A stretch of DNA of 64,000 nt from contig NZ_BMTL01000002.1 in NCBI RefSeq assembly GCF_014649655.1, positions 248,001 to 312,000 of the forward strand. Direction: 5' to 3'. The notes under the pieces are model-generated. The model ran no database searches. It saw only the letters and a program-made list of their open reading frames with translations, and had not been told where the DNA came from. The position numbers and the translations under genes were made by a program. Below, one piece after another: positions 1 through 64,000 of the stretch; position 1 is the first letter of the stretch, and every line of letters begins with the position of its first letter. Source of the DNA: Streptomyces humidus (GTDB lineage: Bacteria; Actinomycetota; Actinomycetes; Streptomycetales; Streptomycetaceae).

Positions 1-2640
1 CGCTCCACCATCGAGCAGGGCTATCTGCCCGCCGACAACATCGACCCGGCGTACTCGGGGGCGGCCGACGGCCTCATCGACGGTCTGAACCTGGACCGCA
101 ACGCCGGACTGGCCACCACGTTCACCGGCAACCTTCTCGACTCGCTGCTGCGCGCGGATGCCGCTCACGGCGCCTACGAGACCGGCGTGTTCTCCGCGCG
201 CACCGGCGACAGCAACGCGCTCATCGAGTTCACCGGCGCGGTCGGCTCCTACGAGCTGTTCGCCTACCAGGCGCAGCGCTTCGACCGGTTCGCCGACGAG
301 GCGCAGTCCGAGGAGTTCGGCGGCATCGAGCACAACTCCTCGCAGGCGTCGATCAGTCAGGACTACGCCGAACTGGCCGTGGACCCGAGCGCGCTGCAGG
401 CGGAGTCCAAGGCCGCGATCCGCGCGGCGTTCCGTGACGCGCTCGCCTCCTACCCGGACTACAGCTCGCAGGCCGGGATCCGGCTGAAGATCACCGCGTC
501 CCTCATCGACCAGATCGCCGACCGGGCGGACGACACCGCCGTCGGCGCCCAGTGGCGCGCGGCCCTGCTGCTCACTCTTGCGCTGCTCTGCTTCGCCCTC
601 TGGATCGCCTTCTCCATCCTGGTCCGCCGCTCCGTGGTCCGCCCGGTGCTGGCGCTGACGGGCGCCGCCCAGGAAGTCGCCGACGTCGCGGGCCGCGAAC
701 TCGCCCGGGTCGCCGACGACGACGCGGAGGAGTCCGGCCCCCCTCGGTTGCGCGAGCTGCCGGTCACCGCCGACGACGAGATCGGCGAACTCGCCGAGGC
801 CTTCAACAACGTCCAGACGACCGCGGCCGCGCTGCTGGAGCGCCAGGTGCTCAGCCGGCGCAACGTCGCCGAGATGTTCGGCAACGTCGGGCGCCGCGTC
901 AGCAACCTGACGACACGTCAACTCGCCTTGATCGACGCGGTGGAGCGCGGTGAGACCGATCCGGCGCTGCTGGCGCGTCTCTACTCCATCGACCACATCG
1001 CGGTGCGCCTGCGCCGTAACGCCGACAGCCTGATGCTGCTCGCGGGCATCCGCGAGACCGTCCTGGACGCCGGGCCGACCGCGCTCACCAACGTCGTGCG
1101 CGCCGCCCTCGGCCAGATCGAGGGTTTCCAGCGGGTAAGGCTGCGGGCCGCGACCGACGTCATGGTGGAACCCGACATCATCGGCGACCTGACGCTGATG
1201 ATCGCCGAACTCCTCGAGAACGCCGTGTCGTTCTCGCCCGAGGGCAGCCCCGTCGAGGTGGTCGTGGGCTCCGACGACGACGGCGCGTCGGTCACCGTCT
1301 CCGACCACGGTCTGGGCATGAGCGCCGACCGCCTCGCCGAGGAGAACGCCCGCCTGGTGCGCCGCGAGCGCCTGGACGTCGTCCCGACGAAGGTGCTCGG
1401 TCTGTTCGTCGTCGGCGCGCTCGCCCGCCGCTGGGACGTCGACGTCACCCTGTCGCGCACCCCGGGCGGCGGCGTGACGGCCGAGGTGATGATCCCCTCG
1501 ACGCTGCTCCTGACGACGAGCGAGGTGAATGCGGCGGGCAGGCCCGGGACGACCGGCACATCCGTCGCATCCGTCGCATCGGCCGTCGCCGCGTCCGCTC
1601 CCGCGGCCCCCGCGGCCGGTCCCTCGCCGTCGGCCTCGGTCCCGTCCTGGGCCACGCGGGAGGACGACGATCCGGTCGCGCTGCCTCGCCGGGTCCCCCG
1701 CCGCGACCCGTCACCCGCCGACCGGGAGACGGCACCCTCGCTCACCGCGAAGGCCGGCGCCGAGGACCCGACGCCCGGTGCTCCCGCCGTCCGGCCCCCG
1801 GCCCGCTCGCGCACCGCCGAGTCCGCCGCCCACGCCCGCACGGCCGCCCTCGGCGACAGCTCCGCCGCCTCCGTGAACCGCCCGGGGCTCCCCGGCGGCC
1901 GCGCCACGGAAACCGTCACAGCCCATGACGGAAGGGCCGAAGTCACCGAACAGGCCGCACAGACCGAACAGGACGTTCGCCGTCCCGCGGATCCCGCCGG
2001 CCCTACCGGCCACCCCGCCGGCCCCGCCCAGCCCGCCGGGCCTACCGGCCACCCCACGGCTCCGGTCGGCGCCGCCTCCTCCCGAGCCGGGTCCGAGGCC
2101 CTGTCGGCGGCGACGTCCGCCCGGGCAGACGTGGAGGTGCCCGCGGGCGACGGCGACGGTTCCCGTCCCCTGCGGCGACGGGTGCGCGGCGCCACGCTGC
2201 GGACGACCGCCGACGCCGCCGCCCAGCAGACGGCGCGCCGGGCGGCCCGCCCCGCCGACGCGGACGCCGTGCGCGACGCGCTGGAGGAGTTCGAGGCGGC
2301 CGTGGCCCGGGCTCACCGGGACAGCGGCAGCGACACGGGCGAGCACGCCGGCCCCTCCGGCGTCCGCGCCGACGCCCGGCCCCTCTCCCCCGCCGAAGAC
2401 ACGGTCGGACGCCGGAACGAAGGCCGATCCGACCACCGGCCCGACGATCAGCACCACCGGCCCGACGATCAGCCCAATCACCGGCCCGACGATCAGCACG
2501 ACCGGACCGATCGGACAGCGCCGTCCGACCCGTCCGTCCCCTCCGCCCCGTCCGACCGGACCGGCACGATCGCCGGCCCGATCGCCGGCCGGGGCACACC
2601 GCACCACCAGAACCACCTTCCGGAAGGAGCCGAGCAGTGA
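1..2640 (+). CDS. cvnA: Conservon sensor histidine-kinase-like protein CvnA (5' end outside window)
   Basis: First gene of a conservon, a Streptomyces membrane-signalling set in which a kinase-like receptor works with a roadblock protein, a DUF742 protein and a Ras-like GTPase. The reading frame is open from base 1, so the N-terminus is missing. Visible parts: an extracellular alpha-helical sensing region to about base 540, a membrane segment at 559-630, a HAMP-like linker to about 850, a helix containing SIDHIAVRLRRN near 987 that carries the His, the N-box ELLENAVSF near 1207 and the G-box DHGLGM near 1303. From about 1510 the protein becomes a 375-residue Ala/Pro-rich disordered tail. Near its end are three copies of a His-Arg-Pro-Asp-Asp-Gln repeat. 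The stop overlaps cvnB by GTGA. The long tail is typical of the family; phosphotransfer activity is not proven for CvnA proteins. Confidence 0.9.
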   Translation, partial: RSTIEQGYLPADNIDPAYSGAADGLIDGLNLDRNAGLATTFTGNLLDSLLRADAAHGAYETGVFSARTGDSNALIEFTGAVGSYELFAYQAQRFDRFADEAQSEEFGGIEHNSSQASISQDYAELAVDPSALQAESKAAIRAAFRDALASYPDYSSQAGIRLKITASLIDQIADRADDTAVGAQWRAALLLTLALLCFALWIAFSILVRRSVVRPVLALTGAAQEVADVAGRELARVADDDAEESGPPRLRELPVTADDEIGELAEAFNNVQTTAAALLERQVLSRRNVAEMFGNVGRRVSNLTTRQLALIDAVERGETDPALLARLYSIDHIAVRLRRNADSLMLLAGIRETVLDAGPTALTNVVRAALGQIEGFQRVRLRAATDVMVEPDIIGDLTLMIAELLENAVSFSPEGSPVEVVVGSDDDGASVTVSDHGLGMSADRLAEENARLVRRERLDVVPTKVLGLFVVGALARRWDVDVTLSRTPGGGVTAEVMIPSTLLLTTSEVNAAGRPGTTGTSVASVASAVAASAPAAPAAGPSPSASVPSWATREDDDPVALPRRVPRRDPSPADRETAPSLTAKAGAEDPTPGAPAVRPPARSRTAESAAHARTAALGDSSAASVNRPGLPGGRATETVTAHDGRAEVTEQAAQTEQDVRRPADPAGPTGHPAGPAQPAGPTGHPTAPVGAASSRAGSEALSAATSARADVEVPAGDGDGSRPLRRRVRGATLRTTADAAAQQTARRAARPADADAVRDALEEFEAAVARAHRDSGSDTGEHAGPSGVRADARPLSPAEDTVGRRNEGRSDHRPDDQHHRPDDQPNHRPDDQHDRTDRTAPSDPSVPSAPSDRTGTIAGPIAGRGTPHHQNHLPEGAEQ
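2434..2497 (+). repeat. Three 19-bp direct repeats in the cvnA tail
   Basis: CACCGGCCCGACGATCAGC occurs exactly at 2434-2452, 2455-2473 and 2479-2497. It encodes the His-Arg-Pro-Asp-Asp-Gln units of the disordered C-terminus. Near-identical DNA suggests recent slippage expansion. Confidence 0.9.
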
Positions 2641-3113
2641 GCACGTCGACAGGTGAGACTCCCGCCGGAGATGCCAGACCGACCGATCTGCGGGCCGCCG
2701 CAGCCGACTTCACCTGGCTGCTCAACCGTTTCGCCACCGAGACCGCGGGGGTCGTGGACGCCATCGCGGTGTCGTCCGACGGGCTGCTGATCGCCGTGTC
2801 TGAGCTGCGCGAGCACGCCGACTCCGAACGGCTGGCCGCGATCGTCTCGGGCATCACCAGTCTGGCCGCGGGCGCCTCCGGCAACTACGGCCTCGGCGGC
2901 CTGAACAAGGTCATCATCGACCTGGAGGGCGGTCACGTCCTGGTCTCCGCGATCGGCAGCGGCGCCGTGCTCGGCGTGGTCACCGACAAGGAGGCCAAGC
3001 TGGGCAACATCGCCTACGAGATGACGGTGTTCGCCAATCGCGCCGGCACCGCGCTCAGTCCGCAGCTCGTCCTGGAGCTGAAGAACAGCGTCGGCGCCAC
3101 GCGTACGCGTTGA
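2637..3113 (+). CDS. cvnB: Conservon roadblock/LC7 protein CvnB
   Basis: 158-residue roadblock/LC7 family protein, the second member of the conservon. The family resembles MglB, which acts on small GTPases in other bacteria, so a role on CvnD is plausible. The fold is seen in the run DFTWLLNRFATETAGVVDAI, the strand GLLIAVS and the C-terminal strand pair around VLVSAIGSGAVLGVVTDKEA. The GTG start overlaps the cvnA stop as GTGA, which implies translational coupling. cvnC begins 31 bases after the stop. Confidence 0.95.
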   Translation: MSTSTGETPAGDARPTDLRAAAADFTWLLNRFATETAGVVDAIAVSSDGLLIAVSELREHADSERLAAIVSGITSLAAGASGNYGLGGLNKVIIDLEGGHVLVSAIGSGAVLGVVTDKEAKLGNIAYEMTVFANRAGTALSPQLVLELKNSVGATRTR

Positions 3114-3144
3114 CCGCGTGCCACCGTAGAGAAAGCGAACACCG

Positions 3145-3588
3145 ATGGCGGACGGCCGCACCCCGCGCGGGGCCGGCGAGGACGGCGTCGCCCCTGTCGG
3201 GCCCGCGCCCGCCGTCCGTCCCTTCCTGGTCACCGCCGGACGGGTCGCGGGCGGCTCGGGCGAGGCGTCGTCCGGCCGGACGATGCCCGTGGAGACCCAG
3301 TTGGTGGCCACCACCGACGGGATCGACGCACTCGGCCGGCTCTCCTTCGAGCAGCACGACATCGTCGCCGCCTGCCGCGTCCCGCAGTCGATCGCGGAGA
3401 TCGCGGCCCGGCTGCGGCTGCACCTGAACGTGGTGCGCGTCCTCGCCGAGGACCTGCGGACGGCGGGGCAGTTGTCGGTGCACGTGCCCGACTCCGGCGT
3501 CACTCACGACGCGTCCGTCCTGCGCAGGGTTATCGATGGCCTGCGGGCCATCCCCGACTCCCGGGGAGTACTCCGTGACACCGACTGA
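3145..3588 (+). CDS. cvnC: Conservon DUF742 protein CvnC
   Basis: 147-residue DUF742 protein, third member of the conservon. The N-terminal 25 residues are Gly/Ala/Pro-rich. The core has PFLVTAGRV, then a winged-helix-like stretch (LSFEQHDIVAACRVPQSIAE, then LNVVRVLAEDL) ending in LSVHVPD. This suggests a helix-turn-helix-like fold, although DUF742 proteins are thought to work in signalling complexes rather than as proven DNA binders. The ATG follows a weak GAGAAAG. The gene overlaps cvnD by 14 bases. Confidence 0.93.
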   Translation: MADGRTPRGAGEDGVAPVGPAPAVRPFLVTAGRVAGGSGEASSGRTMPVETQLVATTDGIDALGRLSFEQHDIVAACRVPQSIAEIAARLRLHLNVVRVLAEDLRTAGQLSVHVPDSGVTHDASVLRRVIDGLRAIPDSRGVLRDTD

Positions 3589-4174
3589 ACCGCTGGTCCG
3601 CGCCTCGGCCGGCCAGTCCGCCGTACGGCCGCCGCTACCGGTGAAACTGGTGATCGCGGGCGGCTTCGGCGTGGGCAAGACGACGGCCGTCGGCTCGATC
3701 TCCGAGATCGAGCCGCTGACCACCGAGGCGGCGATCACCGAGGTCGCGGCGGGTGTGGACGACCTCAGTCACACCCCTCGCAAGACCACCACCACGGTCG
3801 CGATGGACTTCGGCTGCATCACCATCGACCCGACGCTGAAGCTGTATCTGTTCGGCACGCCCGGACAGGAGCGGTTCGGGTTCATGTGGGACGACATCGT
3901 GGAGGGCGCGGTCGGGGGGCTGGTCATCGTCGACACCCGCCGGCTCGACGACTGCTACGCCGCCGTCGACTACTTCGAGCACAAGCAGATCCCGTTCGCC
4001 GTTGCTGTAAACGCTTTCGACGGCCAGGTGGCGCACACGCTGGAGGAGGTCCGATGGGCCCTCGACGTCTCTGACGGCGTTCCGCTGCTGGTTTTCGACG
4101 CGCGCGAGCGCGGCTCCGTACGGGACGCACTGCTCGTCGTGCTGGAACAGGCTCTGGCCCGTTCGGAACGCTGA
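3575..4174 (+). CDS. cvnD: Conservon small GTPase CvnD
   Basis: 199-residue Ras-like GTPase closing the conservon. The P-loop GGFGVGKTT lies at residues 29-37, the switch-II motif GTPGQERF follows, and the base-recognition motif appears as NAFD rather than the canonical NKxD. That variant is usual in this family (MglA-related). The GTG start at 3575 is chosen because GGGGAG lies just upstream and because it keeps the overlap with cvnC short; an ATG at 3536 is also in frame. It probably switches with CvnB at the membrane under the CvnA receptor. Confidence 0.93.
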   Translation: MTPTEPLVRASAGQSAVRPPLPVKLVIAGGFGVGKTTAVGSISEIEPLTTEAAITEVAAGVDDLSHTPRKTTTTVAMDFGCITIDPTLKLYLFGTPGQERFGFMWDDIVEGAVGGLVIVDTRRLDDCYAAVDYFEHKQIPFAVAVNAFDGQVAHTLEEVRWALDVSDGVPLLVFDARERGSVRDALLVVLEQALARSER

Positions 4175-4252
4175 CGAGATCCGAACACGGCCGGGCGCCG
4201 GGCTACGAGCGCCGGGTGCCGGGCGCCAGGCGACGAGCGCTCGGAAACGGAA

Positions 4253-4288
4253 CCGCGGCCCGGGAAACGGTGTTTCCCCGGGCCGCGG
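4253..4288. terminator. Hairpin downstream of the conservon
   Basis: CCGCGGCCCGGGAAAC (4253-4268) pairs with GTTTCCCCGGGCCGCGG (4272-4288) with one bulged C and a 3-base loop. It lies 79 bases after cvnD and before the convergent HxlR gene, so it may stop transcription from both sides. There is no T-run, as is common in Streptomyces. Confidence 0.7.
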
Positions 4289-4449
4289 CCACACCACGGA
4301 GTGCGGCGCCGACCGGCTGAGACGCCACCGGGCGGCGGCCCCTCGACACGACGGACTCGCCGTCCGCCACAGAGCCACCGTGCTGGTCGCGGCCATCGAC
4401 AAGGGGCTGTGACCGGCGCGTTCACCCCATGCCCCGGCCTGCCTTCTCC

Positions 4450-4800
4450 TCAGCCCCCCGAGTGGTCGGCCGGCCGCTCGCGGCCCCAGGCGGCCAGCGG
4501 CCGGAGTGCCTCGTTGAGGCGCTTGCCGTCCTCGGTCAGCGAGTACTCGACGCGGGGCGGCACCTCGTCGTAGGAGACGCGGCGCACGACGCCGTCCGCT
4601 TCCAGCTCACGCAAGTGGGAGGCCAGCACCTTCTCGGTGATGCCGGGAAGCAGTCTCCGCAGCTCGCCGAAGCGGCGGCAGGGGTGCTCGTGGAGCGCCC
4701 ACAGGATCAGCACCTTCCACCTGCCGCCGATCACCTCCATCGCGGCATCGATCCCGCAGACATGTCTGCCCGGTGCACCCGGCCGGTTCGACGTCGTCAT
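4450..4800 (-). CDS. HxlR-family winged-helix regulator
   Basis: 116-residue DNA-binding protein of the HxlR/DUF24 type. A single Cys15 stands just before the typical MEVIGGRWKVLILWAL helix, the arrangement used for thiol or electrophile sensing in the family. The recognition helix (LRRLLPGITEKVLASHLREL) and the wing (VEYSLTEDGKRL) follow. It is divergent from a reductase gene and shares a 97-base promoter region that carries a short palindrome. This suggests it represses that neighbour and itself until its Cys reacts. The inducer is unknown. Confidence 0.92.
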   Translation of the reverse strand: MTTSNRPGAPGRHVCGIDAAMEVIGGRWKVLILWALHEHPCRRFGELRRLLPGITEKVLASHLRELEADGVVRRVSYDEVPPRVEYSLTEDGKRLNEALRPLAAWGRERPADHSGG

Positions 4801-4850
4801 GCCCCCACCTCTCCGACGTGCTCGCTCACCCCGGGGTAACCACCCACCGC

Positions 4851-4864
4851 CAAGTGCGTACTTG
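4851..4864. promoter_or_regulatory. Candidate HxlR operator in the divergent promoter
   Basis: CAAGTGCGTACTTG is a perfect 5-4-5 inverted repeat, 34 bases before the reductase ATG and 50 bases from the regulator ATG. Size and position fit a dimeric HxlR operator. This is inference from position and symmetry only. Confidence 0.55.
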
Positions 4865-4897
4865 ATCGTTCCGGGGCCTGTGACCACCCTAATCGGC

Positions 4898-5779
4898 ATG
4901 GCACAGAACACTGTTGAGAAGACTCCCGTCACGCTGCTGGGCCTCGGCGCGATGGGCGCCGCGCTGGCCCGTACCTGGCTTGCCGCCGGCCACCCGCTCA
5001 CCGTCTGGAACCGCACCCCTGTCCGCGCCGAGGCGCTCGCCGCCGCGGGGGCAAGGGTCGCGGACAGCGCCGCTGCGGCGGTCGCGGCGAACACCCTCGT
5101 CGTCGTCTGTCTGTTGGACGACGCCTCGGTCGACGAGGTGCTGGCCGGCGCCGACCTGGCCGACAGAGATCTGGTCAACCTGACCACCAGCACCCCTGCC
5201 CAGGCCCGCGCCCGCGCCGAGTGGGCCCGCGAGCGCGGCGCCCGCTACCTGGACGGCGGGATCATGGCCGTCCCTCCGATGGTCGGCGTGCCGGAGGCCG
5301 GCGGCTACGTCTTCTACAGCGGCTCGCGGGAGCTGTTGGAGCGGCACCGGCGGACCCTGGGCGTCCCGGTCGGCGTCACTTACGTCGGTGAGGACGCGGG
5401 CTTCGCGGCCCTGCACGACGTGGCCCTGCTCAGCGCCATGTACGGGATGTTCGCCGGGGCCGCGCACGCCTTCGCCCTGATCCGCAAGGAGGACATCGAC
5501 CCCGCGGCGCTCGCCCCGCTGCTCGCCGACTGGCTCGTCGCGATGGCCCCGGCAGTTCACCGGACCGCCGGCCAGTTGCGCAGTGGAGACTACACCCAGG
5601 GCGTCGTCTCCAACCTCGCCATGCAGGTGGCCGGCACGCCGACCTTCCTGCGAACCGCCGAACAGCAGGGTGTCAGTCCGGAACTGCTGCACCCCTACTT
5701 CCAGTTGATGCGCCGCCGCCTGGCCGAGGGCGGCGGCGAGGAGGATCTGACGGGCGTGATCGACCTGCTCGTACGCTGA
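4898..5779 (+). CDS. NAD(P)-dependent beta-hydroxyacid dehydrogenase / imine-reductase-like protein
   Basis: 293-residue member of the 6-phosphogluconate/3-hydroxyisobutyrate dehydrogenase superfamily. The N-terminal Rossmann motif is GLGAMGAALARTWLAAGH with WNRTP after the second strand, where an Arg suggests NADPH preference. The all-helical C-terminal half (from about residue 165) carries GDYTQGVVSNLAMQV. Lack of the classic catalytic Lys motif and the Streptomyces context favour the imine-reductase-like branch, but the substrate cannot be read from sequence. The ATG at 4898 opens directly into the Rossmann fold. Probably controlled by the divergent HxlR protein. Confidence 0.85.
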   Translation: MAQNTVEKTPVTLLGLGAMGAALARTWLAAGHPLTVWNRTPVRAEALAAAGARVADSAAAAVAANTLVVVCLLDDASVDEVLAGADLADRDLVNLTTSTPAQARARAEWARERGARYLDGGIMAVPPMVGVPEAGGYVFYSGSRELLERHRRTLGVPVGVTYVGEDAGFAALHDVALLSAMYGMFAGAAHAFALIRKEDIDPAALAPLLADWLVAMAPAVHRTAGQLRSGDYTQGVVSNLAMQVAGTPTFLRTAEQQGVSPELLHPYFQLMRRRLAEGGGEEDLTGVIDLLVR

Positions 5780-6042
5780 CCAGCGCTTCCGCAACAGGCC
5801 GTAGTCGGCGCTCGACCGGGACCTCGACGCGCCTCCCGGTGACTGCTCGGCCGGGTTCGTACGAGAACGGGCATGTCGCGGTGGCAGGCGAGGCGGGCGG
5901 CGGTGCGGACGGTGAGGAGGGGCCGCAGGTCGTGGACGGCCTGGTGGAGGATCGGACCGGCGCTGTTTCTTCCGGCTCCCCGGCGGCGAAGTCCTCGGAC
6001 CGGACGACCCGTGCCGAACCAACGACGAACCTCCGGCCCGGG
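5780..6042. other. Intergenic stretch without a convincing gene
   Basis: Open frames exist on both strands but none has a start, ribosome-binding site or recognisable domain. The minus strand reads as Arg/Pro/Ser-rich text, which could be decayed coding DNA. I found no support for a gene. Confidence 0.5.
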
Positions 6043-6441
6043 TCACTGGTCGGACGGCGCCAGGGTGCGCAGGACGTCGAACTCGTTGCCCTCGGGATCG
6101 GCCATGACCGCCCAGCTCCGGCCGGGGCCCTGGCCCACGTCCACCTCGGCTGCGCCGAGGCCGAGCAGCCTGGCCACCTCGTCGTCGGTGCTGCCGTCGA
6201 TCGGGGTGACGTCGAGGTGGAGCCGGTTCTTCACGGTCTTGCCCTCGGGCACCCGGATGAACACGAGAGTGGGCGGCATCTGGCGCGCCCGGACCTCCTC
6301 GACGGTCGGCGTCCAGGAACCGATCTCGACCTTGCCCTCGCTCCGGTCGATCACCTCGAAGCCCAGGACCGCGCACCAGAAGGCCGCGAGCCGCTCCGGA
6401 TCGTGGCAGTCGACGACCAACTCGGTGAACCTGCTCGTCAT
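6043..6441 (-). CDS. VOC-family (glyoxalase/bleomycin-resistance-like) protein
   Basis: 132-residue vicinal-oxygen-chelate protein. It has two beta-alpha-beta-beta-beta repeats: the first starts FTELVVDCHDPERLAAFWCA and the second ends in WAVMADPEGNEFDVLR. The residue pattern (H at LHLDVTP, E at PEGNEFDVL) is that of the small Streptomyces VOC proteins of unknown substrate. The ATG at 6441 is the only sensible start. It stands alone, downstream of the transporter operon on the same strand but 128 bases away. The substrate is not predictable. Confidence 0.9.
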   Translation of the reverse strand: MTSRFTELVVDCHDPERLAAFWCAVLGFEVIDRSEGKVEIGSWTPTVEEVRARQMPPTLVFIRVPEGKTVKNRLHLDVTPIDGSTDDEVARLLGLGAAEVDVGQGPGRSWAVMADPEGNEFDVLRTLAPSDQ

Positions 6442-6569
6442 TACTCCCCCACTCCCTGGGACAGTGCGGACGGGGGCTCAGCCTACGGGGCCTACGGCGC
6501 CTGCATGGGCCGCGCCGCCCGTCCGGCAGATCCGGGAACACTGAGGCCCCCGGCCCCGGAAGCGATCAT

Positions 6570-7238
6570 CTAGGTACTCCTGCGCACCCCCGGCGAGACG
6601 GCCGCCTTGGCCGCCGCCCAGAACAACGCGAGCGTCACCAGCGCGAGCCCGGCGACCAGGGCCGCGCCGCCCACGACCTTCTCGTAGTCGTGCTGGTAGA
6701 GACCGTCGACGATGTAGCGGCCGAGGCCGCCGAGGCTGACGTACGCGGCGATGGTGGCCGTGGAGACGATCTGGATGGCCGCCGAGCGCAGTCCGCCGAA
6801 GATCAGCGGGAGCGCGACGGGCAGTTCGACGCGCAGCAGGACGTCGGCCTCGCGCATGCCCATGCCGCGCGCGGCGTCCACCGGGGACGGGTCGACGGAG
6901 CGCACCGCCTCGTAGGTGGTGACCAGGATCGGCGGGACGGCGAGGATGACCAGCGGGATCATCACCGGCAGCATGCCGAACCCGAGCACGATCGTCGTGA
7001 CCACCAGCAGACCGAAGGTGGGCAGTGCCCGGGCCGCGGTGGCGAACAGGGAAAGGACGTTTCCGCCGCGTCCGTAGTGGCCGGTCACCAGGCCGACGGG
7101 AAGTCCGATCGCGGCGGCGAGAGCAAGCGCTTCCAAGGAGTACTGGACGTGTTCCCACAGGCGGGTGGGAATTCCGTCGTAACCGTGCCAGTGGGCGCTG
7201 TCGCTGAAGAAAGCGCTCACGAAATTGAGTACGTTCAC
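6570..7238 (-). CDS. Osmoprotectant ABC transporter permease (OpuCD/ProW-like), downstream copy
   Basis: 222-residue membrane permease of the glycine-betaine/carnitine/choline type. At least five hydrophobic segments are visible (starting ALALAAAIGLPVGLV). The EAA coupling loop is present as ARGMGMREADVLLRVELPVA. The GTG start overlaps the preceding permease stop as GTGA, so translation is coupled. It is last in a three-gene operon of ATPase - permease - permease. No substrate-binding protein follows it, although the next 128 bases are where one would be expected. Confidence 0.9.
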   Translation of the reverse strand: MNVLNFVSAFFSDSAHWHGYDGIPTRLWEHVQYSLEALALAAAIGLPVGLVTGHYGRGGNVLSLFATAARALPTFGLLVVTTIVLGFGMLPVMIPLVILAVPPILVTTYEAVRSVDPSPVDAARGMGMREADVLLRVELPVALPLIFGGLRSAAIQIVSTATIAAYVSLGGLGRYIVDGLYQHDYEKVVGGAALVAGLALVTLALFWAAAKAAVSPGVRRST

Positions 7239-7951
7239 CGGGCTGCGTCCTCCAGGGCGGGCACGGCGGGGTCGGGCCGGACTCCTGCGCCCCTGGACCG
7301 GCCGCCGCTCCGCCCGGTCGGCATCCAGGGGGTGAGCAGGACGCGCACGACGACCAGGAGGACGTCCGCCAGGACCGCGAGGGCAGCGCTGGTGAGCACG
7401 GAGTTCCAGGCGAGTTCCGGCCGGTTGTAGATCTGCGCGTCGTGCAGCAGGTTGCCGAGCGCGCCCTGGTTGCCGATCAGCATGCCCACGCTGACGAGGC
7501 TGATGCTGGAGACGGTAGCCACCCTCAGACCGGCGATGATGGCGGGCACCGCGATCGGCAACTGGACCTGGGCGTAACGGCGTACGGGGCCGAAGCCCAT
7601 GGCGGTCGCGGCGGCGAGGGTCTCCTGCGGCACCGAGCGGACGCCGTCGACGATCGCCGGCACGAGCACCATCAGGGTGTAGATCGTGAGCGGGATCATC
7701 ACCGTGAGCTCGGTCTGCCCGGTGTAGTCGATGAGGACGACGAAGAAGGCCAGGGACGGGATCGCGTAGAGCACGGTCGTCGCCCACAGCACGGGCGGGT
7801 ACAGCCAGCGCAGCCGCACGCACAGCTGGGCCAGCGGAAGCGCGAGCAGCAGCCCGGCCAGCACCGGCAGCAGGGCCTCGCGCAGGTGCAGACCGATCAG
7901 GCCGAGCCAGTCGTGCTGGAGATCGCTCGGGATGTCGAAGAAGCGGTTCAC
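7235..7951 (-). CDS. Osmoprotectant ABC transporter permease (OpuCB/ProW-like), upstream copy
   Basis: 238-residue permease, paralogous to the next gene. The start MNRFFDIPSDLQHDWLG precedes the first membrane segment, and the EAA loop reads ATAMGFGPVRRYAQVQLPIA. The C-terminus is a charged cytoplasmic tail rich in Arg, Gly and Pro. The GTG start lies inside the end of the ATPase gene (GTGA overlap). The two unlike permeases would form a heterodimer in the membrane, as in OpuC systems. Confidence 0.9.
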   Translation of the reverse strand: MNRFFDIPSDLQHDWLGLIGLHLREALLPVLAGLLLALPLAQLCVRLRWLYPPVLWATTVLYAIPSLAFFVVLIDYTGQTELTVMIPLTIYTLMVLVPAIVDGVRSVPQETLAAATAMGFGPVRRYAQVQLPIAVPAIIAGLRVATVSSISLVSVGMLIGNQGALGNLLHDAQIYNRPELAWNSVLTSAALAVLADVLLVVVRVLLTPWMPTGRSGGRSRGAGVRPDPAVPALEDAAR

Positions 7952-9102
7952 CGGATGACCTTCCGGGCGCCGGCTTTGATGGTCTTCGGCTCCTCACGGC
8001 CTGCCGCGTGGGCGCCGCGGATGGCCTCGGCGATGGAGTCCTGCGAGACCACTCCGGCGGCCCGGCCCTCGTGGTCCACGGCGACGGCCCAGCCGGTGGG
8101 CGACAGGACGGCGCAGTCGAGCGCGGCCCGCAGCGAGTCCTGCCCGGCGACGAACGGCCGCCCGCATGCCAGCAGTCGGCCCACGTCGATCTGTCCGGCC
8201 GTCAGCCGGTCGGGCTCGCTCCAGCCCAGCGGACGGCCGTCCAGACCGGTGACGAGGACGTAGGGGGACTCGGCCGCGCCGCGGGCGGCGATCTGTTCGG
8301 CGGTGGCGTCGATCGCCACGACCGGGGCGGTGAGCAACTCCAGGCCGGCGGAGGAGAAGAACGACAGGCGTCGGATGCCGCGGTCGGCGCCGAGGAAGTC
8401 CTCGACGAACGCGTCGGCGGGGTCGGACAACAGCTCGGCGGGCGGCGCGAACTGGGCGAGCCGGCCACCGGTGCGCAGTACGGCGACCATCGTGCCCAGC
8501 TTGACGGCTTCGTCGATGTCGTGCGTGACGAAAACGATCGTCTTGCCCAACTCCGCCTGGATGCGCAGGAGTTCATCCTGAAGACCCTTGCGGACGACCG
8601 GGTCGACGGCGGAGAAGGGCTCGTCCATCAGCAGCACGGGCGGGTCGGCGGCGAGCGCCCGGGCCACGCCCACGCGCTGTTGCTGGCCGCCGGAGAGCTG
8701 GTAGGGGTACCGCTTGGCGAACGAGGCGTCGAGCCCCACCCGTTCCATCAGCTCGCGGGCCCTCGCGCGGGCCTTGTCCTTGCTCCAGCCGAGCATCCGC
8801 GGCACGGTGGCGATGTTGTCGACGATCGTGCGGTGCTGGAAGAGTCCGGCGTTCTGGATGACGTAACCCATGCCCCGGCGCAGGGTGTTGACCGGCTGCT
8901 GCCGGCTGTCGACGCCGTCGATGAGGATCGCGCCCTCACTGGGCTCGACCATCCTGTTGATCATCCGGAGGGTGGTCGTCTTGCCGCAGCCCGAGGGGCC
9001 GACCAGGACGGTGATCGAACGGTCCGGTATGTCGAGGGAGAGCCGGTCGACCGCCACCGTGCCGTCCGGGTACCGCTTGGTGACTGAATCTATCCGTATC
9101 AA
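7948..9102 (-). CDS. Osmoprotectant ABC transporter ATPase with C-terminal CBS pair (OpuCA/ProV-like)
   Basis: 384-residue ATPase driving the two permeases. Walker A GPSGCGKTT is at residues 35-43, the signature is LSGGQQQRVGVARALA and Walker B is VLLMDEPFSAVD. The last 140 residues form a degenerate tandem CBS module, the part that senses ionic strength or a nucleotide such as c-di-AMP in OpuA-type ATPases. The start appears to be TTG at 9102, because the protein begins at MIRIDSVTKRYPDG and no ATG or GTG fits. GAAGGG lies about 11 bases upstream. Substrate specificity is inferred from the family only. Confidence 0.9.
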   Translation of the reverse strand: MIRIDSVTKRYPDGTVAVDRLSLDIPDRSITVLVGPSGCGKTTTLRMINRMVEPSEGAILIDGVDSRQQPVNTLRRGMGYVIQNAGLFQHRTIVDNIATVPRMLGWSKDKARARARELMERVGLDASFAKRYPYQLSGGQQQRVGVARALAADPPVLLMDEPFSAVDPVVRKGLQDELLRIQAELGKTIVFVTHDIDEAVKLGTMVAVLRTGGRLAQFAPPAELLSDPADAFVEDFLGADRGIRRLSFFSSAGLELLTAPVVAIDATAEQIAARGAAESPYVLVTGLDGRPLGWSEPDRLTAGQIDVGRLLACGRPFVAGQDSLRAALDCAVLSPTGWAVAVDHEGRAAGVVSQDSIAEAIRGAHAAGREEPKTIKAGARKVIR

Positions 9103-9483
9103 AACGCCGAATACCCTTCGGGTCTGGCAATTTCCGCCCGTATTCGACCCTTACTCGACCGATCGAGTCCAGGTCATTGCGGGGAGAGTCTAGACCGCTC
9201 ACCAGATCAGCGGTCCGCCGCCGACGCCGGAACAGCGGCACCGGCAGGCAGACCGATGTTGCAGAAACACAGCGGCGAGCGGACCGGACCGGGCCGCAGA
9301 AACGGACGTCCTGTCCCCCGCGTCGTCAACCCCGCTCAGCGGCAGCGGCGTTGCCGTGGCGGGGGCGCCGTACTCGGCCCGGGCGCCGGGCGAGGACCGC
9401 CGGGCCGCGTCCGAGGAGCCGCACGGCCGCTCCCGGCAACCCCGTTCCCGCCGCCCCCGCTCCCGGCGCCCCTGCCTCGGCGC
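9103..9483. other. Intergenic stretch upstream of the osmoprotectant operon
   Basis: No gene is supported here. The part next to the ATPase (9103-9230) is less GC-rich and should hold its promoter. It includes GTCTAGAC at 9188-9195 and a 7-bp inverted repeat (9193-9199 / 9209-9215). The rest is Pro/Arg-coding-like low-complexity GC DNA. Confidence 0.6.
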
Positions 9484-10218
9484 TCACGCGGCCGCCGCGT
9501 CCGCCGTCGGGAAGCCGGCGCTGCGCAGGACGCGCCCGCCGGGCAGCACGGCGAACACCTCGCAGCCCTCCTGCGCCGCCGCCCAGTCGACCCCCTCCGC
9601 GCCCAGGGCGAAGGCGGCCGTGGCGACGGTGTCGGCCTCGGTCAGGGTCCGGGCCACTACGGTCAGGCTGTCGACGCCGGTGACGGGCCGTCCGGTGCGG
9701 CCGTCGATGATGTGGTCACCGCGCTCGTACCGTGCGGAGGTCGCGACGGCGGCGTCGGTGAGGTCGAGGACGGCGCACAGTCTGTCGGCGAACGCGGGGT
9801 GCCGGACGCCGACCCGCCACGGGCCGCCGGAGACGACCACGTCGCCGCCGGCGTTGAGGCAGAACCGGCGGAGACCGGCGCTGGTCAGCAGCTCGGCCGC
9901 GCGCTGCACGGACCAGCCCTTGACCACGGCGCACGGATCGAGCCCACGGCCGGGCAGCCGCACGTCGAAGGCGCCACCGGTGGCCGCCCGGTAGCGCTCG
10001 CAGATGTCGAGGACGTGCACGAGATCGGCGCTCAGCTCGTCGGCCGACAGCTCGCCCCGGCCGTGGCGGGACACCTCGCTGTCGGCCTTGAAGGGACTGA
10101 AACGGGCGTCGACCGCGCGCAGCCAGGCGAACACGGCGTCCCCGGTCTCCTCGGCGGCGACGGGATCGTCGATCCGCAGGGAGACCGGGAACCCCATGAC
10201 GTGTTCGACGCGCTGCAC
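9484..10218 (-). CDS. apbE: FAD:protein FMN transferase (ApbE family)
   Basis: 244-residue ApbE-family enzyme that transfers FMN from FAD to a Thr of partner proteins, outside the membrane in most bacteria. Recognisable parts: the start MGFPVSLRI, DARFSPFKADSEVSR, LDPCAVVKGWSVQRA, the flavin-site run LNAGGDVVVSGG and HIIDGRTGRPV. The GTG at 10218 begins one base after the stop of the FMN-binding gene; an ATG seven codons in (10197) is the alternative. No signal peptide is visible, so how it reaches a secreted partner is unclear. Its evident substrate is the product of the adjacent upstream gene. Confidence 0.92.
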   Translation of the reverse strand: MQRVEHVMGFPVSLRIDDPVAAEETGDAVFAWLRAVDARFSPFKADSEVSRHGRGELSADELSADLVHVLDICERYRAATGGAFDVRLPGRGLDPCAVVKGWSVQRAAELLTSAGLRRFCLNAGGDVVVSGGPWRVGVRHPAFADRLCAVLDLTDAAVATSARYERGDHIIDGRTGRPVTGVDSLTVVARTLTEADTVATAAFALGAEGVDWAAAQEGCEVFAVLPGGRVLRSAGFPTADAAAA

Positions 10219-10219
10219 G

Positions 10220-10627
10220 TCACGCGCCCTTCGCGTCGATCGCGGCTTGCAGGGACTCCTTGTAGCCGTCGCTCGTGAGAGTCGCGCCGGAAACGGTGTC
10301 GATGTCCGCACTCTGCGCGGTAAGCGTTTCTGCAATCAGTTTCGGCACCGCGGCGGTCGTCTGCGGATGATTCGGCTGCTTCAGCATCCTCACTGCCGTG
10401 ATCTTGTCGCCGTCGTAGGTGACCTGGACCTGCACGTCGCCCTTCTCCGTCCTGACGGTCGTGCCGGTGAGGACCTCCGACCCCGCGGCGGAGGTGGAGG
10501 CCGAGCCGGACGCGGGGGGCGTCGAGACGGCCACGGTGGTGGAGGCCGTACCGGTCGACGGTTCGTAGCGCCAGACCGGGATCAGGCCCGCAACGGACAG
10601 GACCAGGACAGGCAGTGCTCGTTTCAC
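10220..10627 (-). CDS. FMN-binding domain protein with flavinylation motif
   Basis: 135-residue protein with an N-terminal hydrophobic export or anchor segment (residues 4-18), a Thr/Ser/Ala-rich linker, and one FMN_bind domain as in RnfG/NqrC. The domain ends in DTVSGATLTSDGYKESLQ. Ser113-Gly-Ala-Thr116 is the ApbE target motif, so Thr116 should carry covalent FMN. The GTG start lies 10 bases after the reductase stop, and GAGAGAGA precedes it. The protein likely shuttles electrons on the outer face of the membrane, fed by the upstream flavohaem protein. The final acceptor is unknown. Confidence 0.92.
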   Translation of the reverse strand: MKRALPVLVLSVAGLIPVWRYEPSTGTASTTVAVSTPPASGSASTSAAGSEVLTGTTVRTEKGDVQVQVTYDGDKITAVRMLKQPNHPQTTAAVPKLIAETLTAQSADIDTVSGATLTSDGYKESLQAAIDAKGA

Positions 10628-10637
10628 GATCTCTCTC

Positions 10638-11975
10638 TCATCCCGCCAGGCTGAAGCGCTCGAAGTGGATCTGCGTCCTGGGCACGTCGAGCTCGCGCAG
10701 AGTGCCGAGGACCGCGTTCATCATCGGCGGCGGCCCGCACAGGAAGACGTCGCGTTGCGCGATGTCCGGTACGAGCGCGGCCAGTTCGCGCGGCGCCAGC
10801 CGGTCGGGCACCGACGGCCCGGTGACCAGGTGGAGTTCGGCGCCCTTGGCCAGCGCCAGCTCGCGCAGCTCGTCGTAGAGGACGGCGTCGCGCTCGCCGG
10901 CCACCCGGTAGATGACGACCGCGTGCCCGTGGATCTCCTCGAGCAGCGCCCGGATCGGGGTCACGCCGACCCCGCCGGCGATGAGCACGGACTCCGGGCG
11001 GGTGCGGTGCATCGCGGTGAAGGCTCCGTAGGGGCCTTCGGCGAAGACGCGGGTGCCGGGTGCGAGGTGGCGCAGTCCGGCGGAGCCGTCGCCGGCCGCC
11101 TTCGCGGTCAGCCGCAGCCGGGTGCCGTCGGGTGCGGCCGACAGGGAGAAGGGGTTCGCCTGCCACCAGCGGTCCCTGGTCAGGAACCGCCACAGGAAGA
11201 ACTGGCCGGCCCGGGCGGGCATCCTGTCCAGGTCGCGGCCGGTGATGTACACGCTGACGACGTTGTCGGCCTCGTGCACGACCGCCTCGACGCGCAGTTG
11301 GTGCCGCCAGTTCCGCCACAGCGGCAGGACGACGCGGCCCAGGAGGACCGAGCCCAGGGCGACGGCCCACAGCGCGTACCAGTAGGCCGTGGCGGCGGAC
11401 GACGTCGTGAACGTCGTCCCGGCCGCGACCTGGTGGGTGAAGGCCAGCACCACGGCGACGTAGGCGTACAGGTGGATGAAGTGCCACGTCTCGTAGGCGA
11501 GCCGGCGGCGGGCCCAGCGGGCCGAGGCGCCGCCGATCACCAGGATCAGGCCCATCGCGACGACCGCGCGGAAAACGCCTTCGACGGTTTCGGCGAGGTC
11601 GACGAGCTGGCTCACGGGGTTCATCGAGGAGGACTCGGCGTAACCGAAGGCGATGAAGACCACATGTCCGACCAGCGTCCACAGCAGACCGAAGCCGGTC
11701 CAGCGGTGCCAGTTGGTCAGCCGGTCCATGCCGATGCGGCGGTCCAGCCAGGGCAGGCGGGCCACCAGCAACAGCTGGAACGCCATCAGCAGGGCGGCGT
11801 ACAGACCGGCGAACCGGCCTATGACGACCAGCGCGTTGGAGGCGAAGCCCGCCTGTACGGCGAACCAGGTAACGATGGCCGCGTTCGCGGCCAGCACGGT
11901 GTACAGGCCGGTGCGGGCCACCACTTTCGGCCGGATCGCCGTGGGGGGCGCGGGAGGCGACTGGACGGTCGTCAC
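10638..11975 (-). CDS. Ferric-reductase-like membrane flavohaem oxidoreductase
   Basis: 445-residue protein with two halves. Residues 20-215 hold about six membrane helices with His residues suited to bind haem (NWHRWTG, VGHVVF, YETWHFIHLYAY, FTHQV). Residues 225-445 form a ferredoxin-NADP-reductase-like module with NPFSLSAAP for FAD, GGVGVTPIRALL for NAD(P) and the end motif FLCGPPPMMNAV. It should pass electrons from cytoplasmic NAD(P)H across the membrane. It is first in the operon with the FMN-binding protein and ApbE. The GTG start has AGGAG nine bases upstream. It is divergent from a two-component system. Confidence 0.92.
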   Translation of the reverse strand: MTTVQSPPAPPTAIRPKVVARTGLYTVLAANAAIVTWFAVQAGFASNALVVIGRFAGLYAALLMAFQLLLVARLPWLDRRIGMDRLTNWHRWTGFGLLWTLVGHVVFIAFGYAESSSMNPVSQLVDLAETVEGVFRAVVAMGLILVIGGASARWARRRLAYETWHFIHLYAYVAVVLAFTHQVAAGTTFTTSSAATAYWYALWAVALGSVLLGRVVLPLWRNWRHQLRVEAVVHEADNVVSVYITGRDLDRMPARAGQFFLWRFLTRDRWWQANPFSLSAAPDGTRLRLTAKAAGDGSAGLRHLAPGTRVFAEGPYGAFTAMHRTRPESVLIAGGVGVTPIRALLEEIHGHAVVIYRVAGERDAVLYDELRELALAKGAELHLVTGPSVPDRLAPRELAALVPDIAQRDVFLCGPPPMMNAVLGTLRELDVPRTQIHFERFSLAG

Positions 11976-12028
11976 GGAAGGAAACTCCTAGATCGGGGCC
12001 TCAGGACACAGAGCTTCTCCGTGTTTTG

Positions 12029-12046
12029 CTGTCATTTTTCTGTCGT
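12029..12046. promoter_or_regulatory. Candidate OmpR-type response-regulator box in the divergent promoter
   Basis: CTGTCAT (12029-12035) and CTGTCGT (12040-12046) are direct half-sites 11 bases apart, the usual spacing for OmpR/PhoB-type dimers. They lie in the AT-richest part of the 152-base region between the electron-transfer operon and the regulator gene. Binding by the adjacent regulator is inferred. Confidence 0.5.
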
Positions 12047-12127
12047 ACAACTTTCAAGATCTTATCGATCCGCGCGCAGACCGGAAGCGGGGCCGGCGTC
12101 GTGGGGCGGGTGGCGCACTATGGACGG

Positions 12128-12820
12128 GTGGAAAAAGTACGACTCCTCGTCGTGGACGACGACCCGCCGATCGCCGACCTCGTGGCGACGGTCGCCCGCT
12201 ACGAGGGCTGGGACGCCGTGACCGCCAACTCGGGAGAAGAGGCGCTGCGTCGGGCCGCCGACTTCCGACCTGACATCGTGGTGCTCGACCTGATGCTGCC
12301 GGACCTCGACGGCTTCGGCGTGCTCGACCGTCTGCGGCGCTCCGGCACGATGGTGCCGGTCGTCTTCCTGACGGCGCGCGACGGGGTCGCCGACCGGGTG
12401 GCCGGGCTGACCCGGGGCGGGGACGACTACCTGGTGAAACCGTTTGCCGTGGAAGAGCTGATGGCGCGGCTGCGGACCGTGCTGCGACGCAGCGCCGGGC
12501 CGGGCTTCCAGCGGTCCGTGCTGCGGGTGGCGGATCTCGTCATGGAGGAGGACACCCGGGAGGTCCGGCGCGACGGAAGGCTCCTGACGCTCACCCCCAC
12601 CGAATACGAGGTGCTGCGCTATCTGATGCGCAAGTCGCCGACGGTGCTCACCAAAGCGCAGATCCTCGACCATGTCTGGGAATACGGTTTCGGCGGCCGT
12701 TCCAACGTCGTCGAACTCGTCGTCAGCCGGCTGCGCCGCAAGCTCGACGCGACGGGCGACGATCCGCTGATCCAGACGGTACGCGGTTTCGGATACGTCA
12801 TCCGGCAGACAGCCGAGTGA
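12128..12820 (+). CDS. OmpR/PhoB-family response regulator
   Basis: 230-residue two-component regulator. The receiver has the acidic pair DDD near residues 10-12, phospho-acceptor Asp54 in VVLDLMLPD, Thr in FLTARD and Lys in LVKPF. The winged-helix output domain runs from about residue 128 (LTLTPTEYEVLRYLMR) to GFGYVI. The GTG at 12128 gives the canonical family start VEKVRLLVVDD; no strong ribosome-binding site is visible. Its stop overlaps the kinase start as GTGA. It probably controls itself and the divergent electron-transfer operon. Confidence 0.93.
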   Translation: MEKVRLLVVDDDPPIADLVATVARYEGWDAVTANSGEEALRRAADFRPDIVVLDLMLPDLDGFGVLDRLRRSGTMVPVVFLTARDGVADRVAGLTRGGDDYLVKPFAVEELMARLRTVLRRSAGPGFQRSVLRVADLVMEEDTREVRRDGRLLTLTPTEYEVLRYLMRKSPTVLTKAQILDHVWEYGFGGRSNVVELVVSRLRRKLDATGDDPLIQTVRGFGYVIRQTAE

Positions 12821-14250
12821 TCGCCCGGCACCGGCAGTCCTACCGGAGGCTGCGACTCGGCACGCGGCTGGCGCTCGGTCTCGGCGCGCTGTCGCTGGTG
12901 GTGTTCGCGGTGGTCGGAACGGCCCTGACCACCTATATGCGCGACTACCTGTCGGCGCAGCTCGACGATCAGCTCGCCATCGCCCAGGTCGCCCAGTCCA
13001 AGAGCATCGTGGACTCAGGCTCGCTGACCGGGAAGAAGTACTGGGGCTGGTACTACGCCGTGTACGACATACGCGATGGCGAACCCGTCCTGCGCAAGCC
13101 CGAGGACCCCGGTGACGTGCCCGGGGACGTCGACGCCCTCACCGCCCTTGCCAAGGCTCAGACGGCCGCCGACGCCGAGGTGCTGAGCACGGCGCACCTC
13201 GCGGGCGAGGGGGACTACCGGCTGCGCGCCTGCGCGGTGGAGCCGGGGGTGGTGCTGGTCAGCGGCGCGCCCTTGGAGGACCTCGAGGACACCGTCGGTC
13301 AGCTGATCACGATCCAGGTCGTCACCTTCGGCCTGGCCCTGCTGACGCTGGTGCTGTTCGGCCGGGCGCTGTTGCGGCGCGGGCTGAATCCGCTCAGCGA
13401 CATGGCGCACACCGCGCACGGCATCGCCTCGCACGACCTCACCGAGTCGGCCTCCCGCCTCCCCCTGCGCGCGGACTCCCTCGGCGGCGGCCCCGAGGTG
13501 GAGGAGCTGCGTACGGCGTTCAACACGATGCTGGAGCACATCGACGACTCGCTGGCCGTGCGCGCGGAGGCCGAGCAGCGCCTGCGGCGCTTCGTCGCCG
13601 ACGCCTCGCACGAGCTGCGCACCCCCCTGATGTCAGTACGCGGTTACGCCGACCTTTTCCAGTACGCGGCCGCCAACGCGCCCGAGGAACGGGACAAGCA
13701 CCTGGCCCGGCTGCGTGCCGAGGCCGCCCGGATGGGATTTCTGCTGGACGATCTGCTGTTGCTGGCCCGTCTGGACGCGGCCGAGGTGGAAACGCCGCTG
13801 CGGAGGGAGAAAGCCGACCTGGTCGAGCTGGTCGAGCTGGCGGCCGACGCCTTCCGCGCGAGTCATCCCGGCCATCCGCTGAGCGTGACGCCGGGTCCCG
13901 CGGCCGTACCGCTGTGGATGGACCCCCACCGCATCCGTCAGGTACTGGACAACCTCCTCACCAACGCCGCCGTGCACACCCCGGCGGGCACGCCGGTCCG
14001 CGTCGAGGTGACGGTCTCGCCGGAAGCGGCGCGGATCCACGTGGCCGACCAGGGCCCCGGCATCCCGCCCGACGACCGTGACAGCGTTTTCGACCGTTTC
14101 TACCGCGTCGACAAGGCCCGCAGCCGCGACCGCGGCGGCAGCGGTCTGGGCCTGTCGGTCGCCCGCTCACTGGTCCAGGCGCACGGCGGCACGCTGGAAC
14201 TGAACCCCTCGGCGAGGACCACGGTGTTCACGGTGACTCTGCCCCTGTGA
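12817..14250 (+). CDS. Sensor histidine kinase
   Basis: 477-residue membrane kinase, partner of the preceding regulator. It has one membrane segment at residues 20-42, an extracytoplasmic sensor domain of about 120 residues, a second segment near 165-190 and a HAMP linker. The dimerisation helix carries phospho-acceptor His265 (FVADASHELRTPL). The ATPase domain has N-box NLLTNAAVH, G1 DQGPGIP and G2 GGSGLGLSV. The signal is not evident. Divergence from the flavin electron-transfer genes suggests a redox, metal or envelope signal. Confidence 0.94.
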   Translation: MIARHRQSYRRLRLGTRLALGLGALSLVVFAVVGTALTTYMRDYLSAQLDDQLAIAQVAQSKSIVDSGSLTGKKYWGWYYAVYDIRDGEPVLRKPEDPGDVPGDVDALTALAKAQTAADAEVLSTAHLAGEGDYRLRACAVEPGVVLVSGAPLEDLEDTVGQLITIQVVTFGLALLTLVLFGRALLRRGLNPLSDMAHTAHGIASHDLTESASRLPLRADSLGGGPEVEELRTAFNTMLEHIDDSLAVRAEAEQRLRRFVADASHELRTPLMSVRGYADLFQYAAANAPEERDKHLARLRAEAARMGFLLDDLLLLARLDAAEVETPLRREKADLVELVELAADAFRASHPGHPLSVTPGPAAVPLWMDPHRIRQVLDNLLTNAAVHTPAGTPVRVEVTVSPEAARIHVADQGPGIPPDDRDSVFDRFYRVDKARSRDRGGSGLGLSVARSLVQAHGGTLELNPSARTTVFTVTLPL

Positions 14251-14733
14251 CCGTCCGGGACGCCGTGCATGACTGCCCCGGGTGCTGCGCCTGTGTGACG
14301 TCGTGCTTCGGTGTCCGCCGTTGTGGGTCCTCCCGGTCGGTGACGTGGCCGAACGGAGCGCGCGGCATCCCGGCCCTCGTCGGTGGCGGAGGTGGCGGAG
14401 GTGGGTGGACACGCTCGGTCCGGCGTCGCCCGGACCCGGGCGACGTCCTCGTGGACGATCGTGCGTTCGTCGTCGCCGGTCGGCGTCCCGGGCAGGCGGG
14501 CCTCGGCGAAGGCCGGGGATGAACCGCGGGACGCGCGGGCAGAAATGACACAGCCTCACCGCGCCTCCCCAGCACCACCGCACCGCGGTCGCCCTTCGGC
14601 CCGCACTCCGTCGGCTGCCGGACACCGCACCGTCACGCCGGAGGGGCATCACTCCCCCGCCGCCTCACCAGGCCCGCCCCCGATCCGTCACACCGCCGCC
14701 GCGCGGTCACGACGCGGAAGGACGACGTGCGCC
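14251..14733. other. Intergenic stretch, no supported gene
   Basis: Overlapping open frames are present on both strands, but none has a plausible start with a ribosome-binding site or a known domain. A short GGTGGCGGA tandem repeat lies at 14382-14405. The end (14716-14722, GGAAGGA) is the ribosome-binding site of the next gene. Confidence 0.6.
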
Positions 14734-15744
14734 GTGCCCCTGCTTCCCCTGCTGCCCCCGGACGAGACCGCGTCCCCGGACCCGGTCGCGGACGTCCGCC
14801 GCCGTCCGCCGGGCGCCACCGCGGCCCGCCGCGCCCTCGTCCTGCTTCCGCTGCTGCTCCTCGCGGTGTGGGCGGCGCTCGACCGGCGTGCCGTACAGGA
14901 CGGAGCCGCCCGGCTGGCCGCCGCCGACCCCTGGTGGCTGCTGTTCGGGCTCCTGTTCACCTACCTGGGCACGGTCGCCGCCGCCTGTGCCCGTCAGGGC
15001 GCGATCCCCGAGCGGCTGCCGCCGGGCCTGCTGCTGGCATCGCAGATCGCCGCGGGCGCCGCGAACCATGTACTGCCCGCGAGTATCGGCGCCCACGCGG
15101 TCACCGTCCGGTTCCTGCTGCGCCAGGGCGTCCCGCTGCCCCGGGCCACCGCATCGATCGGGCTGTACTCCCTGGTCAGGGCGGTGGCGAAGACGCCATT
15201 GGTGTTGGTCTTCGTGCTCGCCGCGCCCGCCGCCGCGCCCCCTGCCCGGCTTCTCCCGGAAGGCCGCACGCTGGTCGTGGCCGCCATCGGCCTCCTGCTG
15301 GCGCCCGCGGCGGCCGTGGCGCTGTACGTCCTCGTACGGCCTCTGCGGCGACCCGCCCTGGACTTCGTCCGCACGGCGCTCACCGACGCCCGGCGCCTGC
15401 ACAGCCGCCCCTCCCGATTCCTGCCGCTGTGGGGCGGAGCGGTCGCGGCCCCGCTGATCCAGGCGGGCGTGGTGGCCTCGGTGGGAACGGCGCTGGGCCT
15501 GCCGCTGTCCTGGCCACAGCTGCTGTTCGCGTTCCTCGCGGCGAGCACCGCGGCCGGCGCCGTCCCCGCGCCGGGCGGCATCGGCCCGCTCGACGCGGCC
15601 CTGGTCTTCACCCTGGCCGGCTACGGCGCCCCGCTCCCCCTGGCGACGGCGACGGTCATCGGCTACCGGGTGCTGACGGTCTGGGTTCCGCTGCTGCCGG
15701 GGATGCTGGTGCTGTCGGCGCTCGTGCAGCGAAAGCAGCTGTGA
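14734..15744 (+). CDS. Flippase-like integral membrane protein (LPG-synthase TM / UPF0104 type)
   Basis: 336-residue polytopic membrane protein of the lysylphosphatidylglycerol-synthase transmembrane-region family. About eight hydrophobic segments are visible, starting ALVLLPLLLLAVWAAL. The family pattern is seen in ASQIAAGAANHVLPASIGAH, LLRQGVPLPRATASIGLYSL and PAPGGIGPLDAALVFTLAGYG. These proteins lack the catalytic aminoacyl-transfer domain and are thought to move or handle lipid-linked compounds. The GTG at 14734 is in frame and 11 bases from GGAAGGA. It stands alone, downstream of the kinase. Confidence 0.85.
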   Translation: MPLLPLLPPDETASPDPVADVRRRPPGATAARRALVLLPLLLLAVWAALDRRAVQDGAARLAAADPWWLLFGLLFTYLGTVAAACARQGAIPERLPPGLLLASQIAAGAANHVLPASIGAHAVTVRFLLRQGVPLPRATASIGLYSLVRAVAKTPLVLVFVLAAPAAAPPARLLPEGRTLVVAAIGLLLAPAAAVALYVLVRPLRRPALDFVRTALTDARRLHSRPSRFLPLWGGAVAAPLIQAGVVASVGTALGLPLSWPQLLFAFLAASTAAGAVPAPGGIGPLDAALVFTLAGYGAPLPLATATVIGYRVLTVWVPLLPGMLVLSALVQRKQL

Positions 15745-15908
15745 GCGCCGTCAGCCGTTCGCGTCATCCAGCGAGACCGCCGTCACCGCCGGCATCGCCG
15801 AGGCCACCGGCACCGCCGAGACCGCCGTCAGCCTTCGTCGGGCACCGTCCGGCACCGTGGGGCGCCGTCAGCCCCGTCCCGCCCGTCACCGCCGGACGCC
15901 GGCCGCCG

Positions 15909-16319
15909 TCAGCTCTCGTCGGCCGCCGCGAGCCGCAGCGAGATGCTGTTGATGCAGTACCGCTGGTCGGTCGGGGTGGCATACCCCTCGCCCGCGAACA
16001 CGTGTCCGAGGTGGGAGCCGCAGCGGGCGCAGCGCACCTCGGTGCGCACCATCCCGTGCGTGCGGTCCTCGATCAGCTCCACCGCGTCGGTGTCCTTGGG
16101 GTCGAAGAAGGACGGCCAGCCGCAGTGGGACTCGAACTTGGTGTCGGAGGTGAACAGTTCCGCGCCGCAGGCCCGACAGGAGTAGACCCCCTCGGCCTTG
16201 GTGTCGGTGTACTCCCCGGTGAACGCGGGCTCGGTCGCCGCCTGGCGCAGGACGGCGTACTCGGCAGGCGTCAGCTCCGCCCGCCACTGCTCGTCCGGCT
16301 TTTCGACGTCGTACGACAT
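15909..16319 (-). CDS. msrB: Peptide-methionine (R)-S-oxide reductase MsrB
   Basis: 136-residue repair enzyme that reduces the R-epimer of methionine sulfoxide in proteins. Zinc is held by two Cys pairs (YSCRACG and RCARCGSH). The substrate motif HCGWPSFFDP is present, and the catalytic Cys lies in RYCINSISL. Length and order of motifs are standard. It follows murC on the same strand after 13 bases and is probably co-transcribed with it. Gene order murC-msrB is common in Streptomyces. Confidence 0.97.
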   Translation of the reverse strand: MSYDVEKPDEQWRAELTPAEYAVLRQAATEPAFTGEYTDTKAEGVYSCRACGAELFTSDTKFESHCGWPSFFDPKDTDAVELIEDRTHGMVRTEVRCARCGSHLGHVFAGEGYATPTDQRYCINSISLRLAAADES

Positions 16320-16332
16320 GAGCCTCAGCCCC

Positions 16333-17718
16333 TCACTGCGAAAGACGGTCCAGAATGCGCGGGCCCAGGTCGGTCACATCTCCCGCGCCCATGGTGAGAA
16401 CGAGATCACCTGCCTTCGCCATTCCCGCGATCACGGACGGCGCCTCGTCCTTGTCATGGACGGCCGTCACGTCGGCGCCCGCCGCGCGCGCCGCGTCGAT
16501 GATCAGCTCGCTGGTCACGCCCGGGATCGGGTCCTCGCGGGCGGGGTAGACGTCGAGGACGACGGAGGCGTCCGCCAGGGTCAGCGCCTGCCCCATCTCC
16601 GTGCCGAGCTCCTGGGTGCGGGAGAACAGGTGGGGCTGGAAGAGGACGAGGATGCGGGCGTCGCCGACCGCCGCGCGCATCGCCTCCAGGTCGGCCGTCA
16701 TCTCGGTCGGGTGGTGGGCGTAGGAGTCCACGACCTGGACGCCCCCCGCTTCGCCCTTGAGCTGCAGGCGGCGCTTGACGCCCGTGTACGCGGCGAGAGC
16801 GGGGGCGAGCTCCGCGGCCGGGATGCCCAGCGCGACGCCCGCCGCCAGCGCGGCCACGGCGTTGTGCGCGTAGTGGCGGCCGGGCACCGAGACCGCGAAG
16901 ACGAGCTCTTCGCCGTCCAGCACCACGGTCACCTCGCTCTTCAGTCCCTGCGGGACGACGGAGAGGACCCGCACGTCGGCGTCCGCGGCCTCCCCGTACG
17001 TCACCACCCGCACGCCCTCGACACGCCGGGTCAGCTCGCGGGCGCCCTCGTGGTCGGCGGTGATCACCAGGGTGCCGCCGGGCACGATCTTCCGGGCGAA
17101 GGTCTCGAAGGAGTCGTAGATCTCGTCCATCGAGGCGTAGTTGGCGTGGTGGTCGAGTTCGACGTTGAGGACGATGGCGACCTCGGGCGCGTACTTGTGG
17201 AAGCTGCGGTCGGATTCATCCGCCTCGGCGACGAAGATCTCGCCCTCGCCGTGCAGCGCGTTGGAGCCGGGCGCGTCCAGGTCGCCGCCGATCGCGTACG
17301 AGGGGTCGAGCCCGAGTTCGGACAGCGACACCGCCAGCATGGACGTGGTGGTCGTCTTGCCGTGCGTGCCGGCCACGGCGATCGGGCGCAGCCCGTCCAT
17401 CAGCCGGGCGAGCGCGTCCGAACGGTGGACAACCGGGATGCCGAGCTCGGCCGCGCGGGCGAGCTCCGGGTTGTCGGCGCGGATCGCCGACGACACGACG
17501 ACGCAGCTGGCGTCTTCGGCCAGGTGCCCGGCCGCGTGCCCGATGTGCACGGTCGCGCCGAGCGCTCGCAGCGCCGCCGCCGTCTCCGACTCCTTGGCGT
17601 CGCTGCCGGCCACCTTGGCCCCGCGCTGGGCCAGGATCTTCGCGATCCCCGACATCCCGGCCCCGCCGATGCCGATGAAGTGCGGTCGGTCCATGGCGGT
17701 AGGAAGGCCGGGTGCCAT
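16333..17718 (-). CDS. murC: UDP-N-acetylmuramate--L-alanine ligase MurC
   Basis: 461-residue cytoplasmic ligase that adds L-Ala to UDP-MurNAc in peptidoglycan synthesis. The N-terminal Rossmann domain starts HFIGIGGAGMSGIAKIL, the ATP loop AGTHGKTTTTSM lies at about 116-127, and the central motifs EADESDRSF and LNVELDHHANY are present. The C-terminal domain has SYAHHPTEM and FQPHLFSRTQ. The ATG at 17718 is preceded by GGGAGA at good distance. It lies outside the main division/cell-wall cluster, as is usual in Streptomyces. Confidence 0.98.
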   Translation of the reverse strand: MAPGLPTAMDRPHFIGIGGAGMSGIAKILAQRGAKVAGSDAKESETAAALRALGATVHIGHAAGHLAEDASCVVVSSAIRADNPELARAAELGIPVVHRSDALARLMDGLRPIAVAGTHGKTTTTSMLAVSLSELGLDPSYAIGGDLDAPGSNALHGEGEIFVAEADESDRSFHKYAPEVAIVLNVELDHHANYASMDEIYDSFETFARKIVPGGTLVITADHEGARELTRRVEGVRVVTYGEAADADVRVLSVVPQGLKSEVTVVLDGEELVFAVSVPGRHYAHNAVAALAAGVALGIPAAELAPALAAYTGVKRRLQLKGEAGGVQVVDSYAHHPTEMTADLEAMRAAVGDARILVLFQPHLFSRTQELGTEMGQALTLADASVVLDVYPAREDPIPGVTSELIIDAARAAGADVTAVHDKDEAPSVIAGMAKAGDLVLTMGAGDVTDLGPRILDRLSQ

Positions 17719-18155
17719 GTGCTGTCTCCCAAGGTGCGCTACGACGGTCCAGTGCGTCCCCACCCTATGGGGCGGGGCCCGGCCCGGCCGACCCGGGCCG
17801 CGGGGATCCGCCCCGCACCGCCCAGCGCCGCCACGTCGGCTCCACCGCCCCGTACCTGCCTCGGCAGCTCTCGCCCCGCCCGCCTCCTCGGCCCGGCACC
17901 CCGCCAGACCGGCCGGCACCCCGCCGGACCGGCCGGCCTCCGTCCCGCCCGCCTTCGCGGCCCGGGCATCGCGCCTGCCTGCTCGGCCGGGTCTCGGGCC
18001 GGCTTCGAGGCGCGCACAGCTCTCACCGGGAAGGCGCTGCCACTTCCACCCCGCCGACACGCACCTCGACTCCCGTCACTCCGGTCGCCCCGCCCGAACC
18101 CAGCCGCCCCGGCAGGCCCGGCAGGCCGGTCACTGTCGTCCGCTCGGCCTGCGCC
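17719..18155. other. Intergenic low-complexity stretch, no supported gene
   Basis: Very GC-rich DNA made of short imperfect repeats such as CCGGCACCCCGCC (two copies around 17890-17930). Frames on both strands read as Arg/Pro/Ala-rich text with no domain. The murC promoter should lie in the first 100 bases. Confidence 0.6.
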
Positions 18156-18629
18156 CTACGCCTTGCTGTGCGAGAACAGCTTCAGCACCGGCACGCCCAC
18201 CTTGTGCCGCGCCCGGGAGGCCCAGTCCCGGTGGAAGAACTCCTCGACGTAGTGGGGATCGGTCAGCACGATCACCTCGTCCGCCCCGACCTCCGCGACC
18301 AGGGACGTCAACGCATCCAGCGGATGGTCCTCCACCAGCCGGCCCACCGCCGGGCTGCCGGAGGCCTGCAGCGCCTGGAGGGACACCTCCAGAGCCCGCA
18401 CGCCGAAGCCCTTGGCCTCGTCGCCCTCCGGCGTCTCGTTCTCCCGAGCCGCCTCGTCGAGTTCGCCGAGAGCCACGTCGTCGATGGCCCGCAGCAACCG
18501 GTCCGCCTGGTCGCCCCGTGGCTGGAGCAGCACGTGGAAGGAGACCGGATCGTCCCCGTGCAAGGTGGTGACGAACTCCACGTCGGCGGACGTCAGGGCC
18601 TTCTCGATCATCAACACGCTTGTGAACAC
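18156..18629 (-). CDS. Conserved Streptomyces protein of unknown function
   Basis: 157 residues, soluble, acidic. Notable parts are FVTTLHGDDPVSFHVLLQPR, a charged middle segment and the C-terminal core LVAEVGADEVIVLTDPHYVEEFFHRDWASRA. The alternating strand/helix pattern with DEVIVLTDP resembles a universal-stress-protein-like Rossmann fold, which is inference. I recall homologues annotated as indole-3-glycerol phosphate synthase, but the sequence lacks TrpC motifs and that name looks wrong. The GTG at 18629 has AGGAG 12 bases upstream; a second GTG four codons in is equally possible. Confidence 0.85.
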   Translation of the reverse strand: MFTSVLMIEKALTSADVEFVTTLHGDDPVSFHVLLQPRGDQADRLLRAIDDVALGELDEAARENETPEGDEAKGFGVRALEVSLQALQASGSPAVGRLVEDHPLDALTSLVAEVGADEVIVLTDPHYVEEFFHRDWASRARHKVGVPVLKLFSHSKA

Positions 18630-18828
18630 CAGCGCCCCATTCTCCTGCGAGGACCCCCGTGGCCCTCTGTCCTCCGTGGGCCGGTCGCGGCCCTGCGGAA
18701 ACCATCCTTCCCCGTGCTCGCACGGGAGGCTGCGAAACTCAGTGTGCCCGCCGGAGTCGAAACGGAACGGTTGATTCCGCCGATTCGAGAGCCCCGGCGA
18801 CGATACGGACCCCTGTGCGGCCTCACGC

Positions 18829-19656
18829 TCACGGTCGCCGGTACCTGCCGAACAGGAAACCCTCCTCCTCCAGGAGGGACGCCAGGGCGAACCGCTGGGG
18901 AACTGCGAGCGAAGGGCCGCCCGCGATCCGCTGCGCGTCGCCGGCGGTGAGCATCGGGGCGACCGTCAGGCAGAGCTCGTCGAGCACCCCGGCGGCGACG
19001 AACTGCCCCAGCAGCCGGGGTCCGCCCTCGGTCAGCAGCCGGGTGTGTCCGAGGTCGGCGAGGGCGCGGACGGCCCGGTCCGGCTCCACCCCCGTGCCGT
19101 CGCCGGCGATCACGACGCGTGCGCCCGCGCGTTCCGCGACCGCCACCTTGTCGGGCACGGCGGCGGCGCCCGTCAGGATCAGGGTGGGGACGAGCGGCGA
19201 GGTGAAGAGGGGGAGCGAGAAGTCCAGGTCGAGGCCGGCGGTGACGACCGCGACGGCGGGCGCGGGCCCCTGCCCGGCCGCCTCCCGCCGCCGGGCGAAC
19301 TCCGCACGCGCGCGGGCGGGACGGTAGCCCTCCAGGCGTACCGTTTCCGCACCGACGACGACCACGTCCGCGAGCCCCCGCAGGGTGCCGAAGATCCGCA
19401 TGTCGGCGGCGGTGGAGATGGCCTGCGAGCGCCCTTCGTGCTGGGCCGCGCCGTCGAGGGTGGACACCATGTTCGCCCGCAGCCAGGGCCGCGGCTCCCC
19501 GGGGCCGGGCTCAGGGTAGGCATAGGCGTCGGCGAGTTCGTCGAGGCTCCATTCACGGTCCTGACCCGCGTCACTCCCGTCGTCGCGGGCTCCGAGCGGA
19601 CTCCCGCCGGAGGGGGTCGGCACTGTCTGGTCGGTCACAGGGAACAGCCGTCGCAT
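18829..19656 (-). CDS. RibD C-terminal-domain (pyrimidine reductase family) protein
   Basis: 275-residue protein with the RibD C-terminal / dihydrofolate-reductase-like fold. The family run RPWLRANMVSTLDGAAQHEG is followed by ISTAADMRIFGTLRGLADVVVVGAETVR, and the NADPH-site run LLTEGGPRLLGQFVAAGVLDEL is present. There is no deaminase domain, so this is not a full RibD. Actinobacteria carry such stand-alone reductases with unknown substrates besides the riboflavin enzyme. The ATG at 19656 is nearly back-to-back with the divergent zapE (19694), so the two promoters overlap each other's 5' ends. Confidence 0.88.
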   Translation of the reverse strand: MRRLFPVTDQTVPTPSGGSPLGARDDGSDAGQDREWSLDELADAYAYPEPGPGEPRPWLRANMVSTLDGAAQHEGRSQAISTAADMRIFGTLRGLADVVVVGAETVRLEGYRPARARAEFARRREAAGQGPAPAVAVVTAGLDLDFSLPLFTSPLVPTLILTGAAAVPDKVAVAERAGARVVIAGDGTGVEPDRAVRALADLGHTRLLTEGGPRLLGQFVAAGVLDELCLTVAPMLTAGDAQRIAGGPSLAVPQRFALASLLEEEGFLFGRYRRP

Positions 19657-19693
19657 GTCAGGCAGTCTGGCACGCCCCGTAGCATGGGGAACC

Positions 19694-20800
19694 GTGTCGT
19701 CCTCCTCCCCCGCCCCCGGTCTCAGCCCGATAGCCGACGCGGCTCCGGTGTCCCTCTGCACCCGCCGGCCGCACGTCCCCGCGGACCGGCTGGTGGCCGA
19801 GATGGTGCCGCCTCCCCGCTTCGACTCGGTCCGTTTCAGCACCTACCTCCCGGACCCGAACCAGCCCAGCCAGACCGAGGCGGTGGGTGCTCTGGAGACC
19901 TTCGCGGCCGGACTGGGCGGGGCGCATGCGACGGGCGCCGCCGGACGGGGTTTCTTCGGCTTCGGCCGGGCGAAGGCCTCCCGGCAGCCCGCCGGACCGC
20001 GCGGCGTCTACCTGGACGGCGGCTACGGCGTCGGCAAGACCCACCTGCTGGCCTCCCTGTGGCACGCCACCCCGGCCGAGCCCGCACTCAAGGCGTTCGG
20101 CACGTTCGTCGAGCTGACCAACCTCGTCGGCGCCCTGGGCTTCCAGCAGACCGTGCGCACCCTGTCCGGCCACCGTCTGCTGTGCATCGACGAGTTCGAG
20201 CTGGACGATCCCGGAGACACCGTTCTCGTGTCGACGCTGCTCGGCAAGCTGGTCGAGGCGGGCGTCGCGCTCGCCGCCACCTCCAACACCCTGCCCGGCA
20301 AGCTCGGCGAGGGCCGGTTCGCGGCCGCCGACTTCCTGCGCGAGATCCAGGGGCTGTCGGCGCACTTCCGAGCCCTGCGCATCGACGGTGAGGACTACCG
20401 CCACCGCGGCCTGCCCGAGGCGCCGGCGCCGTTCTCCGACGAGCAGGTGACCAAGGCGGCGTACGCGACCGAGGGCGCTTCGCTCGACGACTTCCCGCAT
20501 CTGCTGGAGCACCTCGCCAAGGTCCACCCGAGCCGGTACGGCGCGCTGACCGACGGGCTGGGGGCGGTCTGCCTCACGGACGTGCGGCCGGTGCCCGACC
20601 AGTCCACTGCGCTCAGGCTGGTGGTCCTGGCCGACCGGCTCTACGACCGTGAGGTCCCGGTCCTCGCGTCCGGGCTCCCCTTCGACCGGCTGTTCAGCGA
20701 GGAGATGCTGAACGGCGGTTACCGCAAGAAGTACTTCCGCGCGATCTCCCGCCTCACGGCGCTGGCCCGCGACGCCCGACGGCTCGTCGAGACCCATTAA
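19694..20800 (+). CDS. zapE: Cell-division ATPase ZapE (AFG1-like)
   Basis: 368-residue AFG1/ZapE ATPase. The P-loop is DGGYGVGKTHLL (Gly109-Thr116), Walker B is LLCIDEFEL, and the sensor run ATSNTLP plus the Arg region GRFAAADFLREI follow. In proteobacteria ZapE acts on the FtsZ ring; the role in Streptomyces is not established. The GTG at 19694 sits nine bases after a TAGCAT -10-like box (19680-19685), so the message may be almost leaderless; GGGGA in between could serve as a weak ribosome-binding site. An ATG at 19655 is in frame but would overlap the divergent gene. Confidence 0.9.
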   Translation: MSSSSPAPGLSPIADAAPVSLCTRRPHVPADRLVAEMVPPPRFDSVRFSTYLPDPNQPSQTEAVGALETFAAGLGGAHATGAAGRGFFGFGRAKASRQPAGPRGVYLDGGYGVGKTHLLASLWHATPAEPALKAFGTFVELTNLVGALGFQQTVRTLSGHRLLCIDEFELDDPGDTVLVSTLLGKLVEAGVALAATSNTLPGKLGEGRFAAADFLREIQGLSAHFRALRIDGEDYRHRGLPEAPAPFSDEQVTKAAYATEGASLDDFPHLLEHLAKVHPSRYGALTDGLGAVCLTDVRPVPDQSTALRLVVLADRLYDREVPVLASGLPFDRLFSEEMLNGGYRKKYFRAISRLTALARDARRLVETH

Positions 20801-20881
20801 ACGATCCTGGGCGTCGGGTCAAGAGCCGCTTCCCGCCACCCGTTCCTCTGTTTTGAGGCGCACTCCATCTGGAAACGTGGA

Positions 20882-20913
20882 GTTAACCCTGCAAACAACC
20901 TTGCAGGGTTAAC
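20882..20913. promoter_or_regulatory. Perfect 13-bp inverted repeat between zapE and the carbonic-anhydrase unit
   Basis: GTTAACCCTGCAA (20882-20894) and TTGCAGGGTTAAC (20901-20913) flank a 6-base loop. The arms are unusually AT-rich for this genome and carry no following T-run. It could end zapE transcription or act as an operator for the gene at 20984. A TTGACC-like -35 begins seven bases further on. Confidence 0.6.
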
Positions 20914-20983
20914 GTGTTTCTTGACCAGTCGTTGACCAAGCGTTGATCTGGACCAGAAACGTGCAGCGTGAGGGGGGAGGCGC

Positions 20984-21397
20984 ATGTTCCGTGGTACGAC
21001 GGCCCGGGCCGTGATCTCGACCCTCGCCGCCCTTCTGCTCGCCCTCCCGTTCTTCGCACCCACGTCCTCCTTCGCACACGCGCACACCGTGCGTCACGCC
21101 GAAGCCAAGGTCAAGCCCGGATTCAAACCATCCGGCAAAGCGTTGCGTGAGAAAGCCGTCACACAACGCGACTGCGACCGCTCCGGCGGGCCCACCGACC
21201 CCCTGCGCACCCGGGACCGCAACCGGGCCGCCACGAGCGCCTCCGCGGCCTCGGCGCCCCAGGAACCCGAGCGCACACCGCTCTCGCTGGATCCCGCGGC
21301 CGCGCACCGGCCGGCCCGGCCCGGCGACCGCCACCATCGCCCGTCGAGATCCTCGACGGCCCACTCCCCGGCGCGACTTCAGGTCTTCCGCTGCTGA
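20984..21397 (+). CDS. Small secreted protein upstream of carbonic anhydrase, unknown function
   Basis: 137 residues with a clear Sec signal (Arg near the N-terminus, then a hydrophobic core TLAALLLALPFFAP). Cleavage is plausible after SFA or AHA, which would leave an N-terminal His in either case. The mature part is basic and disordered, with one internal Cys (RDCDRSGG) and one terminal Cys. Third-position GC stays very high throughout, so the odd Arg/Pro/Ser tail is a genuine frame. GGGGGGAGG is placed well before the ATG. It lies 87 bases upstream of the carbonic anhydrase and is probably co-transcribed. I do not recognise a family. Confidence 0.75.
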   Translation: MFRGTTARAVISTLAALLLALPFFAPTSSFAHAHTVRHAEAKVKPGFKPSGKALREKAVTQRDCDRSGGPTDPLRTRDRNRAATSASAASAPQEPERTPLSLDPAAAHRPARPGDRHHRPSRSSTAHSPARLQVFRC

Positions 21398-21484
21398 GCG
21401 AGCAGAACAGCGCTTCCCCCCACCTGTCCTGTGTCCTGCACGTCCGACGCGCCCCCACGGCGCGCCAGGAGGAGTCACCACGCC

Positions 21485-22066
21485 ATGCAGCCCCTCATCG
21501 ACAACGCCCGTACCTTCGGACAGCGCCCTGAGGAGTTCGCCGAACTCGCCGAAGGCCAGTCCCCACAGGTGCTGTTCATCACCTGCTCCGACTCCCGAGT
21601 CGTTCCCGCGCTGATCACGGGCGCCCGCCCCGGCGAGCTCTTCGAACTGCGCACCGCGGGCAACATCGTGCCCCCCTATGGTTCCGACCGCCCCACCGGC
21701 GAGGCGGCCACCATCGAATACGCCGTGGAGGTGCTCGGCGTCAGCGACATCGTGGTCTGCGGCCACTCGCACTGCGGCGCCGTCGGCGCGCTGGTCCGCG
21801 GCGACGACCTCGACGGCGTCCCGGCCGTACGCGACTGGCTCGCGCACGCCGCGGACGAGCCGGAGGCCGCCGACCCCGCCGACCCGACCGTCATGACGGC
21901 GGTGCAGAACCACGTGCTCGCCCAGCTGCTGCGGCTGCGTTCCTACCCCTGCGTCGAGAAGCGGCTGGCGGACGGCCGGATCCGGGTCCGCGGCTGGTAC
22001 TACGAGGTGCACACCGGCGCCGTACGCGAACACCGCGTCGACACGGACGGCTTCGAGGCCCTGTGA
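21485..22066 (+). CDS. Beta-class carbonic anhydrase
   Basis: 193-residue zinc enzyme interconverting CO2 and bicarbonate. The metal ligands are visible as Cys34, Asp36 (TCSDSRVVP), His94 and Cys97 (GHSHCGAV). RTAGNIVPPYG and the C-terminal GWYYEVHTGAVRE are typical. The ATG at 21485 follows AGGAGGAG about 10 bases upstream. Its stop overlaps the SulP start as GTGA, so enzyme and transporter are made together. The pair suggests supply or recycling of bicarbonate at the membrane. Confidence 0.95.
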   Translation: MQPLIDNARTFGQRPEEFAELAEGQSPQVLFITCSDSRVVPALITGARPGELFELRTAGNIVPPYGSDRPTGEAATIEYAVEVLGVSDIVVCGHSHCGAVGALVRGDDLDGVPAVRDWLAHAADEPEAADPADPTVMTAVQNHVLAQLLRLRSYPCVEKRLADGRIRVRGWYYEVHTGAVREHRVDTDGFEAL

Positions 22067-23583
22067 GCGCCGCGACGGACCACGGCGCTCCCGTGCGAAT
22101 ATCCCGGTTCCCCCACCTCAAGCAGGACTTCTCCGCTTCCCTCGTGGTCTTCCTGGTGGCGCTCCCGCTGTGCGTGGGCGTGGCCGTGGCCTCCGGCGTG
22201 CCGGCCGAGCTCGGGCTCGTGACCGGCATCGTCGGCGGCATCGTCACCGGTCTCCTGCGGGGCAGCTCCCTGCAGGTGTCCGGTCCCGCGGCCGGTCTGA
22301 CCGTGCTGGTCTACGAGGCGGTGCGGGAGTTCGGTCTGCCCGCCCTCGGAGTGATCGTCCTCGCCACGGGAGTGCTGCAGCTCGCCATGGGCGCCCTGAG
22401 GCTGGGTCGCTGGTTCCGGGCCATCTCGATCTCGGTCGTCGAGGGCATGCTGGCCGGAATCGGTCTGGTGCTGATCGCCGGGCAGCTGTACTCGATGGCC
22501 GACGGCAAGGCCCCCGAGTCCGGCCTGGAGAAGATCGCCGGACTGCCCGGGACGCTCGCGGACGCCGTCGGCGACGCCGACGCGTCCGCCTCCCTCCTGC
22601 TCGGCGCCGGCACCATCGCGGTGCTGGTGTTGTGGAAGCGGTTGCCCGCGAAGGCGCGCACCGTGCCGGGCCCGCTCGCCGCGGTGGGCCTGGCCACGCT
22701 CGCCGCCCTGCTGCTCGACCTGCCGGTGGCCACCGTCGAGGTCCAGGGCCTGCTGGGCTCCCTCCAGCCCCCGCCGCTCAGCGCCTTCGGCGACCTGGCG
22801 GACGTCGGCCTGCTCGGCACGATCGTCGCGTTCACCCTGATCGCGTCGGCCGAGTCGCTGTTCAGCGCGGCGGCCGTGGACCGGCTGCACGACGGCCCGC
22901 GCACCGAGTACGACAAGGAACTGATGGCGCAGGGCGCGGGCAACACGATCTGCGGGATCCTCGGCGCGCTGCCGATGACCGCGGTGATCGTGCGCAGTGC
23001 CGCCAACGTGCAGGCGGGCGCCCGCACGAAGACGTCCCGGGTGCTGCACGGCGTGTGGCTGCTGCTGTTCGCGGCCCTGCTGCCGGGTGCGCTGGCCTAC
23101 ATCCCCGTCCCGGCGCTGGCCGGCATCCTCGTGCACGCGGGCGGCAAGCTCGTGCCCGTGCGGACCATCGCCGGACTGTGGCGCGAGCACCGCGGAGAAG
23201 CGCTGGTCCTCGTCGTCACGGCCGTGTCCATCGTCGCGGTCAGCATGTTCGAGGGCGTCCTCATCGGTCTGGCGCTGGCCGTGGTCAAGACCGCCTGGGA
23301 GGCCTCGCACCTCAAGCTGGAGATCGTCGACAAGGGCGCGGGACCCGTCCAGGCGCATCTGTCGGGCAACGCGACCTTCCTGCGCCTGCCGAAGATCCTC
23401 GACAGCCTGGAGGCCCTTCCGCAGGACCGCCCGGTGGTGGTGGACCTCTCCGGCCTGCACCACCTCGACCACGCCTGCCGTACGGCCCTCGAGACCTGGG
23501 CGGAGCGGCACAGCGCGGTCGGCACCGAACCGGTGAAGGTCACGGAGCCGGTGAAAGTCACGCAACGCGTGACGACCGGGTAG
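22063..23583 (+). CDS. SulP-family anion transporter, likely bicarbonate-linked
   Basis: 506-residue SulP/SLC26 permease. The N-terminal motif DFSASLVVFLVALPLCVGVA and then GLVTGIVGGIVTGLLRGSSLQVSGPAAGLTV in sequence mark the family. About 11 to 12 membrane segments are visible. The C-terminal 100 residues form a small STAS-like domain (LSGNATFLRLPKILDSLEAL, then VVVDLSGLHHLDHACRTALE). The end carries a doubled EPVKVT unit. Coupling to carbonic anhydrase (GTGA overlap) favours bicarbonate as the anion, though sulfate cannot be excluded. Confidence 0.92.
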   Translation: MSAATDHGAPVRISRFPHLKQDFSASLVVFLVALPLCVGVAVASGVPAELGLVTGIVGGIVTGLLRGSSLQVSGPAAGLTVLVYEAVREFGLPALGVIVLATGVLQLAMGALRLGRWFRAISISVVEGMLAGIGLVLIAGQLYSMADGKAPESGLEKIAGLPGTLADAVGDADASASLLLGAGTIAVLVLWKRLPAKARTVPGPLAAVGLATLAALLLDLPVATVEVQGLLGSLQPPPLSAFGDLADVGLLGTIVAFTLIASAESLFSAAAVDRLHDGPRTEYDKELMAQGAGNTICGILGALPMTAVIVRSAANVQAGARTKTSRVLHGVWLLLFAALLPGALAYIPVPALAGILVHAGGKLVPVRTIAGLWREHRGEALVLVVTAVSIVAVSMFEGVLIGLALAVVKTAWEASHLKLEIVDKGAGPVQAHLSGNATFLRLPKILDSLEALPQDRPVVVDLSGLHHLDHACRTALETWAERHSAVGTEPVKVTEPVKVTQRVTTG

Positions 23584-23622
23584 CGGCCCGGGCCGGCTGA
23601 GCCCGCTGTGCGGTCCGGACCA

Positions 23623-23668
23623 CGGGACGTGGGCCATGGGACGTGGGCCATGGGCCATGGGACGTGGC
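23623..23668. repeat. Short direct repeats GGGACGTGGGCCAT
   Basis: Two full and two partial copies of GGGACGTGGGCCAT lie head to tail between the SulP gene and the slipin gene. There are no coding signals in them. Slippage-type expansion is the simplest explanation. Confidence 0.7.
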
Positions 23669-23746
23669 CCCGGACCGGACAGCGGGCATATCGTTGACAG
23701 GAGCAGACAGAACGGCTGTCACGAACCTCTGGTCGAGGGGGTCGTC

Positions 23747-24712
23747 ATGCTCCAGGAGTTGCTGGGTGCGGCCGCGGCGGTCGCCGCCGGAGCCGCCGTG
23801 TACCTCGCCGCCGCCGCACGGGTCGTCAGGCAGTACGAGCGCGGCGTGGTCCTGCGCCTCGGCCGCCTGCACGGCGACGTCCGCCCACCGGGGCTCACCC
23901 TCGTCATCCCCGCCGTGGACCGGCTGCGCAAGGTCAACCTGCAGATCGTGACGATGCCCGTCCCCGGCCAGGAGGGCATCACCCGCGACAACGTGACCGT
24001 GCGGGTCGACGCCGTCGTGTACTTCCGGGTGGTGGACGCCGCTGCCGCGATCATCAACGTCGAGGATTACCGTTTCGCCGTCTCACAGATGGCCCAGACC
24101 TCCCTGCGCTCGATCATCGGCAAGAGCGAGCTGGACGACCTGCTGTCGAACCGGGAGAAGCTCAACGAAGGCCTGGAACTGATGATCGACAGCCCTGCCG
24201 TGGGCTGGGGCGTCCAGATCGACCGTGTCGAGATCAAAGACGTGTCCCTGCCCGACACGATGAAGCGCTCGATGGCCCGCCAGGCCGAAGCCGACCGGGA
24301 GCGGCGGGCTCGGATCATCAACGCGGACGCCGAGCTCCAGGCCTCCAAGAAGCTCGCCGAAGCGGCCAAGGAGATGTCGGAGCAGCCGGCCGCCCTGCAG
24401 TTGCGCCTGCTCCAGACGGTGGTGGCGGTCGCCGCGGAGAAGAACTCCACACTCGTCCTGCCGTTCCCGGTCGAACTGCTGCGCTTCTTGGAGAAGGCAC
24501 AGCAACCGGTACAGCAACCACTGGTGCAGCAGCAACCGGTGCAGCAACAGCCGCCGGGGGTGGTGCAGGAAGCGGTACCACAACAGCTTGCGGAGAAGGG
24601 GCAACAACCGGTGTCTCAACGGTCGGTGGACGGGGAGCAGAAACCGCTACCGCAACAATCACCGGAGGGGACCAAGCAACCGCTTACGCAAGAACCGCCG
24701 GAGGGGGCGTAG
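23747..24712 (+). CDS. Slipin / SPFH-domain membrane protein with repeat tail
   Basis: 321-residue stomatin/slipin-type protein. An N-terminal membrane hairpin (residues 5-25) is followed by VRQYERGVVLRLGRL and the SPFH core (VNLQIVTMPVPGQEGITRDN, then VRVDAVVYFRVVD). Next comes a coiled-coil with RQAEADRERRARIINADAE, up to about residue 250. The last 70 residues are Gln/Pro-rich and end in 12-residue repeats (EQKPLPQQSPEGT and KQPLTQEPPEGA). The tail uses CAA far more than the rest of the gene. The ATG is chosen because the upstream 37 codons lie in short repeats and GAGGGGG precedes it. Likely a membrane-microdomain scaffold. Confidence 0.9.
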   Translation: MLQELLGAAAAVAAGAAVYLAAAARVVRQYERGVVLRLGRLHGDVRPPGLTLVIPAVDRLRKVNLQIVTMPVPGQEGITRDNVTVRVDAVVYFRVVDAAAAIINVEDYRFAVSQMAQTSLRSIIGKSELDDLLSNREKLNEGLELMIDSPAVGWGVQIDRVEIKDVSLPDTMKRSMARQAEADRERRARIINADAELQASKKLAEAAKEMSEQPAALQLRLLQTVVAVAAEKNSTLVLPFPVELLRFLEKAQQPVQQPLVQQQPVQQQPPGVVQEAVPQQLAEKGQQPVSQRSVDGEQKPLPQQSPEGTKQPLTQEPPEGA

Positions 24713-24735
24713 AAACCGCTTACGCGACCGCGTCC
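24640..24735 (+). repeat. 36-bp tandem repeat running across the slipin stop codon
   Basis: Related units begin at about 24640 (GAAACCGCTACCGCAAC), 24676 (GCAACCGCTTACGCAAG) and 24712 (GAAACCGCTTACGCGAC), exactly 36 bases apart. The first two are translated as the 12-residue slipin repeats. The third lies beyond the TAG stop at 24710-24712, so the array extends past the coding end. Confidence 0.75.
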
Positions 24736-24985
24736 GGTGCAGTCGCACCCAAATTCCTCGCTGCCCCCCACCCCACCAAATCCTGACCACCTCCGCCCTG
24801 CGCCACTTCCCATTCCATCTCCGGCACTTTCCACCGCATCCACTGCGCCCTCTCATATCCTCGACTCGCCTCCATCGCAGGCTTTCGACGAATGACACGT
24901 GCTACAGGCGTGGTTCCCGGAGCGCACTCCGGGTGATAGACACAGCGGGATCACAGTTCCTGTCCGCCAGCAGGAAGGTTTCCCC

Positions 24986-26359
24986 ATGTCTGCGACACGA
25001 CGTCAGATCCTCGTCGGCAGCGGCGCCCTTGGAGCGGGATTGAGCATCGCGTTCACCGGCGCGCTCTCCGAGCTCTTCGCGGGAACCGCCGCCGCACAGG
25101 ACGTCGGTCACGAAGGCTACGGCCCCCTCGTGCCCGACCCGAAAGGTCTGCTCGACCTCCCCAAAGGCTTCCGCTACCGGGTCCTGTCCCGCGAGGGGGA
25201 CCCTCTACGCTCCGGCGAGGGCTCGGTGCCCTCGAACCATGACGGTATGACGGCACTGCCCGGTCACGGCGGTCGGGTCCACCTCGTGCGCAACCACGAG
25301 AACCGCCCCACCGCCGCGCACCCCGTGCCCACGGTCGAGGGCCTGACCTACGACCCGGCCGGCAAGGGCGGCTGCACGGCCCTGACGCTGGACTCCCGGA
25401 ACAAGGTCCTTTCCGAGCGGGTCGCCATCGCGGGAACGGCCGTCAACTGCGCGGGTGGGCCCACCCCCTGGCACACCTGGCTGACCTGTGAGGAGACCGA
25501 GGACAAGGCAGGCACAAACGGTTACTCAAAGGACCATGGTTTCATCTTCGAAGTCGACGCGTCCGACCCGCGCCGCACGGGGGCCGTCCCACTGACCGCC
25601 ATGGGTCGTTTTCAGCACGAGGCGATCGCTGTCGATCCGCGCCGCGGGATCGTTTACGAAACTGAGGACGCGTTTCTCAAACCGTTCGGCCTTTTCTACC
25701 GCTTTCTCCCGGAGAAACCGTTGGGCGGGGTGGGCTCTCTCCGCGCGGGTGGCCGACTGCAGGCGATGCGCGTTCCCGGCGTCACGGATCTGTCCTCCAT
25801 CCGGACCACCGGTGCTGTCTTCGACGGCATCGAGTGGGTGGACGTACCGGATCCGCTCGCCGCGGAAACCCCGGTCCGCCTGCAGGACTTCGGCCCCAAA
25901 GGCATTACGCACGCCCAGAAGCTGGAGGGTTGTTACTGGGGCGGTCGGTGCGTGTACTTCGTCTCCTCGTTCGCGCGCGGTTCGGACGGGTCGGCAGCCG
26001 ATCACTTCGGTCAGATCTGGCGCTACGACCCCCAGCAACGTCGCCTCACGCTCGTCGTCCGCTTCGGCCCGGACACGGACGTGCAGCTGCCCGGAGAGTC
26101 CCCCGACAACATCTGTCTCGCCCCGAGCGGCGGCCTGATGGTCTGCGAGGACGGCAACGGCGCCCAGCACGTCTTCGGCGTGACCAGGACCGGCGAGGTG
26201 TACGCGATGGCGCGGGGCCGCCAGAACATCGGAACGCCCGAGGCCCCGGAGTGGGGCGAGTTCGCCGGCGTCACCTTCTCTCCCGACGGTGGGACGATGT
26301 ACGTCAACTGCTACACGCCCGGGACGACCTTCGCCGTGACGGGGCCCTGGCGGCGTTAG
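24986..26359 (+). CDS. PhoX-family (DUF839) Tat-exported protein
   Basis: 457-residue protein with a twin-arginine signal (ATRRQILVGSGALGAG, then a hydrophobic core and AAAQD). The mature part follows the PhoX/DUF839 beta-propeller pattern: LPKGFRYRVLSREGDPL, HDGMTALPG, VHLVRNHE, CTALTLD, TPWHTWLTCEE, MGRFQHEAIAVDP, VYETED and SPDNICLAPSGGLMVCEDG. PhoX phosphatases bind Ca and Fe and act outside the cell; not all DUF839 proteins have that activity. The ATG at 24986 follows AGGAAGG. The preceding 270 bases hold no gene. I saw no pho box. Confidence 0.92.
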   Translation: MSATRRQILVGSGALGAGLSIAFTGALSELFAGTAAAQDVGHEGYGPLVPDPKGLLDLPKGFRYRVLSREGDPLRSGEGSVPSNHDGMTALPGHGGRVHLVRNHENRPTAAHPVPTVEGLTYDPAGKGGCTALTLDSRNKVLSERVAIAGTAVNCAGGPTPWHTWLTCEETEDKAGTNGYSKDHGFIFEVDASDPRRTGAVPLTAMGRFQHEAIAVDPRRGIVYETEDAFLKPFGLFYRFLPEKPLGGVGSLRAGGRLQAMRVPGVTDLSSIRTTGAVFDGIEWVDVPDPLAAETPVRLQDFGPKGITHAQKLEGCYWGGRCVYFVSSFARGSDGSAADHFGQIWRYDPQQRRLTLVVRFGPDTDVQLPGESPDNICLAPSGGLMVCEDGNGAQHVFGVTRTGEVYAMARGRQNIGTPEAPEWGEFAGVTFSPDGGTMYVNCYTPGTTFAVTGPWRR

Positions 26360-26568
26360 GTCCGGTCGGCGCAGCGGACGGTGTGCGCCGCACGGAGCAA
26401 CCGCACGGCACCGCCTCCGGCCGCGTCCCGACGTCCCGCGCCCCACGGCCGCCGCGGACCGAGCCGGCGATGCCTCACGGACATCCCGGACGAGACCGGG
26501 CCCGGTCGATGAGAACCTCTCCCGTCAGCGTCAGTCGAGAGGGTCGACCGCGGGCTTCGCTCCACCTC

Positions 26569-26605
26569 GGGTGCGTCAGACGCGTTGAGCGCGCCTGACG
26601 CACCC
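26569..26605. terminator. Hairpin in the 388-base gap after the PhoX gene
   Basis: GGGTGCGTCAG (26569-26579) pairs with CTGACGCACCC (26595-26605) around a 15-base loop. It is a perfect 11-bp stem, 210 bases beyond the PhoX stop and before the deacetylase. No T-run follows. The rest of the gap (26360-26747) shows no gene. Confidence 0.6.
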
Positions 26606-26747
26606 CGACTTCCCCGAGGGTTCGGGGAACCGGAAGCATGGCTGCGCCCTTGCGTCGGTGTCACACGAGCGGCCGGGCGGGTGACAGCGCATGGGACGCG
26701 GTCACGTGCCGACGCGGACGCCGACGCATTTCTCATATCTTCATACG

Positions 26748-27647
26748 ATGATCACTCCCGCTTGTCGCCGCCTGGTCGCCCTCTGCGCGCTCGGCACCAC
26801 TCTCGGAGCCCTCGCCGCCTGCGGAAGCCCTCAGCAGACCCCGACTCCCCGCACGGCCTCCTCGTCTCCCGCTTCCGCCGCCCCGGGCCATCCGTCGGCG
26901 CCCCTCTCCCACGCCCCCGCCGCCCCGTCCCGGCCCCCGACGCTCGCGCCCGGACCGGCCGGCCTCACCCCTGTCTTCCGCAACGCGCCCCGCGCTCCCG
27001 GCAAGACGGTCGCCCTCACCTTCGACGCCGACATGACCGCTGACCAGGGCGGCCGGGCGGCTGCGGGCGAGCACTTCGACAACCCCGGGCTGATCGCGGC
27101 GTTGCGTACGCTGAAGGTGCCGGCCACCGTGTTCATGACGGGTCGTTGGGCGGAGGAGTACCCGGACCAAGCCCGTTCCATCGGCCGCGACTCCCTGTTC
27201 GAGATCGCGAACCACTCCTACAGCCACTTCGCCTTCACCGATGACTGCTACGGCCTGCCGACCGTCCCCGAGGACCGGATGCGAGAGGACGTGGAGCGGG
27301 CGTACACCGCGCTTCACAAGGCCGGAGTGCCGGAGCCGATGCCCTATTTCCGTTTTCCCGGCGGCTGCTACGACCGGCGGGCACTGCGCGCGGTGAGCGG
27401 CACCGGTGTGACCGCCGTTCAGTGGGACGTGGTGAGTGGAGACGCTTTCGCAACGGACGCCGACGCAGTGGCTCAACAGGTGTTGCAGGGTGTGAAGCCC
27501 GGCTCAGTGGTCGTGATGCACTGCACCCGAAGCGCCGCCCCGACGACCGAGCAGGTGGTACGGACGGTCGTGCCTGAACTGCGCCGCCAGGGATACCGGT
27601 TCGTGAAGGTGTCGGAACTGATCGGCACGGCGAACGCGCGACACTGA
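26748..27647 (+). CDS. Polysaccharide deacetylase lipoprotein (NodB domain)
   Basis: 299-residue secreted carbohydrate esterase of family 4. The lipobox LGALAAC puts the lipid on Cys25, followed by a 50-residue Pro/Ser/Ala linker. The NodB domain has the metal Asp pair TFDAD (Asp93, Asp95) and the His pair NHSYSH (His156, His160), then RFPGGCYDRRAL and MHC near the end. It would deacetylate peptidoglycan or another envelope glycan. No ribosome-binding site precedes the ATG. A TATCTT box at 26736-26741 is six bases upstream, so a leaderless message is possible. Confidence 0.92.
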   Translation: MITPACRRLVALCALGTTLGALAACGSPQQTPTPRTASSSPASAAPGHPSAPLSHAPAAPSRPPTLAPGPAGLTPVFRNAPRAPGKTVALTFDADMTADQGGRAAAGEHFDNPGLIAALRTLKVPATVFMTGRWAEEYPDQARSIGRDSLFEIANHSYSHFAFTDDCYGLPTVPEDRMREDVERAYTALHKAGVPEPMPYFRFPGGCYDRRALRAVSGTGVTAVQWDVVSGDAFATDADAVAQQVLQGVKPGSVVVMHCTRSAAPTTEQVVRTVVPELRRQGYRFVKVSELIGTANARH

Positions 27648-27747
27648 CTCGTGCGGCTCGTGTGCGTCGCCCGGACCGGCCCCCCGTGTCACCCAGCGAC
27701 CTCGAGCGCCGATCTCATGGGCGGAGAAGTTTTCGTACGCTGAAGGC

Positions 27748-27936
27748 ATGAGTGGCGAAACCGAACGGGATTACTGCTTGATCGACGCGACGACTCCGCC
27801 CAGGGCTGACGGGCCGCCATACGCGGAGTGCGTCCTGTGCAGGAAGCCCACCGAATACCCGGAGTCACACAAAGGGGTCACGTTGTGCCCGGCGTGCGAG
27901 TGGCAGGAGGCTCAGCGGACCGCTTGCTCCGGGTAA
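27748..27936 (+). CDS. 62-residue zinc-ribbon-like protein
   Basis: Small protein with two Cys-x-x-Cys pairs (ECVLCRKPTEYPE and LCPACEWQE), spaced as in a single zinc ribbon, plus a lone Cys near each end. No other domain. A TACGCT box (27736-27741) stands six bases before the ATG and could make a leaderless transcript. The TAA stop is part of the first unit of the repeat array that follows. The function is not known; nucleic-acid or protein binding is plausible. Confidence 0.75.
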   Translation: MSGETERDYCLIDATTPPRADGPPYAECVLCRKPTEYPESHKGVTLCPACEWQEAQRTACSG

Positions 27937-28059
27937 TCGCTCACGCCCACTTACTTTACGTAACCGCTTCCAGTCGGTCCGCTGCGCGTAACCGCTCACT
28001 GAGAGCGATTTATTGCGTATCCGTTTACCGTCGCTGTGGCTTTCAGTAATCGCTTACCC
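27933..28059. repeat. Array of five GTAAYCGCTYAC units with 27-29 bp period
   Basis: Units begin at 27933 (GTAATCGCTCACG), 27960 (GTAACCGCTTCCA), 27988 (GTAACCGCTCACT), 28017 (GTATCCGTTTACC) and 28046 (GTAATCGCTTACC). An inverted relative (GAGCGATTTA) lies between units 3 and 4. Steps are 27, 28, 29 and 29 bases. The array is AT-rich for this genome and sits between two convergent genes, so it is not a promoter of either. It is too short and too degenerate for a CRISPR. Confidence 0.8.
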
Positions 28060-28164
28060 GATGCGGCACCCCGAGGCTCGTTCCCCGCCTCCTCACCTTC
28101 CCGCTTCCTCCCCTTCCTGTCCCCTTCTCTTCCTGTCCCCTCTTCCCTTCTCTTCCCTCTCCCC

Positions 28165-28836
28165 TCAAGGGGATCGTCGGGAAGTGAGCGAACAAGACGC
28201 GGCGATTGCCGCAGCGCTCAGCAGGGCTGCCGCGGCCAGGGGCAGGACCGGTGTGTGGACCGTCGCCGTGTGGGAGCCGCCGACCAGACCGCTGACGGCC
28301 GCGTGGGCGGGTGAACCGCTCACGACCAGCGCCAGCAGGGCCGCCAGCAGCAGCGCGGGCACCGCCCGACCCGTCGAGCGCAGCACGGGCCAGGCGGTGA
28401 GCGCGCCGACCGCCGTGCCGAGCAGTGCACAGGTCAGGACCGCGAGCAGGCCGGCGCCTGCGGCTTCGAGGACGGGAACCCGTCTCTGGTGATCGCTGCC
28501 GACGGGGTCGCTGATGAGCGTGACGATCGCTGTCGTGATCGTGCCGAGCACAGCGGCCGAAGTCAGCGCGACCAGCACGGAAGCCAGGTGTGCCCGGGCC
28601 GGACCGACGGCTGCCGCGACCACTGCACGAGCGGTCGGGGGTTCGTTGGCGACACAGATCCGCACCAGCCAGGCGGCGACGGGCAACAGGAAGGCGGCGG
28701 CGTAGCCGAGAGAGTCCAGCAGCGGCTGGCCGCCCTGTACGCCGATGCCGAGCGAAGCGGTGTACAGCAAGAACGGCGGCAGCCAGCGCTGCGACCGCAC
28801 CAACAGGGCGGTCTGGTAACGCAATAGGGCAGTCAT
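28165..28836 (-). CDS. ABC exporter-type membrane protein
   Basis: 223-residue integral membrane protein with about six hydrophobic segments (for example LGYAAAFLLPVAAWLVRI and GLLAVLTCALLGTAVGAL). It is the permease partner of the ATPase encoded just upstream: its ATG overlaps the ATPase stop as ATGA. It shows no clear family signature beyond ABC-2-like layout. Together the pair probably exports a small molecule or peptide. The substrate is unknown. Confidence 0.8.
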   Translation of the reverse strand: MTALLRYQTALLVRSQRWLPPFLLYTASLGIGVQGGQPLLDSLGYAAAFLLPVAAWLVRICVANEPPTARAVVAAAVGPARAHLASVLVALTSAAVLGTITTAIVTLISDPVGSDHQRRVPVLEAAGAGLLAVLTCALLGTAVGALTAWPVLRSTGRAVPALLLAALLALVVSGSPAHAAVSGLVGGSHTATVHTPVLPLAAAALLSAAAIAASCSLTSRRSP

Positions 28837-29750
28837 CGGCAACTCTCATCCTGGCTGTGTTCCTGGCTGTCGTCTCGGCCCTCGTTCTGGCTCGCATCTC
28901 CGCTTCCGTCGTGGCGGACGCTCACCACGTGCCACGGCGGGCGGGCGGTCAGCAGAGCGCGGAGCAGGACGTCGGAGTGGGAGGCGGGGACAGTGAGCAC
29001 ATGGAGCCGCTCGGCCGTCTCCTCGGCGACGACGGCCAGGCGGAGCACCTCCGCGGGAAGCGGGGCGGCCGCGCCGTGTACCTCGATGATCATGTGCGGG
29101 CCGTCGGGTACGACGGCCGGTTCTTCGCCGGCACGGCGGTGGAGGCCACCGTCGCGCACCGTGTAGGCGGTGTCCGCGGCCCCGGCGAGACGGCGGGGGT
29201 CGTGGTCGACGAAGACGACGGCCGCGCCGGCGGCCCTCCGCTCGGCGACCGCTCGTTCCAGTTCGGCCCGCGCGTCCGCGTCCAGGCCGGTCCACGCTTC
29301 GTCCAGGATCAGCAGCTCGGGCTCGGCGAGGAGCGCCTGGGCGACGGCGACCTTCTGGCTGCTGCCCTTGGAGAGGCGGGTCATGGGCGTGCGGGCGTGG
29401 GCGACCGCGCCGAAGCGGTCCAGCCACTCCTCCGCGGCCCGCTCGGCCGACACTCGGGGCAGGCCGTGCACCGTGCCGAGATGAGTCAGATAGCCGAAGG
29501 CGGTGAAGGGGAGGGCGGCGGGGAAGCGTTCAGGCACGTAGGCGGTGCGGGGGCGGCCCGTGATGCTGCCCTCCGTGGGCGCGTCGATCCCGGCGAGGAG
29601 CCGGAGAAGTGTGGACTTGCCGCTGCCGTTGGGGCCGTCGATGCGGGTGAGGCTGCCGGGGGCCAGTCCCAGATGCACGTTGCGCAGCACCCACGGGCCG
29701 CGTAACCCATAGCGGCGGCTTACATCGTCCAGGCGTAGATCGCGCTTCAT
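28833..29750 (-). CDS. ABC transporter ATP-binding protein
   Basis: 305-residue ATPase of a two-gene exporter. Walker A is GPNGSGKSTLL, the signature is a variant LSKGSSQKVAVAQAL (usual Gly-Gly-Gln replaced), Walker B is LLILDEAWTGLD and the switch His is in FVDHDPR. The last 90 residues are an accessory segment ending in an Asp/Gln/Ser-rich tail. The ATG at 29750 is preferred because GAAAGG lies 10 bases upstream; an ATG three codons earlier is too close to it. Confidence 0.9.
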   Translation of the reverse strand: MKRDLRLDDVSRRYGLRGPWVLRNVHLGLAPGSLTRIDGPNGSGKSTLLRLLAGIDAPTEGSITGRPRTAYVPERFPAALPFTAFGYLTHLGTVHGLPRVSAERAAEEWLDRFGAVAHARTPMTRLSKGSSQKVAVAQALLAEPELLILDEAWTGLDADARAELERAVAERRAAGAAVVFVDHDPRRLAGAADTAYTVRDGGLHRRAGEEPAVVPDGPHMIIEVHGAAAPLPAEVLRLAVVAEETAERLHVLTVPASHSDVLLRALLTARPPWHVVSVRHDGSGDASQNEGRDDSQEHSQDESCR

Positions 29751-29923
29751 GAAGACCATACCTTTCGCGAGAGGGCCGCGCCCTGGTGGCATGAGAACGA
29801 GTAGAAGCGGTTACCGCGTTCCGGACGACTCGGTGGGGGGGCAGGGACAGCCGCCTGCCGCCACGGGCAACGCCACAGAGGCGCCGACTGCTGCGGGGTC
29901 CGTCGGTCAAGTAGCCTGCGCCT

Positions 29924-30625
29924 GTGAGTGAGAGTCCCTTTCAGACCGAGCCGAACCCTCGTGACCAGGCTCCGCAGTTCGTGTTGCCGCTCGTCGTACG
30001 GATAGAGAAGTCCGCGCCCCCGGCCCGTACCGACGCCTTGGAGACCGCTGCTCGTGCCGTGCTGGTCATGCTCGCCGACGAGCGGTCCGTCGGGGACGGC
30101 GAGTGGGCACAGGTCATGACGGACTGGCAGGACGCCCGGATTCGCAAGGTGGTGCGACGGGCCCGGGGGGCCGAGTGGCGGCGAGCCGGGGAGTTGCCGG
30201 GGATCACGGTTACCGGCAAGTCGGCTGAGGTGCGGGTGTTTCCGCCCGTGCCGCTGGACGGGTGGCCGAAGGAACTGGCGAAGCTGCAAGTTTCAGGAAC
30301 CGATCTCGACGATCCGGAAACCCCTGCGGACGTCGAGCCGGGGACGGTCGTGCTGTGGATGAGTCCGGACGTCGCGATGTCCGCGGGCAAGGCGATGGCC
30401 CAGGCCGGGCATGGCGCGCAGCTCGCCTGGTGGGAACTGTCGGACGCCGAACGGGCCGGCTGGCGCGAGGCGGGATTCCCGCTCGCTGTACGGACCGCGG
30501 ATCGGCGGCGGTGGCATGAACTGACGGCGAGCGGGCTGCCGTTGGTGCGGGACGCGGGCTTCACCGAGATCGCCCCGGGCAGTTGCACCGTCGTCGCGGA
30601 GCATCCGGCCCTGCGCACCCGCTGA
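29924..30625 (+). CDS. Peptidyl-tRNA hydrolase 2-like protein
   Basis: 233-residue protein in which residues 15-70 form a variable N-terminal region and the C-terminal half carries the Pth2 pattern: VVLWMSPDVAMSAGKAMAQA then GHGAQLAWWE, and a final TEIAPGSCTVVAEHP. Pth2 enzymes release peptidyl-tRNA. The bacterial actinomycete version is longer than archaeal Pth2, and activity is inferred. The GTG at 29924 overlaps a GTGAGTGAG run; the ribosome-binding site is weak. Confidence 0.8.
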   Translation: MSESPFQTEPNPRDQAPQFVLPLVVRIEKSAPPARTDALETAARAVLVMLADERSVGDGEWAQVMTDWQDARIRKVVRRARGAEWRRAGELPGITVTGKSAEVRVFPPVPLDGWPKELAKLQVSGTDLDDPETPADVEPGTVVLWMSPDVAMSAGKAMAQAGHGAQLAWWELSDAERAGWREAGFPLAVRTADRRRWHELTASGLPLVRDAGFTEIAPGSCTVVAEHPALRTR

Positions 30626-30653
30626 TCCCTCTCCCTCCGCTCTTCCGCTCCCT

Positions 30654-30694
30654 CCCCTGCCCCTGCCCCTGCCCCTGCCCCTGCCCCTGCCCCA
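30654..30694. repeat. CCCCTG hexanucleotide tandem repeat
   Basis: Six uninterrupted CCCCTG units follow the Pth2-like gene. The stretch 30626-30910 holds no gene apart from this and a pyrimidine-rich tract. Confidence 0.9.
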
Positions 30695-30910
30695 CCCTCC
30701 CTTGTCCGCCGGCTGCTGCCGCCGCTCCGGTGCCCCCTCTGTACCCCTCCCCTGTGCGCCCGTCTGCCCTGTCCGCCCCTCTACCCTTCCGCTGCACTTC
30801 CGCGCGCGAACCTCAAATGTTGCTCTGAAGGGGAGTCCCAGGCGGTTCGGCGGAGGACAGTGGGGCCATACCACCGTCACCACGCAGGGGGAACGAAGGA
30901 GGCGGGGACC

Positions 30911-32314
30911 ATGAGGCGACTGGGGACGGGGATCGGCTGGCGGCCGGAGATCGCGGACGCCGTGGAGCGGATGCCGGGCATCGACTGGGTCGAGGCCGTC
31001 GCAGAGAACGTCTGTCCAGGGCACCTGCCCGCTTCCCTCCTACGGCTCCGCGAGCGGGGGATCACCGTCGTTCCGCACGGCGTCTCGCTCGGGCTCGGCG
31101 ACGCGGAACGGCCCGACCGGGAGCGCCTGGCCGCCCTCGCCCAGCGGGCCGAGGCACTGGGGTCGCCTCTGGTCACCGAGCACATCGCGTTCGTCCGCGC
31201 GGGCGGCCCTTTGACGGGGTCGCCACGGCTGGAGGCCGGACACCTGCTGCCCGTACCGCGCACGCGCGACGCCCTCGACGTGCTGTGCGAGAACGTGCGC
31301 ATAGCTCAGGACGCGTTGCCCGTGCCGCTCGCGGTCGAGAACATCGCCGCGCTCGTGGCGTGGCCGGGCGAGGAGATGACCGAGGGACAGTTCCTTTACG
31401 AGCTGGCCGACCGTACGGGCGTACGGCTGCTCATCGACGTGGCCAACCTGCACACCAATCACGTGAACCGCGGCGAGAATCCCGCCGAGGCGCTAGCGGA
31501 ACTGCCTCTGGAGGCCATCGCCTACGTCCACGTGGCGGGCGGTTTCGAGCGGGACGGCGTCTGGCACGACAGCCACGCCCATCCGGTGCCTCGGCGGGTC
31601 CTCGACATTCTGACCGACCTCGCTTCCCGGGTGTCGCCGCCGGGAGTATTGCTGGAGCGGGACGACAACTTCCCCGAACCGACCGATCTGGAGAGGGAGT
31701 TGGCCGCGATTCGGACAGCTGTCCAGACCGGGGCGGCCCAGGGCTCCGGCGCGCGAACCTCTTCGAGCACCGGAACGCACGGCGTGACACACGCGCCGAC
31801 CACTCCCGACACCCTCGCCACCCCAGTCGCCCTCGCCACTCCTGACACCTCAGCCGTCCCGGCCACCCCTGACACCCCAGCCGCTCCGGACGCAGCGGAT
31901 ACCCCAGCCGAGGCAGCCCGTCAGCGTCTCGGGCTCGCTCAGGCGGCCCTGCTGTCCGCCCTGGTCGCCGGGACACCGGTTCCCGAGGGTTTCGACCGGG
32001 TGAGGCTCGGTGTGCAGGCGCGGGCGCTCGCGGCGAAGCGGGCGGACGTGGTGGCGAAGGTCGCACCGGAGCTGCCGCTGATTCTCGGAGACGGTTACCG
32101 GACCGCTTTCATCGCGTACACCCGGGGGCACCCGATGCGCGACGGCTACCGGCAGGACGCCCTGGATTTCGCCGAGGAAATGCTGCGGGGCACCCGCGCC
32201 GCGCAGGGGCGGTCCCGTCGCGAGCTGCGCCGCTGGTGGCTGGACCGCTCAGGTCCCGCGCCACGGCGGACGTCGCGCCTGGGCCGGGTGGGACGAGCGC
32301 TCATCCGGCACTGA
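30911..32314 (+). CDS. MNIO (DUF692) oxidase fused to a DUF2063/BufC-like domain
   Basis: 467 residues in three parts. Residues 1-272 are a DUF692 TIM barrel. Candidate iron ligands are His56, His91, Glu143, Asp176 ([12 protein letters not shown]), His207, Asp220/His222 (DSHAHP) and Glu249 (LLERDDN). Known MNIO enzymes use two or three irons to modify Cys or Asp in RiPP peptides. Residues 275-335 are a Pro-Asp-Thr linker. Residues 336-430 resemble the small DUF2063 partner ([20 protein letters not shown], then [19 protein letters not shown]), usually a separate protein. GGAGG precedes the ATG. No precursor peptide or TIGR04222 partner is adjacent. Confidence 0.88.
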
Positions 32315-32504
32315 CGACCTCCATACGGTCGCTCCGTCCGGAATGTGCCCGGGTTAACACCACCCTCACGCCAGAGAATCAGAGCGACCACTGTAACCCT
32401 TTACTGCTATTTCATACCTATTCACCCACCCCTCCCCGCATCCTCTTTCGACCGATATGCGAATGATGCAATCCTTCGCCCCTGTACGGCAGTTGGCGGG
32501 ACGG

Positions 32505-32548
32505 GCGCAGTAATATGCCAGTCCCGCAACCGAAGCGCACTAATGTGC
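32505..32548. promoter_or_regulatory. Paired 14-bp elements upstream of the DUF4142 gene
   Basis: GCGCAGTAATATGC (32505-32518) and GCGCACTAATGTGC (32535-32548) are direct repeats 30 bases apart, each roughly palindromic. They lie 23-66 bases before the start codon in an AT-richer region. A regulator operator is likely; the regulator is not identifiable. Confidence 0.5.
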
Positions 32549-32570
32549 AGCGCCGTGAGCAGGAGGCACC

Positions 32571-33410
32571 ATGCGCCCGCGACCCCCGATCAAGGGCAGA
32601 GGCATCTTCAGTGGCACCGGGCTCATCATCACCGGTCTGGCGGCGACCCTCGCGGCGCTGGTCTTCCCGGTCTGGTCGTACTCCGGTCAGCCGACCGCAG
32701 GCGCGGACGTGCTGAACGCGGAGGCTGTGGCGACCCAGTACGGGCCGCTGTCCGCGCTGGACCAGGAGTTCATCACCAAGGTCCGGCTGGCCGGGCTGTG
32801 GGAGCTGCCCGCAGGTCAGCAGGCGCAGACGAAGGGCACGACCGAGGCGGTGCGGACGGCGGGCCGGCACCTCGTCGAGGGGCACGCCTTCCTGGACCAG
32901 CGGGTGCGCACTGTCGCCTCCCAGCTGGGTCTCACGCTGCCCGACGAGCCCAATGAGCAGCAGAAGGGGTGGCTGGCGGAGCTGGACGCGGCGCAGGGCG
33001 TGCAGTATGACAGCAGGTTCGCCAACATTCTGCGCCTCGCGCACGGCCGGGTGTTCTCACTGGTCGCCCAGGTACGGGCCGGCACCCGCAACTCCCTGGT
33101 GCGCGAGCTCGCCGACGACGCCAACACCACCGTGCTCGACCACATCAAGATCCTTGAGGCCACCGGGTACGTCGACTTCGACGCGCTCGCCCAGGACCTG
33201 ACCACCGGCAGCACGCCACCACCCTCCGACGCCTCCGCGCCACCCGTGTCACCCGTGTCACCCGTGTCACCCGTGTCACCCGTGTCACCCGTGTCACCCG
33301 GAGCGTCGGCCGCCTCGTCCGGTCCCGGACCGGTAGTCCCGCTCCCCGCGCCGTCGTATCCCACGTACACGCTCCCGCCGGCGGCCGCGAGCCCACCGCC
33401 CGGCTCTTGA
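32571..33410 (+). CDS. DUF4142 domain protein with Pro-Val-Ser repeat tail
   Basis: 279-residue envelope protein. Residues 15-35 form a signal or anchor segment (GTGLIITGLAATLAALVFPV). The DUF4142 ferritin-like four-helix domain covers about residues 60-205 (LSALDQEFITKVRLAGLWEL, then ANTTVLDHIKILEATG). The C-terminal 60 residues are Pro/Ser/Ala-rich and include seven Pro-Val-Ser units. GAGCAGGAGG precedes the ATG. DUF4142 proteins are exported; their function is unknown. Confidence 0.88.
   Translation: MRPRPPIKGRGIFSGTGLIITGLAATLAALVFPVWSYSGQPTAGADVLNAEAVATQYGPLSALDQEFITKVRLAGLWELPAGQQAQTKGTTEAVRTAGRHLVEGHAFLDQRVRTVASQLGLTLPDEPNEQQKGWLAELDAAQGVQYDSRFANILRLAHGRVFSLVAQVRAGTRNSLVRELADDANTTVLDHIKILEATGYVDFDALAQDLTTGSTPPPSDASAPPVSPVSPVSPVSPVSPVSPGASAASSGPGPVVPLPAPSYPTYTLPPAAASPPPGS
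33240..33299 (+). repeat. 9-bp tandem repeat CCCGTGTCA in the DUF4142 gene
   Basis: Six to seven identical 9-base units encode Pro-Val-Ser. In-frame expansion or contraction would change tail length without frameshift. Confidence 0.9.
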
Positions 33411-33677
33411 ACCCTCGTCCGCGAACGCGGGCGACGACCGTGCGTACCTGCCCTCCGGTGGCCGTACGGAGGATCCGCGCGGTCCGAGAGCCGGACCTGC
33501 GGGCCGGCTTCGCGCGTCGCGAGCCGCACGGGCGCGACTGAGACAGGGCCGGGGCGCGCTCCATCGCCGGAGGGCGCACAGGGGCATTGGCGCCGACACC
33601 CGCCGGTGGTGCTTGCCTTCCCACTGGGCCGAACCAAACATCCCTTTTGTCGCTGTCGTGCACCGAAGGGACACCCG

Positions 33678-35417
33678 ATGCGAGCCGCCGCCCTCCATTC
33701 GGCTGCAGGAGCCCTGCTGCTGACCGCCCTCACCGCCGTCCCGGCAAGCGGCGTCCCCCACTCCTACGCCCCCGGCCTCCCGAGCGACCCGGAGCGTTCC
33801 GTCGCCTCCGGCAAGGCGCTCGCCTCCGGCCGGACACTCGCCGCCTTCACGGCGCTCACCCCCGGAGCCGCGCTCAGCCCCGACGCCGCACATGCCCCCG
33901 GAGTCACGCTCACCCCCGACGCCGCTCACGCCCCCGGCGTGGCGCTCGCCGCCGTGCGGGCCGCCGCCGAGGGCGTCACCTTCGGGAAGTGCCCCGACGC
34001 GCAGGATCTGCCGGGCGGGATGCAGTGCGGCACGGTCGCCGTACCGCTCGACTACGCGCACCCCGACGGTCCGCGGATCAAACTGTCCGTCAGCAGGGCG
34101 TCGGCCACCCGCAGGGATCCGCACAACAGCGAGCGGCGGGTGCCCCGGCAGGGCGCGCTGGTCTTCAACCCGGGCGGGCCCGGCGGCTCGGGCCGGTACT
34201 TCCCGCTGGTCGGGCTGCTGCCGGAGTGGAAGCGCATCGGCGCCGCGTACGACCTCGTCGGCTACGACCCGCGCGGCGTCGGCCGGTCGGCGCCCCTGTC
34301 CTGCCAGGATCCCAAGCGCTTCTTCAAGGGCCCCTCCCCCGCTCCGGCCCATCCCTCGGAGTCGTACAAGAGGGAACGCATCGCGCAGGCGAAGGCTTAC
34401 GCACGCGGTTGCGCCAAGCGGTCGGGCAGTGCCCTGCGGCACTACAACTCGCTCAACAACGCACGCGACCTGGACGTGCTGCGTGCGGCGCTGGGCGAGG
34501 ACCGGCTGACGTTCATGGGAGCGTCGTACGGCACCTATTTCGGGGCGCTGTACGCGACGCTGTTCCCCTCGCACGTGCGGCGGATGGTGTTCGACGCGGC
34601 CGTGAACCCGGACCCCGCGCAGATCTGGTACCGCGACAACCTCGGCCAGTCGGCGGCGTTCGAGAGCCGCTGGGCGGACCTGCGGGAGTGGATCGCCGCG
34701 CACGACGACGTGTACGGCCTCGGCGACACCGCGGACGAGGTGCTGCACAGCTACGAGCGAGCCCGCGCCCGGCTGGCCGCGGAGCCGGCCGGCGGGAAGG
34801 TGGGGCCCGGTCAGCTGCAGGGCGCGTTCCTTCAGGCCGCGTACTACGACGACTACTGGCCGGGCCGGGCGCAGGCGCTGTCGGAGTATCTGAAGGGCGA
34901 TCCGAAGCAGCTGATCGCGCAGGCCGCTCCCGTGCTCGAGGCGGCCGCCGAGGCGGAGAACGCCAACGCCGTGTACACGGCCGTGGAGTGCAACGACGCG
35001 CCCTGGCCCACGGACTGGAAGGTGTGGGACCGCGACAACACCCGGCTCGCGCGGGTCGCCCCGTTCGAGACGTGGGACAACGTGTGGGCGAACCTGCCGT
35101 GCGCCTACTGGCCGGTGCCCCGGCAGCGGCCGCTCGACGTGCGGACGGGGCGGGGTGAGCTGCCGCCGACGCTGATCCTGGCCGCCGAGCGGGACGCGGC
35201 CGCGCCGTACGCGGGAGCCCTGGAAATGCACCGGCGGCTGTCGGGCTCGGTGTTGGTGACGGAGCGGGACGCGGGCACCCACGGCATCGCGGGAGGGCCC
35301 AACCGGTGCGTCAACGGGTATCTCGACGCGTATCTTCTGGAGGGACGGCTCCCGGCTCGGCGCGCCGCCTGCGCGGGACGCGCGGAGCCGAAGCCGAAGC
35401 CGAGCGCTGCGCACTGA
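33678..35417 (+). CDS. Secreted alpha/beta-hydrolase, tripeptidyl aminopeptidase-like
   Basis: 579-residue exported hydrolase of the Streptomyces tripeptidyl-aminopeptidase/SlpD-type family (peptidase S33). It has a signal peptide (residues 1-28) and an Ala/Pro-rich pro-region with two Asp-Ala-Ala-His-Ala-Pro-Gly-Val units. The catalytic domain starts at FGKCPDAQDLPGGMQCGTV. The oxyanion run FNPGGPGGSG, nucleophile Ser in GASYGTYFG, Asp in LAAERDAAAPY and His in DAGTHGIAGG are present. Cys pairs suggest disulfides. GAAGGG lies before the ATG. It likely cleaves N-terminal peptides outside the cell. Confidence 0.92.
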   Translation: MRAAALHSAAGALLLTALTAVPASGVPHSYAPGLPSDPERSVASGKALASGRTLAAFTALTPGAALSPDAAHAPGVTLTPDAAHAPGVALAAVRAAAEGVTFGKCPDAQDLPGGMQCGTVAVPLDYAHPDGPRIKLSVSRASATRRDPHNSERRVPRQGALVFNPGGPGGSGRYFPLVGLLPEWKRIGAAYDLVGYDPRGVGRSAPLSCQDPKRFFKGPSPAPAHPSESYKRERIAQAKAYARGCAKRSGSALRHYNSLNNARDLDVLRAALGEDRLTFMGASYGTYFGALYATLFPSHVRRMVFDAAVNPDPAQIWYRDNLGQSAAFESRWADLREWIAAHDDVYGLGDTADEVLHSYERARARLAAEPAGGKVGPGQLQGAFLQAAYYDDYWPGRAQALSEYLKGDPKQLIAQAAPVLEAAAEAENANAVYTAVECNDAPWPTDWKVWDRDNTRLARVAPFETWDNVWANLPCAYWPVPRQRPLDVRTGRGELPPTLILAAERDAAAPYAGALEMHRRLSGSVLVTERDAGTHGIAGGPNRCVNGYLDAYLLEGRLPARRAACAGRAEPKPKPSAAH

Positions 35418-35689
35418 GGCCCCCGAAGCCCATCACCGCCCCACCCGCACCCGGCACTCCCACGGCACCGGGGCCTCCGAGCGGCCGGGGCCTCCGAGCG
35501 GCCGGGCCCTCCGAGGCGCCGAGGGCGAGGAATTCGGCAGCCGTGAGCAGCCGGCCGGTCGTCCGGAGCGCCGAGGCGTTCCCCGTCCTTCCCGGCCGCT
35601 CCCGCCTTTCCCCCGCCGTACCTCGCCGCTCCTGGCCCGATCGCGAGGCCGGCCATCACCAGCCCGTCAGGCCGGCCCGGCGACCGGCG

Positions 35690-36427
35690 TCAGGCCAGCC
35701 CGGCGACCAGGTCGGCCACCGACTTGCGCCGGCCCGTGTAGAACGGCACCTCCTCGCGGACGTGCATGCGAGCCTCGGAGGCGCGCAGGTGACGCATGAG
35801 GTCGACGATGCGGTACAGCTCGTCGGCCTCGAACGCCAGGATCCACTCGTAGTCGCCCAGCGAGAACGAGGCGACGGTGTTGGCCCGGACGTCGGGGTAG
35901 CCTCGGGCCATCTTGCCGTGGTCGGCGAGCATGCGGCGGCGGTCCTCGTCGGGCAGCAGGTACCAGTCGTAGGAGCGCACGAACGGGTAGACGCTCACGT
36001 AGTCGCGGGGCGTCTCGTCGGCGAGGAACGCCGGGATGTGCGAACGGTTGAACTCGGCGGGGCGGTGCAGCGCCATGTTCGACCACACCGGCTCCAGCGC
36101 GCGGCCGAGGCGGGTGCGGCGGAAGAGGTTGTACGCCTCCTGCAGCTGGTCGCTGGTCTCCGCGTGCCACCAGATCATCAGGTCGGCGTCGGCGCGCAGA
36201 CCGGACAGGTCGTAGGTGCCGCGGATCGTCACGTCCTTGGCGGCGAGCTGGTCGAACAGCTCCTGGACCTCGTCGGCGTAGCCCGCGCGCGCAGCGTCGT
36301 CGGGGAGCACGTCCTTCAGCTTGAAGACGGACCACAGGGTGTAGCGGATGACCTCGTTGAGGTCCTTGGCCAGCTTGCCCTTGTTCGGGATCCTGCCGGG
36401 CTCGGGGGTGGAGGCGTCGTCACTCAT
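35690..36427 (-). CDS. hemQ: Coproheme decarboxylase HemQ
   Basis: 245-residue member of the chlorite-dismutase-like family that converts coproheme to haem b in Gram-positive bacteria. Typical runs are [55 protein letters not shown] and [19 protein letters not shown]. The actinobacterial Tyr (in [13 protein letters not shown]) supports decarboxylase rather than chlorite dismutase. The ATG at 36427 is five bases after the hemG stop, so the two form an operon; an ATG three codons earlier is possible. Confidence 0.96.
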
Positions 36428-36432
36428 GGTTC

Positions 36433-37890
36433 TCATTCTCCCGCTCCGCCGTGCAGACTCTGCACCGGGTCGGCCATGAGCCGCGCCACGGTGCTCAGAT
36501 CGCCGCCCAGCTGGTCCACCGCGGCGTCGGCGCTGGCGATGCAGGCGGGGATGCCCACGCCGTCGTACGCGGCGCCGCACACCGCGATGCCGGGGAGCCC
36601 GGCCAGGTGCTCGCGGATGCGGGCCACGCGCGCGTGGTGGCCGACGGGATACTGGGGCAGACCGTCCGTCCAGCGGGTGACGCCGGTCTCGAGCGGAGAC
36701 GCGGTCAGGCCGGTGGCCTCGCGCAGGTCGTGCCGGGAGACGGCGACGAGGTCGGCGTCGTCCTTGTCGAGGATCCGCGTCTCGCCGTGGCGGCCCACGG
36801 AGGTGCGCAGCACGACCGTGTCGGGGTTCTCGTCGGCGATCCAGCCCCACTTCTGGGAGGCGAAGGTGGACGCTTTGATGGTGTGTCCGTCGACGGGCGG
36901 GACGAGGAAGCCGCTGCCGTCGGGGAGGGCGGTGTCGGCGCGCCGGTAGGCGAGGGTGACCAGGGCCATCGAGGCGTACTCCACCGTGCGCAGTTCGGCG
37001 GCCGCCTCGGGGGACGCGGCGTCGAGCAGGGCGGCGGCGGCCGGCGCGGGGACGGCGACGACCACGGCGTCGGCCCACAGCTCGCGCTCTCCCGCCGTGA
37101 CGCGCCAGCCGCGCACGGGGTCGCGGCGCAGTGCGGTGACCGGCACGCGCGTGTGGATCTCGCCGCCACGCGCCTCGACGGACGCGGCGACCGCGAGCGG
37201 CAGGCAGCCCACCCCGCCCTGGATGCCCATGAAGACGGGCCCGGTCTGCTGAGCGGCCGCCGCCCGGCGCTGGATCTCGCGCACCGCCTCGGTCAGCGAG
37301 GTGTGCGTGCGCGCTGCCTGGAAGAGCTGCGGAACGGCCGAGCGCATCGAGATGCGGTAGGCGTCGCCGGCGTAGACCCCGCCCAGCAGGGGTTCGACGA
37401 GGCGGTCGACGACCTCGCGGCCCACCCGCGCCGCCACGTACTCCCCGACGGCCACGTCGTCGCCGACCTCGGTGCGGGGCAGGCCGGCGTCGCGCTCGAC
37501 GCGGGCGAGGCCCTCGTCGGACAGGACGCCGGAGAGGGCCTCCGCGGTGCCGGGGACGCCCATGACGTGGCCCTTGGGCATGGGGCGCAGCGCGCCGCGG
37601 GTCCAGAGCGAGGCCGTGGCGGTGGCCGGCGGTTGCAGGCGGTCGGCGAGGCCCGCCTCGCGCGCGAGGGCGACCGCCTCGGGCCGGCGGGCCAGCATCG
37701 ACTCGGCGCCGAGGTCCACGCGCACCCCGGCGATCTCGCCGGGCAGCAGCTTGCCGCCGACCCGGTCGGACGCCTCCAGCACGGTCACCCTCGCCCCGCG
37801 CTGCAGCAGCCGGTGGGCGGCGGCCAGCCCGGCGATCCCGGCTCCGACGACGATGACGTGCTGCCCGGTGTCCGTACCCGTTGCGCTCAT
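36433..37890 (-). CDS. hemG: Coproporphyrinogen III oxidase (HemG/HemY type, CgoX)
   Basis: 485-residue FAD-dependent oxidase of the HemY/CgoX family. The dinucleotide motif [19 protein letters not shown] is followed by [13 protein letters not shown] central substrate-binding domain contains [18 protein letters not shown]. The C-terminal FAD motif is [18 protein letters not shown]. In bacteria with HemQ this enzyme acts on coproporphyrinogen rather than protoporphyrinogen; the presence of hemQ next door supports that. First gene of the hemG-hemQ operon. Confidence 0.95.
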
Positions 37891-38157
37891 GTCCCCACTC
37901 TCTCAGACGCCGCTGACACTCCCGGCAGCCCGTCGCCACCCCCCGGCCCGTCACCACCGCCCGGCCCGTCGCCACCCCCGGCAGCCCGTCGCCACCCCCA
38001 CCGGTCTCGCGGACGCGCCCGTCGCCGTCGCCGCCGCCGTCGGTGTCCTGTCCGCGTCCCGACCGTGACCTGTTCGGAACCGGGCCCGGCCAACGTCCCG
38101 GCCCGCCCGGGCGTCGAAGGAACGTCAGTCGTCGACACCTCCCGGGGGGACACTCAG

Positions 38158-39177
38158 ATGCGCACACGACGCTCCACACGACCGGCTCGACGTCCCGCGA
38201 GGCGCCGCGCGTCCTCACCCCGCCCACGGGCTGCCGTACGGTCCGCCCACGCGTCGGCCGTGGTTCTGCTGGCCGCCGCGCTCGCGCTCACGGGCTGCGG
38301 CGGCGCGGACGACAAGAGCGCGGGCAGCACGGCCGACAGGGCCGCCGTCGGAGCTGCCTCCACAGGCGGCGCCGGCGCCGCCCAGGACGTCGAGGAGGGC
38401 GCGGGCGCGAGCGGTTCCAAGGCGGCCCCCGCGCCGAAGCCCAGGCCGGTGGCCGACCGCATCATCCGCACCGCCGCTCTCACGGTCCAGGTCAAGGACG
38501 TGTCCAGGGCGCTGGACGAGGCCCGCGCGACCACCGAGAACGCGGGCGGCTACGTCGGCGACGAGACGACCGGCCGGGACGAGGACGGCTCCGAGCACAC
38601 GCGCGTGGTGCTGCGGATTCCCGTCCAGAAGTACGACGACGTCCTCGTCGCCCTCCAGGGCGCGGGCAAGCTCCTGCAGCGCACGGCGAAGGCCCAGGAC
38701 GTCACGGACCAGGTCGTCGACGTCGAGAGCCGTATCGCTTCGCAGCGCGCCAGCGTCGCGCGGGTCCGCGAGCTGATGGACCGGGCGACGAAGCTCGGGG
38801 ACGTCGTCACCCTCGAGGGCGAGCTGAGCAACCGGGAGGCCGATCTGGAGGCGCTGCTCGCGCAGCAGGCGTCCCTGAAGGACCGCACGAGTCTGGCGAC
38901 GGTCACCCTGACCCTGTCGGAGAAGCCGGTGGTGCGGGACGCCGAGGACGACGCCCCGGGGTTCGTGGACGCACTGGCGGGCGGCTGGACCGCGTTCGTG
39001 ACGACGCTGCGCTGGATCGCCGTCGTGTTCGGCGCGGTGCTTCCGTTCCTCGCGGCCGCCGCCCTGCTTCTGCTGGCCTGGCTGCGGGTGACGCGTCCAC
39101 GGCGGCGGGCGGCGCCGGTGGAGGCGTCCGAGGAGGCCGGGCGGCCCGGGCAGGACCGAACCGGGAGTGCCCCGTAG
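38158..39177 (+). CDS. DUF4349 lipoprotein
   Basis: 339-residue lipoprotein. A very basic N-terminus (12 Arg in the first 30 residues) leads into the lipobox ALTGC with lipid Cys47. A Gly/Ala linker precedes the DUF4349 domain ([20 protein letters not shown], then [14 protein letters not shown]). A long coiled-coil follows ([20 protein letters not shown] to [14 protein letters not shown]). One C-terminal membrane helix (residues 285-310) and a basic tail close the protein. Function is unknown; an envelope role is likely. Confidence 0.9.
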
Positions 39178-39186
39178 CGTGTTCGC

Positions 39187-40575
39187 ATGAGCATCGAGCG
39201 ACTGGTCGTGATCGGCGGGGACGCCGCGGGCATGTCCGCGGCGTCCCAGGCCCGCAGGCTGAAGGGGCCCGAGGAGCTGGAGATCGTCGCCTTCGAGCGC
39301 GGCCACTTCACCTCCTACTCGGCGTGCGGCATCCCGTACTGGGTGGGCGGTGACGTCGGCGCGCGGGACGATCTGGTCGCGCGTACGCCCGAGGAGCACC
39401 GCGCGCGGGGGATCGATCTGCGGCTGCGCACGGAGGTCGTGGAGATCGACGTGGCCGGCCGGCGGGTTCGCGCGCGTGAGGTGGAGTCCGGGGCCGAGTC
39501 CTGGACGTCGTACGACAAGCTCGTCGTCGCGACCGGGGCGCGGCCGATCCGGCCGGACATGCCGGGCGCGGACGCGGCGGGAGTGCACGGGGTGCAGACC
39601 CTGGACGACGGGCAGGCGCTGCTGGACTCGCTGGCACGCGCGCGGGGCGAGCGGGCCGTGGTCGTGGGAGCCGGTTACATCGGCGTGGAGATGGCCGAGG
39701 CGCTCATCAACCGCGGCTACCAGGTGACGGTCGTCAACCGGGGGAGCGAGCCGATGTCGACCCTCGATCCGGACATGGGCCGGCTGGTGCACCGGGCGAT
39801 GGAGGGCCTGGGCATCACCATGGTGAACGACGCCGAGGTCACCGAGGTCCGCACGGGCGAGGACGGCCGGGTGCGGTCGGTGCGGACCGCGGACGCCGAG
39901 TATCCGGCGGATGTGGTGGTGCTGGGCATCGGCGTCAGCCCGGAGACCGGGCTCGCGCGGGCCGCCGGGCTGCCGGTGGGCGTGCACGGGGGGCTGCTCA
40001 CCGATCTGGCGATGCGGGTGCGCGGCCCCCTCGCCGACGGGAGGGTCTGGGCCGGGGGAGACTGCGTCGAGGTCCTCGACCTGGTGTCCGGCCGGGAACG
40101 GCACATCGCCCTGGGCACCCATGCCAACAAGCACGGGCAGGTCATCGGCGCCAACGTCGGGGGCGGATACGCCACGTTCCCCGGTGTGGTGGGCACGGCC
40201 GTCAGCAAGGTCTGCGACCTGGAGATCGCCCGCACGGGCCTGCGGGAGAAGGACGCGCGCCGGGCCGGTCTGCAGTTCGAGTCGGTCACCATCGAGTCGA
40301 CCAGTCGCGCCGGCTACTACCCGGGGGCCTCTCCCATGACGGTGAAGATGATCGCCGAGCGCGGGACGGGCCGTCTGCTGGGGGTCCAGATCGTCGGCCG
40401 GGAGGGGGCGGCCAAGCGGGTCGACGTCGCGGCCGTGGCGCTGACGGCCCGCATGACGGTCGAGGAGATGACGGCCCTGGACCTCGGGTACGCGCCCCCG
40501 TTCAGCCCGGTCTGGGACCCGGTGCTGGTGGCGGCCAGGAAGGCCGCGGCGAAGGTGCGCGGCGGGACGCGGTAG
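39187..40575 (+). CDS. CoA-disulfide-reductase-like FAD oxidoreductase
   Basis: 462-residue flavoprotein of the CoA-disulfide reductase/NADH oxidase group. FAD motif GGDAAGMSAASQARRL is at residues 10-25, and the single redox Cys47 lies in SYSACGIPYWVGG. The NAD motif is VVGAGYIGVEMAEAL and the second FAD motif is VWAGGDCVEVLDL. The C-terminal dimer domain ends with GYAPPFSPVWDPVLVAARKA. It should reduce disulfides of CoA, mycothiol or persulfides, or O2; the choice cannot be read here. It starts nine bases after the DUF4349 gene. Confidence 0.9.
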   Translation: MSIERLVVIGGDAAGMSAASQARRLKGPEELEIVAFERGHFTSYSACGIPYWVGGDVGARDDLVARTPEEHRARGIDLRLRTEVVEIDVAGRRVRAREVESGAESWTSYDKLVVATGARPIRPDMPGADAAGVHGVQTLDDGQALLDSLARARGERAVVVGAGYIGVEMAEALINRGYQVTVVNRGSEPMSTLDPDMGRLVHRAMEGLGITMVNDAEVTEVRTGEDGRVRSVRTADAEYPADVVVLGIGVSPETGLARAAGLPVGVHGGLLTDLAMRVRGPLADGRVWAGGDCVEVLDLVSGRERHIALGTHANKHGQVIGANVGGGYATFPGVVGTAVSKVCDLEIARTGLREKDARRAGLQFESVTIESTSRAGYYPGASPMTVKMIAERGTGRLLGVQIVGREGAAKRVDVAAVALTARMTVEEMTALDLGYAPPFSPVWDPVLVAARKAAAKVRGGTR

Positions 40576-40637
40576 GGGCGCGGACCCTGTCGCGACCGGC
40601 CGCCGGACGTCGGTGGCCGCGCCGTGGTCCGCGCCCC
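40575..40637. terminator. Bidirectional terminator between convergent genes
   Basis: GGGGCGCGGACC (40575-40586) pairs with GGTCCGCGCCCC (40626-40637) around a nested loop. It begins at the stop of the flavoprotein gene and ends 19 bases before the end of the convergent small gene. Confidence 0.7.
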
Positions 40638-40656
40638 CGGGCGCCTCGCCGGGCGG

Positions 40657-40926
40657 TTACGCGGTCCCGGTCAGGCGCGGCAGCGCGGAGACCGGCGCGC
40701 CGGCGGTCTGCTCGGCGGGCTTCGCGTGCGCCGCGGCCGCCGGCCGTGACCGCAACCGGTGGCTGACGGCTTCGTCCAGGGTCACCGGGCGCTGCATCTG
40801 CGAAGCGAGCCGTCCGGCCTCCTGGCCGAGCCGTGCCACGTCCTCCCAGGGCAGCCTGATCACCAGGGAGATCTCCGCCTCTCCGTCGGGGGTGGCGTGC
40901 ATAGGGGGAGTGATTCGGTCGTTCAT
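40657..40926 (-). CDS. Small conserved protein of unknown function
   Basis: 89 residues, no signal or membrane segment. The central part ISLVIRLPWEDVARLGQEAG is a strand plus helix that looks like a ribbon-helix-helix-like or antitoxin-like element, which is inference. The C-terminal third is Ala/Arg/Pro-rich. GAGGAA precedes the ATG. It is convergent with the flavoprotein and divergent from the rhomboid gene. I do not recognise a named family. Confidence 0.75.
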   Translation of the reverse strand: MNDRITPPMHATPDGEAEISLVIRLPWEDVARLGQEAGRLASQMQRPVTLDEAVSHRLRSRPAAAAHAKPAEQTAGAPVSALPRLTGTA

Positions 40927-41050
40927 CGCTGTTCCTCACGTCGTCCCCGCGACCCGCCTTCCTCGTGCCGCGAGCGGTTGCCGGTTCATACGCGGTGGTG
41001 GACAGGCGCGTTCACCGATTCACCGAACGGATCGGGGGCACAACTTCCTT

Positions 41051-41863
41051 GTGGTCATCCCCGTGCATGACGTGAACCCCGTGCGCCGCACCCCGGTGGT
41101 GACGTACGCGCTGATCGGCGCGAACGTCCTCGTGTTCTGGTTCATGCCCGGCCTGTCCGGCTCCGTGGCGGGCGACAGCAGTCTGGCCCAGGCATGCCAT
41201 CTGCACGCGTTTCTGGAGCATTACGCGGCTGTGCCACGTGAGTTGATCCACCATCAGCTCGCGCAGCTGGTGCCCACCGGGGAGGTGCGCGGCGCCGGCT
41301 GCCAGCTGGGTCCGCCGGACTACACGAAGTCGCCGGTGCTGAGTGTGTTCACCGCGATGTTCCTGCACGGCGGCTGGCTGCACCTGCTGGGCAACATGTT
41401 GTTTCTGCTGATTTTCGGAAACAACATCGAGGATCGCATGGGGCATGTCCGCTTCGCCGCCTTCTATCTGATCTGCGGGTATGCGGCTTCGTATGGTTTC
41501 GCGCTGTTCAACGCCGACTCCACCGAGCCGCTGATCGGCGCGTCCGGGGCGATCGCAGGGGTGCTGGGGGCCTATCTGGTGCTGTATCCGAGGGCCAGAG
41601 TGTGGGTGCTCGTCCCATTCCTGGTGTTTCTGCCGCTGCGGCTGCCGGCCTGGCTGGTGCTGGGCTTCTGGTTCGCGTTGCAGGCGGTCTACTCCTCCGG
41701 CGAGGGCGTGTCCGACGCGGGCGCCGTGGCGTACGCGGCGCACGTGGTCGGCTTCCTCGCGGGCATGCTGCTCGCCTGGCCGCTCAAGCCGGGCACGCCC
41801 CCGCCGCCGGAGCCACGCGGCCTGCTGTTCGGCAGGCGGGCGCGCCCCCGGCACACGTGGTGA
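41051..41863 (+). CDS. Rhomboid-family intramembrane serine protease
   Basis: 270-residue protein with six to seven membrane helices. The rhomboid signature is complete: MFLHGGWLHLLGNMLFLLIF, then EPLIGASGAIAGVLGAY with the catalytic Ser in GASG, and AAHVVGFLAGML with the catalytic His. The large loop between the first two helices contains two Cys (ACHLHAF and AGCQLGP). The GTG at 41051 is chosen over one four codons in; GGGGG lies about 12 bases upstream. Substrates are unknown. Confidence 0.92.
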   Translation: MVIPVHDVNPVRRTPVVTYALIGANVLVFWFMPGLSGSVAGDSSLAQACHLHAFLEHYAAVPRELIHHQLAQLVPTGEVRGAGCQLGPPDYTKSPVLSVFTAMFLHGGWLHLLGNMLFLLIFGNNIEDRMGHVRFAAFYLICGYAASYGFALFNADSTEPLIGASGAIAGVLGAYLVLYPRARVWVLVPFLVFLPLRLPAWLVLGFWFALQAVYSSGEGVSDAGAVAYAAHVVGFLAGMLLAWPLKPGTPPPPEPRGLLFGRRARPRHTW

Positions 41864-41955
41864 CCGGCACGTGGTGGACACCGGTGAACCGACGCATGGT
41901 GAACCGACATGTGGCGGCGCGACATGTGATGGCCCGCGGCACGTGGTGACCGGCA
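41854..41955. repeat. 16-bp direct repeats flanking the rhomboid 3' region
   Basis: CACGTGGTGACCGGCA occurs at 41854-41869 (across the rhomboid stop) and at 41940-41955. Between them are shorter relatives (ACATGTG, CACGTGG). No coding signal. Confidence 0.8.
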
Positions 41956-41990
41956 TGCCTGTCGAGCCGGCGGGCCCGCCGGTACGGTGA

Positions 41991-42019
41991 CCGGGCGCAC
42001 CGGGTGACCGTGCGCCCGG
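41991..42019. terminator. Hairpin between convergent rhomboid and hemE genes
   Basis: CCGGGCGCAC (41991-42000) pairs with GTGCGCCCGG (42010-42019) around a 9-base loop, 12 bases beyond the hemE stop. Confidence 0.7.
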
Positions 42020-42031
42020 CGGGTCAGCGGG

Positions 42032-43099
42032 TCAGCGGGCCGTCTGCGTGTGGACGTACTCCACCAGGCGGGTCAGCGCGTCCGGGTCGGTGGACGGCAT
42101 GACGCCGTGGCCGAGGTTGAAGACGTGGCCCTCCAGCGCGGCGGCCGCGTCGAGGACCTCGCGGGCCTTGGTCTCGACGGCGTCGGGTCCGGCGAACAGG
42201 ACGGTGGGGTCGAGGTTGCCCTGGAGCGCCTTGCCGGGGCCGATCCGGCGCACGGCCTCGTCGAGCGGGACACGCCAGTCGACGCCGACGACGTCCGCGC
42301 CGGCCTCGCCCATGAGCTTCAGCAGCTCTCCGGTGCCCACCCCGAAGTGGATGCGCGGGACGCCGTAGCCCTCGACCGCGCGGAAGACCTTCGCGGAGGC
42401 GGGCAGCACGGAGCGGCGGTAGTCGGCCGGTGCAAGGGCTCCGGCCCAGGAGTCGAAGAGCTGGACGGCGCTCGCGCCCGCCTCGATCTGCACCTTGAGG
42501 AAGGCGGCCGTGATCTCCGCGAGGCGGTCGAGCAGGTCGGCCCAGAGCTCGGGGTCGCCGTACATCATCGCCTTGGCGTTCTCGTACGTGCGCGACGGGC
42601 CGCCCTCGACGAGGTAGCTCGCGAGGGTGAACGGCGCGCCCGCGAAGCCGATGAGGGGGGTGGCGCCGAGCTCGGCCGTCAGCAGACCGATGGCCTCGGT
42701 GACGTAGGAGACGTCCTCGGGGGTGAGGTCGCGCAGCTGGGCGAGGTCGGCGCGGGTGCGGACCGGGTGTGCGACGACGGGGCCGACGCCCGGCTTGATG
42801 TCGAGGTCGACACCGATGGCCTTGAGCGGGACGACGATGTCGCTGAAGTAGATCGCCGCGTCCACGTCGTGCCGGCGCACCGGCTGCAGGGTGATCTCGG
42901 TGACCAGGTCCGGCCGCATGCAGGACTCGAGCATCCCGACGCCCTCGCGGACCTTGCGGTACTCCGGCAGCGAGCGGCCCGCCTGCCGCATGAACCACAC
43001 GGGGGTGTGCGGCACGGGCTCGCGCCTGCACGCCTTCAGGAAGGCGCTGTCGTACGTCGCTGTCGGCTGCCGGCCCGCGGGCCTCTCGTTCGCGCTCAC
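42032..43099 (-). CDS. hemE: Uroporphyrinogen decarboxylase HemE
   Basis: 355-residue enzyme that converts uroporphyrinogen III to coproporphyrinogen III. Hallmarks: [18 protein letters not shown], the first PFTL-type motif [32 protein letters not shown] and [11 protein letters not shown]. The GTG at 43099 gives the standard start [20 protein letters not shown]; the frame stays open upstream but only as Arg/Gly-rich text. It supplies the coproporphyrinogen that the nearby hemG and hemQ products turn into haem. Confidence 0.97.
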
Positions 43100-43440
43100 G
43101 ACGGCAAGTCTCGCACGGCGTGACAGACGGCCGGGCCGCCCCCCGCGCCGCCGCCGTCCGCTCCCCGCGCGCCTCGTGGGCCCTCGACCGGGTCTGCTGC
43201 CGCCTCTCTCCCGCGCCCCCCGCACGCGTCCTTCCGTTCCTCCGCACGCGTCCTTCCGCTCCCCCGGCTCTCCCCGTCGCCCAGTCCCGCGCCGCATCTT
43301 CGGGGGCCCGTGCGTCGCTCTTCCGTGGCGTCGCGGGCGCGTCGGTCCGTGCGCCTGTTCGCCCAGCGCGCACCCGTCCGCGAGCCGCCCGCGGGTGTCT
43401 TGCCCTGCACAAAGGCGCCGTTCCCCTTAACCTTCCCCGC
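43100..43440. other. Divergent promoter region of hemE and the DUF3000 gene
   Basis: No gene. Contains two copies of CCGCACGCGTCCTTCCG 22 bases apart (43220-43236 and 43242-43258) in pyrimidine-rich DNA. CCCCTTAACC near 43424-43433 is the most AT-rich part, just before the DUF3000 start. Confidence 0.6.
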
Positions 43441-44109
43441 ATGGCTGCGGCTCAGGGACGACTGTCGGACGACGCTGGCGGGATGGATGACGCGAACGAG
43501 GGGGACCGGGATGGGGGCACATCGGCTCCGTTGCCCTTCCGGGCCGCCGTCGACGCACTGAGAGCGGCCCGGCTGCGGCCGCAGATCGAGGTGGAGCCGA
43601 CGCCGGCCCCGAAGCGGCTCGCCCCGTTCGCCCACGCGCTGGAGGCGACGGTCGTGGACGGTGATCAGGACCTGGCCGACGGCCGGCTGGTGCTGCTGCA
43701 CGATCCGGCCGGGCACGACGCATGGCGCGGAACGTTCCGCCTGGTCACCCTCGTGCGGGCAGAACTGGAGCCGGAGATGGCCGCGGATCCGCTGTTGCCG
43801 GAGGTGTGCTGGTCGTGGCTGACCGGCGCGCTCCAGGCGCGGGGACTGACCTACGGGGAGCCGAGCGGAACCGTCACGCGCGCGAGTTCGCACTACTTCG
43901 GCGGACTGGCGGAGCGTCCCGCGGCGTCACAGATCGAGATCCGGGCCTCCTGGACGCCGCGCGAGGGGCTCGGCGGGGTCCCGGACACGGGGGCGCACCT
44001 GGCGTCCTGGTGCGATCTGCTGGCCCAGGTGGCGGGGCTGCCGCCGGCCGGGCCCGGAGACGCGTCGGTGGTGACGCTGCCGCAACGCAGGGGGCCACAC
44101 TCACGTTGA
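43441..44109 (+). CDS. DUF3000 protein
   Basis: 222-residue actinobacterial protein of unknown function. The family core begins PLPFRAAVDALRAARLRPQI, continues RLAPFAHALEATVV and ends with WCDLLAQVAGLPP. The first 35 residues are acidic and Gly-rich and poorly conserved in character. No signal or membrane segment. It stands between divergent hemE and downstream whiI; the hemE - DUF3000 - whiI - rnd order is one I recall as common in Streptomyces. Confidence 0.9.
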   Translation: MAAAQGRLSDDAGGMDDANEGDRDGGTSAPLPFRAAVDALRAARLRPQIEVEPTPAPKRLAPFAHALEATVVDGDQDLADGRLVLLHDPAGHDAWRGTFRLVTLVRAELEPEMAADPLLPEVCWSWLTGALQARGLTYGEPSGTVTRASSHYFGGLAERPAASQIEIRASWTPREGLGGVPDTGAHLASWCDLLAQVAGLPPAGPGDASVVTLPQRRGPHSR

Positions 44110-44236
44110 CCATCTCTTTGTCGATACGACCATTTTCGGTCCCGTAAGACACCCACTTAAACCGACTCGATCTTCGGATGATCGATCGCGTGTCCGAATT
44201 GCACGTATTGTTACTCACTAGATCGTGATCATTTTC

Positions 44237-44264
44237 TAAAGGACCCCGGGTTCGCTGCCGAAGA
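44237..44264 (+). promoter_or_regulatory. Candidate sigma-WhiG promoter of whiI
   Basis: TAAA (44237-44240), a 16-base spacer and GCCGAAGA (44257-44264) match the sigma-WhiG/FliA consensus TAAA-N16-GCCGATAA in ten of twelve positions. It is 88 bases before the whiI start in an AT-rich region (44110-44250). In S. coelicolor whiI is known to depend directly on sigma-WhiG. Confidence 0.7.
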
Positions 44265-44351
44265 CGACTGTGACCTTGAAAGCACGGTTCGTCCCGGCTT
44301 CCTCCCCACAAGCCCCACGAGCCGGCCCCCGTCCCCCATCCAGGAGGCCTG

Positions 44352-45011
44352 GTGTCCGTTCTCCTCGAGCAGCCCGCAAGCCTGGTCGCCTACCGCCCGA
44401 ACAAGCCCACCGCCATGGTGGTCGTGGCCGACCCGCGCGTCCGCTCCACCGTCACCCGCCATCTCTGGGCGCTCGGTGTGCGCGACGTCATCGAGGCCTC
44501 GTCCATCGCGGAGGCTCGTCCCCGCATCGGCAACCCCCGCGACATCTGCGTCGCCGACGTCCATCTGCCCGACGGCTCCGGCCTCACCCTCCTGTCGGAG
44601 ACCCGCGCCGCGGGCTGGCCCAACGGGCTCGCCCTGTCCGCCGCGGACGACATCGGCGCCGTGCGCAACGCCCTCGCGGGCGGCGTCAAGGGCTACGTCG
44701 TCACCGGCACCCGCACCAACCTCGGCCTCCCCAGCCGACCCGGTGCGGCCCCCCTCGGCTCGGCCGCCCGTCTGCACCGCCGCCCCCCGGGCGCCCCGAG
44801 CCACCCGGGCGGCTACCGCGAGCTCTCCGGCCGTGAGGTCGAGGTGCTGCGGCTCGTCGCGGAGGGTCAGTCGAACAAGGCCATCGGCGTCTCGATGGGC
44901 CTGTCCGCGCTGACCGTCAAGAGCCACCTCGCCCGCATCGCCCGCAAGCTCGGCACGGGCGACCGGGCCGGGATGGTCGCGGTGGCCCTGCGGACCGGCA
45001 TCATCCACTGA
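44352..45011 (+). CDS. whiI: Atypical NarL/LuxR response regulator WhiI (sporulation)
   Basis: 219-residue developmental regulator needed for sporulation septation in Streptomyces; WhiI is known to form a heterodimer with BldM. The receiver is atypical: the acidic pair is Ala26-Asp27 (VVVADP) instead of two acids, while Asp69 (CVADVHLPDGSG) and Lys113 (GVKGYVV) remain, so normal phosphorylation is unlikely. A Pro/Arg linker leads to the C-terminal helix-turn-helix (YRELSGREVEVLRLVAEGQS, then LTVKSHLARIARKLG). The GTG at 44352 has AGGAGG four bases upstream. The identification rests on family features, a WhiG-type promoter and gene neighbourhood. Confidence 0.88.
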   Translation: MSVLLEQPASLVAYRPNKPTAMVVVADPRVRSTVTRHLWALGVRDVIEASSIAEARPRIGNPRDICVADVHLPDGSGLTLLSETRAAGWPNGLALSAADDIGAVRNALAGGVKGYVVTGTRTNLGLPSRPGAAPLGSAARLHRRPPGAPSHPGGYRELSGREVEVLRLVAEGQSNKAIGVSMGLSALTVKSHLARIARKLGTGDRAGMVAVALRTGIIH

Positions 45012-45081
45012 CCGGGGCCGCCCTTCGCGCGTCGCCCGTTCCTTCCTCATGTCCTCCCTTCCCCCCTCTCCCCCGTCTCCC

Positions 45082-45116
45082 CCTCTCCGACCTCTCCGAC
45101 CTCTCCGACCTCTCCG
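45082..45116. repeat. CTCTCCGAC tandem repeat after whiI
   Basis: Three to four CTCTCCGAC units in a pyrimidine-rich tract. The gap 45012-45301 has no gene. Confidence 0.85.
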
Positions 45117-45239
45117 CCTCGCCCCCGGCCGCCGCCGCCCTCGCCTCCGTCGCCGGTCGCCGTCACCCGCCGCGCATCGGCCGTCACTCCTCGGCCGTCC
45201 GCCCCGATGATTCACCGGCCTGACTGGTTTACGACCCTC

Positions 45240-45277
45240 CGGCACCCGCCGACGGAACGTTCCGTCGGCGGGTGCCG
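45240..45277. terminator. 38-bp perfect palindrome between whiI and ribonuclease D
   Basis: A 19-base arm (45240-45258, centre GGAAC) is followed without any loop by its exact complement (45259-45277). It lies 25 bases before the rnd start and 228 bases after whiI. As RNA it would form a very stable hairpin, so a terminator is likely, but it also overlaps the likely -35 region of rnd and could be an operator. Confidence 0.6.
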
Positions 45278-45301
45278 TCGATACACGGATACCCTTGACA
45301 G

Positions 45302-46588
45302 GTGACCGACGCCCAAGAAACCGCAGCAGCCAGTTCACTGCGAACCACCGGAGGCGCCCCTCCGGACGACGGCGGAACTACTGCTTCCGGGGCGCCGACA
45401 CCTCTGCTGGAACCACGCGAGGGCATTCCGCCCGTGATCACCGACGAGGCCTCCCTCGCCGAGGTGATCGCCGCGTTCGCCGCCGGCTCCGGCCCCGTCG
45501 CCGTCGACGCCGAGCGCGCCTCCGGCTACCGCTACGGCCAGCGCGCCTATCTCGTGCAATTGCGCCGCGAGGGCGCCGGCAGCGCGCTGATCGACCCCGT
45601 GGCCTGCCCCGACCTGTCCGCGCTCGGTGACATGCTGTCCGACGTGGAGTGGGTCCTGCACGCGGCCACCCAGGACCTGCCGTGTCTGCGCGAGATAGGC
45701 ATGACGCCGACGCGGCTGTTCGACACCGAGCTGGCCGGGCGGCTGGCCGGTTTCCCGCGGGTCGGCCTCGGCGCGATGGTCGAGGGCGTGCTGGGCTTCG
45801 TGCTGGAGAAGGGCCACTCCGCGGTGGACTGGTCGACCCGGCCGCTGCCCGAGCCGTGGCTGCGCTACGCGGCCCTGGACGTCGAGCTCCTGGTCGACCT
45901 GCGCGACGCGCTGGAGAAGGAGCTGGACCGGCAGGGCAAGCTGGACTGGGCCCGCCAGGAGTTCGACGCCATCGCCTCCGCACCGCCGCCCGAGCCCCGC
46001 AAGGACCCCTGGCGTCGCACCTCCGGCATGCACAAGGTGCGCCGTCGGCGGCAGCTGGGCGTGGTGCGGGAACTGTGGCAGACGCGGGACCAGCTCGCCC
46101 GGCGCCGGGACGTCTCGCCGGGCAAGGTCCTGTCGGACGCGGCCATCGTGGAGGCGGCGCTCGCCCTTCCGGTGAACGTGCACGCGCTGTCCGCGCTGAA
46201 CGGGTTCGGGCACCGGATGGGGCGACGGCAGCTGGAGCAGTGGCAGGCGGCCGTCGACCGGGCGCGGGCGCTGAGCGAATCACAGCTGCCGCAGCCGGGA
46301 CAGCAGGTGGCGGGGCCTCCGCCGCCCCGCGCCTGGGCCGACAAGGACCCCGCGGCGGCGGCCCGGCTGTCCGCGGCGCGGTCCGCCGTGTCCGCGCTGG
46401 CCGAGAAGCTGAACATGCCGCAGGAGAACCTCATCGCTCCGGACGCGGTGCGACGCGTGTGCTGGGAGCCGCCGGCCGCCGACCGGGAAGCGGTTGCCGG
46501 TGCGCTGGCCGGGTACGGCGCCCGGCCGTGGCAGGTGGAGCAGGTCGCGCCCGTCCTCACCACAGCCCTGACCGATCCTGCCGGCTAG
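45302..46588 (+). CDS. rnd: Ribonuclease D family 3'-5' exonuclease
   Basis: 428-residue ribonuclease. The DEDDy exonuclease domain has the acidic motif VAVDAERASGYRYGQRAYLV, then VLHAATQDLPCLREIGMTP, FDTELAGRLAGFPRVGLGAM and WLRYAALDVELLVDL. HRDC domains follow: one at about residues 215-330 with WRRTSGMHKV and RRRQLGVVRELWQTRD. It should trim 3' ends of stable RNAs. The GTG at 45302 has no ribosome-binding site but a TACCCT -10-like box ends six bases before it (45290-45295), so the transcript may be leaderless. Confidence 0.93.
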   Translation: MTDAQETAAASSLRTTGGAPPDDGGTTASGAPTPLLEPREGIPPVITDEASLAEVIAAFAAGSGPVAVDAERASGYRYGQRAYLVQLRREGAGSALIDPVACPDLSALGDMLSDVEWVLHAATQDLPCLREIGMTPTRLFDTELAGRLAGFPRVGLGAMVEGVLGFVLEKGHSAVDWSTRPLPEPWLRYAALDVELLVDLRDALEKELDRQGKLDWARQEFDAIASAPPPEPRKDPWRRTSGMHKVRRRRQLGVVRELWQTRDQLARRRDVSPGKVLSDAAIVEAALALPVNVHALSALNGFGHRMGRRQLEQWQAAVDRARALSESQLPQPGQQVAGPPPPRAWADKDPAAAARLSAARSAVSALAEKLNMPQENLIAPDAVRRVCWEPPAADREAVAGALAGYGARPWQVEQVAPVLTTALTDPAG

Positions 46589-46708
46589 CCGCCGCGTCCG
46601 GCCGCCCGGTCGCCCCGAGGCCTGCTGCCCGCAGGCCCGGCCGTCCGGACAGGCCCGGCCGCCGGGGCTGTGGAGCGGCTCGTCGTGCGACGGCCGGCGG
46701 GAAGGCGT

Positions 46709-46814
46709 TTCGCAAGCGGTTACCGGGGAGGCGTCGACTCGACGATCGCCCGGGCCCTGCGCGACGCGCGTTGTCTCGCGACCACCGCGCCGCGTCTGTT
46801 TCGCAAGCGGTTAC
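46709..46814. repeat. Two identical TTCGCAAGCGGTTAC elements, 91 bases apart
   Basis: Copies at 46709-46723 and 46800-46814 sit in an identical 18-base context (46707-46724 and 46798-46815). The second contains the TAA stop of the convergent permease gene, read on the minus strand. A close relative lies at 57311-57325. The gap 46589-46810 shows no gene. Confidence 0.85.
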
Positions 46815-47641
46815 CTCGTCGCTCCTCTCATGAAACCGTTGTAGATGTATTTCTGGAGGGCGAGGAAGACGATCAGTGTCGGCAGGATGACCAGGACGGC
46901 TCCTGCCGAGATCGTTTCCCAGTGGGCCGAGTAGGGCCCCTTGAAGCGGAACAGCGACGTCGAGATCACGCCAAGATCTTGAGAGGGCATGTAGAGGAAC
47001 GGGATGTAGAAGTCGTTGTAGACGGCGATGCCCTTCACGATCACGACCGTCGCGATCGCCGGTTTCAGCAACGGAAAGATGATCTTCCGGTAGATCGTGA
47101 AGGCGTTGGCGCCGTCGAGGCGGGCGGCCTCGTCCAAGGAGATCGGGATCGATCGCACGAACTGCAGGAAAATGTAGATCGAAACGATGTCCGTGCCCAT
47201 GTACAGGGCGATCGGCGCCCAGCGGGTGTCGAACATGCCGAGGCTGTGGACGATCTGGAAGGTGGCCACCTGGGTGGTCACCCCGGGGACCAGCGCGGCG
47301 ATCAGGAACAGGGCGACCACCAGTTTCCGGAACCGGAAGGTGAAACGGTCGATCGCGTACGCCGTCATGGAACCGATGAGAACGGTCCCGCCGACGGAGA
47401 CGACGAGGATGAAGGCGGTGTTTCCGAACGCCGTGAGCATCCCGCCGTCCCGGAACGCCGTCGCGTAGTTGTGGAAGTTGAACGGGTGGCGCGGCAGGGT
47501 GAGCGCTCCGCTGCCGTGGGCTGTCTCCGTCTCGGTCTTCAGGGACGTCAGCAGGACGACGCCCAGCGGGAGCAGGACGACCAGCGTCGCTCCGATCAGC
47601 GACAGGTACACGAGCGTGCGGGCAACGACTCGGCGTGTCAT
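46811..47641 (-). CDS. Sugar ABC transporter permease, MalG-type
   Basis: 276-residue CUT1-type permease. Six membrane helices are visible, and the EAA loop reads SLDEAARLDGANAFTIYRKI. The N-terminus (TRRVVARTLVYLSLIGATLV) and the end (YIYNGFMRGATR) are typical of MalG. Its ATG overlaps the MalF-type stop as ATGA. It is last of the three-gene importer operon, next to a beta-mannosidase and a LacI regulator, so the cargo is probably a mannose-containing or related oligosaccharide. Confidence 0.92.
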   Translation of the reverse strand: MTRRVVARTLVYLSLIGATLVVLLPLGVVLLTSLKTETETAHGSGALTLPRHPFNFHNYATAFRDGGMLTAFGNTAFILVVSVGGTVLIGSMTAYAIDRFTFRFRKLVVALFLIAALVPGVTTQVATFQIVHSLGMFDTRWAPIALYMGTDIVSIYIFLQFVRSIPISLDEAARLDGANAFTIYRKIIFPLLKPAIATVVIVKGIAVYNDFYIPFLYMPSQDLGVISTSLFRFKGPYSAHWETISAGAVLVILPTLIVFLALQKYIYNGFMRGATR

Positions 47642-48654
47642 ACGAGGTCCACCCTGTCGTCGGGGACGAGGCGCCGCTGCACCCAGGTGACCAGCAGGAT
47701 GATCAGCAGCAGCACGACGGCCGCCGCCGAGGCGAGCCCCGTCTTGTTGAACTGGAAGGCCAGCTTCACGGTCTGGATCACGAAGGTCTCGGTGCCGGTC
47801 GCCCCGCCGGTCATGATGTACGGGATCTCGAAGGCCGACAGCGAGCCGGAGACGGACAGGATCACCGTCAGCGTCAGCACCGGCCTGATGCCGGGCGCGA
47901 TGATGTAGCGGAACTGGTGCCACCGGCCCGCGCCGTCCAGCTCTGCCGCCTCGTACAACTCCCCCGGGACGGACTGGATCGCGCCGAGGAACAGCACGAA
48001 GTTCATGCCGAGGTACCGCCAGATCGAGACGCCGGCGAGGGAGACGTTGGCCGAGACGGGGGTGCCCAGCCAGGCGTGGTCGGTGTGGTGTCCGAACAAT
48101 CCGAGGACCGTGTCGAAGGTGCCGCCGTCCTGGAAGAAGTAGAGGAAGACGAAACCGATGGCCACGCCGTTCACGAGGGACGGGAAGAACAGCACGCCCT
48201 TGAAGAAGTTGCGGAAACGGACGCTGAAACTCAGGATCGTCGCGAAGTAGAGCGCGGCGACGATCTGGATCACCGAGGCGGCGAGGTAGTAACCGCTCAC
48301 CCAGAACACCTGGAAGAGGTCCTCCCTGGTGAAGAGCTCCGCGTAGTTCTCCGCGCCCGTGTAGTGCAGTTCGGGGCTCACGCCGTCCCAGTCGGTGAAG
48401 CTGTAGGCGACCATGTTGGCGATCGGCGCGTAGGTGAAGGTGACCAGCAGGGTCAACGGGGCGAGCAGGAACAGCCAGGGGGTCAGCAGCCGCCGGGCGC
48501 GCGCCGGGCGCGGGGCGGACGGTGGCACGGCGCGGTTCGAGGCGCGGTTCGAGGCGCCCGCCCCGGTTCGAGCCGCGGCCTGAGCCCGGGTCCGGGCCGC
48601 GACGGATGCCTTCCCTGCGTCCATCGCGGACGTGTGCGAATGGGCGTGCGCCAT
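47638..48654 (-). CDS. Sugar ABC transporter permease, MalF-type
   Basis: 338-residue CUT1-type permease. A 55-residue Ala/Arg-rich cytoplasmic N-terminus with His near the start precedes LLTPWLFLLAPLTLLVTFTY. Six helices follow, with EAA loop ELYEAAELDGAGRWHQFRYI. The ATG at 48654 overlaps the binding-protein stop by one base (TGATG). No ATPase gene is present in the operon; Streptomyces CUT1 systems are usually powered by the shared ATPase MsiK. Confidence 0.92.
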   Translation of the reverse strand: MAHAHSHTSAMDAGKASVAARTRAQAAARTGAGASNRASNRAVPPSAPRPARARRLLTPWLFLLAPLTLLVTFTYAPIANMVAYSFTDWDGVSPELHYTGAENYAELFTREDLFQVFWVSGYYLAASVIQIVAALYFATILSFSVRFRNFFKGVLFFPSLVNGVAIGFVFLYFFQDGGTFDTVLGLFGHHTDHAWLGTPVSANVSLAGVSIWRYLGMNFVLFLGAIQSVPGELYEAAELDGAGRWHQFRYIIAPGIRPVLTLTVILSVSGSLSAFEIPYIMTGGATGTETFVIQTVKLAFQFNKTGLASAAAVVLLLIILLVTWVQRRLVPDDRVDLV

Positions 48655-49973
48655 CAGTGGCTCACGTTCTTCTGGGTCCCGGTCCACTTCTCGCCGAGGC
48701 CGCCGAGGAAGTCGTCCAGGCTCCCCTTCCTGGCGCCGCGCGCGAGGTCGACCAGGTCCTGGCGGTACTCCGGCTTGTAGATGCCGACCTCGGACCGGTC
48801 GTCGATCAGCTTGACCTTCGCGCCCGCGGAGTCGTCCAACTCGATGAGCTTGACGCCCGCCTCCTCGTACGGCTTGAGCACGTCGGGCATGGGGGCGTTC
48901 CTGAGCGGGGAGATGGCCAGGTTGTCCTTGTCGTATCCCGACTCGTCGGTGAACCAGTCGATCCAGGCGCGGGCCGCCTCCTTGTGCGCGGAGTGGACGT
49001 TGACGGCCTGGTTGTAGTCGGGGCCGACGGTCGCGCAGAACGTGCCGTTCGTCCGGGCGGGAAACGGCATGAAACCGATGTCGTCGGGATTCACACCGGC
49101 CTTCTTCGCCGCGTCCCGGAACTGGATGATCGCCCACGTGCCGAGCCACTGCGTGGCGATCTCGCCCTTGGCCGTGCGGGGCTTGGATTCTTCCCAGTTG
49201 CTGGTGGTGGGGTCCTTCTCGGCGAGACCCTGCTTGACGATGTCGTACAGCAACGTGTCTCCGACGCGCAGATCGGAGCCCGCCGCCCAGGGGTCGCCCT
49301 CGGCGAGTTTCGTGGTCGCCCGCGGGTCGCAGTGGACCGCGCCGTCGACGTACGTCCACGAGGTGAGCGGCCACTGCGCGGCGAAGTTGGTGTAGTAGGG
49401 GATCGCGTCGGTCTTCGCCCTGATCGCCTTCAGGTCGGCGAGGAACTCGGCCGGGCTCGCGGGCCACGCCGTGATGCCGGCCTCTTTCCAGACCCGCTTG
49501 TTGTACACGAAGCCGGGCATCACGCCGACCGGGCTCTGGCCGTAGACCTTGCCGCCGACGGTGGTGAAATCGGTGAAACGGTATTTCTTGCTGCGTTCCG
49601 CGCGGGTGCCGAGGGAGGCGAAGAACTTCGGGTAGTCGTTCTTCTTGATGACCGCGGGAATCAGCAGGACGTCGCCGTAGTCGTCCGTGTTCATCCGGAT
49701 CTTGATCTCGGCCTCGTAGTTGGTCAGGGCCTGGAACTCCACTTTGACCCGGGGATAGGTCTTGTTGAACTCGGCGGCGTACTTCTTCATCGTGCCGTCC
49801 TGCACGAGGTCGGTCCGCACCGTGAGGACCGTGATGGTTCCGCTGACCTTCGAGGGGTCGTCGGGCGCCTTGGCGTCCGCGCCCTTGGTGCTGCCTCCGG
49901 TGCCGGTGCAGCCCGGGAGCAGCAGGGCGGCTCCCGCGACGGTGGCGAGGACCTGGGCTGTACGACGGTTCAT
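48654..49973 (-). CDS. Sugar ABC transporter substrate-binding lipoprotein
   Basis: 439-residue extracellular binding protein. Signal and lipobox LLLPGC put the lipid on a Cys near residue 22. The mature protein shows the CUT1 pattern: GTITVLTVRTDLVQDGTMKK, FNKTYPRVKVEFQAL, a middle domain with ATQWLGTWAIIQFRDAAKKA, and WIDWFTDESGY. The ATG at 49973 is eight bases after GGAAG. It is first in the importer operon and divergent from the beta-mannosidase; two ACCGGT-centred elements lie between. Substrate is inferred from context. Confidence 0.92.
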   Translation of the reverse strand: MNRRTAQVLATVAGAALLLPGCTGTGGSTKGADAKAPDDPSKVSGTITVLTVRTDLVQDGTMKKYAAEFNKTYPRVKVEFQALTNYEAEIKIRMNTDDYGDVLLIPAVIKKNDYPKFFASLGTRAERSKKYRFTDFTTVGGKVYGQSPVGVMPGFVYNKRVWKEAGITAWPASPAEFLADLKAIRAKTDAIPYYTNFAAQWPLTSWTYVDGAVHCDPRATTKLAEGDPWAAGSDLRVGDTLLYDIVKQGLAEKDPTTSNWEESKPRTAKGEIATQWLGTWAIIQFRDAAKKAGVNPDDIGFMPFPARTNGTFCATVGPDYNQAVNVHSAHKEAARAWIDWFTDESGYDKDNLAISPLRNAPMPDVLKPYEEAGVKLIELDDSAGAKVKLIDDRSEVGIYKPEYRQDLVDLARGARKGSLDDFLGGLGEKWTGTQKNVSH

Positions 49974-50072
49974 GTGCGTCACTTCCGTTCGGGGCGTTCT
50001 CGGGACGGACGAACACGTACGGGGTGGTCGAACACGAGCGGGTTGGCTGATTCGGCACTCTGGCAGCGCATA

Positions 50073-50143
50073 CTCAACCGGTAAAGTCCGATTCCCGCCA
50101 ACGATGAAGAGATGGCGCTCAGTTGTGGGATTGACCGGTTTAG
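50073..50143. promoter_or_regulatory. Two ACCGGT-centred candidate LacI operators
   Basis: CTCAACCGGTAAAG (50073-50086) and ATTGACCGGTTTAG (50130-50143) share a near-palindromic core around a central CG, as LacI-family operators do, and are 57 bases apart in the 179-base divergent promoter of importer and mannosidase. The LacI gene two genes away is the natural candidate regulator. Confidence 0.5.
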
Positions 50144-50152
50144 GGAGTGCGC

Positions 50153-52558
50153 ATGCTGGAGGCCTCACCGCTCGACGGATGGAAGCTGCGGCACGAGGGG
50201 GAGGAGCTTCCTGCCGTGGTACCGGGCTGTGTGCACACCGACCTGCTCGCCGCGGGCGCGATCTCCGACCCGTTCGTCGGCTCGGCCGAGAGCGAGGTCG
50301 CGTGGGTGGGGCGGCGCGAGTGGACGTACGAGACGCACCTGCCGGCCGTGCCGTCCGGGCACGAGCAGACCGACCTGGTCTTCGACGGGCTCGACACGGT
50401 CGCGGAGATCACGCTGGCCGGCCGGCTCCTCGGCCGGGTGCGGAACATGCACCGGTCGTACCGTTTCGACGTGACGGGGCTCGGCGGGCCGTTGTCCGTG
50501 CGGTTCGCCTCGGCCTACGCCGAGGCGGAGGCAGTGCGCGGGAAGGTCGGCGACCGGCCGGGGGCCTACGCCGAGCCGTACCAGTACCTGCGCAAGATGG
50601 CCTGCTCCTTCGGCTGGGACTGGGGGCCGACCCTGGTGACGGCCGGGATCTGGCGTCCGGTGCGGGTCGAGCGCTGGTCGACGGCCCGGCTGGCCCGGGT
50701 GCGCCCGCTCGTGACGGTCGAACAGGGCGTCGGCGTGGTCGAGTTGCTGGTGGACGTGGAGCGGACCCGGGTGCAGGCGGGACTCACGCTGGAGGCCCGG
50801 GTGGGGGACCGCCGGGTGCGCGCCGACGTCGTGGGCTCGGGCGCTGCGGTGCGGGTGGAGGTGCCCGACGCGCAACTCTGGTGGCCGCGAGGATGCGGTG
50901 AACAGCCTCTGTACGAGGTAGAACTGACGCTCCATCACAACAGTGCTCCGCTCGACGTCTGGCGGCGGCGGGTGGGTTTCCGCCGTGTCGAGCTGGACAC
51001 CTCCGCGGACGCGCGCGGAACCGGTTTCACACTGGTCGTCAACGGGGAGCGGCTGTTCGCCCGCGGTGTGAACTGGATCCCGGACGACGTCTTCCCGTCC
51101 CGGGTGACGAGGGAGCGATACCGCAAGCGGTTGCGACAGGCGGCCGACGCCGGCGTGGACCTGATCCGGGTGTGGGGCGGCGGCCTCTACGAGAGCGAGG
51201 ACTTCTACGACGCGTGCGACGAACTGGGCCTGCTGGTGTGGCAGGACTTCCCGTTCGCGTGCGCGGCCTACCCCGAGGAGCAGCCGCTGCGTGGCGAGGT
51301 GGAGGCGGAGGCCCGGGAGAACGTCGTACGGCTGATGCCGCATCCGTCGCTCGTGCTGTGGAACGGCAACAACGAGAATCTGTGGGGTTTCCGGGACTGG
51401 GGGTGGGAGGAGCGGCTCGGCGGGGACTCGTGGGGCGAGGGGTACTACCTGGGTGTGCTCCCCCGCGTGGTCGCCGAGCTGGATCCGACGCGGCCGTACA
51501 CGGCGGGCAGTCCGTGGTCGGGTTCCTGGAGCCGGCACCCGAACGACCCGGCGCACGGGACGCACCACTCGTGGGAGGTGTGGAACCGGCAGGACTACGC
51601 GGACTACCGCAGCGAAGTCCCGCGTTTCGTGGCCGAGTTCGGCTGGCAGGCCCCGCCCGCCCACGCGACGCTGCGGCGGGCTCTGCCGGGCGAGGTGCTC
51701 GCGGCGGACTCCCCCGGCATGCTGCACCACCAGAAGGCGGAGGACGGCAACGGCAAGCTGGCGCGCGGGCTCGCCCGCCACTTCGTCGTGCCGGAGGCGG
51801 ACTTCGACCGGTGGCACTACCTCACCCAGGTCAACCAGGCGCGCGCCGTTGCCACCGGGATCGAGCACTGGAGGTCCCACTGGCCGGTGTGCGCGGGGAC
51901 GATCGTCTGGCAGCTCAACGACTGCTGGCCGGTCACCTCGTGGTCGGCGATCGACGGGGACGGCCGGGAGAAGCCGCTCTATCACGAGCTGCGGCGGCTG
52001 TACGCGGACCGGCTGCTCACCGTGCAGGAGAGGGAAGGGCGGCTGGTGGTGGCCGCCGTCAACCAGTGCGCCGAGCGGTGGGAGGGCACGGTGACGCTGC
52101 GCCGGCTGTCGGTCCAGGGCCGCGAGCTCGCTGCGGCGACGGCGGAACTGGCCGTCGGCGCACGGGAGGTGGGAGAGACGCCGGTGCCGGCGGAGCTGGT
52201 GCCGGCCGGCGCCGAGGAGTTCCTGGTGGCGGACTCGCGGGGATGCCCTCGCGCGGGCGGGGCCGGGAGCGAGGGGCGGCTGCGGGCCGTGCACTTTCCG
52301 GCGTCGGACCGTGAAGTCCCTTATCCGCGCCCGGAGTTCGAGGTGAGCGTGGCTCCGGGGACCGTCACCGTCACCGCGCACACCCTGGTGCGGGACCTGC
52401 TGCTCCAGGCGGACCGGCTGGACCCGGACGCGCGGGCCGACCGCGGTCTGGTCACGTTGCTGCCCGGAGAACGGGTGACCATCGGGGTCGAGGGCTGGCA
52501 GACTCCGGACGCCGCCGCCGCCAGGGCCGCGCTGTACTGCCAGGAGCCCGCTCGATGA
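50153..52558 (+). CDS. Beta-mannosidase (glycoside hydrolase family 2)
   Basis: 801-residue GH2 enzyme. The N-terminal jelly-roll begins LDGWKLRHEGEELPAVVPGC and continues DLVFDGLDTVAEITLAG. The central TIM barrel has FARGVNWIPDDVFPSRV and DLIRVWGGGLYE. The acid/base Glu is in WNGNNENLWG and the nucleophile Glu in FVAEFGWQ, both diagnostic of beta-mannosidase-type GH2. No signal peptide, so it acts in the cytoplasm on imported glycans. The ATG at 50153 is used because AGGGAG is 5-6 bases upstream; GTG at 50147 is the alternative. It overlaps the LacI gene by ATGA. Confidence 0.93.
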   Translation: MLEASPLDGWKLRHEGEELPAVVPGCVHTDLLAAGAISDPFVGSAESEVAWVGRREWTYETHLPAVPSGHEQTDLVFDGLDTVAEITLAGRLLGRVRNMHRSYRFDVTGLGGPLSVRFASAYAEAEAVRGKVGDRPGAYAEPYQYLRKMACSFGWDWGPTLVTAGIWRPVRVERWSTARLARVRPLVTVEQGVGVVELLVDVERTRVQAGLTLEARVGDRRVRADVVGSGAAVRVEVPDAQLWWPRGCGEQPLYEVELTLHHNSAPLDVWRRRVGFRRVELDTSADARGTGFTLVVNGERLFARGVNWIPDDVFPSRVTRERYRKRLRQAADAGVDLIRVWGGGLYESEDFYDACDELGLLVWQDFPFACAAYPEEQPLRGEVEAEARENVVRLMPHPSLVLWNGNNENLWGFRDWGWEERLGGDSWGEGYYLGVLPRVVAELDPTRPYTAGSPWSGSWSRHPNDPAHGTHHSWEVWNRQDYADYRSEVPRFVAEFGWQAPPAHATLRRALPGEVLAADSPGMLHHQKAEDGNGKLARGLARHFVVPEADFDRWHYLTQVNQARAVATGIEHWRSHWPVCAGTIVWQLNDCWPVTSWSAIDGDGREKPLYHELRRLYADRLLTVQEREGRLVVAAVNQCAERWEGTVTLRRLSVQGRELAAATAELAVGAREVGETPVPAELVPAGAEEFLVADSRGCPRAGGAGSEGRLRAVHFPASDREVPYPRPEFEVSVAPGTVTVTAHTLVRDLLLQADRLDPDARADRGLVTLLPGERVTIGVEGWQTPDAAAARAALYCQEPAR

Positions 52559-53592
52559 CAGCCGCCCCGTCTCCCCGCGTCACCATCAAGGACGTCGCCG
52601 CGCGTGCCGGCGTGTCCAAGGGAGCCGTGTCCCTCGCCTTCAACCACAAGCCGGGTCTGTCGGAGGCGACGCGGGACCGGATCTTCGCCGCGGCGCAGGA
52701 GCTCGGCTGGGAGCCGAACCTTACGGCCCGGTCGCTGTCGAGTTCCCGGGTGGACGTGGTGGGGCTCGCGATCTGCCGGCCGGCGCGGATGCTGGGTCTG
52801 GAACCGTTCTACATGGAGTTCGTCTCCGGGGTGGAGAGCGTGCTGACCGAGCACTCCTGCTCGTTGCTGCTGCGGCTGGTGCGCCACGTCGGGGAGGAGG
52901 TGGCCCTGCAGGAGTCGTGGTGGCGGGGCCGGCAGATCGGCGGGTCCATCCTGGTGGACTTCCGGGCCGACGATCCCCGGGTGGCGGCGGCCGAGCGGCT
53001 GGGGATGCCGGTGGTGGCGGTGGGGCACCCTTCGCTCACCGGGAGCCTGACGTCGGTGTGGACGGACGACGCGACGGCGGTGACGGAGGCGGTGCGCTAT
53101 CTCGCCGCCCTCGGGCACCGTCGCATCGCGCGGGTGGGGGGCGCGGCGGCGCTCGGCCACACGGTGATACGGACGGCCGCCTTCGACGCGGCGGCGCGCA
53201 GTCTCGGGCTCGCCGGGGCGCGGCAGGTGGCCACGGACTACTCCGGGGAGGCGGGTGCGCGCGCCACCCGGTCGATGCTGACCGCCGCCCCGTCGGACCG
53301 GCCCACGGCAATCGTTTACGACAACGACATCATGGCGGTGGCCGGGCTGGGGGTCGCGGCCGAGATGGGCCTCGGTGTGCCGGGCGACGTCTCCCTGCTG
53401 GCGTGGGACGACTCCCAGCTGTGCCGGCTCACCCACCCGACGCTCTCCGCGATGAGCCATGACGTGCACGGTTTCGGCGCGGAGGCGGCGCGTACGCTGT
53501 TCGGGGTGATCGCCGGGTCGGGCCCGGGGTCGCATCCGGTGCCGACGCCGGTGCTCACACCGAGGGGATCCACGGCCCCGCCGCGGTCCTGA
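52555..53592 (+). CDS. LacI-family transcriptional regulator of the mannoside module
   Basis: 345-residue repressor-type protein. The helix-turn-helix and hinge are VTIKDVAARAGVSKGAVSLAF then LTARSLSSSRVDVVGL. The effector domain follows with GGSILVDFRADDPR, GMPVVAVGHPS and TAIVYDNDIMAVAGLGVAAE, ending in SLLAWDDSQLCRLTHP. Its ATG overlaps the mannosidase stop, so it is made with the enzyme it probably controls. The ligand is likely the imported sugar. Confidence 0.93.
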   Translation: MTAAPSPRVTIKDVAARAGVSKGAVSLAFNHKPGLSEATRDRIFAAAQELGWEPNLTARSLSSSRVDVVGLAICRPARMLGLEPFYMEFVSGVESVLTEHSCSLLLRLVRHVGEEVALQESWWRGRQIGGSILVDFRADDPRVAAAERLGMPVVAVGHPSLTGSLTSVWTDDATAVTEAVRYLAALGHRRIARVGGAAALGHTVIRTAAFDAAARSLGLAGARQVATDYSGEAGARATRSMLTAAPSDRPTAIVYDNDIMAVAGLGVAAEMGLGVPGDVSLLAWDDSQLCRLTHPTLSAMSHDVHGFGAEAARTLFGVIAGSGPGSHPVPTPVLTPRGSTAPPRS

Positions 53593-53663
53593 GTCAGGAT
53601 GGTCGTCGAGCGCCGCCGGTGTGACGTTCGCCGCTCCTCCCGGCAGGGGTGTGCAGCTACGTT

Positions 53664-53699
53664 ACCCATAAGTAGCATGGGTTCTGAGCGCGCGCTCAG
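53664..53699. promoter_or_regulatory. fadAB promoter region with 16-bp palindrome
   Basis: CTGAGCGCGCGCTCAG (53684-53699) is a perfect palindrome just after ACCCAT-N7-ATGGGT (53664-53682), which overlaps a TAGCAT -10-like box (53673-53678). The position just downstream of the likely start of transcription fits a repressor site, for example of a TetR-type fatty-acid regulator. No such regulator gene is adjacent. Confidence 0.5.
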
Positions 53700-53747
53700 C
53701 GCTTGCGTGCCGCAGCAGTGCCATCCCGCACCTGGAGGAGAGCCAAC

Positions 53748-54974
53748 GTGCCTCGTACCGTCAGGGACGTCGTCTTCGTCGACGGCGTCCGTACCCCGTT
53801 CGGCAAGGCGGGCCCGAAGGGCATCTACCACGAGACCCGGGCCGACGACCTCGTCGTGAAGGCGATCCGGGAGCTGCTGCGCCGCAACCCCGGTCTCGAC
53901 CCGAAGAAGATCGACGAGGTCGCCATCGCCGCGACCACGCAGATCGGCGACCAGGGTCTGACCCTCGGCCGCACCGCAGGCATCCTGGCCGGTCTGCCGA
54001 CCTCCGTGCCCGGCTACTCCATCGACCGTATGTGCGCGGGCGCCCTGACGGCCGTCACCTCGGTCGCCGGCTCCGTCGCCTTCGGCGCGTACGACGTCGC
54101 GATCGCCGGCGGCGTCGAGCACATGGGCCGCCACCCCATGGGCGAGGGTGTGGACCCCAACCCGCGGTTCGTCAGCGAGAAGCTGGTCGACGAGTCCGCC
54201 CTGTTCATGGGCATGACGGCGGAGAACCTGCACGACCGCTACCCGCAGATCACCAAGCAGCGCGCCGACGAGTACGCCGTGCGCTCCCAGGAGAAGGCCG
54301 CCAAGGCGTACGCCAACGGCAAGATCCAGGCCGACCTGGTGCCGATCTCGGTGCGCCGCACCAACGCGGAGGCCGGTGAGACGGGCTGGGGCCTGGTCAC
54401 CGCCGACGAGCCGATGCGCCCGGGGACGACGCTGGAGAACCTGTCCGGTCTCAAGACCCCGTTCCGCGTCCACGGGCGGGTCACCGCCGGTAACGCGGCC
54501 GGCCTGAACGACGGTGCAACCGCTTCCCTCATCGCTTCCGAGGACTTCGCTCGCGAGAACGGCCTGCCGGTCAAGATGCGGCTGGTGGCGTACTCCTTCG
54601 CGGGCGTCGAGCCGGAGGTCATGGGCTACGGCCCGATCCCGGCCACGGAGAAGGCCCTCGCCCAGGCCGGTCTGTCGATCTCCGACATCGGTCTGTTCGA
54701 GATCAACGAGGCGTTCGCCGTCCAGGTCCTGGCCTTCCTCGACCACTACGGCATCGCCGACGACGACGAGCGCGTCAACCAGTACGGCGGCGCGATCGCG
54801 TTCGGCCACCCGCTCGCCTCCTCCGGCGTCCGTCTCATGACGCAGCTGGCCCGCCAGTTCGAGGAGCAGCCGGGCGTCCGCTACGGCCTGACCACGATGT
54901 GCGTCGGCTTCGGCATGGGCGCGACGGTCGTCTGGGAGAACCCCCACTTCGAGTCCGCCGGAGGCGACAAGTGA
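53748..54974 (+). CDS. fadA: Acetyl-CoA acyltransferase (thiolase) FadA
   Basis: 408-residue thiolase of beta-oxidation. The start runs VRDVVFVDGVRTPFGKAG. The acyl-accepting Cys lies at about residue 95 (DRMCAGALTAV), the motif INEAFAVQVLAF and the His of FGHPLASSG at about 351, and the second Cys in CVGFGMGATVVWE. The GTG at 53748 has GGAGGAG nine bases upstream. It is coupled to fadB by a GTGA overlap and forms the trifunctional-type complex with it. Confidence 0.96.
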   Translation: MPRTVRDVVFVDGVRTPFGKAGPKGIYHETRADDLVVKAIRELLRRNPGLDPKKIDEVAIAATTQIGDQGLTLGRTAGILAGLPTSVPGYSIDRMCAGALTAVTSVAGSVAFGAYDVAIAGGVEHMGRHPMGEGVDPNPRFVSEKLVDESALFMGMTAENLHDRYPQITKQRADEYAVRSQEKAAKAYANGKIQADLVPISVRRTNAEAGETGWGLVTADEPMRPGTTLENLSGLKTPFRVHGRVTAGNAAGLNDGATASLIASEDFARENGLPVKMRLVAYSFAGVEPEVMGYGPIPATEKALAQAGLSISDIGLFEINEAFAVQVLAFLDHYGIADDDERVNQYGGAIAFGHPLASSGVRLMTQLARQFEEQPGVRYGLTTMCVGFGMGATVVWENPHFESAGGDK

Positions 54975-57103
54975 GCACCACCACCGCTGAGCTGCTGAAG
55001 GGCGCGGCCGAGCTGTTCCCGGACGAGGTCGTCACGCAGGCGCACGTACGCCACCTGGACCTGCCGTTCGGCGCGGGACGGTTCGCCCTGATCACGCTGG
55101 ACAACGGTTTCGACCACACCAAGCCGACCACCTTCGGCCCGCAGTCCCTCTCCAACCTCGACCTCGCCATCGACCAGGTCGAGAGGGAGGCCGCGGACGG
55201 CGGGATCGTCGGTGTCGGCGTCACCGGCAAGCCGTTCATCTTCGCCGTCGGCGCGGACCTCAAGGGCGTCGAGCTCCTCAAGGACCACCAGGACGCCCTC
55301 GCCATCGGCAGGGGCGGGCACGAGGTCTTCAAGCGCCTCGCGGGCCTCGCGGTCCCGACTTTCGCCTACTACAACGGCGCGGCGATGGGCGGCGGCGTCG
55401 AGATCGGTCTGCACTGCCGGTACCGCACGGTGTCCGCGGCGCTGCCCGCGTTCTCGCTGCCCGAGGTCTTCCTCGGTCTGGTCCCCGGCTGGGGCGGCTG
55501 CACGCTGCTGCCGAACCTGATCGGCGCGGACAAGGCCGTCTCGGTGATCATCGAGAACTCGCTCAACCAGAACAAGCAGCTCAAGGGCGTGCAGGTCTAC
55601 GAACTGGGCATCGCCGACGCCCTGTTCGAGGGCGCGGACTTCCTGGAGCAGTCGCTGCTGTGGACGGCGTCCGTCCTCAAGGGCGAGATCGTCGTCGACC
55701 GTCCGGTCATCGACCGCGGCGAGGCCTGGGACCAGGCCGTCGCGCGCGGCCGGTTCGTCGCGGACAGCAAGGTGCACGGTGCGGCCCCCGCCGCCTACCG
55801 CGCCCTGGACATCATCGACGCCGCCCGCAACGGCGACCTCCAGCAGGGCTACGACGCCGAGGACGTGGCGCTCGCCGACCTGATCATGGGCGGTGAACTG
55901 CGCGCCGGCATCTACGCGTTCAACCTGGTGCAGAAGCGGGCCAAGCGTCCGGCCGGCGCGCCGGACAAGTCCCTGGCCCGTCCGGTCACCAAGGTCGGCG
56001 TCGTGGGCGCGGGACTGATGGCCTCCCAGCTCGCGCTGCTGTTCCTGCGCCGCCTCGAGGTGCCGGTCGTGCTGACCGACATCGACCAGGAGCGCGTCGA
56101 CAAGGGCGTGGGCTACGTCCACGCCGAGATCGACAAGCTGCTCGGCAAGGGCCGGATCAACCAGGACAAGGCCAACCGCCTCAAGGCGCTGGTCTCGGGC
56201 GTGCTGGACAAGGCCGAGGGCTTCTCCGACGCGGACTTCGTCATCGAGGCCGTGTTCGAGGAGATCGGCGTCAAGCAGAAGGTGTTCGCGGAGGTCGAGG
56301 CGGTCGCCCCGGCGCACGCGATCTTCGCCACCAACACCTCCTCGCTGTCCGTCTCCGAGATGGCGTCGAAGCTGAAGCACCCCGAGCGGGTCGTGGGCTT
56401 CCACTTCTTCAACCCGGTCGCGATCCTGCCGCTGCTGGAGATCGTCCGCGGCAAGCAGACCGACGACGCCTCGCTGGCCACCGCCTTCGCCGTCGCCAAG
56501 AAGCTGAAGAAGACGGCGGTTCTGGTCAAGGACGCCCCGGCGTTCGTCGTGAACCGCATCCTGACCCGTTTCATGGGCGAGGTGCAGAACGTCATCGACG
56601 AGGGCACCCCGGTCACGGTCGCGGAGAAGGCGGTGGAACCGCTCGGCCTGCCGATGTCCCCGCTGGTGCTGCTGGAGCTGGTCGGCCCGGCCATCGGTCT
56701 GCACGTCTCGGAAACGCTGAACCGTTCGTTCCCGGACCGTTTCACGGTCTCCCCGAACCTTGCGGCCGTCGTCAAGGCGGGCAAGCGCGGTTTCTACGTC
56801 TACGACAGCGGCAAGCCCGAGCTGGACCCGGAGGTCTCCGCGCTTCTGCGGCAGGGCGACACCGTCCTGACCGAGGAGCAGGTGCGGGCTCGTGTCCTGG
56901 ACGCGGTGGCGCAGGAGATCGGGCTGATGCTCGACGAGGGCGTCGTCGCCGAGGCGCAGGACATCGACCTGTGCCTGATCACGGGCGCAGGCTGGCCCTT
57001 CCACCTGGGCGGCATCACGCCGTACCTGGACCGCGAGGGCGTCTCCGAGCGCGTGAACGGCAAGAAGTTCCTGTCGCCGGGCGTGGCCTCGGTGCCCGCG
57101 TAA
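54971..57103 (+). CDS. fadB: Fatty-acid oxidation complex alpha subunit FadB
   Basis: 710-residue bifunctional enzyme. The N-terminal enoyl-CoA hydratase domain has FIFAVGADLKGVELL for the oxyanion hole and AAMGGGVEIGLHCRYR, LPEVFLGLVPGWGGC. From about residue 335 the 3-hydroxyacyl-CoA dehydrogenase domain starts with VGVVGAGLMASQLALLFLRR, then HFFNPVAILPLLEIVRG and KDAPAFVVNRIL. Two C-terminal HAD domains complete it. It hydrates and oxidises acyl-CoA intermediates for FadA. GTG start overlapping the fadA stop. Confidence 0.96.
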   Translation: MSTTTAELLKGAAELFPDEVVTQAHVRHLDLPFGAGRFALITLDNGFDHTKPTTFGPQSLSNLDLAIDQVEREAADGGIVGVGVTGKPFIFAVGADLKGVELLKDHQDALAIGRGGHEVFKRLAGLAVPTFAYYNGAAMGGGVEIGLHCRYRTVSAALPAFSLPEVFLGLVPGWGGCTLLPNLIGADKAVSVIIENSLNQNKQLKGVQVYELGIADALFEGADFLEQSLLWTASVLKGEIVVDRPVIDRGEAWDQAVARGRFVADSKVHGAAPAAYRALDIIDAARNGDLQQGYDAEDVALADLIMGGELRAGIYAFNLVQKRAKRPAGAPDKSLARPVTKVGVVGAGLMASQLALLFLRRLEVPVVLTDIDQERVDKGVGYVHAEIDKLLGKGRINQDKANRLKALVSGVLDKAEGFSDADFVIEAVFEEIGVKQKVFAEVEAVAPAHAIFATNTSSLSVSEMASKLKHPERVVGFHFFNPVAILPLLEIVRGKQTDDASLATAFAVAKKLKKTAVLVKDAPAFVVNRILTRFMGEVQNVIDEGTPVTVAEKAVEPLGLPMSPLVLLELVGPAIGLHVSETLNRSFPDRFTVSPNLAAVVKAGKRGFYVYDSGKPELDPEVSALLRQGDTVLTEEQVRARVLDAVAQEIGLMLDEGVVAEAQDIDLCLITGAGWPFHLGGITPYLDREGVSERVNGKKFLSPGVASVPA

Positions 57104-57106
57104 CGG

Positions 57107-57146
57107 CAGTCAGCAAACGGTAGTAACAGTCAGTAAACGGTAGTAA
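57107..57146. repeat. 20-bp tandem duplication after fadB
   Basis: Two adjacent 20-base units (57107-57126 and 57127-57146) differ only at the eighth base; each reads CAGTCAG then C or T, then AAACGGTAGTAA. They start within four bases of the fadB stop. Confidence 0.9.
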
Positions 57147-57169
57147 CCGTGTGCACGTGGTGCGCACGA

Positions 57170-57201
57170 AGAGGGCCTCCGCTCACGGGCGGAGGCCCTC
57201 T
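57170..57201 (+). terminator. fadAB operon terminator
   Basis: AGAGGGCCTCCG (57170-57181) and CGGAGGCCCTCT (57190-57201) form a perfect 12-bp stem with an 8-base loop, 67 bases after fadB. Confidence 0.85.
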
Positions 57202-57474
57202 GTGCGTGGCCCGGCGCGCCTCGGTCGCCCCGCCGACAGAGTCGATCCCCCGACAGAGTCGCCCCGACGGCAACGTCGTCCGCCCTGCGTCCGCGCGGGT
57301 CGTGAAATGCTTCGCAAGCGTTTACTACAGCATCTGCGGGCAGCCGGGGCCCGATCCGGTCCGGCGCCTGCGCCCGCTGGCCGGTCACCCGGCCGCCCTG
57401 CCGCGCGGCCCCCCGGAGCCTGACCCGCGCGGCAGGGCGGCGCTCCGGGGACCGTCCGTGCGACCGTGGGCCGC

Positions 57475-57846
57475 ATGGACGACAACATGGCGCTGCTCGT
57501 GATCGTGGACGCCGCCAACGTCGTCGGGTCGGTGCCCGACGGCTGGTGGCGGGACCGGCGAGGGGCCGCCGAGCGGCTGCGCGACCGGCTGGCGGCGGAC
57601 GGGGTGCCGGACAGCTTCGGGCCCGCGGAGATCGTCCTCGTGGTCGAGGGCGCGGCGCGCGGGGTGGAGGCGGTGCCCGGTGTGCGGGTGGAGACGGCGT
57701 CCGGCAGCGGCGACGACCGCATCGTGGAACTGGTCGCGGCGGCCGGCGCGCGGCCCCGTCTGGTCGTGACGGCCGACCGCGAGCTGCGCCGACGGGTCAC
57801 GGAGCTCGGCGCGGACGTCACCGGGCCGCGCTCGGTGCGGGGCTGA
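57475..57846 (+). CDS. Small NYN/PIN-like protein
   Basis: 123-residue protein starting MALLVIVDAANVVGSVPDGW after a few residues. It has VLVVEGAARGVEAVPGVRVE, GSGDDRIVELVAAAG and RLVVTADRELRRRVTELGA. The three Asp positions (VDAAN, GDDRI, TADRE) fit the acidic site of the NYN/PIN nuclease fold (YacP-like). Streptomyces homologues are often labelled NTP pyrophosphohydrolase, which the motifs do not support. The ATG at 57475 lacks a strong ribosome-binding site; ATG at 57487 is an alternative. Confidence 0.82.
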   Translation: MDDNMALLVIVDAANVVGSVPDGWWRDRRGAAERLRDRLAADGVPDSFGPAEIVLVVEGAARGVEAVPGVRVETASGSGDDRIVELVAAAGARPRLVVTADRELRRRVTELGADVTGPRSVRG

Positions 57847-58152
57847 GGCGGGACGGCGCGCCGGGCGTCGGGCGCGGACCCGCCTCAGCCCCGCAGTCCG
57901 CGCCCGAGACGACCGGCGCGACCGAGGCGACCGCCGGTCTGCCCCGCGCACCGTGTGCGGGGCAGAGCGTGGAGTCGGCTGTGGATGCGGCTGTGGAGCC
58001 TGTGGGGCCCGCCATGGATCCTGCGGACCGGCCTGCCCGGAACCTGCCCGGAGCGGGTTGGAGCGGCCGGGAAAACGACTGTGGGGGGCGACTGTGGGGG
58101 CGACTGTGGGGCCGCAGGACGACATCGTCCGACGACGCCGTCGGACATGCCG
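57847..58152. other. Interval with G-rich tandem repeats
   Basis: No gene. GGCGACTGTGGG-type units repeat three times at about 58076-58112, and GGCTGTGGA-type units occur before them. The last part holds the permease terminator. Confidence 0.65.
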
Positions 58153-58167
58153 TCAGACGATGTCGTC
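58118..58167 (-). terminator. Terminator of the amino-acid permease gene
   Basis: GACGACATCGTC (58118-58129) is the exact complement of GACGATGTCGTC (58156-58167) over a 26-base spacer. The right arm encodes the last residues of the permease just before its stop. Confidence 0.65.
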
Positions 58168-59673
58168 GCGGGTCGGCCCGGTGGACATCGCGGAGGCCTC
58201 CTCAGGGTGCGCCAGACGGCTGTGGGAGCGGCCGTAGAGGAAGTACACGGCGAACCCGATGACCATCCAGATGCCGAACCGCAGCCAGGTCTCGGCGGGC
58301 AGGTTGAGCATCAGCCACAGCGAGGCGCACACCGAGACGATCGGCAGGACCGGCACCCACGGGGTGCGGAAGGACCGCGGGAGGTCGGGGCGCGACCTGC
58401 GCAGGATGATCACGCCGATCGCCACGACGATGAACGCGAACAGGGTGCCGATGTTGACCAGTTCGGCGAGTTCGCTCAGGCTGGTGAAGCCGGCCAGGAC
58501 CGCGATGAGCACGCCGAGCAGGATGGTCGGCCGGTGCGGGGTCCGGAAGCGCGGGTGGACGTGGGAGAAGAAGCGCGGAAGCAGTCCGTCGCGGCTCATG
58601 GCGAAGAAGACCCGGGTCTGTCCCAGGAGAAGGATCATGCAGACCGTCGTGAGGCCGACGGCGGCGCCGAAGCTGATGAAGCCCGCGAACCAGGGGTGCC
58701 CGGTGGCCTTGAAGGCGTCGGCGAGCGGGGCGCTCACGGACAGCTCGGTGTAGTGCTCCATCCCGGTGACGACGATCGACACGGCGACGTAGAGGACCGT
58801 GCAGATGACGAGCGAGCCGATGATGCCGCGGGGCATGTCGCGCTGCGGGTTCCTGGTCTCCTCGGCTGCGGTGGCGACGACGTCGAAGCCGATGAAGGCG
58901 AAGAAGACGACGGAGGCGGCCGTGAAGATGCCCATGACGCCGAAGTTGGACGGCGCCCAGCCGAACATCAGCTGGATCAGCGGGGCCTTGAGGCCGCCGC
59001 CCGCGTCGACGGCCTGCGCCTTGGGGATGAACGGGTCGTAGTTCTCGCCGTGGATCAGGAAGGCGCCGGCGACGATCACGGTCAGGACGACGGTCACCTT
59101 GATGGCGACGACGATGGAGGTGACGCGCGCGGAGAGCTTGGTGCCGACCACGAGGATGGCGGTCAGCAGCAGGACGAGCGCGGCGGCGAGGATGTCGAAG
59201 CCGAAGCCGTGGGCGCCCTCCCGGCCGCTGAGCGCCGCCGGCAGGTGCCAGCCCGCGTTGTCCAGCAGCGAGGCGATGTACCCGGACCAGCCGACGGCCA
59301 CCACCGCCGTGCCGAGCGCGAACTCCAGGACGAGGTCCCAGCCGATGATCCAGGCGGGCAGTTCCCCGAGGGAGGCGTACGAGAAGGTGTACGCGGAGCC
59401 GGCCACCGGGACGGTGGAGGCGAACTCGGCGTAGCAGAGCGCGGCGAGCGCGCAGACGACCCCGGCCACCACGAAAGCCAGGGCGACGGCGGGACCGGCG
59501 TTGTTCTTGGCGACCGTGCCGGTGAGGACGAAGATGCCGGTGCCGATGATGACGCCGACGCCGAAGACGGTCAGATCGAGCGCGGACAAGGACTTCTTGA
59601 GCGCGTGTTCTGGCTCCTCGGTATCGAGGATGGACTGCTCGACCTTCTTCGTCCGGAAGAGGGTGCTGCTCAC
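58153..59673 (-). CDS. Amino-acid permease (APC superfamily, cationic type)
   Basis: 506-residue transporter with about 12 to 13 membrane helices. The APC start is clear: KKSLSALDLTVFGVGVIIGT followed by GIFVLTG, and FVVAGVVCALAALCYAEFAS. Helix 6 reads VVFFAFIGFDVVATAAEE and the late region GVLIAVLAGFTSLSELAELV. This fits the YfnA/cationic amino-acid transporter group. The GTG at 59673 is preceded by GGGAGG at seven bases. It is monocistronic, ending at the hairpin described here. Confidence 0.92.
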   Translation of the reverse strand: MSSTLFRTKKVEQSILDTEEPEHALKKSLSALDLTVFGVGVIIGTGIFVLTGTVAKNNAGPAVALAFVVAGVVCALAALCYAEFASTVPVAGSAYTFSYASLGELPAWIIGWDLVLEFALGTAVVAVGWSGYIASLLDNAGWHLPAALSGREGAHGFGFDILAAALVLLLTAILVVGTKLSARVTSIVVAIKVTVVLTVIVAGAFLIHGENYDPFIPKAQAVDAGGGLKAPLIQLMFGWAPSNFGVMGIFTAASVVFFAFIGFDVVATAAEETRNPQRDMPRGIIGSLVICTVLYVAVSIVVTGMEHYTELSVSAPLADAFKATGHPWFAGFISFGAAVGLTTVCMILLLGQTRVFFAMSRDGLLPRFFSHVHPRFRTPHRPTILLGVLIAVLAGFTSLSELAELVNIGTLFAFIVVAIGVIILRRSRPDLPRSFRTPWVPVLPIVSVCASLWLMLNLPAETWLRFGIWMVIGFAVYFLYGRSHSRLAHPEEASAMSTGPTRDDIV

Positions 59674-59757
59674 GGGGTACCTCCCACGCTGTGTCGTCCT
59701 CGACATGATCGAGAGGGGGCGTAGACCGTATGCCCCGGCGCGGGCCGGTTAACGCGA

Positions 59758-59801
59758 ACGGACCGGTTCCACCACTCTTCACAGTGGTGGAACCGGTCCG
59801 T
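59758..59801 (-). terminator. dxs terminator
   Basis: An 18-bp perfect stem (59758-59775 with 59784-59801) and an 8-base loop, 28 bases after the dxs stop. It lies between dxs and the permease, which run in the same direction. Confidence 0.85.
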
Positions 59802-59829
59802 CCGGCGGTTCGGCGGGTCTGCGGCGGCG

Positions 59830-61755
59830 TCAGTCGCGCGCGGGCTCCACGGAGTCGACGTCGGAGGCCGCGCTGCCGTACCTGCCGTCGAGCTCGGAGA
59901 CCAGACCGGTGACCTGGCGGGCGATGTCGGGGGCGGTGAGCCCGATCTCGGCCATGACCTCCGCGCGGGACGCGTGGTCGAGGAAGCGCGGCGGGATGCC
60001 GAAGTCGCGCAGCGGGATGTCGACGCCGGCGTCGCGCAAAGCCTGGGCGATCGTCGAGCCGACGCCTCCCACGCGGGAGTTGTCCTCGACGGTGACGACG
60101 ACCCGGTGCCGCTCGGCGAGGGGGGCCATGGCCTCGTCGACGGGCTTGACCCAGCGCGGGTCGACGACGGTGGTGGTGATGCCCTGACGGTCGAGGAGGG
60201 TCGCGATCTCCAGGCACATCGGGGCGAGGGCGCCCACGGAGACCAGGAGCACGTCAGGGGTGTCGGTGCCGCTGTCGCGCAGCACGTCCATGCCGCCGAC
60301 GCGTCCCACCGCGGGCACGGCGGGGCCGACGGCGCCCTTGGAGAAGCGGACGACGGTCGGGGCGTCCTCGACCTGGACGGCCTCGCGCAGCTGGGCGCGG
60401 ACCTGGTCGGCGTCGCGCGGGGCGGCCAGCCTCAGACCCGGGACGACCTGCAGGATCGACATGTCCCACATGCCGTTGTGGGAGGCGCCGTCGGTGCCGG
60501 TGACGCCGGCCCGGTCCAGGACGAACGTCACACCGCACTTGTGCAGGGCGACGTCCATGAGGACCTGGTCGAAGGCGCGGTTGAGGAAGGTGGCGTACAC
60601 CGCGAACACCGGGTGCACCCCGCCCGCCGCCAGGCCCGCGGCGGAGACGGCGGCGTGCTGCTCGGCGATGCCGACGTCGTAGATGCGCTCGGGAAACGCG
60701 TCCGCGAACTTCTTCAGACCGACCGGCTGCAGCATCGCCGCGGTGATCGCGACGATGTCCTCGCGCTCCTTGCCGAGCTGCACCATCTCGTCGCCGAAGA
60801 CGGAGGTCCAGTCGGCGCCCGAGACCTTGACCGGCAGACCGGTGTCGGGGTGGATGGGACCGATGCCGTGGAAGCGGTCGGCCTCGTCCTGGAGGGCGGG
60901 CTGGTAGCCGCGGCCCTTCTCGGTGAGGCAGTGCACGATGACCGGGCCGCCGAAGCGCTTGGCGCGGGCCAGGGCGGACTCCAGGGCCTCGATGTCGTGG
61001 CCGTCGATCGGGCCGACGTACTTCAGGCCGAGGTCCTCGAACATGCCCTGGGGGGCGATGAAGTCCTTCAGGCCCTTCTTGGCGCCGTGCAGGGTCTCGT
61101 AGAGGGGCCGGCCGACGACCGGGGTGCGCTCCAGGAGGTCCTTGCCGCGGGCGAGGAAGCGCTCGTAGCCGTCCGTGGTGCGCAGGGTGGCCAGGTGGTT
61201 GGCGAGGCCGCCGATGGTCGGCGCGTAGGAGCGCTCGTTGTCGTTGACGACGATGACGAGCGGGCGGTCGCCGTCGGCGATGTTGTTCAGCGCCTCCCAG
61301 GCCATGCCGCCGGTGAGTGCCCCGTCGCCGATGACGGCGACCACGTGGTCGTCGCGGTCGAGGATCTGGTTGGCCTTGGCGAGGCCGTCGGCCCAGCCGA
61401 GCACCGTGGAGGCGTGGCTGTTCTCGATGACGTCGTGCTCGGACTCCGCCTGCGAGGGGTAGCCGGAGAGGCCCCCCTTCATCTTCAGCCGGGAGAAGTC
61501 CTGCCGGCCCGTGAGCAGCTTGTGCACATAGGACTGGTGGCCGGTGTCCCACAGCACCTTGTCCTTGGGCGACTCGAAGACCCGGTGCAGGGCGATGGTG
61601 AGCTCGACCACGCCGAGGTTGGGGCCGAGGTGGCCGCCGGTCTTGGAGACGGCGTCGACGAGGAAGGTCCGGATCTCCCCTGCCAGCCGGTCCAGCTCCT
61701 CCAGGCTGAGCCGGTCCAGATCGCGCGGTCCCCTGATGCGGGTCAGCAGCGGCAC
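59830..61755 (-). CDS. dxs: 1-deoxy-D-xylulose-5-phosphate synthase Dxs
   Basis: 641-residue thiamine-diphosphate enzyme making DXP from pyruvate and glyceraldehyde 3-phosphate, the entry to the MEP isoprenoid pathway. Hallmarks: the start [35 protein letters not shown], the ThDP motif [50 protein letters not shown] and the C-terminal [13 protein letters not shown]. The GTG at 61755 has GGAGG eight bases upstream. It feeds terpenoid, quinone and hopanoid synthesis. Confidence 0.98.
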
Positions 61756-61899
61756 CCGTGCCTCCTTGCAGTAAAAGCTGATCGAGCTGTTGCCGGGCTT
61801 GTCGAGTCTAATGTTCCGTCCGGGCGGCCGGTGTCCGGCCCGTGCGTCGTACGTCACGCGAACGGCCGTACCCAGGATCGGCCCCTCCCATGACACGAC

Positions 61900-61931
61900 T
61901 GTGCCCGGCATCCGCCGGGATGCCGGGCACA
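61900..61931 (-). terminator. Terminator of the xylG-xylH operon
   Basis: TGTGCCCGGCATC (61900-61912) pairs with GATGCCGGGCACA (61919-61931) around a 6-base loop, 20 bases after xylH. Confidence 0.85.
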
Positions 61932-61951
61932 GGAGGTCTGGCGGGAGGGCG

Positions 61952-63343
61952 TCAGCCGCGGCCGGCCGCCTTCTGGCTCTTGCGGGACACCGAGTCGATG
62001 ACGACGGCGCCGAGCAGCACACCACCGGTGATCATGTACTGGATCGAGGTGTTCATGTTCAGCAGGTCGAGACCGGTCTGGATGGACTGGATGACCAGCA
62101 TGCCCAGGAGCGCGGACCAGACGGTGCCGCGGCCGCCGAAGAGGCTGGTGCCGCCGATGACGGCCGCCGCGATGGCGAGCATCAGGGTGTTGCCGCCGCC
62201 GGCGCTCAGCGACGCGCCCGCGGTCTGGCCGGCGAAGAACATGCCGCCGACCGCAGCGAATCCGCCGGAGATGGCGAACACGGTGATGCGGACCAGCGGG
62301 ACGTTGATGCCGGCGCGGCGGGCGGCCTCGATGCCGCCGCCGACCGCGAACACCTTGCGGCCGTACGTGGTGCGGCGCAGCACGAAGTCGACGATCACCA
62401 GCGCCGCCAGGAAGATCACCAGCGCGTTGGAGACCCCGGAGGCGTTGTTCAGCACGGCGGCGGAGACGAACGCGGCGAGCGCGAGCAGGCCCACGCGCAG
62501 CAGGATCTCGCTGGTCGCGCGGAACGGCACGCCGGCGGCCCGGCGGCGGCGCTGCTCGCCGAAGTTGCCGACCGCGGACAGCACGACGGCGAGACCGGCC
62601 AGGACGTAGGCGCCGATGATGGCCTGGTCCATGAAGAAGGAGCTCTGGCCGAGCAGGTGGATAGGACCGGAGTCCGACGGCAGGTTGATCGTGCCGCTGG
62701 AGCCGAGCAGCCACAGCATCAGACCGTTCCAGCCGAGGAAGCCGGCGAGGGTCACCACGAAGGCCGGTACGCCGATCTTCGCGAAGAACCATCCGTGCAG
62801 GGCGCCGATGCCGATGCCGGTGACGATCGTCAGGACGAGCGACAGCCAGGGGTTCATGCCGTGTTCCGTCACGAACACGGCGAACAGCGCGGACGCCAGA
62901 CCGCTGACGGAACCGACCGACAGGTCGATCTCGCCGAGCAGCAGCACGAACACCAGGCCGATGGCCAGCATGCCGGTGGCCGACATGAAGTAGCTGATGT
63001 TGGAGAGGTTGTCGGCGCTCAGGAAGCGGTCGTTCTGCAGCTGGAAGATCGTCCAGATGACGATCAGGCCGAGGACGACGGGGATCTGTCCGAGCTCACC
63101 GCCCTTGACCTTGCGCTTGAACTCGGTGAGGTAGCCCTTGAAGCCCTCCTCACGGATCAGCAGCCGCGGGTCGACGACGGTGACCGGCGCGGCCGTCGGG
63201 TCGTCGGCGGGGGCGACGGTCTCCTGGCCCTCGACCACGCCCTCGGCCCTGGCGGCCTCGGTCGCCGTCGCGGCCTTCTCGGTCTTGGTGCCCTTCACGG
63301 GCTCCGAGGACTCGCTCTGGACGGGCTTCGACGTGTCGCTCAC
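61952..63343 (-). CDS. xylH: Xylose-type ABC transporter permease XylH
   Basis: 463-residue CUT2 sugar permease. A 75-residue acidic, disordered N-terminus precedes about ten membrane segments. Family motifs: [20 protein letters not shown] followed by [26 protein letters not shown], and [16 protein letters not shown]. The end KSQKAAGRG is basic. The GTG at 63343 overlaps the ATPase stop as GTGA. CUT2 permeases carry monosaccharides; xylose is inferred from the conserved neighbourhood beside dxs in Streptomyces. Confidence 0.92.
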
Positions 63344-64000
63344 TTTGCCGCCTCCGCGGTGCGACGCCCCGCACGACGGGTCACGGCGTTGTCCGTGGCG
63401 CCCGTGATGGCGGCGATGATGTCTTCGTGGCTGGTGTCCTTCACGGGGAAGGAGCCGTTGTTCTTGCCCAGGCGCAGGACGGCGACGGTGTCGGCGACCG
63501 CCTTGACGTCGGCCATGTTGTGGCTGATGAGGATGACGCCGAGGTCGCGCTCGCGCAGTCGCTCGACGAGGTCGAGGACCTGCGCGGTCTGCTCCACGCC
63601 CAGGGCGGCCGTGGGCTCGTCGAGGATGACGACCTTCGGGTCGCCGATCAGCGCGCGGGCGATGGCGACGACCTGGCGCTGACCGCCGGAGAGGCTCGCG
63701 ATCGGGATGCGCACGCTCGGGATGCGGATGGAGAGCGTGGAGAGCAGTTCCCGCGCGTTCTTCTCCATCGTCACCTCGTCGATGACACCGCGGTGCAGCA
63801 ACTCACGTCCGAGGTAGAGGTTGCCGACCACGTCGAGGTTGTCGCACAGGGCGAGGTCCTGGTAGACGGTCGCGACACCGAGTCCCTGGGCGTCGTGCGG
63901 CCTGGTGATGCTGACGGGCTTGCCCTCCCACTCGATGACGCCCTCATCGATGGGATGGACACCCGCGATCGTCTTGACCAGGGTGGACTTTCCTGCGCCG
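63340..64000 (-). CDS. xylG: Xylose-type ABC transporter ATPase XylG (5' end outside window)
   Basis: The 220 C-terminal residues of a CUT2 ATPase. The first codons in the window encode GAGKSTLVKTIAG, the end of Walker A, so only about 40 residues are missing if it is the single-domain Streptomyces form. Then come VATVYQDLALCDNLDVVGNL, the signature SLSGGQRQVVAIARAL, Walker B VVILDEPTAALG and the switch ILISHNM. The protein ends after one nucleotide-binding domain, unlike the double-domain XylG of E. coli. The binding protein xylF should lie just outside the window. Confidence 0.93.
   Translation of the reverse strand, partial: GAGKSTLVKTIAGVHPIDEGVIEWEGKPVSITRPHDAQGLGVATVYQDLALCDNLDVVGNLYLGRELLHRGVIDEVTMEKNARELLSTLSIRIPSVRIPIASLSGGQRQVVAIARALIGDPKVVILDEPTAALGVEQTAQVLDLVERLRERDLGVILISHNMADVKAVADTVAVLRLGKNNGSFPVKDTSHEDIIAAITGATDNAVTRRAGRRTAEAAK

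Follow-up and report, generated by a model that had tools for sequence, protein, structure and literature searches.

MNIO enzymes carry out unusual chemistry on peptides, and an adjacent gene is the usual place to look for their substrate. The TglHI system (3-thiaglutamate) consists of two chains, the oxidase TglH and a partner, TglI, that carries an RRE domain. Nine iron-ligating positions of TglH are given in the accessible text of PMC10880893, which also describes MbnBC (methanobactin) as having a distinct partner, MbnC, and a small precursor, MbnA. The bufferin maturase BufB has a DUF2063-RRE partner. The accessible text of Antoine et al. 2025 (PMC12452194) describes adjamnio-II, a PTH-like protein of 233–256 residues with one Cys, named PF01195, which adjoins MNIO and TIGR04222 genes. 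It also describes the PME-type 2 partner, which is encoded directly after the MNIO, has no Pfam signature and contains a helical domain resembling TglI or NGO1945. Fusions named there include MNIO with nitroreductase, and bufferin chimaeras. In accessible passages of the open-access MNIO literature, including ones from PMC12452194, PMC13174530 and PMC12710340, we found no MNIO fused to its own partner.

The locus analysed here lies in a stretch of 64,000 nucleotides from Streptomyces humidus, referred to as the window, and all coordinates are positions within it (Table 1). Our best reading is that the locus is a one-chain variant of the published, uncharacterised MNIO–TIGR04222 locus. Sister genomes of the window share the PTH-like – MNIO – TIGR04222 order of adjamnio-II loci, and the PTH2-like protein of the window, a neighbour overlooked by the original prediction of an orphan enzyme, fits adjamnio-II in its length and its single Cys. 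It matches PF01981 rather than the PF01195 of the paper, and the two are likened by the description in the accessible text of PMC12452194, not by sequence. The window differs from these loci in that the partner is fused to the MNIO and TIGR04222 is reduced to a remnant. On balance we favour the interpretation that this is a locus of the adjamnio-II – MNIO – TIGR04222 type with MNIO and partner in one chain, that TIGR04222 has been lost, and that the enzyme is likely to work on an unlinked substrate.

Table 1. Features of the oxidase locus and its surroundings, in window positions
Feature	Residues	Position	Strand	Basis or remark
ABC transporter ATPase		28833–29792	-	
PTH2-like protein		29924–30625	+	233 aa, 1 Cys; PF01981, 36.4 bits
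Ribosome-binding site AAGGAGG		30896–30902	+	8 nt ahead of ATG; from the sequence itself
Fusion ORF (MNIO oxidase, linker, partner domain)		30911–32314	+	467 aa in one open frame
MNIO TIM-barrel	6–271	30926–31723	+	PF05114, ligand columns, structural matches
Linker	272–335	31724–31915	+	Low complexity, Pro/Ala/Thr/Asp
Helical partner domain	336–467	31916–32311	+	Apparently PME-type 2-like, remote DUF2063
DUF4142 protein		32571–33410	+	No Cys, repeat tail; recurrent neighbour
Remnant of tail-less TIGR04222 gene		33458–33541	+	Last 27 codons and stop; 81.5% identity to L039, E 5e-10
Alpha/beta hydrolase (TAP-like)		33606–35417	+	Frequent downstream border gene
HemY-like amine oxidoreductase		36433–37890	-	PF01593; HemQ-like gene beside it; frequent flank

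The reading frame at 30911–32314 is confirmed as a genuine ORF and encodes an oxidase and a partner-like domain in one chain, as originally predicted. Residues 6–271 match PF05114 with an E-value of 7.8e-76 and 255.2 bits against a gathering score of 25, and this ORF is the sole PF05114 match in its own 9.7 Mb genome. Among solved structures the predicted barrel most resembles those of TglH (Z 20.5), to which it has 24% identity, and of MbnB in the MbnBC system (Z 19.9), with sugar epimerases and isomerases following from Z 14.7 downward. Against the BufB family (NF050167) the oxidase scores 175.5 bits, below the equivalog cut-off of 310, and it reaches no NCBIfam equivalog cut-off. Scans for consensus promoters and terminators, of a kind that does not cover most Streptomyces promoters, found none.

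The Fe ligands predicted by alignment are H56, H91, E143, D176, N179, H207, D220, H222 and E249, of which H56 and H91 were mapped through the DUF692 protein 3bww and the later ones through TglH. H56, H91 and E143 are invariant in all 94 rows of the alignment with the column filled, and the other six in all 95 rows. By this alignment the oxidase would carry the same ligand residues as TglH at all nine positions, and the full metal-ligand set claimed for it beforehand is borne out.

For a comparison of loci we took stretches of ~15 kb, shorter where a contig ended, surrounding 94 MNIO loci in 93 genomes of the genus, together with one locus without MNIO; two of the 96 matching genomes were left out, G028 (a fragment) and G097 (split between contigs). 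MNIO and partner domain lie in a single open frame in 85 of 95 loci, which rules out a sequencing artefact as the source of the fusion; this count includes L132, whose N-terminal part is unmatched and which was omitted from the tree. In the other 10 loci the MNIO is unfused and ends at 276–297 residues; nine of these have a next ORF, overlapping the MNIO stop, for a separate partner-domain protein of 147–170 residues. In the tenth, L123 (G060), where the MNIO is a second and divergent one, no partner ORF intervenes and the next ORF is itself a Cys-tailed TIGR04222. A profile of the partner domain matches 59 of 296 genomes of the class. Of 30 loci drawn with it, 23 of the 25 within the genus (among them the window and five further first-sample genomes) are fused, and all five outside it, which score highest among 34 matching non-genus genomes, have separate genes. 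The linker contains a degenerate 27-bp repeat (3.4 copies, 31819–31910), and AlphaFold2 gives pLDDT below 50 at residues 283–327. The Pro-Asp-Thr linker predicted earlier is present in the window, but its motif is not conserved, since the linker varies from 23 to 262 residues among relatives.

Sequence comparison supports homology of the partner domain of the window to the stand-alone MNIO partners. The domain itself matches no Pfam family at E up to 10, and the profile PF09836 found nothing in the 60 genomes of the phylum searched, the window's own included. Among related proteins, five of nine members of partner-family set A1 reach PF09836 with an E of 1 or below, and one homologue exceeds its gathering score (27.8 versus 27.2 bits); in the closer set A3 only two of 47 match, with a best E of 0.09. 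The predicted label of a DUF2063/BufC-like domain is therefore remotely right as to DUF2063, on the strength of that homologue, and is not supported as to BufC, given the BufB score and the lack of a predicted RRE. The window shares with the BufB system an MNIO and a partner that is remotely DUF2063-like, and differs in scoring below the BufB cut-off, in having no predicted RRE and in that no Sec-signal precursor was recognised beside it.

In the full AlphaFold2 model (mean pLDDT 72.2) the partner domain is all-helical, with block pLDDT values of 77–90 at residues 331–450. Folded alone it gives a mean pLDDT of 70.2 and a pTM of 0.56, a moderately sure model only, and in neither model is an RRE-like beta element predicted in this domain. 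VIA-align ranks TglI first (Z 6.2, 114 residues, rmsd 6.9 Å) and second (Z 5.9, 111 residues, rmsd 6.3 Å) and places unrelated chains at Z 4.2 or lower, the TglI match itself being weak for a helical domain. Foldseek returned no match at E ≤ 0.001, its best E being above 1 and TglI standing at rank 23 (E 4.9), and a search of the partner profile against the sequences of solved structures gave chance-level matches only (best E 0.81). The partner is weakly similar to TglI residues 25–156, which we take as the helical N-terminal domain of TglI; unlike TglHI, which shares the ligand positions but has two chains and an RRE domain in TglI, the fusion is one chain with no RRE predicted. Of the PME-type 2 traits, judged from the description in the accessible text of PMC12452194 and not from its accessions, the stand-alone homologues directly after MNIO and the helices fit, whereas TglI reaches only Z 6.2 and one homologue does reach a Pfam family.

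The common gene order is PTH2-like – [DUF4142] – MNIO – [tailed TIGR04222] – [DUF4142] – [tail-less TIGR04222] – alpha/beta hydrolase – HemQ-like – HemY-like, with individual genes absent from many loci; HemY and HemQ are names that we presume for these flank genes. The PTH2-like gene lies upstream of MNIO in 71 of the 91 loci with enough sequence. A downstream TIGR04222 protein with a Gly/Ser-rich tail containing 4–11 Cys occurs in 51 of the 95 loci (window included); 34 have a tail-less TIGR04222 only, six have none and four end too early. In this count L111 is classed as tail-less though a long tail with 10 Cys was read, L100 has a short tail with one Cys, and L073 is classed as having no TIGR04222 although its contig ends ~4.6 kb past MNIO and a TIGR04222 match lies on another contig of its genome, G099. 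In fused loci with a tailed TIGR04222 (n = 43) the match to it begins 3–131 bp after the MNIO frame. In seven of eight unfused tailed loci it begins 433–635 bp on, with the partner gene in between; in L123, lacking a partner ORF, the distance is 100 bp. In L133 (G047), from a genome without an MNIO match, a tail-less TIGR04222 is kept beside the hydrolase, HemQ-like and HemY-like genes.

The orphan state of the oxidase is derived, from loss of the neighbouring TIGR04222 genes. In the MNIO tree the window falls within a 40-row set (SH-aLRT 93) comprising 31 loci with a tail-less TIGR04222 only, five with none, three unknown and one tailed; the tree is quick, has many weak branches and is labelled by best match, not by tail Cys. 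The tailed locus, L090, is nested inside and retains its Cys-tailed protein, so the clade is not uniform. Among the named Streptomyces loci nearest to the window (the best 80 of 392 confirmed), none is tailed, 63 are tail-less, nine have no TIGR04222 in the stretch and eight are cut short. The Cys-tailed TIGR04222 has thus been lost almost throughout the window's clade, and the tail-less paralogue, mostly kept elsewhere, has been lost in the window. Its remnant occupies the place between the DUF4142 and hydrolase genes, with DNA similarity beginning near 33429, and was matched to the protein of the sister locus L039, a TIGR04222 at 134.3 bits. The earlier statement that no TIGR04222 lies alongside is accurate for an intact gene and missed this remnant; likewise, the oxidase is an orphan in having no intact TIGR04222 gene adjacent, but by loss. 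As to the exporter said to be missing there, an ABC transporter ATPase gene does lie close by, on the opposite strand. An orphan by design is ruled out by the TIGR04222 genes of sister loci and by the remnant.

The genome of the window contains no TIGR04222 match at E ≤ 0.001 and none that scores more than 14.7 bits (cut-off 43); three weak hits were judged, from their ORFs, to be noise. Four other loci, L040, L060, L092 and L096, keep the enzyme with no TIGR04222 in the stretch; of their genomes, G013, G023 and G045 have no TIGR04222 match and G080 has one (E 2.7e-10). No remnant of the tail-less gene was found in the close relative L040, and the deletions in the window and in L040 therefore have different borders.

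By analogy with TglHI and MbnBC, the N-terminal barrel would hold an iron cluster and use iron and dioxygen to oxidise a peptide side chain, while the partner domain, on its flexible linker, would presumably dock on the barrel and present the substrate. Fusion would fix a one-to-one ratio of barrel and partner. The likely ancestral substrate is the Cys-rich extracytoplasmic tail of the TIGR04222 membrane protein, and Cys is the likely target in loci with a tailed TIGR04222. The deletion in the window has left only the end of the one TIGR04222 gene that remained, so that a substrate would have to be encoded elsewhere, if any remains.

The strongest competing account is that the TIGR04222 partners are gone and the oxidase is a relic, an enzyme without a substrate in which decay is beginning. 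The deletion scar at 33429–33541 and the lack of any TIGR04222 in the genome fit this account, as do a long terminal branch of the window in the MNIO tree (0.14, versus 0.029 in L039) and departures at two otherwise conserved positions of the oxidase, V51I and D190N. The dN/dS of the partner domain on the window's branch is 0.34, versus 0.08 for L039 and 0.19 for L040, on few codons (118), possibly an early hint that the constraint on substrate recruitment is loosening. Against decay, the frame and all ligands are intact, and the MNIO domain has a dN/dS of 0.10 on the same branch, equal to that of the sister L039, although this branch cannot show conservation after loss because its deletion may be recent. 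L040, like the window, comes from a genome without TIGR04222; comparison of the two gives a dN/dS of 0.086 in the MNIO domain and 0.241 in the partner domain, with control values of 0.094 for the HemQ-like and 0.287 for the HemY-like gene. Most of the 40-row set lacks the Cys-tailed protein, and the catalytic domain is no less conserved there: its median dN/dS is 0.134 without a tailed gene (group B, 40 loci) versus 0.218 with one (group A, 53 loci), groups whose labels come from the best match and not from tail Cys, with the cut-short L080, L082 and L089 in B. L119 and L128 were omitted from the groups, and pairs with a synonymous difference outside 0.05–0.5 were unused. This difference may be partly lineage-wide, because the medians of the HemY-like gene (0.281 versus 0.397) and the PTH2 gene (0.216 versus 0.259) also fall, whereas that of the HemQ-like gene is higher without a tailed gene (0.166 versus 0.132). 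Judged by its codon substitutions, the catalytic domain is under strong purifying selection, with dN/dS ~0.1, and the enzyme is therefore most likely still working, on a substrate encoded elsewhere. The four further loci that keep the enzyme with no TIGR04222 in the stretch likewise speak against decay, which we consider unlikely.

A second account holds that the real substrate is the tail-less TIGR04222, the PTH2-like protein, the DUF4142 protein or another conserved neighbour, and was never mainly the Cys tail. In 40 of 95 loci MNIO indeed persists with no Cys-tailed TIGR04222 next to it (tail-less and no-TIGR04222 rows), and the PTH2-like gene occurs in seven of seven genomes with the enzyme versus two of seven without (five lacking an MNIO match and two lacking a partner-domain match). 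However, the tail-less gene is lost in the window too, and the accessible text of PMC12452194 favours an enzyme over a precursor as the role of adjamnio-II. Cys is lacking from the DUF4142 protein in 58 of 62 matches, although some MNIOs modify residues other than Cys according to the accessible text of PMC13174530. A neighbour as the true substrate is thus decidedly improbable. Still less credible, to the point of being very improbable indeed, is that the protein is not a RiPP enzyme and combines a housekeeping xylose-isomerase-like TIM barrel with an unrelated helical tail. The oxidase does match PF01261 (41.6 bits), and a relative is present in nearly every genome sampled from the genus (96 of 101), but it has a complete MNIO ligand set, a partner-type domain and a structural ranking in which a step of ~4 Z units separates TglH and MbnB from the sugar epimerases.

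A wider proposal can be made: that the fused enzyme outlived its Cys-tailed substrate in a large Streptomyces clade and was retargeted to an unlinked substrate, possibly of an undescribed peptide or protein class, with its catalytic domain at least as constrained as before. We put this forward tentatively and give it somewhat less than an even chance. The new peptide class that had been suggested gained no candidate substrate. Among 39 loci without a tailed gene (4.5 kb upstream and 3.5 kb downstream), 290 ORFs of at least 25 residues with at least three Cys yielded no widely shared small Cys-rich precursor, the most widespread being matched in only four other loci. A scan of the whole window for 40-residue segments with at least six Cys gave 35, all overlapping an open frame of at least 100 codons and 13 of them overlapping one with GC3 of at least 0.90, and carries no weight either way. 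A Cys-tail profile (A5) run on the window's genome had a best E of 1.94, an uninformative result, as the positive controls G019 and G004 were also missed. TIGR04222 genes away from MNIO in nine chosen genomes have 0–3 tail Cys; the unlinked one of G062 is unmatched in the window's genome and weakly matched in G013 (E 0.6). Two unlinked TIGR04222 proteins, L245 (G077) and L247 (G009), have three Cys in a Gly/Ser-containing tail and come from a clade lacking the adjacent tailed gene; they are possible substrates in trans in G077 and G009.

The lineage amounts to a natural experiment, the enzyme having been kept and its neighbour lost, so that the range of substrates becomes addressable for an MNIO that occurs in 96 of 101 sampled Streptomyces. 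Biochemical work would be eased by having enzyme and partner in a single chain, and sister loci supply Cys-tailed TIGR04222 proteins as ready-made test substrates. SCO6045 may be linked to this gene, a link that plays no part in our reading. SCO6045 is listed as hypothetical in the accessible text of PMC4991794.

Several minor features were seen around the oxidase gene. At 27748–27936 (+) lies an ORF for a 62-residue protein with six Cys in a CxxC/CPxC pattern, which we take to be zinc-ribbon-like; it is matched at 49 places in the loci, on either strand, and was set aside as a substrate, being present in tailed and tail-less loci alike. On the minus strand, 28165–29792 holds the ABC ATPase (best NCBIfam match AztA, below cut-off) and an adjoining protein of no family, the two being paired in many loci. 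A 6-bp CCCTGC repeat (7.5 copies, 30650–30693) lies between the PTH2-like and MNIO genes, and a perfect 9-bp repeat (6.7 copies, 33241–33300, +) inside the DUF4142 gene encodes its Pro-Val-Ser repeat tail.
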